This document shows, one piece after another, positions 1-27,216 of a stretch of DNA of 27,216 bases (within the stretch, counting starts at the first letter, position 1; each line of letters begins with the position of its first letter). Made by a program: the position numbers and the translations under genes. A model generated the notes under the pieces. The model saw only the letters and a program-made list of their open reading frames with translations, ran no database searches and had not been told where the DNA came from. Source of the stretch: a virus; IMG/VR virus record IMGVR_UViG_3300027746_000083, positions 1-27,216 of that record. One strand, given 5' to 3'.

Positions 1-1638
1 AAGCATCTTGTTGTAAGGGGAGAGGTTGCATCACGGGCAATCAAGCGAGCTATTGAGAATGGCGTTGACCTAACAGATAAGGCAGCGTTGGATGCGTATA
101 TGAAGCAAGAGCAGGCTTTGGCATTTAACTTAACCGCACCAACAGCACAAGAGAAATGGAAGGTCAAGTCCATCTATGACATTGAGAATGGCATCATGGC
201 CGAGGCTGACCGGGCCACCTTTCAGGAACAAAACTCATGGGCATCGAAAGTGAGCAGCGCCCTTGAGGTGCCAGTCATTGGCCCCATGCTTAAGCCAATG
301 ATCCCGTTTGTTCGTACTCCCCTGAACATTCTCAAGCAAGGCTTTGTTGAGTCAACAGGATTCGGAGCTGCATTAGAAGCAGGGAAAACTCTTGTCGAGA
401 ATGGGGGCAACCCAACGGCAACCGTGCTGGCCCTACAGAAAAAGATGCTGGCTGATCCCGGTGAAACATTCAGGATCGCTGGGCAGATCGCCGTTACCAC
501 CACTGCTGCTGCTGCGATGTACGCGGGGGTGATGAGCGGAGCCATTGTGGGCGGTGGCCCTGGCAGATGGACTGGGGGAGGCAAGGGGTCTACGGCACAG
601 AAAGCCTACGATCAATGGTTGGAAGAACATGGAAGATCACGTTATTCGATTCAAGTTGGCGATCTGAACATTCCATTTGATCGTTTCGGGGAGCCGATTG
701 CGATTGTGTTGAGGATGGTGGCAGATGCGGGAATGTATAGCAGCTACGCCAACTATCAGGATCAGGAGCATTGGATAGCAGGCATCGCCGGTATCATGGC
801 CACCGGCCTGTATCAAGCGAGCTTCCTGCAAGGGCTACAGGATGTAATGGGCATCCTGACCGACCCTGAGGCGGCCAATGGTGCAAAGTCAACGAGGGCA
901 GTTCAGAACTGGCTATCAACTCAAACACCTTTTGGGGGAGCGTTGAATTACGTTCGACGCATTGAAGATCCGTACAAACATGCCTATGGCGGCGCGAGTT
1001 TTATCGAGGCCATGCGTGTGCATGAAGACTTCTATGGAAGCGTGTTTGGCAAGCTGAATGACCGTCTCCCCGGCGTGGGGAAGGCCCCCCAGTTGATCGA
1101 CCAGATCACCGGCAAGCCGGTCCCGATCACCCCTGGGGGCGGCCCCAACGGGCTCAATCCGCTGCAACAGGCCATTCCGTTCCTGCCTCGCGGGGGCAAG
1201 GGGGAGAGCGGCCCATGGAGCGCGATCTTCGCCATCAAGGGCTTCTATCAGGAGAAGCGGCCCGATGGGGTAAGGCTCACCACTGCTGAGCAACAGCAAT
1301 ACAACAAGTACATGTCAGAGATTGAGATTGACGGTAAGACAGTTGCACAGTTCATCAATGACTACGCCAGAAGGCCAGAGGTGCAACAGTTCATCGAGAA
1401 GCGGGCAGCATTGAAAAGTGCCGATAGGGCACAAATTACACAAGCACTCGACAAGGCCATCAGTGATTACGCCCACGCGGCAATGTATCGGCTTGTGCAG
1501 GAAAACTCAGCAGTTGCCCGTAGAGCCACAATGACCGACGCGAAGAAAGAGCTATTGAAGCAGAATGATCTTGCCGGGGCGCAGATCGTAAACGATGGAA
1601 TTGAGGAGCTATTTAGAGCCGCCCGTTCTGGCGATTAG
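1..1638 (+). CDS. Large internal virion / DNA-ejection protein, C-terminal part (5' end outside window)
   Basis: The reading frame is open from base 1 with no stop upstream of the TTG at 88, so this is the C-terminal ~545 residues of a longer protein. It directly precedes the tail fiber gene, the place of the gp16 internal core protein in T7-like phages. Visible features are an Ala/Gly-rich hydrophobic stretch (AVTTTAAAAMYAGVMSGAIV), a second hydrophobic stretch around WIAGIAGIMATGLY, a PFVRTPLNI motif that I associate with large phage virion proteins, a Gly/Pro-rich linker and a charged helical C-terminus. The hydrophobic segments would suit a protein that crosses the host envelope during DNA ejection. 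No enzymatic motif (for example a lytic transglycosylase) is visible in this part. Family membership is inferred from position and general character; the missing N-terminus would decide it. Confidence 0.7.
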   Translation, partial: KHLVVRGEVASRAIKRAIENGVDLTDKAALDAYMKQEQALAFNLTAPTAQEKWKVKSIYDIENGIMAEADRATFQEQNSWASKVSSALEVPVIGPMLKPMIPFVRTPLNILKQGFVESTGFGAALEAGKTLVENGGNPTATVLALQKKMLADPGETFRIAGQIAVTTTAAAAMYAGVMSGAIVGGGPGRWTGGGKGSTAQKAYDQWLEEHGRSRYSIQVGDLNIPFDRFGEPIAIVLRMVADAGMYSSYANYQDQEHWIAGIAGIMATGLYQASFLQGLQDVMGILTDPEAANGAKSTRAVQNWLSTQTPFGGALNYVRRIEDPYKHAYGGASFIEAMRVHEDFYGSVFGKLNDRLPGVGKAPQLIDQITGKPVPITPGGGPNGLNPLQQAIPFLPRGGKGESGPWSAIFAIKGFYQEKRPDGVRLTTAEQQQYNKYMSEIEIDGKTVAQFINDYARRPEVQQFIEKRAALKSADRAQITQALDKAISDYAHAAMYRLVQENSAVARRATMTDAKKELLKQNDLAGAQIVNDGIEELFRAARSGD

Positions 1639-1647
1639 GAGCGTACC

Positions 1648-1719
1648 GTGCCAGAATTGGCAGAGCGATTGCTAGGCCGTGCCACTTCCTTCCTACACAT
1701 ATTCGGGAGCCGTTTATAG
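1648..1719 (+). other. Candidate 23-codon leader ORF overlapping the tail fiber start
   Basis: A GTG at 1648 is preceded at good spacing by AGGAG (1637-1641), which overlaps the stop codon of the upstream gene. The frame runs 23 codons to TAG at 1717-1719 and overlaps the tail fiber start in another frame. The tail fiber GTG at 1679 has only a weak AGG before it and an in-frame TAG at 1673-1675. The short ORF could be a translational coupling leader, or a sign of a frameshift at the 5' end of the fiber gene. The sequence alone does not choose. Confidence 0.25.
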
Positions 1720-4354
1720 CTCCCCGGCAGTTGGCACGGTCTATTTCAACCTGACGACTTCTGGCGGTGCTGCGATTGGATTCCTTGATCCTTCGCACAT
1801 TCGCGTTTTCACAACACTTGATGGCGGGGCCACACTTGTTGAACGCTTCCGTCCTGCACAGTGGGAGTTCAACACGGCCCTTACTCAAGTCAAGCTGTCG
1901 GTTGCCACGGTGGCCAATGAGGCTGTAATCGTTAGGCGCATCACGCCGATTACTGGCCCGCTTGTTGACGTGCCCGATGGCATCAATCTTCCTGCCCAAA
2001 GGTTGAGGGATGTCAACCTTTACAATCTGTACGTTACTCAGGAGCAGTACGAGGCAAACGCAGCGGCACTTGCGCTAGCCACTGATGCGAATACTCAAGT
2101 TGGCCTTGTCTTGGCCAATGTTGCCAATCAACTTCCTTACACCCTGTACGCAAACAGGGCGGCAGTCCCCACCAATCCAGGATCAGCCATCAGTGGCGAG
2201 GTGTTGGACTCTACTTCGATGCAGACATTCACCCCGCTTACTGGGGTGCCATCGGGGTTTGTAGGCTCGTCATCGCTGATTGTTCGGATCAGATACAGCG
2301 TCAGTCTTGCGACTTGGCAATGGATCGACTATCGGGCGGCCAATGCTGATTCTCGATACCTGCTGAAAACACAGCTTGTCAACTCTGCTGTGAGTTCAAG
2401 CACGGTCGATCCCCCGACTGCTGCCGCTGTCAAGGTGGCTTATGACAAGGCCGGGACTGCACAAACAGGAGTTGATACGCTTACAGCCCAGGTTGGGGCT
2501 ATCCAGTCCTCCATTGCTTCGCAGTACACCATTGTTGGGAATGTTGCAAGCATCCCAGCCGGAACGAATGGGTTAAGGGTTGACATAACCAACAGCACCG
2601 GGATCGAGAGCTTTACGCCTCTCACTGGCCGCCCGTCTGGATTCGTTGGCTCCACAAGTCTCAGTGTGCGTCTTGTTTACTCTGCCCTTGCGAATACATG
2701 GCAGTGGGTGGATTACAGGGCTGTAGATCCTGACGGTCGATACGCTGGGGTCAATTTTACTCAGTCAGGCACTGGAGCTGTTGCCCGCACGGTAAAGGAC
2801 AAGCTGATGGAAGTGGTGTCCGTCAAGGACTTTGGGGCAGTCGGAGATGGTGCGGCAGATGATACGGCTGCTATTCAGGCAGCACTTACATGCGCTGCAG
2901 CTAAATCTAACGGCTGCAAGGTACTGGCCGACGGCTTTTTCAAAGTCACTGCTACATTAGTTGTAACAGGAGAAGGAGTATGTTTAGGTGGATCTTCACG
3001 GGGTAGTTGTAGGCTTCTCAGGACTGCCAACTATGGGTCTACAATAAGATTCGGTGGCGTAGCATCAAGGCTGGGTTGGCTTGGCTTGGAAAATGCATAT
3101 CTTGATAATATCGGCACCATGAACACTGGCTCTCATGTGGTTTTCGATAATTGCTATTCCATTATCCTATCCAACTGTATCATTAAGAATGGATACAACG
3201 GCGTTTCATTGCTTGGAGTCAATGAAGGCTACGTCAGAGATGTTGCAATTTCAGCAAATACTGGAAGTCCAACGGGTCGCAGCGCTATGGAGATTGGGCT
3301 TTCAACTGTAGATGCCTCGTATGGTGGAGATATATTTATGGACGGCCTTAATTTTTGGTGTGGCACAGCAACACTTACTACCATCACACCTTACCTTGAC
3401 TACGGTTTCAAAGTAGTTGCTGTTGACGGACTTTGGTTAAACAACGTTCATGTCATTGCCACAAAAGTAGCAAATTACTCCTTTGGTAATACAGCTGCAA
3501 AGCAGACCAGCAATATCTTTGCTTCTCAGGCAATGTCTGACATTAGTGCAGGCAATGGTATTGAGTTTATCGGAACAACTGCCGTAACTGATTTTAAGTG
3601 GTCCGGCCGAGTCAGCGCACTTGGGCAGGGAGGTACAAGCGGGAGGGGCATTTCCATCACATCACCATGCACATCGGTCACATTTGAGTGCTCTATTGAT
3701 GGCTTTAATTCAGACGGCATTTACATCGATAATGCCCAAGCTCAAAACATAGATTTTATATCTCCACAGATTCAAGCTAACGACTACGACAACGGGGGCA
3801 CCGCTGGCTCAGGCATTAACATTGTCAATGGCTATGCGATTACAGTTTCCGGTGGATACATTAAGGGCTATTCCACGCAAGATTGGGGTGTCGTAGTCGG
3901 TGCGGGTGCTTCTAGACTGGTAATTGATGGCTTGCGCGTCGAAGATAACATCAATGGTGGTATTCAGCTAACAAGCGGGGCCTCAAACATTACAATTACT
4001 AACTGCGATTTACGCAACAACACCAACGCTGGAGGTGTCACGATATCCAACCCTGGCAATATCTCCAACTTGTATGTTGATGGATGCCCAGGCCTCACTC
4101 CTCTTTACGGATCGGTGGTGTGGGACCCCCCCGCGATTGGAACTGGAACGTCAGCCTTTACCTTTTTGACAATCGTAGGTGCCGCAGTAGGCGATGCAGT
4201 AATCGTGTCTGCAACAACAGACTTGCTTGGCCTGAGCCTATACGGCTATGTTTCAGCCGTAAATACCGTAACGCTGGTTCTTGCTAACGTCGGCGGTGGA
4301 AGTACCAACTTGCCAAGTATGACTGTGCGGGTAAGAGTTGAGAAGTATTTTTAG
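1679..4354 (+). CDS. Tail fiber / tailspike with T7-fiber-like N-terminus and beta-helix
   Basis: This 891-residue protein probably binds the host surface. Residues 1-130 look like the T7 tail fiber N-terminal domain that attaches to the tail (FLDPSHIRVFTTLDG, then RLRDVNLYNLYVTQEQYEA). Residues 154-228 and 283-356 are a diverged duplication, each with FTPLTG.PSGFVGS and TWQW.DYRA. Residues ~374-410 (VKDFGAVGDGAADDTAAIQ) are the classic start of a pectate-lyase-3-like right-handed beta-helix, and the following several hundred residues are rich in N, G, I and V as such helices are. The short C-terminal part may be a trimerisation or capping domain. Start is GTG at 1679; an in-frame stop lies just before it. 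Base composition drops in the beta-helix half (about 40% GC in 3301-3360), suggesting an exchanged receptor-binding region. Whether it degrades polysaccharide cannot be told. Confidence 0.85.
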   Translation: MPLPSYTYSGAVYSSPAVGTVYFNLTTSGGAAIGFLDPSHIRVFTTLDGGATLVERFRPAQWEFNTALTQVKLSVATVANEAVIVRRITPITGPLVDVPDGINLPAQRLRDVNLYNLYVTQEQYEANAAALALATDANTQVGLVLANVANQLPYTLYANRAAVPTNPGSAISGEVLDSTSMQTFTPLTGVPSGFVGSSSLIVRIRYSVSLATWQWIDYRAANADSRYLLKTQLVNSAVSSSTVDPPTAAAVKVAYDKAGTAQTGVDTLTAQVGAIQSSIASQYTIVGNVASIPAGTNGLRVDITNSTGIESFTPLTGRPSGFVGSTSLSVRLVYSALANTWQWVDYRAVDPDGRYAGVNFTQSGTGAVARTVKDKLMEVVSVKDFGAVGDGAADDTAAIQAALTCAAAKSNGCKVLADGFFKVTATLVVTGEGVCLGGSSRGSCRLLRTANYGSTIRFGGVASRLGWLGLENAYLDNIGTMNTGSHVVFDNCYSIILSNCIIKNGYNGVSLLGVNEGYVRDVAISANTGSPTGRSAMEIGLSTVDASYGGDIFMDGLNFWCGTATLTTITPYLDYGFKVVAVDGLWLNNVHVIATKVANYSFGNTAAKQTSNIFASQAMSDISAGNGIEFIGTTAVTDFKWSGRVSALGQGGTSGRGISITSPCTSVTFECSIDGFNSDGIYIDNAQAQNIDFISPQIQANDYDNGGTAGSGINIVNGYAITVSGGYIKGYSTQDWGVVVGAGASRLVIDGLRVEDNINGGIQLTSGASNITITNCDLRNNTNAGGVTISNPGNISNLYVDGCPGLTPLYGSVVWDPPAIGTGTSAFTFLTIVGAAVGDAVIVSATTDLLGLSLYGYVSAVNTVTLVLANVGGGSTNLPSMTVRVRVEKYF
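2138..2746 (+). repeat. Duplicated ~75-residue domain in tail fiber
   Basis: Two copies at about 2138-2362 and 2525-2746 are separated by a linker. They share FTPLTG, PSGFVGS, SL.VR, TWQW and DYRA in the same order and spacing, with many differences between copies, so the duplication is old and constrained at protein level. It may be a small beta-rich carbohydrate-binding or spacer module. Confidence 0.8.
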
Positions 4355-4362
4355 GTGATGAA

Positions 4363-4731
4363 GTGACTAAACCATCCTGGTTCGTTGCTGCCCTACTGGG
4401 GGCCTTTGCTGCCCTGCTGTCAGCCCATCTTGGCATGATCGGTTACGCCGCTCAGCGTTGCTCTCTCTACGGGGCGAAACTGGGCAACCGGATGGATCAA
4501 GCTCAGATCGGCGGCCCAGCGGCACAAAGGCTGCATCAAGAGATTATTGAAAACGGTACGAAGTGTGGAAGGCTCATGGATGATTTCCAGAAGGCGTCCG
4601 ACAACTATCAGTCAACCATCCTGGCCCTGCTGGGTGGTGCAGGGCTCAGTGCTGGGGTTGGTGCAACAGCACAAAAAAGGTCGGATGAGTTTCCTCCCCC
4701 GACCAACAATCAACGCAAGGATGAATACTAG
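4363..4731 (+). CDS. Small two-membrane-segment protein, holin candidate
   Basis: A 122-residue protein begins with GTG at 4363, nine bases after the tail fiber stop, with AGGTGAT as ribosome binding site. Two hydrophobic stretches are visible: about residues 5-30 (FVAALLGAFAALLSAHLGMI) and about 84-103 (STILALLGGAGLSAGVGA). A soluble helical stretch lies between them and a charged, Pro/Asn-rich C-terminus follows. Two membrane segments with a polar C-tail, located after the tail fiber gene, is what holins of T7-like phages look like (T7 gp17.5 follows gp17). I infer a role in lysis, but no sequence family is recognised and it could be another small membrane protein. Its TAG stop is interlocked with the stop of the gene converging from the other strand. 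Confidence 0.55.
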   Translation: MTKPSWFVAALLGAFAALLSAHLGMIGYAAQRCSLYGAKLGNRMDQAQIGGPAAQRLHQEIIENGTKCGRLMDDFQKASDNYQSTILALLGGAGLSAGVGATAQKRSDEFPPPTNNQRKDEY

Positions 4732-5207
4732 AGTTGCGAGTGAGTTTGATAAGCTCCACAGCCCCTAGCATAAAGACTGCCTTCGATGGCGGCCTCAGGG
4801 ATGCCTAATGTGCAGTCGCCCCCAACTCGTTTCTTTCCCCAGTGAGTACAGCGGTAGCAATAAGCTCCCTTTTTACTGGGATCAAGACGTTCCAGTTCAG
4901 GTAAAACATCAGCATATATTTGCCCAAACCTGATCCGCATTACGGTATCCCTGGCAATACCCACTGACTCTGACACAGCTAGATGTGACTCGACTGGGGA
5001 GTGTTCAAGCACGGCCCGCACTGCTACAGCCTTTTGTTCATCCGTGAGTATGTAGGCGCCAGCGACATTACGGTGAATCTCCCCCATTCTGATCTTGGAG
5101 ATTGTTTGCTTGGATACGCCAAACTGACGGCCCAATTCACTGTTAGATTCTGAACTATTGAGGATAGTGTAAACAGCCTCGGGGGAGAGAGGGGAATGGC
5201 GGCTCAT
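4728..5207 (-). CDS. Double helix-turn-helix protein with C-terminal Cys motif, putative DNA-binding
   Basis: The 159-residue protein starts at ATG 5207, overlapping the previous stop as ATGA and preceded by a purine-rich AGGAGGTGGAGGG, so I prefer it to longer starts. Residues 22-49 (SELGRQFGVSKQTISKIR, then G.I..NV) form a helix-turn-helix of the type seen beside phage homing endonucleases and in small phage regulators. Residues ~72-102 look like a second, diverged copy (VGIARDTVMRIRFGQIYADV). Cysteines 117, 120, 132 and 150 (CYRC, DC, GC) could bind zinc. No nuclease motif is seen, so a DNA-binding regulator is the simplest reading. It is last in the minus-strand block and its stop overlaps that of the plus-strand gene. 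Confidence 0.6.
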   Translation of the reverse strand: MSRHSPLSPEAVYTILNSSESNSELGRQFGVSKQTISKIRMGEIHRNVAGAYILTDEQKAVAVRAVLEHSPVESHLAVSESVGIARDTVMRIRFGQIYADVLPELERLDPSKKGAYCYRCTHWGKKRVGGDCTLGIPEAAIEGSLYARGCGAYQTHSQL

Positions 5208-5626
5208 CCCTCCACCTCCTCGGCTTGGGGCAGCGGGATGGCGTGGGTCTGGCGTGACCCGCCACGCGAAGGGAGCGGAGAAATACGCAAACCATACAGA
5301 ATACCTTTGGACCCCTCCTCTTCGAACCAATCAGAAACCGAGGTGTGTGGCGCGGGAGGTGGGCCATCCCAGTGACAGTTGACCATCCCGGCCTGCTGCT
5401 GGAGCAGGGTGGCGGCGCGGTCTAAATCTCCAGGGCCAAACTGGCGAGACTGCAAATCAGCCGCCAACTTCGCCACCTCCCCCGGCTCCGGCGCTGGCGG
5501 GGCGGGCTGGGCAGCCTCTAACGCCTCAACGCGCTCCAGCAGGTTCAGTAAAGTTTGGGAAACAACAGCACCATCGAGGGCGGCGGAATGGCGCAGCCAA
5601 GCCAGGGTTTCGGGAGGGATGTTCAT
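5204..5626 (-). CDS. Hypothetical protein, 140 aa, with N-terminal helical segment
   Basis: The start ATG at 5626 overlaps the upstream stop (ATGA) and its own stop overlaps the start of the HTH gene, so the three genes form a tightly coupled operon. The N-terminus (residues ~5-38) is predicted helical with LLNLLERVEALEAAQ, possibly a short coiled coil, followed by a Pro/Ala/Glu linker, a second helical segment (DLDRAATLLQQQAG) and a C-terminal part containing DWFEEEGSKGILYGLR. No family is recognised. Confidence 0.6.
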   Translation of the reverse strand: MNIPPETLAWLRHSAALDGAVVSQTLLNLLERVEALEAAQPAPPAPEPGEVAKLAADLQSRQFGPGDLDRAATLLQQQAGMVNCHWDGPPPAPHTSVSDWFEEEGSKGILYGLRISPLPSRGGSRQTHAIPLPQAEEVEG

Positions 5627-6225
5627 GCCACTGCCTCAAGGGAGGGCCAATCGAGAGTTTCAGCCTTGGCCCAGAAAGCCTTGGCAATAGCAACATCACC
5701 ATTGGCTAGGCGAACGTACTCAGCCTGACGCTCAATCGCAACTTGACGGTTGTAGGCCGCCTGCCTGGTTGTGCGAACAGTGTCATAACAGGTATCCGCA
5801 AGTTCATCAAACTCATTCGATGCTGGGCTGACGTACTCATCGAGCTTGTGCAACCTGTAGGTCTGTGCTTCCCCAGGAAGGATCACACGCTTAAGTACAA
5901 CAAAGCTATCCGTTGCCAGCTTGACTCCCGACTTGCCGCGCTTGTAAGTGGATTCAAGAGCAACAGCACCTGTCATCGCCATTAACGCCGCCTCTTCAGA
6001 GAGCCAGCCAACATCATCCCCGTAACCGTCAGTGCCAAGGCGATAAATGGCAACGTCATCTTTTGACGGGATATGGCCTGCAAAGCCTGAGGTTTGGATG
6101 GCTTCGCTGAGGGAGACAGGAGGCGCGATTCCCCGGTGAATAGCTTCCAGCTTGATTGCATCGTTCAATTCATCAGCGTTGTAATTCAGAAGCTCAGGGC
6201 AGCTGAGTTCGGAAAAGCGTTTCAT
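5623..6225 (-). CDS. Hypothetical protein, 200 aa
   Basis: I place the start at ATG 6225 (MKRFSELSCPELL) because the upstream extension of the frame to 6369 overlaps the C39-peptidase gene and is basic/hydrophobic noise. No Shine-Dalgarno sequence precedes it; the leader is pyrimidine-rich. The protein is soluble and mixed alpha/beta, with a Tyr/Gly/Asp-rich middle (YRLGTDGYGDDVGW) and a helical C-terminus rich in Ala, Arg and Glu (RQAAYNRQVAIERQAEYV). No family is recognised. It is translationally coupled (ATGA) to the following gene. Confidence 0.65.
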   Translation of the reverse strand: MKRFSELSCPELLNYNADELNDAIKLEAIHRGIAPPVSLSEAIQTSGFAGHIPSKDDVAIYRLGTDGYGDDVGWLSEEAALMAMTGAVALESTYKRGKSGVKLATDSFVVLKRVILPGEAQTYRLHKLDEYVSPASNEFDELADTCYDTVRTTRQAAYNRQVAIERQAEYVRLANGDVAIAKAFWAKAETLDWPSLEAVA

Positions 6226-6263
6226 TGGGAGAAGAAGGGGGAGAAAGGAAAAAACAGGCGATT

Positions 6264-7079
6264 TCACCGGATGGCCCAGGCCCAGCCACCGCCTACAAAC
6301 AAACGAGGATTCAGGTTTTGGAAGGAATACTTGATACTCCTTCCCGCCCCTTGGGCCGATGTGATCCAACCACCGTTGACTAGGTTGATTTCACCATAGG
6401 GATCGTGACAGATCCAATGAGTATTGGTGTAGCCAATAATGGCAATGAAGTGGCCACCACCACCGGGAGCACTTACATGGCCGTGATGTAATACACCGGC
6501 TGCTACAACATTGCCACGATCAAGCTCAGAGCGGATCTGTTCGGGTGTCCAGTTGACACGCCATTCAGCACCGCTATAGCCAATCTCCTCAAGTGCCCCC
6601 ATGTGAGCACCCCTAGTAGTTGTGTCACCGTTACGCCTGACAACACGCAAGTAATCCAGATCATCACGGATGCCCGGAACATGCTTGAACGCCAAGCCCA
6701 TAGCGATAGACGACGTTTGACATTCCCTCCATCCGGTATCCCCGTTATCGAGTTGCCAGAAGTAAGGAACGGCTAGGGGGTTAGCAACAGAGGGTGTTGG
6801 TGGCGTTGAGTATGTCTTGCGCCATGCTGCATCTTCGCTAAGGATGCCAGGATTGGCAGCCAGGATTTCACCGTGAAGCAAGGAGACTGCTTTCTTTTGA
6901 TGATCTGCGCCTGTGTAGTTCGCGAAGAACTGCTCAAAGCGTTGGGGCAACATGGGCTCAGGCATATTGAAGAACGCGGGATTGGGTTTTGTAGGGAACC
7001 CCGCCATGAGTCCCCAGGAACCAAACTTGCCCTTTTGTGTCGAACGCCAACGCTGTTGACTCCAGAGGGTGGGAGCCAC
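6264..7079 (-). CDS. C39-like papain-fold peptidase, possible cell-wall hydrolase
   Basis: In 271-residue numbering from GTG 7079, the C-terminal half carries a C39-family-2-like cysteine peptidase signature: Cys120 (WRECQTSSIAMG), His210 (GGGGHFIAIIGY) and Asp226 (CHDPYGE). Residues ~44-90 form a separate helical region (RFEQFFANYTGADHQKKA). Phage proteins of this fold can act as peptidoglycan endopeptidases; no T7-type amidase is present in the window, so this is a candidate lysis enzyme. It may instead act on protein or in assembly. The start is uncertain: the GTG at 7079 and ATGs at 7007 and 6965 are all possible, and another ORF (7128-6958) occupies the same region in a different frame and ends over the ATG at 6965. 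Confidence 0.65.
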   Translation of the reverse strand: MAPTLWSQQRWRSTQKGKFGSWGLMAGFPTKPNPAFFNMPEPMLPQRFEQFFANYTGADHQKKAVSLLHGEILAANPGILSEDAAWRKTYSTPPTPSVANPLAVPYFWQLDNGDTGWRECQTSSIAMGLAFKHVPGIRDDLDYLRVVRRNGDTTTRGAHMGALEEIGYSGAEWRVNWTPEQIRSELDRGNVVAAGVLHHGHVSAPGGGGHFIAIIGYTNTHWICHDPYGEINLVNGGWITSAQGAGRSIKYSFQNLNPRLFVGGGWAWAIR

Positions 7080-7128
7080 AGACAGGAAGGTGATCGACGA
7101 GTTGAGGGGGAAGGGTTGTGAGTTTCAT
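6958..7128 (-). other. Candidate 56-codon small ORF overlapping the peptidase 5' end
   Basis: An ATG at 7128, 15 bases after the stop of the AbrB-like gene, opens a 56-codon frame beginning MKLTTLPPQLVDHL and containing FDTKGQVWFLG. It ends with TGA at 6960-6958, inside the third codon of a peptidase frame starting at ATG 6965. This would be a typical coupled arrangement if the peptidase starts at 6965. Against it, no ribosome binding site is visible and the peptidase frame is also open across the region. Confidence 0.3.
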
Positions 7129-7143
7129 GGCGGGGATGCAGGA

Positions 7144-7698
7144 TCAGGCTTTCTTTGCCTTGGCCTTGGGCTCAGCCTTGGGAGCCTCGGCGGCGGGAGC
7201 TTTGGCTGCCTCAGCTTCAGCGGCTGCAACGGCTTCATCGGTCCCAGGCTCGATTACAAGGACGCCTTCATCCTTGTAAACGGACACGAACGTGCCAGGG
7301 GTCAAGCCCAGCAGGCGGGAATAGGCAGCGCCAACGGGGATAAGGCCGCCGGGACCGACTTTCAGAACGCCTCGGGGGCCAGTCTCACCACGGGGCTTGC
7401 GCTCAGGCTTGGCAGGGGCAAAGCCGTTAGCCGCGCTGATGGCCTTGTAATAGCGGGCGCGATTCAGGCGGGGCTTGCCATCAATGAGCTTGTAATGGCC
7501 AGTTGCCTTGATGGCTTCGCTTTCCTTGAGGCCGGGATTGGCAGCCAGAAAGTCGAGAAGCTCTTGGCCCTCAAGGGTGGTGATGGTGTCGGAGTCGGAG
7601 TCCTGAACGAGAGGGGCGGCGCAAGCGGGGGCTTCGGTCCCATCAAAGGGGACAACCTCAGCAGGAGCAGTGGACGAGAGAAGGGCAGAAGCCGTCAT
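7144..7698 (-). CDS. Cyanobacterial AbrB-like (cyAbrB) transcriptional regulator
   Basis: The 184-residue protein has the two-part layout of cyanobacterial AbrB-like regulators. Residues ~42-94 match the cyAbrB-specific N-terminal region (LEGQELLDFLAANPG, KATGHYKL, RARYYKAISAANG). Residues ~108-150 look like the swapped-hairpin DNA-binding fold (GVLKVGPGGLIPVGAAYSRL, then LGLTPGTFVSVY). Residues 1-40 are low complexity, and 151-184 form an Ala/Glu/Lys tail ending PKAKAKKA, resembling nucleoid-protein tails. In cyanobacteria these proteins are global regulators of nitrogen, carbon and redox genes; host-directed control by the phage copy is inference. It lies between the gp14-like gene and the peptidase, apparently in the late block. 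Inverted repeats lie directly upstream. Start is ATG 7698 without Shine-Dalgarno. Confidence 0.8.
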   Translation of the reverse strand: MTASALLSSTAPAEVVPFDGTEAPACAAPLVQDSDSDTITTLEGQELLDFLAANPGLKESEAIKATGHYKLIDGKPRLNRARYYKAISAANGFAPAKPERKPRGETGPRGVLKVGPGGLIPVGAAYSRLLGLTPGTFVSVYKDEGVLVIEPGTDEAVAAAEAEAAKAPAAEAPKAEPKAKAKKA

Positions 7699-7703
7699 TC
7701 GGG

Positions 7704-7748
7704 CGAAAGGGTTGAACGCTCACAACCCTAAACCGTTGTCAACCTTTC
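7704..7748 (-). promoter_or_regulatory. Nested inverted repeats in the leader of the AbrB-like gene
   Basis: In the gap before the AbrB-like gene, GGGTTG (7709-7714) pairs perfectly with CAACCC (7723-7728). The overlapping GAAAGGGTTG (7705-7714) can alternatively pair with CAACCTTTC (7740-7748) with one bulge. In mRNA the 3' arm lies about six bases from the start codon, so the two mutually exclusive hairpins could control translation; as DNA it could be an operator. Confidence 0.4.
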
Positions 7749-7749
7749 G

Positions 7750-8964
7750 TCAACCCAGTTTCTCAAACAGGCTCTTGCCGGTTGCAGCCTTGTTGTACGT
7801 CTCTGCCGTGGACAGGCCATTAACAAGGGCAGAGCCAATCAGGCCAGCGGTGCCAACCTTTGACGGGGAGCCAACTGTCGCAAGCTCCGGCCTCAGTCCC
7901 GGTGTGGGCTTGAGGGGGTCGAGGAAGGGGGCCATGCGGTACGGCTGGGCTGCCTCATACAGCTTGGCGTCCGTCTGAATCTGCAGGGCGGCAAGCTCAC
8001 GCCCGTACTGCCGTTGCCCCAGATCGAACGTAGGCATGGTCAACTTTTCAAGGACATTGGCCTGATAGGTGGTATCGCGGTTGTAGGTGCTGCTCAGTAG
8101 TTCCTGATCCCGCTTGGCCTTGCCATAGGCGTAGTCGCCACGGGCGATCTGATCCTGGCTTTGCAGGGCGAACCGCGTCATTTCGGCATTGGTGCTATTC
8201 CTCATGGTGGTATTGGCCATGGCCACCTTGAGGTCCCTTGACCTCGCCTTCTGATCGAGTTCGGCATAGGTTCGGCCTGCCGCCTGTGCCGCTGACAGTG
8301 CCAGTCGCTGGGAGGTGGCACCGCCCCCCTGCTGGGCCGAAACAACCGCACTGATCCGTCCGTCCTGCTCCATGGCTGCGATCTGCTGAAGGTGGTAGCC
8401 CAGCGTGTCGCGGGCTTCATCCAACGTCAGGCTGGCCATTAGATCAGTGGTGTCATCTTGATAGCGTTGAAGGACACTGTTCGATTGATTGCCTAGCAGG
8501 TTGATTTGATTAAGGAACTGGCGGGACTGCTCAAGCTGATCCATCGCTAGCTGCGTGGACTGATACTGATACTCACTCTGTAGCTTGCCTTGCCCATAGG
8601 CATACTCCATCCCAACCTGTTGCCCCCTCAGTTTCTCCTCGGTAACGAACCGATCAGCCAATGCAGCTTGATTGATCGAAAGGTTCTGTCCTGCATTATG
8701 AATCAACATGTTTGCATAGTTTGCCTGGTCCTGCGCCTTCTGCAATTCAACATCGCGGAGTTGGTTAGTCCTCGCCATGTCCCATTCCCATTGAAGGTTG
8801 GCCTGCTTATTGGCAAACTCCCATTCCCTTACGGCAAAGTCATATTGCTGTTGTGCTGCCTGCTGCTGCTTCTTTGCCTGCTTCTTTGCCTCGTCGTTGG
8901 CAGAAGTGGCCCCCAGTACGGACTGACCGATACCCAGTGCCGCTCCAATAACTGCTCCCCACAT
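7750..8964 (-). CDS. gp14-like internal virion / DNA-ejection protein
   Basis: The 404-residue protein follows tail tube B as gene 14 does in T7-like phages. I prefer ATG 8964 (MWGAVIGAALGIGQSVLG) over TTG 8970; a GGGGGA lies upstream and the tail tube B stop overlaps the site. The N-terminus is a glycine-rich hydrophobic helix, followed by a long Gln/Ala/Lys-rich, likely coiled-coil region (KKQAKKQQQAAQQQYDFA) continuing to about residue 300 and a Pro-containing C-terminus. This matches the gp14/cyanopodovirus internal core type: a small hydrophobic N-terminus plus helical rod, thought to form the outer-membrane channel during DNA ejection. Assignment rests on position and architecture more than on diagnostic residues. 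Confidence 0.7.
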   Translation of the reverse strand: MWGAVIGAALGIGQSVLGATSANDEAKKQAKKQQQAAQQQYDFAVREWEFANKQANLQWEWDMARTNQLRDVELQKAQDQANYANMLIHNAGQNLSINQAALADRFVTEEKLRGQQVGMEYAYGQGKLQSEYQYQSTQLAMDQLEQSRQFLNQINLLGNQSNSVLQRYQDDTTDLMASLTLDEARDTLGYHLQQIAAMEQDGRISAVVSAQQGGGATSQRLALSAAQAAGRTYAELDQKARSRDLKVAMANTTMRNSTNAEMTRFALQSQDQIARGDYAYGKAKRDQELLSSTYNRDTTYQANVLEKLTMPTFDLGQRQYGRELAALQIQTDAKLYEAAQPYRMAPFLDPLKPTPGLRPELATVGSPSKVGTAGLIGSALVNGLSTAETYNKAATGKSLFEKLG

Positions 8965-8966
8965 AG

Positions 8967-11540
8967 TCAATCCCCCTGTGCCCGATCATTGTAGGCGCCT
9001 TCCCAGGAGGCACCAGAGAGGGTGAATGGGAAAGTCGAATCACTCTCAACTGATACAACACAGTCAATGTTGCGGGTGCCAACCATGACGCGATGGCGCC
9101 CTGTATCAAGGGAGTAGTTGAAGGCGTCGAGGGTGTTGAGTTCGACGTTCACCTGCCTTGGGTTAAATGGCTTCACCGTATCGGCATAGCGATTCTTCCT
9201 TGCAACCCTCAGGGTGTAGGGGCCTGAATTGGAGTGATAAGTAGTCCAGCTAAGGATTTGCAAGCGGCCTGTTTGATCCCTGACAATTCGATCCCTCCCT
9301 TCTGCCCTGGCAGGGGTGTAGACCGCACTGAATACATGGCGGCTGGTGTATCTACCACCAAAGGAGATTAGGTCACCAGTCCAGTTGCCACGCTCACTGC
9401 ATACGATCTTGTTGCCGGATGACGTTTTACCAATCTCCAGGGATCGCTCCCTATTGTTGTCAAAGCGAATGACGGCAAGTGTTTCTGTAGCTGCTGCATA
9501 GGGCAGGGTGAATGTAGTTCGATCAGAGCCAGCATCGTATGAGGCTGTGATGTTATTGGTTGTGATTGTATCCGAGTTACATTCGGGATAGTCAATGCGC
9601 CGATCAAGACAGAACTCAGGGCCAGTTGAACTACGCAGTTCGGGCGTCGTCATGTCGAGCAGATAGGTTCCATCGCTATAGGTGACAAGCAGCCACAGGC
9701 GATTATCAAAGAACCTGACCCATTGGATGTTGCCACCAAACTGCCAAGTAACCCATGCTGACTGTTGCTTGACCAAGGCCCCTTGACTTGAACTCCATAG
9801 ATACTTATAGATGTAGAGTTTTGTTCGATCCGATGGGGAGGAAACGGCCATGAAGTCAAGGCCCTCGCTTACGTCCCACAGATCAGCAAGGCCAGAGATG
9901 AGGCGAGGGGCTTCACTGGTGATGCTGAGGCTTCCCCCTAAGTTGAGGCCCAACCTGCGGCTTTCAGTATTGACAAACTGGTATTCACGAAAGCCCGTGA
10001 ATCCTGTTTCACTTGTTGAGAATACAACGTTTGGCCCTGCAAGGCGAGGAGGCAACAGGGTATTCATGTCAATAGCGCTAAGCCTAATGACCTCTGTTGT
10101 CTTGGGAGTCATTACTTGGCCATCAGCCGCTCGCACCTGAAACTGCGCCGATTCGGCAAACACCAGAATCGACTCATCAGCAGCGATAGCCCAGTTCAGG
10201 AGGGGGGTAGAAGATCCCTCAGCGGGGGTAAGTAGGTCAATAGGATCAGTGTCGAGAACAGTTGTGCTTGTGTCCTGAAAGAAGTTGAAGATGTTGTCAG
10301 TCTCGGATAAAAGGATACTGTTCGACCCAACAACGACATAGCGTCCCCGATGAATGATGTGATCCCTGATGGACTTATCAACAAATGATGGAGTAGGAAC
10401 CGTTGTCTCATCACCCGCAGTACGCTGACCCCACTGGGGGAATGTATAGCTGTAGGTGTTTGGACCCGTGGTGATCGTTCGCGTTGCACCATCAGCAGGG
10501 CCGATGAATAGGACGCCAGTAGCAGCCCGATAGATGACAAGGGGTAGCGTATCTGCATTTAGCTTGTACTTAATTACTGGTGCTGTAACTTCCTGCCAGA
10601 AACCCTCACCGTATGTACTGCCATCAGTGGTGATGAACTTAACCCAATAGTCATCTAGGTTGCTGCTAGGGTCTGATGCGATCTTGATAGTGAATCCATT
10701 CCGTGAAACAGCAGGGAGGGACGAGAAGGAGGTAACTTGATCCTTGAGAACCCTGGCAAGGGCATTGGATCGAGAGTCATCAAGAGAGAGAGTAAACGCC
10801 GCTGAGTCCTGTCGCTTCACATAGACCAACGCACCATAAGCCGTTGCCGTAAAGCCTGACACTGCGTTAATCCTATTTGCCAACTCACTCGCTACTGTTG
10901 CTGTTGACAGAGTGTTATTCGTGTCCGTTGCCTTTGGAGTCCTGTACTCGGGAAGGTCAACACCATTCAGCGTCAGCTTGAAGCCAACGTCATAGGCAAC
11001 AGACTGAACAAAGATCAGTGCTTCATTGGCAATGGCTGGTGACAGATCACTTGCCAGCCCAACAGTTGCAGTTCTGTTCAACAGCAGGGCAACTGCTCCA
11101 CTGTTGGTCAGTCGATAATTAGTGGCAAGACCTGATGCCTTATAGATGTAGCTTGCGGCAGTGCCAGTGATGGTCCCACCGGATACGGTTAGCCCCGTAC
11201 CGTGAACATCAACAGCACAGGCAACACCGTCAAGGGTTGCTTCCATTGCCACGTTCCCCCCGCTGGGAACAATCGTGAACAGGTATCGCTCGCCGGTTTG
11301 GGGCAGGATCGTATCGGCCCACAGATCGGTGAGTTGGCTGGCTGAGATTCGACGCCTGAGGCGGGTAGGACGGCGCCTGGTAAGCCCCTCCACGGGGGAT
11401 GGCCATGTGTTCAGGGAGTCCTCAGCCTTGCCCGGTGGGCGGCTGCTGGCGGGCTGCTGGCTGATCCCCTGAATCAGGTTGTCGAGGCGGCCCTTCACCA
11501 AGGAAGCGGCAACCCTGCGGGAGCGAATGAGTTTCGACAT
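8967..11540 (-). CDS. Tail tubular protein B (gp12-like, nozzle)
   Basis: The 857-residue protein fits T7 gp12 (about 794 aa), which forms the tail nozzle. The N-terminal part has the characteristic opening of this family: LIQGISQQPASSRPPGKAED followed by WPSPVEGLTRRRPT. The remainder is beta-rich with many Ser/Thr, including a segment VFAESAQFQVRAADG and LSAIDMNTLLPPRLAG typical of tail tubular B proteins. ATG 11540 lies two bases after the stop of tail tube A, indicating coupled translation. Confidence 0.92.
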   Translation of the reverse strand: MSKLIRSRRVAASLVKGRLDNLIQGISQQPASSRPPGKAEDSLNTWPSPVEGLTRRRPTRLRRRISASQLTDLWADTILPQTGERYLFTIVPSGGNVAMEATLDGVACAVDVHGTGLTVSGGTITGTAASYIYKASGLATNYRLTNSGAVALLLNRTATVGLASDLSPAIANEALIFVQSVAYDVGFKLTLNGVDLPEYRTPKATDTNNTLSTATVASELANRINAVSGFTATAYGALVYVKRQDSAAFTLSLDDSRSNALARVLKDQVTSFSSLPAVSRNGFTIKIASDPSSNLDDYWVKFITTDGSTYGEGFWQEVTAPVIKYKLNADTLPLVIYRAATGVLFIGPADGATRTITTGPNTYSYTFPQWGQRTAGDETTVPTPSFVDKSIRDHIIHRGRYVVVGSNSILLSETDNIFNFFQDTSTTVLDTDPIDLLTPAEGSSTPLLNWAIAADESILVFAESAQFQVRAADGQVMTPKTTEVIRLSAIDMNTLLPPRLAGPNVVFSTSETGFTGFREYQFVNTESRRLGLNLGGSLSITSEAPRLISGLADLWDVSEGLDFMAVSSPSDRTKLYIYKYLWSSSQGALVKQQSAWVTWQFGGNIQWVRFFDNRLWLLVTYSDGTYLLDMTTPELRSSTGPEFCLDRRIDYPECNSDTITTNNITASYDAGSDRTTFTLPYAAATETLAVIRFDNNRERSLEIGKTSSGNKIVCSERGNWTGDLISFGGRYTSRHVFSAVYTPARAEGRDRIVRDQTGRLQILSWTTYHSNSGPYTLRVARKNRYADTVKPFNPRQVNVELNTLDAFNYSLDTGRHRVMVGTRNIDCVVSVESDSTFPFTLSGASWEGAYNDRAQGD

Positions 11541-11542
11541 AA

Positions 11543-12163
11543 TCAGATCCGTCCGTCAAGTGCAACGCTGGGGGAGTAGGGCACAACGCTGAGCCCTTCA
11601 CCACCAGATAACCAGTTATGCAGGGGGCCTGACTCCTCAAGTCTCATCAACATTGCCCGTGCATACTCCTCATCCTGCGAAGTGTAGGCATAGATAGAAT
11701 TGCTATTCACGAACCTGCCAGCAAAGATTCGTGCAGCCCTGATGGTGACGTACATCTGCGCCTGATGGGGTAGTTCATCCCATGTCAGAAGCATCACCAT
11801 CTCCGAAACGAGGAGGGATGATGGACTGCTGAATGTGAAGGTCTGATTACTCCGGTCATAGATCCTTCCACCCCTTACCGTGTACTGAGCAGTTGGGTAG
11901 TTGCGGGGATCGAACGTAACCCTTAGCTGGTTGGCTGGCAAGGGGTATTGATTGGCCGAGTTGCGGATCAATGTCACCCCAACATCAGTATTCCAACTGA
12001 ACCCTTCGGCCTGAACATCGCGTGACACTTCCGCCAGTGTTCGCCTGGCCACCGTACTCTCTGTGATTTCATTAAGTGACGTGCTACTGAATACATCAAT
12101 AGGTGCCTCCCCTATCACCGACAGGAGAATGTTTACTGCTTCAAGCTCAGTCACGGGCGGCAA
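11543..12163 (-). CDS. Tail tubular protein A (gp11-like, head-tail adaptor)
   Basis: A 206-residue protein of the size and position of T7 gp11, the adaptor between portal and nozzle. The opening LEAVNILLSVIGEAPIDVF matches the gp11 start, followed by AEGFSWNTDVGVTLIRN, as in the family. The start is either TTG 12163 or GTG 12154; neither has a Shine-Dalgarno sequence. It lies just downstream of the intrinsic terminator that follows the capsid gene, so its expression probably needs readthrough or its own promoter. Confidence 0.9.
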   Translation of the reverse strand: MPPVTELEAVNILLSVIGEAPIDVFSSTSLNEITESTVARRTLAEVSRDVQAEGFSWNTDVGVTLIRNSANQYPLPANQLRVTFDPRNYPTAQYTVRGGRIYDRSNQTFTFSSPSSLLVSEMVMLLTWDELPHQAQMYVTIRAARIFAGRFVNSNSIYAYTSQDEEYARAMLMRLEESGPLHNWLSGGEGLSVVPYSPSVALDGRI

Positions 12164-12192
12164 TCGGGCGTCGTCCCATTCTGCAACAAGCC

Positions 12193-12221
12193 AAAAAAAA
12201 GGGGAGCCTTGCGACCCCCCT
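12193..12221 (-). terminator. Intrinsic terminator after the major capsid gene
   Basis: On the minus strand a stem AGGGGGGTC / GGCTCCCCT closes on a GCAA tetraloop (two G-U pairs, nine pairs in all) and is followed directly by eight T residues. It lies about 25 bases past the capsid stop, matching the place of T-phi downstream of gene 10 in T7. It would give capsid-biased transcript levels with partial readthrough to the tail genes. Confidence 0.9.
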
Positions 12222-12244
12222 GTGATGCTTTCTCCCGGCAGAGT

Positions 12245-13282
12245 CTACAGGGTGTTGTAAATCTCCACCGTCGCCTCGGGTCGGATGTAGCCGAATCCAG
12301 CGATGAACTTACCGACCATAAGAGTCGATTGATACATCGCGTTGTAGTCGTTGCCGGTCATCTGCATGGACATACCACGCAACTTGGCAACACCTACGGC
12401 ACCACGTTGGAAGGCCAACATCCGGGTCTGCGTCATGTCAACGGACGACAACTGAGTTGTAGAGCCGTTCCAGACAAAGCCCTGTTCCCCAGTTGGGGCA
12501 GTGACGTTACCCTGTGCAAGATGGTTCGACTTGAGAACCGTGAACCCTGCCAGCTTTGTAAGCTGAGCTTCACGGTAAGAGCCAGGCGCACCACCGTTGC
12601 CCTGGTTCCAGTCCTGGTTAACAGCACGATCCGATTGGATCAGGCTGTAATACATGTCAGGACGACAGACCAGATAACGCTCATTGGGCGGAACGTCTTT
12701 CTCATCCATTGCCTGTGCTGCAGCAAACACAGCAGAGACGAGGTTGTTACCCGTGGGTGATGCGTTGGCTAGGTTGATCCTGGTTCCCGTTCGCGGCTGC
12801 TGATCGGGTGTTAGGCCGGTCGGCAGGTTAGCCGTCAAGTCACTTACAGACTGACGGGCAGCGAGACAGGTAACGCGAGCAACACGCCGATCCCAGAGTC
12901 GGGCAAGAGCTTCGCCCAATTCGACCGAATAGATTTGCCGAGAATCATAGTGATTCTTAGCGTCGTCAAGGTCATAGATGGTAGCATCTGCAATGACAAG
13001 ATCATCAACGTTAATGATGACTTCGTTTTGCCCGATGCTGCCTTGGCCTGCCACCATGTTGCCCGGTGTGTGATACCGGCCAATGGCGCGACCGATGATC
13101 GGGAACTGTGCAGACTTACCAGCGGTAAGGGTTTTCTCAAGCGTGAGGTTACGGAACACACAGCTACGCTTGAACGCTGTCAGAACCTCCCCACTAAACA
13201 TCTTGAGGAATAGTGCGTTCTGATCGGCATAGGCTGTAACGACGCCATTGATAGCGCCAAGCCTTGAAGGCGTAATAGTCAT
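12245..13282 (-). CDS. Major capsid protein (gp10-like)
   Basis: The 345-residue protein matches T7 gp10A in size and place, between scaffold and tail tube A. Recognisable stretches are ADQNALFLKMFSGEVLTAF near the N-terminus, GKSAQFPIIGRAIGRYHTPG and INVDDLVIADATIYDLDDA, characteristic of T7-like HK97-fold capsids. ATG 13282 is preceded by a SD-less leader, and a 152-base non-coding gap separates it from the scaffold gene. A strong terminator follows. No frameshifted gp10B-type extension is evident; the terminator begins shortly after the stop. Confidence 0.93.
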   Translation of the reverse strand: MTITPSRLGAINGVVTAYADQNALFLKMFSGEVLTAFKRSCVFRNLTLEKTLTAGKSAQFPIIGRAIGRYHTPGNMVAGQGSIGQNEVIINVDDLVIADATIYDLDDAKNHYDSRQIYSVELGEALARLWDRRVARVTCLAARQSVSDLTANLPTGLTPDQQPRTGTRINLANASPTGNNLVSAVFAAAQAMDEKDVPPNERYLVCRPDMYYSLIQSDRAVNQDWNQGNGGAPGSYREAQLTKLAGFTVLKSNHLAQGNVTAPTGEQGFVWNGSTTQLSSVDMTQTRMLAFQRGAVGVAKLRGMSMQMTGNDYNAMYQSTLMVGKFIAGFGYIRPEATVEIYNTL

Positions 13283-13434
13283 GGCCCGAAAGGGTTGAAG
13301 GGTTTGCTGTTATGCAGACCTCAGGGGATCGGCCCCTGTTCAACTCGCTTCCGGGTTATCGCCGTGGCGGCCCTTCGCTTGTCGTTGGTTGTGCTGTGCC
13401 GATTATTGCACGATGGCAAGTAACCGGCACTAAC
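13283..13434 (-). promoter_or_regulatory. Capsid leader region with hairpin
   Basis: This 152-base gap holds a hairpin CAGGGG-CCGAT-CCCCTG (13322-13338) and, four bases before the capsid ATG, the 13-mer TTCAACCCTTTCG (13287-13299), which recurs before the AbrB-like start. The gap is the natural place for a late phage promoter and RNA processing site; I cannot identify the promoter consensus. Confidence 0.45.
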
Positions 13435-14190
13435 TCAACCGAACACCTTGCTGATACTCAGCCGCTCGGTTACCTGCTGCACATAAGCAGGGTCAGCGTC
13501 ACCACCTGAATAGCGGGGGTCTTGCATCGCTGCGACAACCTCAGCCTCAGAGGCAAACGGTTTCAAGCCAGCCGCTACCTGCTGCTTACCACCAAACAAC
13601 GGGGGCTCGTAACCCTGTTGCATGATGCGGTCGAACTGAATGGCCTTAAGGGCAGTCAGGGCATCGGCTTCATTGCCTGCCGCTAGAGCAGTGTTGAAGC
13701 GACCCAACCGATCCTGCGTCAGGTTGTTACTGGCCCAAGTCGCCAGCTTGCCGAACTCATCCTCTCCCCCTGCCTGAGCAAGGATCGAGTTACGAATCTG
13801 CTCCTGCCGTTCGACGGGGATCGACTGGGTCTCGGGGGCTGCGGCAGGAGGGGCAGGCTCGGTGGGGGCGGCAAGGGGCGGGGCCTCAGTGGGCGGGGCC
13901 TCCTCCCCCGGTGCCTCGACAGGAGGGGCGGCCTCAGCAGCGGGGGCCTTGCCAGCCTTGAGGGCGGCCAGTTCAGCCCGCAGTTTCCCCGTCTCACTCT
14001 CCAGGCTGCGGTAGCTGGTGGCCAACGCTTCCTGTGATGTGAACTTGCCCAGGATCAACGGCTGAGGTTGGCCGTACTGTTCGGAAACAAGTTCGGCCTT
14101 GGCCTGCTCTACACGTTGATCTTCGGAGATTCCATCGAATCCGACCGATGCCGAGGTTGTGCCGCTGTCATCAATGAAGATTTCACTCAT
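13435..14190 (-). CDS. Scaffolding protein (gp9-like)
   Basis: The 251-residue acidic protein lies between portal and capsid, as gene 9 of T7. ATG 14190 (MSEIFIDDSG) is favoured over GTG 14205 because GGAG lies nine bases upstream. It overlaps the stop of the preceding gene. The middle is a low-complexity Pro/Ala/Glu linker (~residues 80-125) following a coiled-coil-like stretch (SYRSLESETGKLRAELAALK); the C-terminal part is helical and ends SISKVFG. Acidic, helical and linker-rich composition fits podovirus scaffolds that are ejected during maturation. Confidence 0.85.
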   Translation of the reverse strand: MSEIFIDDSGTTSASVGFDGISEDQRVEQAKAELVSEQYGQPQPLILGKFTSQEALATSYRSLESETGKLRAELAALKAGKAPAAEAAPPVEAPGEEAPPTEAPPLAAPTEPAPPAAAPETQSIPVERQEQIRNSILAQAGGEDEFGKLATWASNNLTQDRLGRFNTALAAGNEADALTALKAIQFDRIMQQGYEPPLFGGKQQVAAGLKPFASEAEVVAAMQDPRYSGGDADPAYVQQVTERLSISKVFG

Positions 14191-14491
14191 CTTCGATGGC
14201 TCCACTCAGATACATAAAGCCACCTTCCCCATTGGGGATGGGCTTCATGCGGGCACCCGTTTCAGGGTCAATAGGATCAACGCCTGGCAATTCATTGGGA
14301 GGGGCCAACTCATCGGGAGGGGCCAGCTCATCGGGAGGATCAACCGGGTCAGGATCGGAACCATCGAGAACCTCAGGGCACTCCTCGGGAGGAGTTGCAT
14401 CATCCGGGGATGGCGGCAGGGTCGGTTGGTCCTGCGGGTCCAGGCTGGGGGGCTCCGCTGGGGGCTCCACTTGGCGGCTGCGGGATGGCAT
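14183..14491 (-). CDS. Acidic Pro-rich small protein between portal and scaffold
   Basis: The 102-residue ORF bridges the gap between portal stop and scaffold start, overlapping the portal by 92 bases and the scaffold by 8. It is dominated by Pro, Asp and Glu with three tandem units (PPDELA, PPDELA, PPNEL) and ends in a more folded-looking segment MKPIPNGEGGFMYLSG. The true start may be internal. Function unknown; its place suggests a procapsid or scaffold-related accessory role, which is inference. Confidence 0.5.
   Translation of the reverse strand: MPSRSRQVEPPAEPPSLDPQDQPTLPPSPDDATPPEECPEVLDGSDPDPVDPPDELAPPDELAPPNELPGVDPIDPETGARMKPIPNGEGGFMYLSGAIEDE
14287..14340 (-). repeat. Short tandem repeat coding PPDELA units
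   Basis: Imperfect copies of an 18-base unit (on the plus strand, AACTCATCGGGAGGGGCC and variants) are tandemly arranged in phase with the codons of the Pro-rich ORF, encoding the PPDELA/PPDELA/PPNEL repeats. Confidence 0.7.
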
Positions 14492-16022
14492 TGGTGCCTT
14501 GTTGGGCTAGTTGGCCTGCCAACTGTAGCTGCTGTTCCTGATTCGATCTAGCCTGAAGATCCTTGTCAGTGAGTAACAAGTCCTTAGTCGCAACTCCTTC
14601 TGCTGCTGCTGCTCGCCTGATCCCTTCTAGTGGGTTTGTGTATTTACCAACAGCATCAGGACCGTAGGCGGTTTGCACAAAGGTAAAGAACTGAACAAGC
14701 CTTTGCTTATCACTGCCTCGCCCAATGGCATCTGCGCCTGCTGTGATCTGAGGTTCAACAAGTCCATCGGGAATGTCGATCAACTCACCCCCGACTTTCA
14801 TCATGTGCATAACGCGACGAATGAGGGGAAGCTGCAGTTCATCACTGAGCAAGGTGTATACCCCGCCGAATGATTCCTCAAGCATGTTGACCATGATCTT
14901 TAACTCTTCCGCAGTCACCCGCTCAGCATCACGTTGGATGGCCTGTGTTACAAGGAAGGCAAAGTTCAATCGCCTTTCAACTCCTTGCATCAAGGTGAGG
15001 GCTGTCTGGTAGTCAGACTGCTTGCCAACGTTGAGAGCCTTAACATCATTCTCATCGCCGGGAACAAAGTCGAAGTTGTTGGCCCTGTTCAGAGCATCAG
15101 CCCTGGTAACACCATTGGGATTGACGAGGAAGATTGTCTTAGCTGATCCAAGCCCAGCCTGCGTGATGGCCTTGGAAAGTTCATTGTATGAGGTGAGGTC
15201 ACCTAGCAACTCCTCAACAAGTCCTGTTCCATAGAAGCTGCCTGAGACTTTGTTGAGCCTGAGGGCAATCCACGGTGACTTGTCGAGAGAAGAGAATCCG
15301 GCGGTGCCAGCCAGCACCTTATCATCGTATTCCTGATGCCAAGTAACAGCCTTGTCCCCGTCGTCAGGATTGTACTGAATGTGGGTGTAAAGGTCGTGAG
15401 TTTCTGATGACTCCGAACCATCATTGCCAGACTCATTGGCCTCCATGCGTTGTGCAACCTTTGGCAGGTAACGCAAGCTCAGCCGTTCCTTAACGATAAT
15501 CTCAGTAATGTTGTCGTCAGCATCACGATCACCGACAATGGACCTAAGGCCATAGAAGCGGATACCTGTCTCTTTCACATACAGAAGGCCAGTGCCACCA
15601 CAGGCCAAATGCTTCATGGCCTCAAACAAGGCAGCCCGCACTTTCATCTTGTCGAGCTTACGAAGAATGGCAAGCTCAGTAGTGGCAAGGAACCCATCAA
15701 CCTGCGAGATGATTCCTTCGCTATCTCCTCGTTGCTGGGCCTCCTGTTGAATAGCGGCTTGATCCATCGTCAACCGAAAGAACGGTTGCGAATATGGGAA
15801 CAACGCATTGAGTAACTTGGCCGATACGTTGCTCAGCCCGCGTGACCCAATAGATTGATAAAGATGGCGTGACGGTCTGGACTGATCTATCCGCGTTCGC
15901 TTGTCAACATCCGTCGTTGGGATCAGCGTTGGGATAGTGAGCCGGGAACAAGCAACTGCTGTATCCAAATATGCACTCCTATCCCCTTCAAGATCAGCCC
16001 ATCGCGCACTTGCCGTTGTCAT
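14400..16022 (-). CDS. Portal protein (gp8-like head-to-tail connector)
   Basis: The 540-residue protein corresponds to T7 gp8 (536 aa). Typical stretches are SRGLSNVSAKLLNALFPYSQ near residue 65, GGTGLLYV, and TAEELKIMVNMLEESFGGVY in the C-terminal half, all hallmarks of T7-like connectors. The C-terminal tail is Gln/Pro/Gly-rich and its coding sequence overlaps the next small ORF by 92 bases. ATG 16022 has no Shine-Dalgarno sequence; it lies 13 bases after the upstream stop. It forms the dodecameric packaging channel at the unique capsid vertex. Confidence 0.93.
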   Translation of the reverse strand: MTTASARWADLEGDRSAYLDTAVACSRLTIPTLIPTTDVDKRTRIDQSRPSRHLYQSIGSRGLSNVSAKLLNALFPYSQPFFRLTMDQAAIQQEAQQRGDSEGIISQVDGFLATTELAILRKLDKMKVRAALFEAMKHLACGGTGLLYVKETGIRFYGLRSIVGDRDADDNITEIIVKERLSLRYLPKVAQRMEANESGNDGSESSETHDLYTHIQYNPDDGDKAVTWHQEYDDKVLAGTAGFSSLDKSPWIALRLNKVSGSFYGTGLVEELLGDLTSYNELSKAITQAGLGSAKTIFLVNPNGVTRADALNRANNFDFVPGDENDVKALNVGKQSDYQTALTLMQGVERRLNFAFLVTQAIQRDAERVTAEELKIMVNMLEESFGGVYTLLSDELQLPLIRRVMHMMKVGGELIDIPDGLVEPQITAGADAIGRGSDKQRLVQFFTFVQTAYGPDAVGKYTNPLEGIRRAAAAEGVATKDLLLTDKDLQARSNQEQQLQLAGQLAQQGTNAIPQPPSGAPSGAPQPGPAGPTDPAAIPG

Positions 16023-16035
16023 TCAACCGGGAGGA

Positions 16036-16710
16036 TTACAGTCCCCCCAGAGTAACGCTACCTTGCCCGTCGCCCAACAGTGAGGGAGCGATGATCCTCA
16101 ACTGGGAGAGAGTGTTTGCAGCAGCGTTGCGGCCACCAGTCCTGAAGTCCCCAAGTCGAGGGGCAACAGCAGTCCTCTCAGGATCAGGCAGTGTTGCCGT
16201 AGCCTGCCTTAACTGGGATTCATAGGATGAACGCATCGCATCCATCTGACTAGAACTCTTGAGCATGTAACTATCAAAGCTAGACTTTTGATCTGCCAGT
16301 GACTTAGCTGCATCTTCCTTCGACTTCAGCAACAGGGACTGCAGGCTGCTAACAGTCGAGGCCATGTCATTCCCCTGCTGCGCGTAGCTGGCCTGCACCT
16401 GTTGAATGGCCTGTTGGTTGGCAGCCAGCGAGGCGTCGAGCTGGGCCTGTGCTTGGGCCTGTGCCTGCGACGTTGCGTTGGCATCAGGTAGGCCGCTCCC
16501 GTCCTGCCCACCCTGCGCCTCCTGTGCTGCTGCGACCCGCCGCCATGCCAGGGTCTGGCTGGGGATCTGCCCCCACCCCATGTCTCCTCCTAGAGGCCCA
16601 TCCTGATAGACCGTTTCCATCCCCGAAACAGCCCAGCCTGAATCTTCAGGAGGCTTTGCCCCGTAATAGATGCTGTAGTCATCATTGTTGAAACCAAAGG
16701 TCAGTGCCAT
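16036..16710 (-). CDS. Gln/Ala-rich coiled-coil protein upstream of portal, possible gp7.3-like virion protein
   Basis: The 224-residue protein occupies the place of T7 gene 7.3, just before the portal gene. It has an aromatic, Gly-rich N-terminus (FGFNNDDYSIYYGAKPPEDS), a Gln/Ala repeat stretch (SQAQAQAQAQLDASLAANQQ), a long helical region (~residues 80-170), and a C-terminus with GGRNAAANTLSQLR. Low-complexity helical composition resembles tail-associated assembly proteins. The link to gp7.3 rests on synteny only. ATG 16710 lies four bases after the previous stop, with AAGCC before the start and no Shine-Dalgarno. Confidence 0.6.
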   Translation of the reverse strand: MALTFGFNNDDYSIYYGAKPPEDSGWAVSGMETVYQDGPLGGDMGWGQIPSQTLAWRRVAAAQEAQGGQDGSGLPDANATSQAQAQAQAQLDASLAANQQAIQQVQASYAQQGNDMASTVSSLQSLLLKSKEDAAKSLADQKSSFDSYMLKSSSQMDAMRSSYESQLRQATATLPDPERTAVAPRLGDFRTGGRNAAANTLSQLRIIAPSLLGDGQGSVTLGGL

Positions 16711-16714
16711 GGCT

Positions 16715-16900
16715 TTAGTCCGTCAGGGAATGGAGGAATCGAATCACAGAACGTTGCCCCGACTTAAAGCGAATCTCATCAATCGAGTCCTTTAAGTCGG
16801 GGGTCCGTTCGGGATAGAGCCGATCAAGTGCTGTCAGTGCTTCACGGGTGAAACCCCTGGCAACGAGAGTCCTTAGGGTGTCGGCGTCGGGGGCATCCAC
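16715..16900 (-). CDS. Small hypothetical protein, 61 aa
   Basis: ATG 16900 overlaps the end of the exonuclease gene by 28 bases and the frame ends four bases before the next start, so it fits the compact operon. It is helical and charged (TLRTLVARGFTREALTALDR, then RSVIRFLHSLTD). No family recognised; small proteins are common at this boundary of DNA-metabolism and morphogenesis genes in T7-like phages. Confidence 0.6.
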   Translation of the reverse strand: MDAPDADTLRTLVARGFTREALTALDRLYPERTPDLKDSIDEIRFKSGQRSVIRFLHSLTD

Positions 16901-17640
16901 AGCTTGACTTGATGGGTGCCGAAATTGTACTCACCGATTCGCAAGATGCGAACTAATCGCGCCTGCGTCGTTGCAGATTCTCGGGGTCGGTCCATTTTCC
17001 CTTTCTTCCCATAGACAGAAACAATCGTTTCCCAACATCCCACGGGGTCGGCAATGTCGAGCCCTGCGATGATTGGCTCCGCTGTTTTCTCACCAACTGA
17101 CGGACAACCGGGGATGCCATCCGTCGCGTCACCTGTGAGGATCTGTTGGTAGAAGAATCGTTGGGCTGCTTCATCATCGACATAGGATAGTTCTTTATCA
17201 AGCCACACATGATGGCCGGGGATCTGCTTAAGGTCCTTGTCACCTGAGGCTACGACGTAACCCCCGTCCTGGTAGATACCAGCAAACAAACCGATAAGAT
17301 CATCGGCCTCAATCTGATCCATCTGGAAGGCACCATCGCAGTTCTGCATAATCTCCTGCAACAAAGCCTTGTAACCCATGGGCTTAACGCCTTTGCGGGC
17401 TGCCTTGTATGCAGGGAACAGATCACGCCTGAACTGGGAACGTGATGTAAAGCAGTGGATGGCATCTTCAACCGGGACGCCTGATCTTGCCGATAGTTCG
17501 GCAACGTACTCCCAATAGGCAGCACGGGCTTTCACTCCATCAGACCAGTTGACCCATACATCATCGTCAAGTTGACATTCAACAGAGGCTGAGGAACATG
17601 CCCTGAATAGCAGCATGTCTGAATCGAGAAGGAGTTTCAT
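16873..17640 (-). CDS. 5'-3' exonuclease (gp6-like)
   Basis: ATG 17640 overlaps the upstream stop as ATGA, giving 255 residues; the longer frame to 17676 adds a non-conserved basic segment. The PIN/FEN-like active site is visible: Asp6 and Asp8 (LLLDSDMLLF), the EADD cluster at 111-114, Asp134 and Asp136 (ASGDKDLKQI), and a helix-3-turn region GDATDGIPGCPSVGEKTA from 170. T7 gp6 removes RNA primers and degrades host DNA, and its position before the structural genes is the same. It is somewhat shorter than T7 gp6 (about 300 aa). A DNA polymerase gene would be expected upstream but is absent. Confidence 0.9.
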   Translation of the reverse strand: MKLLLDSDMLLFRACSSASVECQLDDDVWVNWSDGVKARAAYWEYVAELSARSGVPVEDAIHCFTSRSQFRRDLFPAYKAARKGVKPMGYKALLQEIMQNCDGAFQMDQIEADDLIGLFAGIYQDGGYVVASGDKDLKQIPGHHVWLDKELSYVDDEAAQRFFYQQILTGDATDGIPGCPSVGEKTAEPIIAGLDIADPVGCWETIVSVYGKKGKMDRPRESATTQARLVRILRIGEYNFGTHQVKLWMPPTPTP

Positions 17641-17879
17641 CGTTTGAATCCGTTGGGTACGACGCGGCGGTTCCACCGCTTGAGAACATCACGGGCACGG
17701 TCGTAGTGATCGGCCCCCTTGTGATCTATGTCTGATTGCTTAGCCATACAGCTACGGCAATAAACCATTACTTCATCCATTGGTTGATCCTCAATCGGTA
17801 GATGATCGTGAATCAACGTGCTACCTATGCCCCCGCAGAAGGGGCAAGGCTTGACAGTAATCAAGGGTAGGTCACTCAT
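17637..17879 (-). CDS. Lar-like zinc-ribbon protein (restriction alleviation family?)
   Basis: The 80-residue protein starts at ATG 17879, overlapping the helicase stop (ATGA), and ends overlapping the exonuclease start. VKPCPFCGGIG, CRSC about 25 residues later and a C-terminal VLKRWNRR are the signature of the Lar-type restriction alleviation family of prophages. The four Cys (two CxxC pairs) suggest a zinc ribbon. Many members are uncharacterised, so antirestriction is a family-based guess. It sits where a DNA polymerase gene would stand in T7. Confidence 0.65.
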   Translation of the reverse strand: MSDLPLITVKPCPFCGGIGSTLIHDHLPIEDQPMDEVMVYCRSCMAKQSDIDHKGADHYDRARDVLKRWNRRVVPNGFKR

Positions 17880-19540
17880 CGGGAAAGAACCTCATAGAAA
17901 CGGCAGGATTCCAGGTAATGCAGGACGGACATAGCCCCCTGCCTACCTGTTGGTCGATTCTTTTTCAACCAACACGTTGTCATGTTGGCCTCAATAGGAT
18001 CTTCCGCTTTGGGGTTACGTTGCAGCATCACAACATAATCGGGGATCTGCGCTAGGGACTGTGAGCCCCGCAGTTGATAAAGCTGCGGTTCCCCACCTTC
18101 CTCGGCTGATACTTTCTCCTTGTCCCTTGAGAGGTGACACACTACAAACATGGTGAAGTTGTAGTGAACGCAGAGGGACTTAAGCTCCTTGATGCACTTG
18201 TCGATTGCTCGGCGTTGATCTGACTTAAGATCAATGCCATCGGCAAGGATGGAGAAGTGATCAAGGAAGATCACCTTACATTCCTCGCCAACAACATAGT
18301 GCTTGACGGATGACACGAACGAATCAAACGATTCATCAATGTGCCGGTCGAGCAGGAACAGGTTAGGGGCAAAGTTGCTGAGGGCTTCACGAATCAGGGC
18401 AGGATCACGCTGCGCCCGTTGCTCGGGGGTGTCGCAATGGAAGGCAGGGTTAAGCCCTAGCTCCTCACTAAGCATCCGTTCAAGCGTGGTTTCGCATGAC
18501 TCCTCCAGGGCAACGTAGGCAGTCTTGATGCCACGCCTCGCAAAGTCGAGAGCCAGTGATCGAGTAATGGCACTCTTGCCGATGTTCGTTCCCCCAGCAA
18601 CAAGCCACAACTCACCCGGCTTGGCCCCCAGTGTGTACTGGTTCCATCCAATCCAGGGGAACTGAATCCCCCTCGCCCGGTTGGGGCTAAGGAGATTGGC
18701 CAGCATGTCTGGCGCGTGGACAATGGCCTCGGGGCGGTGCCGCTTGGCAGCCAGCAACGCATCACGAATTGCCTTCGCATCATCAGCCAACAACGCTTCA
18801 TTCGCATCCTTGTAAGGGAAGCTCTGAACTGTTGCAGCCTTGCCACCAATGACCTCGGCACACTCCAGGGCAGCCGCCCTGCCTGGTTCGTCCATATCAA
18901 AGAACAACGTCACCGAATCGAACTTGCCGATCCACAGCAACTGCTCAGAGATTGAACGCTTGGCAGACTGGGCACCATCAGGAATGGAGGCAACAGTGAC
19001 TGACTCCTTTCCGAATGGGGTGAACTCAGCCAGGACTTGATAGATAGTCATGGCATCAATCTCCCCCTCGGTGATAATGAGCCTGCCACCACTCCCTAGG
19101 TGCTGCCCCCATAGCTGGATCTTCTGACCCTTCACCCTGCCCAGCCAAGCAAACTGTTTCCCCTGTCGCCTGATGTGCTGGGCACTAATCAACCCGTTAG
19201 CGTCCCGATAGCAAGCGACTTGGGCAGGCTCCATCAGATAGCGGGTCGCAATGTAGTCATAGATGCGACACGTTTTCTCAGTGATACCCCTAGCCGGTAA
19301 GGCAGCAGGCTCACCTTTCAACAGAGACAGTTGAGCGGTAACAGCATCCTGTCGGGGAAGCTGAGCAAGGATTGATTCTTCCTTGTCCTCTGTCACAGGG
19401 CGCTCCCATTCCGATCCATCACTGTTGTATCTGCCTCGGCAGACAAAGCAGTAAAGAGAGCCGTCTGGGTAGAGGGTTGCGCCATCTGAACTGTCGCAGT
19501 CTGTGCCGGGGCAGGGTATGTGCGTTTGCCGCTGAGCCAT
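17876..19540 (-). CDS. Primase-helicase (gp4-like)
   Basis: The 554-residue protein (T7 gp4 is 566) has the whole bifunctional layout. An N-terminal zinc ribbon has Cys10, Cys15, Cys31 and Cys34 (CPGTDC, YCFVC). A TOPRIM domain shows IITEGEIDAMT with Glu158. A RecA-like hexameric helicase shows Walker A GGTNIGKS (Lys322), Walker B KVIFLDH and the downstream LRGSQSLAQIPDYVVML region. It should unwind the fork and prime lagging-strand synthesis with the phage polymerase and SSB. The start at ATG 19540 is needed to include the zinc ribbon, and the first 148 bases are also read in another frame by the endonuclease gene. Confidence 0.95.
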   Translation of the reverse strand: MAQRQTHIPCPGTDCDSSDGATLYPDGSLYCFVCRGRYNSDGSEWERPVTEDKEESILAQLPRQDAVTAQLSLLKGEPAALPARGITEKTCRIYDYIATRYLMEPAQVACYRDANGLISAQHIRRQGKQFAWLGRVKGQKIQLWGQHLGSGGRLIITEGEIDAMTIYQVLAEFTPFGKESVTVASIPDGAQSAKRSISEQLLWIGKFDSVTLFFDMDEPGRAAALECAEVIGGKAATVQSFPYKDANEALLADDAKAIRDALLAAKRHRPEAIVHAPDMLANLLSPNRARGIQFPWIGWNQYTLGAKPGELWLVAGGTNIGKSAITRSLALDFARRGIKTAYVALEESCETTLERMLSEELGLNPAFHCDTPEQRAQRDPALIREALSNFAPNLFLLDRHIDESFDSFVSSVKHYVVGEECKVIFLDHFSILADGIDLKSDQRRAIDKCIKELKSLCVHYNFTMFVVCHLSRDKEKVSAEEGGEPQLYQLRGSQSLAQIPDYVVMLQRNPKAEDPIEANMTTCWLKKNRPTGRQGAMSVLHYLESCRFYEVLSR

Positions 19541-19911
19541 TGGGATAAAAGTTCAGGAGGAATGGGGATCGGGGACCAACTGATGCCATGCTTCATGCAC
19601 CATTGAGCGTATGTAGTCTTGCTCTTTTTGTTGAGCGTCATGTGGGGATTCTCAAGAGCAACAAGTATCCGAATGGTGGGGTTGGAGTGAATGACGGCGA
19701 GCAGCTTGGCCCGGTCGGATGATGGCCACCAGCCTTTCACTTCAATGTGACTGTCATTGATAGTGAAGTCCGGGGTATATCGCTTGGCCTGTGTGTAGTT
19801 CAGCTTTACAGCTTCATAAAGGGCGGGGAGCCCTTGCTGAGCAAGATCCTCCCCTACCGCTTTCTCTACGCCAGAGCGATAAATGCCATTCCGTTTAGAA
19901 CGGAACCTCAT
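19393..19911 (-). CDS. Endonuclease I, Holliday-junction resolvase (gp3-like)
   Basis: From ATG 19911 (MRFRSKRNGIYRSGVEKAV) the protein has 172 residues; the frame also allows 19941. The T7 endonuclease I active site is complete: Glu16 (YRSGVEKAV), Asp48 (YTPDFTI), Glu57 and Lys59 (IEVKGWW). WCMKHGISWSPIPIPPE matches the C-terminal part of the T7 enzyme. A further ~45-residue Gln/Thr/Pro-rich tail extends beyond the T7 homology and is encoded over the zinc-ribbon part of the primase gene. The start overlaps the SSB stop by 17 bases. It resolves branched DNA and helps break down host DNA. Confidence 0.93.
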   Translation of the reverse strand: MRFRSKRNGIYRSGVEKAVGEDLAQQGLPALYEAVKLNYTQAKRYTPDFTINDSHIEVKGWWPSSDRAKLLAVIHSNPTIRILVALENPHMTLNKKSKTTYAQWCMKHGISWSPIPIPPELLSQWLSGKRTYPAPAQTATVQMAQPSTQTALFTALSAEADTTVMDRNGSAL

Positions 19912-20512
19912 CGCCTCCCTCGCTGCTGTTGAGCATTGCACTCAGGGAATTAGGCTCAGGCTCAGGAACCCAACCACCTTCAACCGCTTCCAATTCAATC
20001 GTGTCAACTTCTAGCTTGACAATCTGAAAGCCAAGTAACTGCATCCCGACTCCGCGTTGGCCCGCCTTGTCGTAGCCATAAACGTCATAGATCACCTTGC
20101 CGAGTGAGCCAGGACCAATGGCAGGAAGCCCTTTCACGGGACGGCCCATCGAATCAAATACAAGGGGGCCGGTATTGCGCTCCCGTGATTGTGTTGCCTT
20201 GCGATAGATAAGGGCGGGACGCTTCAACTTGAACAGGATCATGTCAGGTTCGGCGACCTTCCGCCCTGTCTCATCCTTCTTCATCGAAGGCCCGAATGGA
20301 AAGTTGAGGCCACTGTTTTCCTTGGGGAATGATGGATTGTTGGCGCGAAAGTCACGCAAGCAGGATTCAAGGTTGCCAATAATCTCCTGAGTATAAGCCT
20401 CAGGAAGAATGAAACCACAGTTCCACTCTTCCTCTTGCTTGAGGTTGAGGGTGGTGTGTGTGATGGCGCTCCATGCGAGCTTGCCAACAGGAGAAACGAA
20501 CTTGTTTGCCAC
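19895..20512 (-). CDS. Single-stranded DNA-binding protein (gp2.5-like)
   Basis: The 205-residue protein lies between RNA polymerase and endonuclease I, as T7 gp2.5. It is a beta-rich OB-type protein ending in an acidic tail with a terminal aromatic residue (SSEGGDEVPF), the hallmark by which gp2.5 contacts polymerase and helicase. The internal FPFGPSMKKDETGRKVAEPD and GLPAIGPGSLGKVIYDVYGY resemble the cyanopodovirus SSB type. The start is GTG 20512 with a pyrimidine-rich, SD-less leader. A hairpin lies in the 79-base gap after the RNA polymerase gene. Confidence 0.88.
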   Translation of the reverse strand: MANKFVSPVGKLAWSAITHTTLNLKQEEEWNCGFILPEAYTQEIIGNLESCLRDFRANNPSFPKENSGLNFPFGPSMKKDETGRKVAEPDMILFKLKRPALIYRKATQSRERNTGPLVFDSMGRPVKGLPAIGPGSLGKVIYDVYGYDKAGQRGVGMQLLGFQIVKLEVDTIELEAVEGGWVPEPEPNSLSAMLNSSEGGDEVPF

Positions 20513-20546
20513 AGGAATGAATGAGAATGATTAGGGACTGAGAGGA

Positions 20547-20572
20547 GGGATCGCCTAAGGAGGGCGAATCCC
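20547..20572 (-). promoter_or_regulatory. Hairpin between RNA polymerase and SSB genes
   Basis: GGGA+TCGCC (20547-20555) pairs with GGCGA and TCCC (20563-20572) with a single bulge, leaving a seven-base loop. No T-run follows on the minus strand, so it is more likely an RNA-processing site or mRNA-stabilising element than a terminator. T7 has RNase III sites at comparable gene boundaries. Confidence 0.4.
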
Positions 20573-20591
20573 GATCAAGGGTTGATTCATG

Positions 20592-22961
20592 TCAAGTAAA
20601 GAGGAAAGGATTTTCCCCGATGCGTTCTGTCTCCAGATCGCCAAAGCAGGGGGGCGGGACGAGAGAAGGAGTGATCTTCACTAGCTCTTGCCAGTGTTCA
20701 TAAAGGTAGTCGCGTTGATAGAACCTATTAAATGAACTGTTCAACTCGCCTCGCATCTTGCCCACCTTGTCAAGTGTGGTTGCAAAGCAGTCATGCACGG
20801 ACACAATCTCATGGGGCCATTCATGCACGAATCTCTGTAGAAACGCAGCGTCCATCGAATGCACATAATCAGCCGCAAGGTGCGAGACGGTTCCCTTCAA
20901 CGGCTCCCCTTCTCCATCCTTGATCTGAATAGAAACCTTACGACCAGATAGGACTAACTTCATTTCTTTCTTTCTGGTGAGAGAGCTATAACTTTCAATT
21001 CGCAGCCCGTTTGGGCTGTGCCAGTACGGTCGGATGCCCTTACGGATCAGGCCAGATCCAGCCTTGTTGAGCCATCGAGGCAGATCGAGCACACCGGGCA
21101 GGCACACCCCCGCCCCTGCCAGGATCAGCCGTGAGAGCACTGAAGCGAGGGAGAAAGCCTGATACCCCTCGGGGCTTTGGCTGTGGGAGAACTGGGCTAC
21201 TAGCTGCTCTGCGATCTGATGCTGCATTGATAGATAGCGGCGGCCATAAATGACCGGCATAATTGCGGGCTTGAACAAATCACGACCCGGCCAGTTATCC
21301 AACCACCAACGCAAATATTTCTTCACCAATTCATCGCTATCATTGTTGTATTGATCTACTGCCATGGTGAGCACTTTCGCTGCAACCTGCATGTACAGAT
21401 CCTGCGGCTCGCTACCTGTCACGTTCGACCATTCGGCCAACCTCGCATCACGGGTCAGGCAAGCAACATGCCCATAGCCTGATGTTGTTTGATCGAGTTG
21501 GAATGGGACTCCCGTTTGATGGCCGGGGTCTGCAATGTAGGCAGCCCACAACCTACAGAGTTGAACGAATCGCCATGGCTTCTTTTTCTCAGCCCACAGG
21601 GATAGGTTTTCGTGCGGTTCATTGCCAATCCTGGCCACCATTGCGCTATTGGCCTTGAGCCATGCCTCACGCTCCCCGTGGGGGGTTCCCATGGCGTCGC
21701 CGATAGCCCATGCCACTTCATACTCATGCCCCTTGACGGGTGCCTTCCGGTCGAATCGAAACAGGCTCCGATGCGGGTCAGCCCCGGCGTAGTTGAGTTG
21801 GCTGCCCCTTGGATACAGTCTGCCCCTGTTATCAGCAAACCAAACCCACCACAAGCGAGGGCTAATCTCCACCTTATCGGCTGCAATGAATGAGTTGACT
21901 ATCTTGCTTCTAAGTCCGTCCTTGCGCTTATCATTTTTGTGACGCCATATCTGCCGCCATGCTTCGGACCGTCCATGGTCACGCGTTACAGCATTAATAT
22001 CAACGAAAGGTAGACGATCCTGAGGTGGAACAGAACCAATCTCATGCCCAAGATCCCAGGCCCAGCGAATGAGGCCCAGTTGAACGCTATCAATAGTGAA
22101 TGGAACAGATTGGAGCTTATTGATAGAGCCCAGCACACAAGGATCAGCCTGTTCAATATGGGAAGAATACTTTTCCCATGGGATCTTTGACCAGCTAGTT
22201 TCAATCGTTAGATAACCACCATCGGCATACTCTGTATAAGGCTTGGGGGGCATCATCATCGGCATGTGAGAGTGCCGAAACATCATCAGATTATGCTTCC
22301 ACCTTTTGAGAAAGTCCCAGTACAGAGAGGTAGGCTGCACAGTCTTAGATGCTCTGCCCCGGTAATCACGGTCAATAACAATGTCATACAACTGTGTTGA
22401 GTTGACAATAGCTTCAATAAAGAACGCACCTAGGGCTGTCTTCTCCAGCCTGCCGAGTGACTGATAGTTGGCTGCCTTCCTGAATCCCTTGTCGCGTAAC
22501 CTGCTAATGACATTCTTCATGCCAAGGTCATTGTTGCTGGCCAATCTCAACCCTTCAAGATGCCAGCCCTTAAGGTCGGGATGATTAAGCCACAAAACAT
22601 ATTCGGCCTGTTTGCCAATGCCAACCGCAAGGCTATTGTATGACTTACGCGATTCGGCATTGCCAACTAACTGAAACAACGTCTCAAGGGCAACCTGTTT
22701 GACATTCTCTTCATTGCCAAGTAGCTCCCATATCTTCCCATGCCTACCGGCATGATCCTTGCCCCGTTCGTAATACTCCAGCACCAAAGATAGGTAGGGG
22801 CCGACCATCCTGCCTGCCAGGAAGTTAGCGGCGCCATGCTCCCATCCTTTTTCTGTGGCACGGCTGGCCCCCACCCTCCGTTGCCACGCTTCTAGCTCGA
22901 TCTGTGCCTGTTGCGGGTCGAAAGTTCGTGCAATGTGCGGTGTCAATGCTTGACTGTCCAT
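20592..22961 (-). CDS. Single-subunit phage RNA polymerase (T7 gp1-like)
   Basis: The 789-residue protein (T7: 883) has all catalytic motifs. Motif A has Asp490 (FQLDQTTSGYGH), motif B has Lys564 and Tyr572 (RDLFKPAIMPVIYGRRY), and motif C has His723-Asp724 (SVHDCFAT), equivalent to T7 D537, K631, Y639, H811 and D812. ADNRGRLYPRGSQLNYAG is the conserved region ahead of motif A. The shorter length is mostly in the N-terminal promoter-binding region, as known for cyanopodoviruses. It transcribes middle and late phage genes. Start is ATG 22961; a perfect TTGACA lies upstream at 23011-23016 but no matching -10 element. The putative attP separates this gene from the integrase operon. Confidence 0.96.
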   Translation of the reverse strand: MDSQALTPHIARTFDPQQAQIELEAWQRRVGASRATEKGWEHGAANFLAGRMVGPYLSLVLEYYERGKDHAGRHGKIWELLGNEENVKQVALETLFQLVGNAESRKSYNSLAVGIGKQAEYVLWLNHPDLKGWHLEGLRLASNNDLGMKNVISRLRDKGFRKAANYQSLGRLEKTALGAFFIEAIVNSTQLYDIVIDRDYRGRASKTVQPTSLYWDFLKRWKHNLMMFRHSHMPMMMPPKPYTEYADGGYLTIETSWSKIPWEKYSSHIEQADPCVLGSINKLQSVPFTIDSVQLGLIRWAWDLGHEIGSVPPQDRLPFVDINAVTRDHGRSEAWRQIWRHKNDKRKDGLRSKIVNSFIAADKVEISPRLWWVWFADNRGRLYPRGSQLNYAGADPHRSLFRFDRKAPVKGHEYEVAWAIGDAMGTPHGEREAWLKANSAMVARIGNEPHENLSLWAEKKKPWRFVQLCRLWAAYIADPGHQTGVPFQLDQTTSGYGHVACLTRDARLAEWSNVTGSEPQDLYMQVAAKVLTMAVDQYNNDSDELVKKYLRWWLDNWPGRDLFKPAIMPVIYGRRYLSMQHQIAEQLVAQFSHSQSPEGYQAFSLASVLSRLILAGAGVCLPGVLDLPRWLNKAGSGLIRKGIRPYWHSPNGLRIESYSSLTRKKEMKLVLSGRKVSIQIKDGEGEPLKGTVSHLAADYVHSMDAAFLQRFVHEWPHEIVSVHDCFATTLDKVGKMRGELNSSFNRFYQRDYLYEHWQELVKITPSLVPPPCFGDLETERIGENPFLFT

Positions 22962-22984
22962 TCTCAGGGATCTCAGTGGTAAAG

Positions 22985-22999
22985 CCTGTCCATGACAGG
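22985..22999 (-). promoter_or_regulatory. Perfect small hairpin upstream of the RNA polymerase gene
   Basis: CCTGTC and GACAGG form a perfect six-pair stem with a three-base loop, 24 bases before the RNA polymerase start and 24 bases past the tRNA half-gene. It could be an mRNA processing/stability hairpin or a recombination-related site. No T-run follows. Confidence 0.4.
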
Positions 23000-23023
23000 T
23001 ATTTGAGTGTTGTCAATCTTCAC

Positions 23024-23066
23024 GCGGATTTTAAGTCCGCTGCGTCTACCATTCCGCCATGCCCCC
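23024..23066 (-). other. 5' half of tRNA-Leu(UAA): putative phage attachment site (attP core)
   Basis: On the minus strand the 43 bases run from an acceptor 5' strand GGGGGCA through TG, a D arm with GAATGGTAGA loop, and a perfect anticodon stem-loop GCGGA-CTTAAAA-TCCGC with anticodon TAA. After the anticodon stem the match stops: no variable arm, no GGTTCGA-type T arm and no TGCCCCC acceptor 3' strand, so it is not a functional tRNA. Half-tRNA sequences beside an integrase are classic attP cores. Marine podovirus P-SSP7 is reported to carry a 42-bp match to a host tRNA-Leu gene next to its integrase, which is the same arrangement. Confidence 0.85.
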
Positions 23067-23092
23067 GCTCAGTGATAGTAAGGCTTGGCGCT

Positions 23093-23142
23093 CTGTTGCA
23101 TTGCATGAGCGTTGTTGCACGAACAATGCAATCTCGCAACAG
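23093..23142. repeat. Nested inverted repeats beside the putative attP
   Basis: Three nested inverted pairs occur in 50 bases: CTGTTGC (23093-23099) with GCAACAG (23136-23142), TTGCATTG (23096-23103) with CAATGCAA (23124-23131), and TTGTT (23112-23116) with AACAA (23122-23126). They lie between the 150-aa gene and the tRNA half. Likely integrase arm-type or accessory-factor sites, or an operator; no T-run supports a terminator. Confidence 0.6.
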
Positions 23143-23152
23143 TCTCACACAG

Positions 23153-23605
23153 TCAAGTTTTATTTGCGGCTTTATCCAGTGTTTCAAGCACTAACGCAGT
23201 GAGGAATCTATGCCCAACCTTGTCATGCCTATCCGGCATTTCATCAGGCCCCAGGACCGTATTCTGTACGGTCAAGGCCGTTGCGCCATCAACCTGCTGT
23301 AACTGGATGGAAGGGGGCAAGAAGCCAACCAACGGCTGACCGTCTAGGTAGTACAACTCAATAGGGAATCGAGTCGATCCCAGAATCTCAAGGCGACCAG
23401 CACCAACGAGCCTTGCAACAAACGCAATATGCGGTTCCCTCGGCCCGTATTGGGTAAGGTCGGGATGCTTGGCCAGTTCATTAGCAACATAAATAGCGCG
23501 CTTCTGAAAAACATTCTTAGCGATGTGATCGCTCACAACATGTTGACGTTCCTCCTTGACGACTGAGGAAAGGTCGAAAGTTGTAGCGTCGATGTGTTTC
23601 TGCAT
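23153..23605 (-). CDS. Hypothetical protein between integrase and attP, 150 aa
   Basis: ATG 23605 follows a TCAACC leader without Shine-Dalgarno. The protein is soluble with a helical N-terminal third (VVSDHIAKNVFQKRAIYVAN), a beta-rich middle (RLEILGSTRFPIELYYLDG, then LVGFLPPSIQLQQVDG) and a basic helical end. No family recognised and no HTH is obvious. Its place between integrase and attachment site makes a recombination directionality or regulatory role worth testing, but that is context only. Confidence 0.65.
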   Translation of the reverse strand: MQKHIDATTFDLSSVVKEERQHVVSDHIAKNVFQKRAIYVANELAKHPDLTQYGPREPHIAFVARLVGAGRLEILGSTRFPIELYYLDGQPLVGFLPPSIQLQQVDGATALTVQNTVLGPDEMPDRHDKVGHRFLTALVLETLDKAANKT

Positions 23606-23658
23606 GGTTGAGAGGCAATGGGAATGAAGTCAATGCGAGCTAGCGGTGCGAGCACCTT

Positions 23659-24669
23659 TCAGTAGACGAGGTGTTCAAGGTCCACAGCAGAGCCATGGAC
23701 ATAGCGTTGGGTCACGGACATAGATAGATGCCCGCCCCAAGCCATGAGCTGAGGGCCAGACCAACCCTGAGAGGCAAGGCGTGTCAGGCAGGAATGGCGA
23801 AGGGTATGAACTACCCACTCTTTCCTTGTCTCACTGGAGAGCCTGAACCGATCACAGACGCGGTGCTTAGCCTCTGAATAGTGCTCCGAATAGCTGCGAT
23901 AGCTGATCGGGAACACTCGATCAGCACTCCTCGGCTGGGCTGCCAGGAGGGCCACCACAGGGGCAGGAATGGGGATGCGGCGAGCTTTCCCGCCCTTGGT
24001 CTTAGTGAAGATCAGAGAGGGCTTAGAGCCCTCCAGACTGACCCGATCCCAAGTCAGGGCAAGCCCTTCCCCGACGCGGCAGCCGATGTGCCACAAAAAC
24101 ACGGTGAGCCGATAGGACTCCCGATGTTCCATCTTTTCCAGTTCATCAAGCAAGGCTGAATACCATTCATCTTGCAAGACAAGTTGCCTGGGCTCACTCT
24201 CCTTAAGAAGTCTGCGCTCTGGGAAGAGAGGCAGCTCCTTAATCAATCGCAAGCGTTGAGCACGTTTAAGCATTACACGCAAAGCTGACATATAACGGTT
24301 GATCGTCCCATTACTACAGCCATTCCCATTAGGCCCCGTCTGGCGTAGCCAGGCCAAGAAGGTGTCTATCTTCTGCTCTGTCACATCGACAGGAAGATAG
24401 TCACCCCCAAAGTAAGCAGCAATGGCGCAACCTAGCTTGAATTGATCAGGCCCCTTGCCTGCCCAATCAAGGCGCTTACATGTCAGCAGTACAGACTCCA
24501 AGCCGCCTTCATTAGCAACAGCTTGTCTAACCTCCTGCCTGCCAAGCTGGGCTAAGAGTTGTTTCTCTACGACCCGTGCTTCTTCCTCAGACTCGCAAGC
24601 CTGGCACAGCCTCTTGCCCTTAAAGGCAGCGAAGGCTTTCCATCGACCATCAACAAAGCGGATACTCAT
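23659..24669 (-). CDS. int: Tyrosine-family site-specific integrase
   Basis: Start ATG 24669 overlaps the MarR-like stop as ATGA, giving 336 residues; the longer frame to 24696 is less likely. The catalytic set is complete: Arg198 (HIGCRVGEGLALTW), Lys225 (FTKTKGGKARRIPIP), His288 and Arg291 (VVHTLRHSCLTRLA), His314 (WGGHLSMS) and Tyr323 (TQRYVHGS). The N-terminus has a short arm-binding-like segment (IRFVDGRWKAFAAFKGKR), followed by a SAM-like core-binding domain around residues 60-150. With the tRNA-Leu half-gene ~600 bases downstream it forms a plausible integration cassette, as in marine cyanopodoviruses. All active-site residues are intact, so it may be functional. Confidence 0.95.
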   Translation of the reverse strand: MSIRFVDGRWKAFAAFKGKRLCQACESEEEARVVEKQLLAQLGRQEVRQAVANEGGLESVLLTCKRLDWAGKGPDQFKLGCAIAAYFGGDYLPVDVTEQKIDTFLAWLRQTGPNGNGCSNGTINRYMSALRVMLKRAQRLRLIKELPLFPERRLLKESEPRQLVLQDEWYSALLDELEKMEHRESYRLTVFLWHIGCRVGEGLALTWDRVSLEGSKPSLIFTKTKGGKARRIPIPAPVVALLAAQPRSADRVFPISYRSYSEHYSEAKHRVCDRFRLSSETRKEWVVHTLRHSCLTRLASQGWSGPQLMAWGGHLSMSVTQRYVHGSAVDLEHLVY

Positions 24670-25004
24670 TGTTCGGGATAAACAAGGTTTGCACAAGTCT
24701 CAAGGGTGGCCTTGCCCTTATCGGTCAGATAAACCAACACATAGCGGTCATCGTTAATGTCGCGTTCAGCTTTGAGTAGGCCAAGTTTCTTTCCCTTCCC
24801 ATCCCGTCTGCCATCGCCGCCGAGAGCATCAACGGCCCGTGATACTGCCGCCAAGGTAAGGCAACAGTTCGCAGCTAAATCGGTCTGGGATTGACCCTCT
24901 TTCTCGGCAACAGCCAAGAGAAGGTCTAACTGGGAAACGCGAAGCTGTGGATGCAATGACCGTAAGAATACGGTCATCTTTCTAAGGTGTCGTAGCGTAC
25001 TCAT
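24666..25004 (-). CDS. MarR-like winged-helix transcriptional regulator
   Basis: The 112-residue protein has the MarR layout: an N-terminal helix, LRVSQLDLLLAVAEKEGQ, a recognition-helix region QTDLAANCCLTLAAVSRAVD, and a wing (LLKAERDINDDRYVLVYLTD) ending KGKATLET. It is shorter than typical MarR proteins (about 140 aa), lacking part of the dimerisation helices. It is translationally coupled to the integrase (ATGA). Control of integrase or of a lysis/lysogeny choice is inferred from the operon. Start ATG 25004 has a CTTGCC leader without Shine-Dalgarno. Confidence 0.8.
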   Translation of the reverse strand: MSTLRHLRKMTVFLRSLHPQLRVSQLDLLLAVAEKEGQSQTDLAANCCLTLAAVSRAVDALGGDGRRDGKGKKLGLLKAERDINDDRYVLVYLTDKGKATLETCANLVYPEQ

Positions 25005-25031
25005 GGCAAGGTTTTCGATTGCGGCAAGGCC

Positions 25032-25037
25032 ATCATA
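25032..25037 (-). promoter_or_regulatory. Candidate -10 element for the marR-like/int operon
   Basis: On the minus strand TATGAT lies 27 bases before the MarR-like start. A poor -35 candidate (GATTT region) is about 17 bases upstream, partly inside the 3' end of the preceding ORF. Match is weak. Confidence 0.25.
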
Positions 25038-25040
25038 GCG

Positions 25041-25442
25041 TCAAAGCCTCTTAAAATCGAGAATGATGCAGACGTGCAGCAGTAGCCACAGTTCAACCCT
25101 TACATAACCAAGAGTGACCTTGCCGCCCCGCTCCGTTACGTTGTGCTTACCACACAACACGGTAGGCACATGTAGCAAACGATCCCGTGAAAACGAGACG
25201 GAAAGGTAGAAGTCGCAAGGGAACCACAGCCCTTTAGGTAGGCGAGAGGAAACGTACAACGTGGGAAAGCAAAGATCAAGGTGAGGAGAGTTACCCCCCC
25301 CCGTACATGCAGTGTAGCGCAAGGCTTGAGCAAGATCAATGGCTAGCAATGACCTAAAAACGAAAAGATCACGGTGATGGAACCTTGCATTGGCGCAAGG
25401 CAGGCACAACGTCTCGCTGATGGAGTTGCGCCTGGTAATCAT
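25041..25442 (-). CDS. Hypothetical Cys-rich protein, up to 133 aa
   Basis: The frame starts at ATG 25442 and ends just before the MarR-like gene. It has CLPC near the N-terminus and C-GKHN (VLCGKHNVTERGG) two thirds along, which could form a split zinc site resembling an HNH-like or zinc-ribbon protein. Other stretches are HHRDLFVFRSLLAIDLAQAL and a hydrophobic end (VELWLLLHVCIILDF). It overlaps the small membrane ORF upstream by 74 bases. No family recognised; codon choice looks even throughout, which mildly favours coding. Confidence 0.45.
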   Translation of the reverse strand: MITRRNSISETLCLPCANARFHHRDLFVFRSLLAIDLAQALRYTACTGGGNSPHLDLCFPTLYVSSRLPKGLWFPCDFYLSVSFSRDRLLHVPTVLCGKHNVTERGGKVTLGYVRVELWLLLHVCIILDFKRL

Positions 25443-25530
25443 CCCGTAAGGTAACCGCAGAGGCCAGGAGCAACCCCGTAAACAGACAGAAGCAAGACAG
25501 GAAAACAGCAGTAGAGCGGTGATCGGTCAT
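25369..25530 (-). CDS. Small single-membrane-segment protein, 53 aa
   Basis: ATG 25530 (MTDHRSTAVFLSCFC) opens a 53-residue frame with one hydrophobic segment at about residues 8-27 (VFLSCFCLFTGLLLASAV) and a charged, Gln-rich C-terminus. The frame upstream to 25587 starts with TTG inside a repeat and is less likely. Short single-pass proteins are common among early genes; function unknown. Confidence 0.4.
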   Translation of the reverse strand: MTDHRSTAVFLSCFCLFTGLLLASAVTLRDDYQAQLHQRDVVPALRQCKVPSP

Positions 25531-25554
25531 GGTTGGCAGGGAAGTGCAATCACA

Positions 25555-25589
25555 GGTTAATCGTTGGCCATGATTGAGCAAGGTCAACC
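25555..25589 (-). repeat. Intergenic repeat A, copy 1
   Basis: Matches copy 2 (26448-26482) at 31 of 35 positions. On the minus strand it begins GGTTGACCTTGCTCAATCAT and ends TTAACC. It lies between the stop at 25601 and the small membrane gene. The TTGACC could be a -35 element, but no good -10 is seen. Confidence 0.75.
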
Positions 25590-25600
25590 GTCTGCACCCT

Positions 25601-25969
25601 TTAAGACGGATCAGCGTAGGGCGGGAGATCGTAATAGTCAGGTTCAGCGTCTGCCATCGAGCGTAACTTAATCACCCCGACTCTCTCACTATCATAACGA
25701 TCCCAATCTTTGGCTAGATAAGCATGATCCATCCTTAACTCTGCACAACTCAAAGCATCATAGACCCACGCATGACAGGCAGGTTGGGTTACTTCGGGCT
25801 GGCAAGTCCTGATCCTGATACCTCTACGGCATCTCAATTCCAAGTCCAGAGCAAAATCATGCGCTGCGGTGAAGCAACCAAATTCAGCGGTTCCCCTGCC
25901 AATTTGCCTGCCGTATGGGTGCTCGGCTGGTAACGAATACGCCCATTCAACAAGGAAGGTAATAGGCAT
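25601..25969 (-). CDS. Hypothetical secreted or membrane-anchored Cys-rich protein, 122 aa
   Basis: ATG 25969 gives 122 residues; a TTG at 26002 would add MCLLCSFAFVI, producing a signal-peptide-like N-terminus with the following MPITFLVEWAYSLPAE. Five cysteines (GC, RC, TC, AC, SC) suggest disulfides or metal binding. The C-terminus is Tyr/Pro/Asp-rich (EPDYYDLPPYADPS). The start region is repeated before the upstream neighbour (repeat B), hinting at a shared origin, but the two proteins do not align convincingly. Function unknown. Confidence 0.5.
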   Translation of the reverse strand: MPITFLVEWAYSLPAEHPYGRQIGRGTAEFGCFTAAHDFALDLELRCRRGIRIRTCQPEVTQPACHAWVYDALSCAELRMDHAYLAKDWDRYDSERVGVIKLRSMADAEPDYYDLPPYADPS

Positions 25970-25993
25970 AATAACAAAAGCGAAGGAACAAAG
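25961..25993 (-). repeat. Leader repeat B, copy 1 (spans start of 122-aa gene)
   Basis: Nearly identical to 26408-26443 apart from three one-base indels and a few substitutions. In mRNA sense it reads TTTGTTCCTTCGCTTTTGTT then ATGCCTATT, so it covers the leader, the ATG and the first three codons in both genes. Confidence 0.75.
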
Positions 25994-26025
25994 TAAACAC
26001 AATGTAAGGCGCGAGCCCTACAGAA

Positions 26026-26045
26026 AGCCATCACTAAGGATGGCT
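26026..26045 (-). terminator. Hairpin between the two unknown early genes
   Basis: AGCCATC and GATGGCT form a perfect seven-pair stem with a six-base loop, starting 12 bases past the stop of the upstream gene. On the minus strand TTTCTGT follows, a weak T-tract, so it may be an attenuator or weak terminator. Confidence 0.45.
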
Positions 26046-26056
26046 AATTGTAGGGA

Positions 26057-26416
26057 TCAGCCTAAGCGTCTGAGTCCGTACCCTTGTTCATTCAATCCAC
26101 GCATGGCAGACTTAAGATCAGCCCGCACCCAGAATGGGAGGGAATCAAAATTATCCAGGGAAACAATGAAGTCGTAGGTAAGTTTGCAACCGTAAGCATA
26201 AGAGTAAACACTATTTGCTAACTTATCGCAAGTTACAGCGGCAGTATAGTTCCAGAAAAAGGATGAAACTGCATTTGCTAGTCGCTCACTTCCCTTACCT
26301 TTCAGGCCCAGCCTGTTAGCCAGCCAGCGATTACGGCGTGTTCCGTAATGCTCAAGAAAGGGAACTTTATCCTGAAAGGGTAGCGTTGAAACTCGGAAGG
26401 CTGCATGAATAGGCAT
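26057..26416 (-). CDS. Hypothetical protein, 119 aa, with possible signal peptide extension
   Basis: From ATG 26416 the product has 119 residues. A TTG at 26446 would add MTFVLSLLFI, giving a signal-peptide-like start ending near HAAF. The middle (GTRRNRWLANRLGLKGKG) is basic and the C-terminal part has two cysteines (VTCDKL, YGCKLT) and a helical acidic segment. AT-rich compared with the structural genes. No family recognised. The leader is repeat B, and repeat A lies immediately upstream. Confidence 0.5.
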   Translation of the reverse strand: MPIHAAFRVSTLPFQDKVPFLEHYGTRRNRWLANRLGLKGKGSERLANAVSSFFWNYTAAVTCDKLANSVYSYAYGCKLTYDFIVSLDNFDSLPFWVRADLKSAMRGLNEQGYGLRRLG

Positions 26417-26443
26417 GATGAACAAAAGCGAGAGAACAAAGGT
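26408..26443 (-). repeat. Leader repeat B, copy 2
   Basis: Second copy of the leader/start-codon repeat found at 25961-25993; both copies include ATGCCTATT at the 3' end in mRNA sense, preceded by TTCGCTTTTGTT or a near variant. No Shine-Dalgarno in either copy. Confidence 0.75.
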
Positions 26444-26447
26444 CAAG

Positions 26448-26482
26448 GGTTAAAGGTTAGCCATGATTGAGCAAGATCAACC
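26448..26482 (-). repeat. Intergenic repeat A, copy 2
   Basis: Second copy of the 35-base repeat at 25555-25589, placed directly before leader repeat B copy 2 and about 18 bases after the stop of the ArdC-like gene. Both copies are downstream of a stop codon and upstream of a small unknown gene, so a promoter/operator or RNA processing role is possible. Confidence 0.75.
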
Positions 26483-26499
26483 ATGGCCTAATCGGCTGC

Positions 26500-27216
26500 C
26501 TATTCGGGCAGATCAGGGCATACCAGATCGGCTGCCTTTTTAGCTGCTGAGAGAACCTTAAAGAGTACGTTTGGCGACTCTTTAAGCACACTTGCCCAAC
26601 TAGATAGATAGGCTGCATGGTTCTCAGTGTTGCTATCAATCTGCAACCTGTTACAAACAAGGAAGGCACCTAATTCTGCGATCAATTCTTCCCTGGCATA
26701 TTCCATCTTGCCGGAACTGATCCCTGCCAACGGACGAGACAGCCGGGAGTGATGGCCGGTTGAATGGATTTGTTCGTGGGCAAGTGTAGAAAGATAGGCT
26801 GAATCGTTAACAAACTGCTTTCGCTCTGGCATCTGAATGTAATCCTCCATTGGAGAATAATAAGCACGATCTCCACCATGGTTAGTTTTAACTTTCCATG
26901 ATCTTAATTGCTTAAATGCACCGGCCAACCTTTCATCCTCTGGCCTTTCAACACCTACACCATCCATTGCCTTTTTAATTGCATCCTCTAATCCTTCCCC
27001 CTGTAGGTCTGCAATATTGAACAGACATTGAGGCTTAAAAAGTGTAAAACAAGTAAGCTCAGTCTCGCCCTGTTCGTTCTCGTTCTCAATCGCAATAGGT
27101 TTAGGGGCCAGAATGTAGCAGCCTTTCGATCCCTTTTTGGGGTACCAACCCCGCGACTTAGCCATGCCAGGCCCAACCCATAAAGAGTAGTCAGACTCTC
27201 TAGCAGCCTGCCCCCA
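26500..27216 (-). CDS. ArdC-like antirestriction protein with zincin domain (N-terminus outside window)
   Basis: The frame is open to the window end: 17 codons lie upstream of the ATG at 27165 without a stop (AARESDYSLWVGPG), and they continue the family pattern, so the gene starts beyond the edge. The visible N-terminal part (GWYPKKGSKGCYILAP) resembles the ArdC/DUF1738 single-strand-binding region. The C-terminal part is a metallopeptidase with HEQIH (His130, Glu131, His134 counted from 27165) and a third ligand in REELIAELGAF (Glu164). ArdC proteins carried by plasmids and phages protect incoming DNA from restriction. At the upstream end of the early region this would be an early-expressed counter-defence gene. 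Confidence 0.85.
   Translation of the reverse strand, partial: WGQAARESDYSLWVGPGMAKSRGWYPKKGSKGCYILAPKPIAIENENEQGETELTCFTLFKPQCLFNIADLQGEGLEDAIKKAMDGVGVERPEDERLAGAFKQLRSWKVKTNHGGDRAYYSPMEDYIQMPERKQFVNDSAYLSTLAHEQIHSTGHHSRLSRPLAGISSGKMEYAREELIAELGAFLVCNRLQIDSNTENHAAYLSSWASVLKESPNVLFKVLSAAKKAADLVCPDLPE

Follow-up and report, generated by a model that had tools for sequence, protein, structure and literature searches.

The ORF at 7144-7698 (minus strand) of the stretch analysed here, a 27,216-base IMG/VR virus contig that we refer to as the window, encodes what by homology is a very diverged but full-length member of the cyAbrB family. Its relatives in other viruses have uniformly replaced the cysteine that is characteristic of the host proteins, and we propose, at somewhat less than even confidence, that the product is a redox-blind variant that mixes with host cyAbrB or competes against it.

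The ORF was found exactly as the initial annotation had given it: 184 codons, intact, with an ATG start and homology to the AbrB of the uncultured phage MedDCM-OCT-S39-C11 (S39C11), to host cyAbrBs, and to the protein of the viral locus L170. Its product begins with an acidic low-complexity head (residues 1-41, net charge -6; 7576-7698), delineated by alignment and charge. This is followed by the cyAbrB-specific N-terminal domain (residues 42-92; 7423-7575), supported by alignment, model, and profile comparison, in which Thr66 occupies the site of the host redox cysteine. The AbrB-type domain (residues 110-150; 7249-7371) is delineated by alignment, model, and family profile and contains an acidic hairpin, KDEG, at residues 142-145, while sequence and charge define an Ala/Lys/Glu/Pro-rich tail (residues 151-184; 7147-7248). 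All of these segments lie on the minus strand. Head and tail had both been described before and were recovered here; in the alignment, the head is missing from the L170, L172, and S39C11 relatives, and the tail has no counterpart in the relatives. The GHYKL and RARYYKAISAANG stretches, previously read as hallmarks of the N-terminal region, line up with the GYY/FYxALLxAxG region of the host proteins. The order of the domains, with the cyAbrB-specific domain preceding a C-terminal AbrB domain, is that of host cyAbrB1 and cyAbrB2 (PF14250; Synechocystis Sll0359 and Sll0822), whereas in Bacillus AbrB it is reversed.

Several comparisons support the assignment to the cyAbrB family. Residues 38-149 are colinear with the annotated S39C11 AbrB (29.5% identity, E = 3e-12), and host cyAbrBs match the window protein in 180 of the 386 genomes of a sample of the cyanobacterial phylum (best E = 2e-10, 33%). 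Profile-profile comparison matched the phage and host N-domains with a probability of 98.5. The outcome of the HMM search that had been suggested was divided: the sole Pfam match of the window protein, to the AbrB-like family PF14250 over residues 83-138 (17.1 bits, E = 0.006; 18.9 bits and E = 4.1e-5 against the window record alone), stays under the cut-off of 25 bits, whereas the relatives exceed it, with 29.5 bits for S39C11, 39.2 for L170, 33.4 for L172, 32.6 for L012, and 53 for L208. Searches with the window protein alone found no match in the PDB sequences or in the viral contigs, a PHROGs search gave no family for full-length phage cyAbrB proteins, and PADLOC returned no match. Together with the S39C11 and host matches, the viral loci recovered with an alignment query (see below) settle the homology.

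The AbrB fold is supported with modest confidence. The family profile matches the solved protein 2glw (E = 2e-4), which we take to be an AbrB-type swapped-hairpin barrel. A model built from 29 aligned sequences was of moderate overall quality (pLDDT 67) and comprised a helix-helix-hairpin-helix unit at residues 45-90 (pLDDT about 85) and a beta-alpha-beta-beta unit at residues 119-151 (pLDDT about 77); the latter and the 2glw match are what the swapped-hairpin fold named in the initial annotation would predict. Prediction from the single sequence, with no alignment, reached a pLDDT of 45, and Foldseek found no significant fold match in the PDB, the top entry being AbrB-N 1yfb (E = 0.47).

Gene neighbourhood and viral relatives

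The contig carries a T7-type RNA polymerase and a T7-like structural gene order, which place the phage among T7-like viruses (Autographiviridae, Krakvirus-like). Its RNA polymerase is 40.8% identical to that of S39C11 (Krakvirus, Autographiviridae), the next-ranked one being that of Synechococcus phage S-SRP02 (26.6%); a terminase gene is absent from the 27-kb record. We infer a cyanobacterial host, indirectly, from the cyAbrB homologue itself and from the fact that the nearest phages include isolates such as S-SRP02. As the initial annotation had placed it, abrB follows virion genes. In transcription order and on the same (minus) strand, these are a gene for a 345-residue protein in the major capsid position (12245-13282), tail tubular protein A (TTPA; 11543-12163; phrog_446, E = 2e-41), tail tubular protein B (TTPB; 8967-11540; phrog_457, E = 3e-144; 41.4% identity to S39C11), and a gp14-like internal virion protein (7750-8970; weak match to PF24072, T7_gp14, E = 0.0096). 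Downstream of abrB lies a C39-like peptidase/endolysin gene (6264-7079; PF13529, E = 5e-7; phrog_10051 endolysin, E = 2e-47).

Searching viral contigs with an alignment query (A2) identified 47 loci, including L170, L172, the S39C11 group, a group on contigs of up to 70 kb, and L208. The order TTPA-TTPB-gp14-like-abrB is common to the window, S39C11, L170, and L172, with portal, scaffold, and capsid protein genes also present at the L170 locus. The gp14-like gene, holding the same position in each, is thus the conserved upstream neighbour, while the C39-like peptidase gene is not a conserved neighbour of abrB. The AbrBs of S39C11, L170, and L172 share only some 30-45% identity with the window copy (43% for L170). 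The S39C11 protein (BAQ94494) shares the full-length architecture and the position after TTPA, TTPB, and the gp14-like gene, but lacks the head (37 residues in this comparison) and the K/A/E tail of the window copy and is followed by a different gene. No abrB was found in the T7-like cyanophage S-SRP02, and at L208 the gene follows a DNA polymerase instead of virion genes. In the group on contigs of up to 70 kb (L196:7818-8399; similarly L176-L207), the cyAbrB gene lies between a RusA gene and a gene for a 136-residue protein plus MazG. The same block contains ERF, dCTP deaminase, and a sigma factor whose best matches are Synechococcus phages.

A phylogeny with host cyAbrBs, proposed as a check in the initial annotation, puts phage and host copies on opposite sides of a single branch (support 96/97). 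The podoviral copies form one clade apart from the host cyAbrBs, supported at 98/85 with the group-diagnostic columns removed. Removal of these columns shifts L208 towards the hosts, so that this gene may represent a separate capture. The alignment comprises about 110 columns, which makes the deep branches tentative, and the window copy has a long branch (1.47). Pairwise dN/dS values among close relatives, a set that does not contain the window copy, range from 0.01 to 0.08. Tree and synteny led us to reject a recent acquisition from a host for the podoviral clade; judged by both, the abrB of the window is an inherited phage gene and not a recent pick-up.

Cysteine loss, charge change, and N-domain proteins in other cyanophages

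Of 125 host sequences, 122 have the cysteine of the ACGY motif in the N-terminal domain and three lack it. All 38 phage sequences lack it, with alanine (34) or threonine (4, including Thr66 of the window) in this column. Phage proteins have cysteines at other positions, so this is not a general loss of the residue. Previous work on host proteins described a widely conserved single cysteine as a glutathionylation site that affects AbrB2 oligomerisation and DNA binding (PMC4264147), and showed that redox and pH change cyAbrB1 binding (PMC9241938). Since ACGY holds the sole conserved cysteine column in the host set, we infer that the reported site corresponds to it. The cysteine is a regulatory rather than a fold-defining feature of the family.

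A second difference concerns charge. The hairpin carries a mean charge of +2.1 in hosts (LG[RYK]K[HQ]I) versus -1.7 in phages, S39C11 AbrB likewise combining an acidic hairpin with the absence of the redox cysteine, and the net charge of the AbrB domain is +2.9 versus +0.5. Host cyAbrBs thus retain the cysteine, the basic hairpin, and the N-G-N and D-E-F motifs, all of which are altered in the phage versions. The lower basic charge need not mean that DNA binding was lost, since Bacillus AbrB has an acidic hairpin at the same place and yet binds DNA.

The N-terminal domain also occurs in cyanophages without an AbrB domain. In a fold search against viral models, the S39C11 protein was followed by an uncharacterised 52-residue product of P-TIM68, a Prochlorococcus phage (E = 6e-4; target TM-score 0.93; 0.8 Å across 52 residues). 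When a picocyanobacterial N-domain was used as tblastn query against 50,697 phage records, it hit nine, which belong to six phages, and every one of these is a cyanophage. P-TIM68 gp074 (L213:4001-4159; E = 2e-9) is a stand-alone N-domain of 52 residues, and Synechococcus phage B23 gp246 (L214:3965-4393; 142 residues; E = 2e-6) joins the N-domain to a different, short C-terminal part. Further matches are found in S-B28, WH11-B, and 7B11-B (E = 3e-3) and in S-CBP1 (E = 0.2). In S-B28, WH11-B, and S-CBP1, the N-domain is fused to about 126 residues with a net charge of -25 to -29. Such fusions of T7-like cyanophages (L211:1647-2207, L212:3980-4540, L215:1127-1693, and L217-L235) are placed ahead of the phage RNA polymerase gene, relatives being encoded at 20 viral-contig loci, and their N-domains match host cyAbrB N-domains with a probability of 97.8 in profile-profile comparison. 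The fused acidic domain weakly resembles ArdA (Pfam, E = 0.029, 2 of 13 members) and an anti-restriction PHROG (E = 1e-4), and some depositors labelled the proteins "antirestriction protein"; a PDB search gave no match for this domain, and its possible ArdA identity is weak. The cysteine is again replaced, by threonine in P-TIM68, alanine in B23, and alanine or serine in the fusions. P-TIM68 also has a separate anti-restriction protein gene (gp061) about 3.5 kb upstream of gp074.

Candidate roles during infection

Host cyAbrB2 is a nucleoid-associated protein that coats AT-rich regions and insertion elements; it has been likened to H-NS and Lsr2, with a possible part in defence against foreign DNA (PMC11368403), and cyAbrB1 and cyAbrB2 interact (PMC4264147). 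Phages are known to disable H-NS-type proteins, T7 gp5.5 through their oligomerisation domain and T4 Arn by DNA mimicry (PMC8501957). The logic proposed here, in which a nucleoid protein is perturbed at the surface by which it oligomerises or binds DNA, would be shared with gp5.5, Arn, and LUZ24 gp4. These belong to other protein families and act in other hosts, whereas the window protein, whose role is putative, is itself homologous to the nucleoid protein of the host.

The initial annotation had suggested a late reprogramming factor or a DNA-packing or silencing protein. Loss of the redox cysteine, the acidic hairpin, and the N-domain's occurrence in other cyanophages, either by itself or joined to an acidic ArdA-like domain, shift the balance from simple mimicry of the cyAbrB regulon towards interference with host cyAbrB, as far as comparison of the proteins can tell. 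The sequence of events that we tentatively favour, and to which we give a little under an even chance, would begin with late production of the phage protein, along with the virion proteins. The protein would then form mixed oligomers with host cyAbrB through the N-terminal domain, the AbrB barrel, or both; for the N-domain, it is the reported effect of cysteine modification that points to oligomerisation. Since the phage protein lacks the glutathionylation cysteine and its hairpin is acidic, such complexes would not respond to redox state and would bind DNA differently, so that the hold of cyAbrB on the DNA of phage and host would be loosened or reset. Purifying selection on the AbrB domain in relatives suggests that the protein probably continues to bind DNA or to dimerise, and it argues against a pure decoy, which need not keep this domain. 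The gene position argues against interference: abrB lies in the late block, whereas the ArdA-like fusions sit in the early region. Antagonists of silencing usually act early, and a late position fits such an antagonist less well.

A redox-blind regulator acting alone, which would bind host or phage promoters and fix the expression of C/N or redox genes while the infected cell oxidises, functioning as host cyAbrB does but without its switch, is a possible but less probable explanation. It would account for the retained AbrB domain and the selection on it, for the absence of the cysteine from all phage versions, and for the known control of C/N and redox genes by host cyAbrBs. The drop in basic charge of the AbrB domain and the late gene position speak against it, and the stand-alone N-domain proteins of other cyanophages do not fit direct binding to promoters.

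We regard it as unlikely that the protein is a minor virion component or that it binds to the phage's DNA at a late stage, for compaction, packaging, or control of late genes. Its fixed place in the late block, right after the gp14-like gene, and the Lys/Ala-rich tail of the window copy would suit such a function, but the relatives lack the tail, the group on contigs of up to 70 kb has abrB amid genes of DNA metabolism and L208 after a DNA polymerase gene, and other T7-like cyanophages, such as S-SRP02, manage without the gene. That abrB is a functionless relic of a host gene, diverged under relaxed constraint, is very improbable: the weak profile score (17 bits) and long branch of the window copy would be in line with it, but the ORF is intact at a conserved position and purifying selection is strong, as measured in relatives rather than in the window copy.

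Interference with host cyAbrB might extend beyond this phage. Pieces of cyAbrB are found in several unrelated viruses of cyanobacteria, which suggests that viruses commonly target the host protein. The family is widespread in cyanobacteria, and cyAbrB1 is essential in Synechocystis. A broader proposal, which we consider conceivable but doubtful, is that cyanophages share an anti-cyAbrB strategy; cyAbrB, as the cyanobacterial counterpart of H-NS, would be a xenogeneic silencer that they have to neutralise. Redox-blind full-length versions would serve this purpose in T7-like phages and in the group on contigs of up to 70 kb, and a bare 52-residue N-domain in a myovirus; in other T7-like phages, the fusion would carry an acidic ArdA-like DNA mimic to cyAbrB. 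A role of cyAbrB in guarding against phages is in print only as a suggestion (PMC11368403). The gene type itself is already on record through the database annotation of S39C11, the one prior record found. Our full-text search of open-licence papers found no description of a phage-encoded cyAbrB, nor any mention of the conserved synteny, the phage-wide cysteine loss, or the recurring N-domain. The cysteine-free phage cyAbrBs and the N-domain proteins make the question of an anti-phage role directly testable, and culturable pairs exist, P-TIM68, S-CBP1, S-B28, and WH11-B being isolates.

Further features of the contig

The intergenic region 5' of abrB contains GGTTGAC repeats and a GGGTTG...CAACCC palindrome (7704-7755). 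The repeats at 7704-7748, singled out earlier as possible binding sites, are present but weak: the window has seven copies of GGTTGAC where 3.7 would be expected. The palindrome occurs once in the window and was seen in 5 of 100 shuffles, and the RNA fold of the region has a z-score of -1.6; on these grounds, we dropped an operator role, and no regulatory function is supported. Nor are the repeats a conserved part of the locus, since the corresponding gap in S39C11 is only 23 nt.

A tyrosine integrase gene lies beside a gene for a MarR-like regulator (phrog_9665) at 23659-25004 (minus strand), an arrangement also present in S39C11 and S-SRP02, with a regulator-integrase pair in S-CBP1. No convincing host attachment site for this region was found in the 386 genomes, the sole match being 37 bp within a coding sequence. 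At 4728-5330 (minus strand), the contig encodes a predicted HTH protein whose C-terminus, rich in cysteine (CYRCTHW...GDC...GCGAYQ), might form a metal-binding module. An MPTase-PolyVal zincin metallopeptidase is encoded at 26500-27165 (minus strand; PF18818, E = 1.6e-37). This domain is known from ArdC-like antirestriction proteins, and the gene is possibly an early counter-defence gene. Near the same end of the contig, a 40-nt direct repeat (25550-25589 and 26443-26482; 85% identical) possibly represents a repeated promoter or operator.
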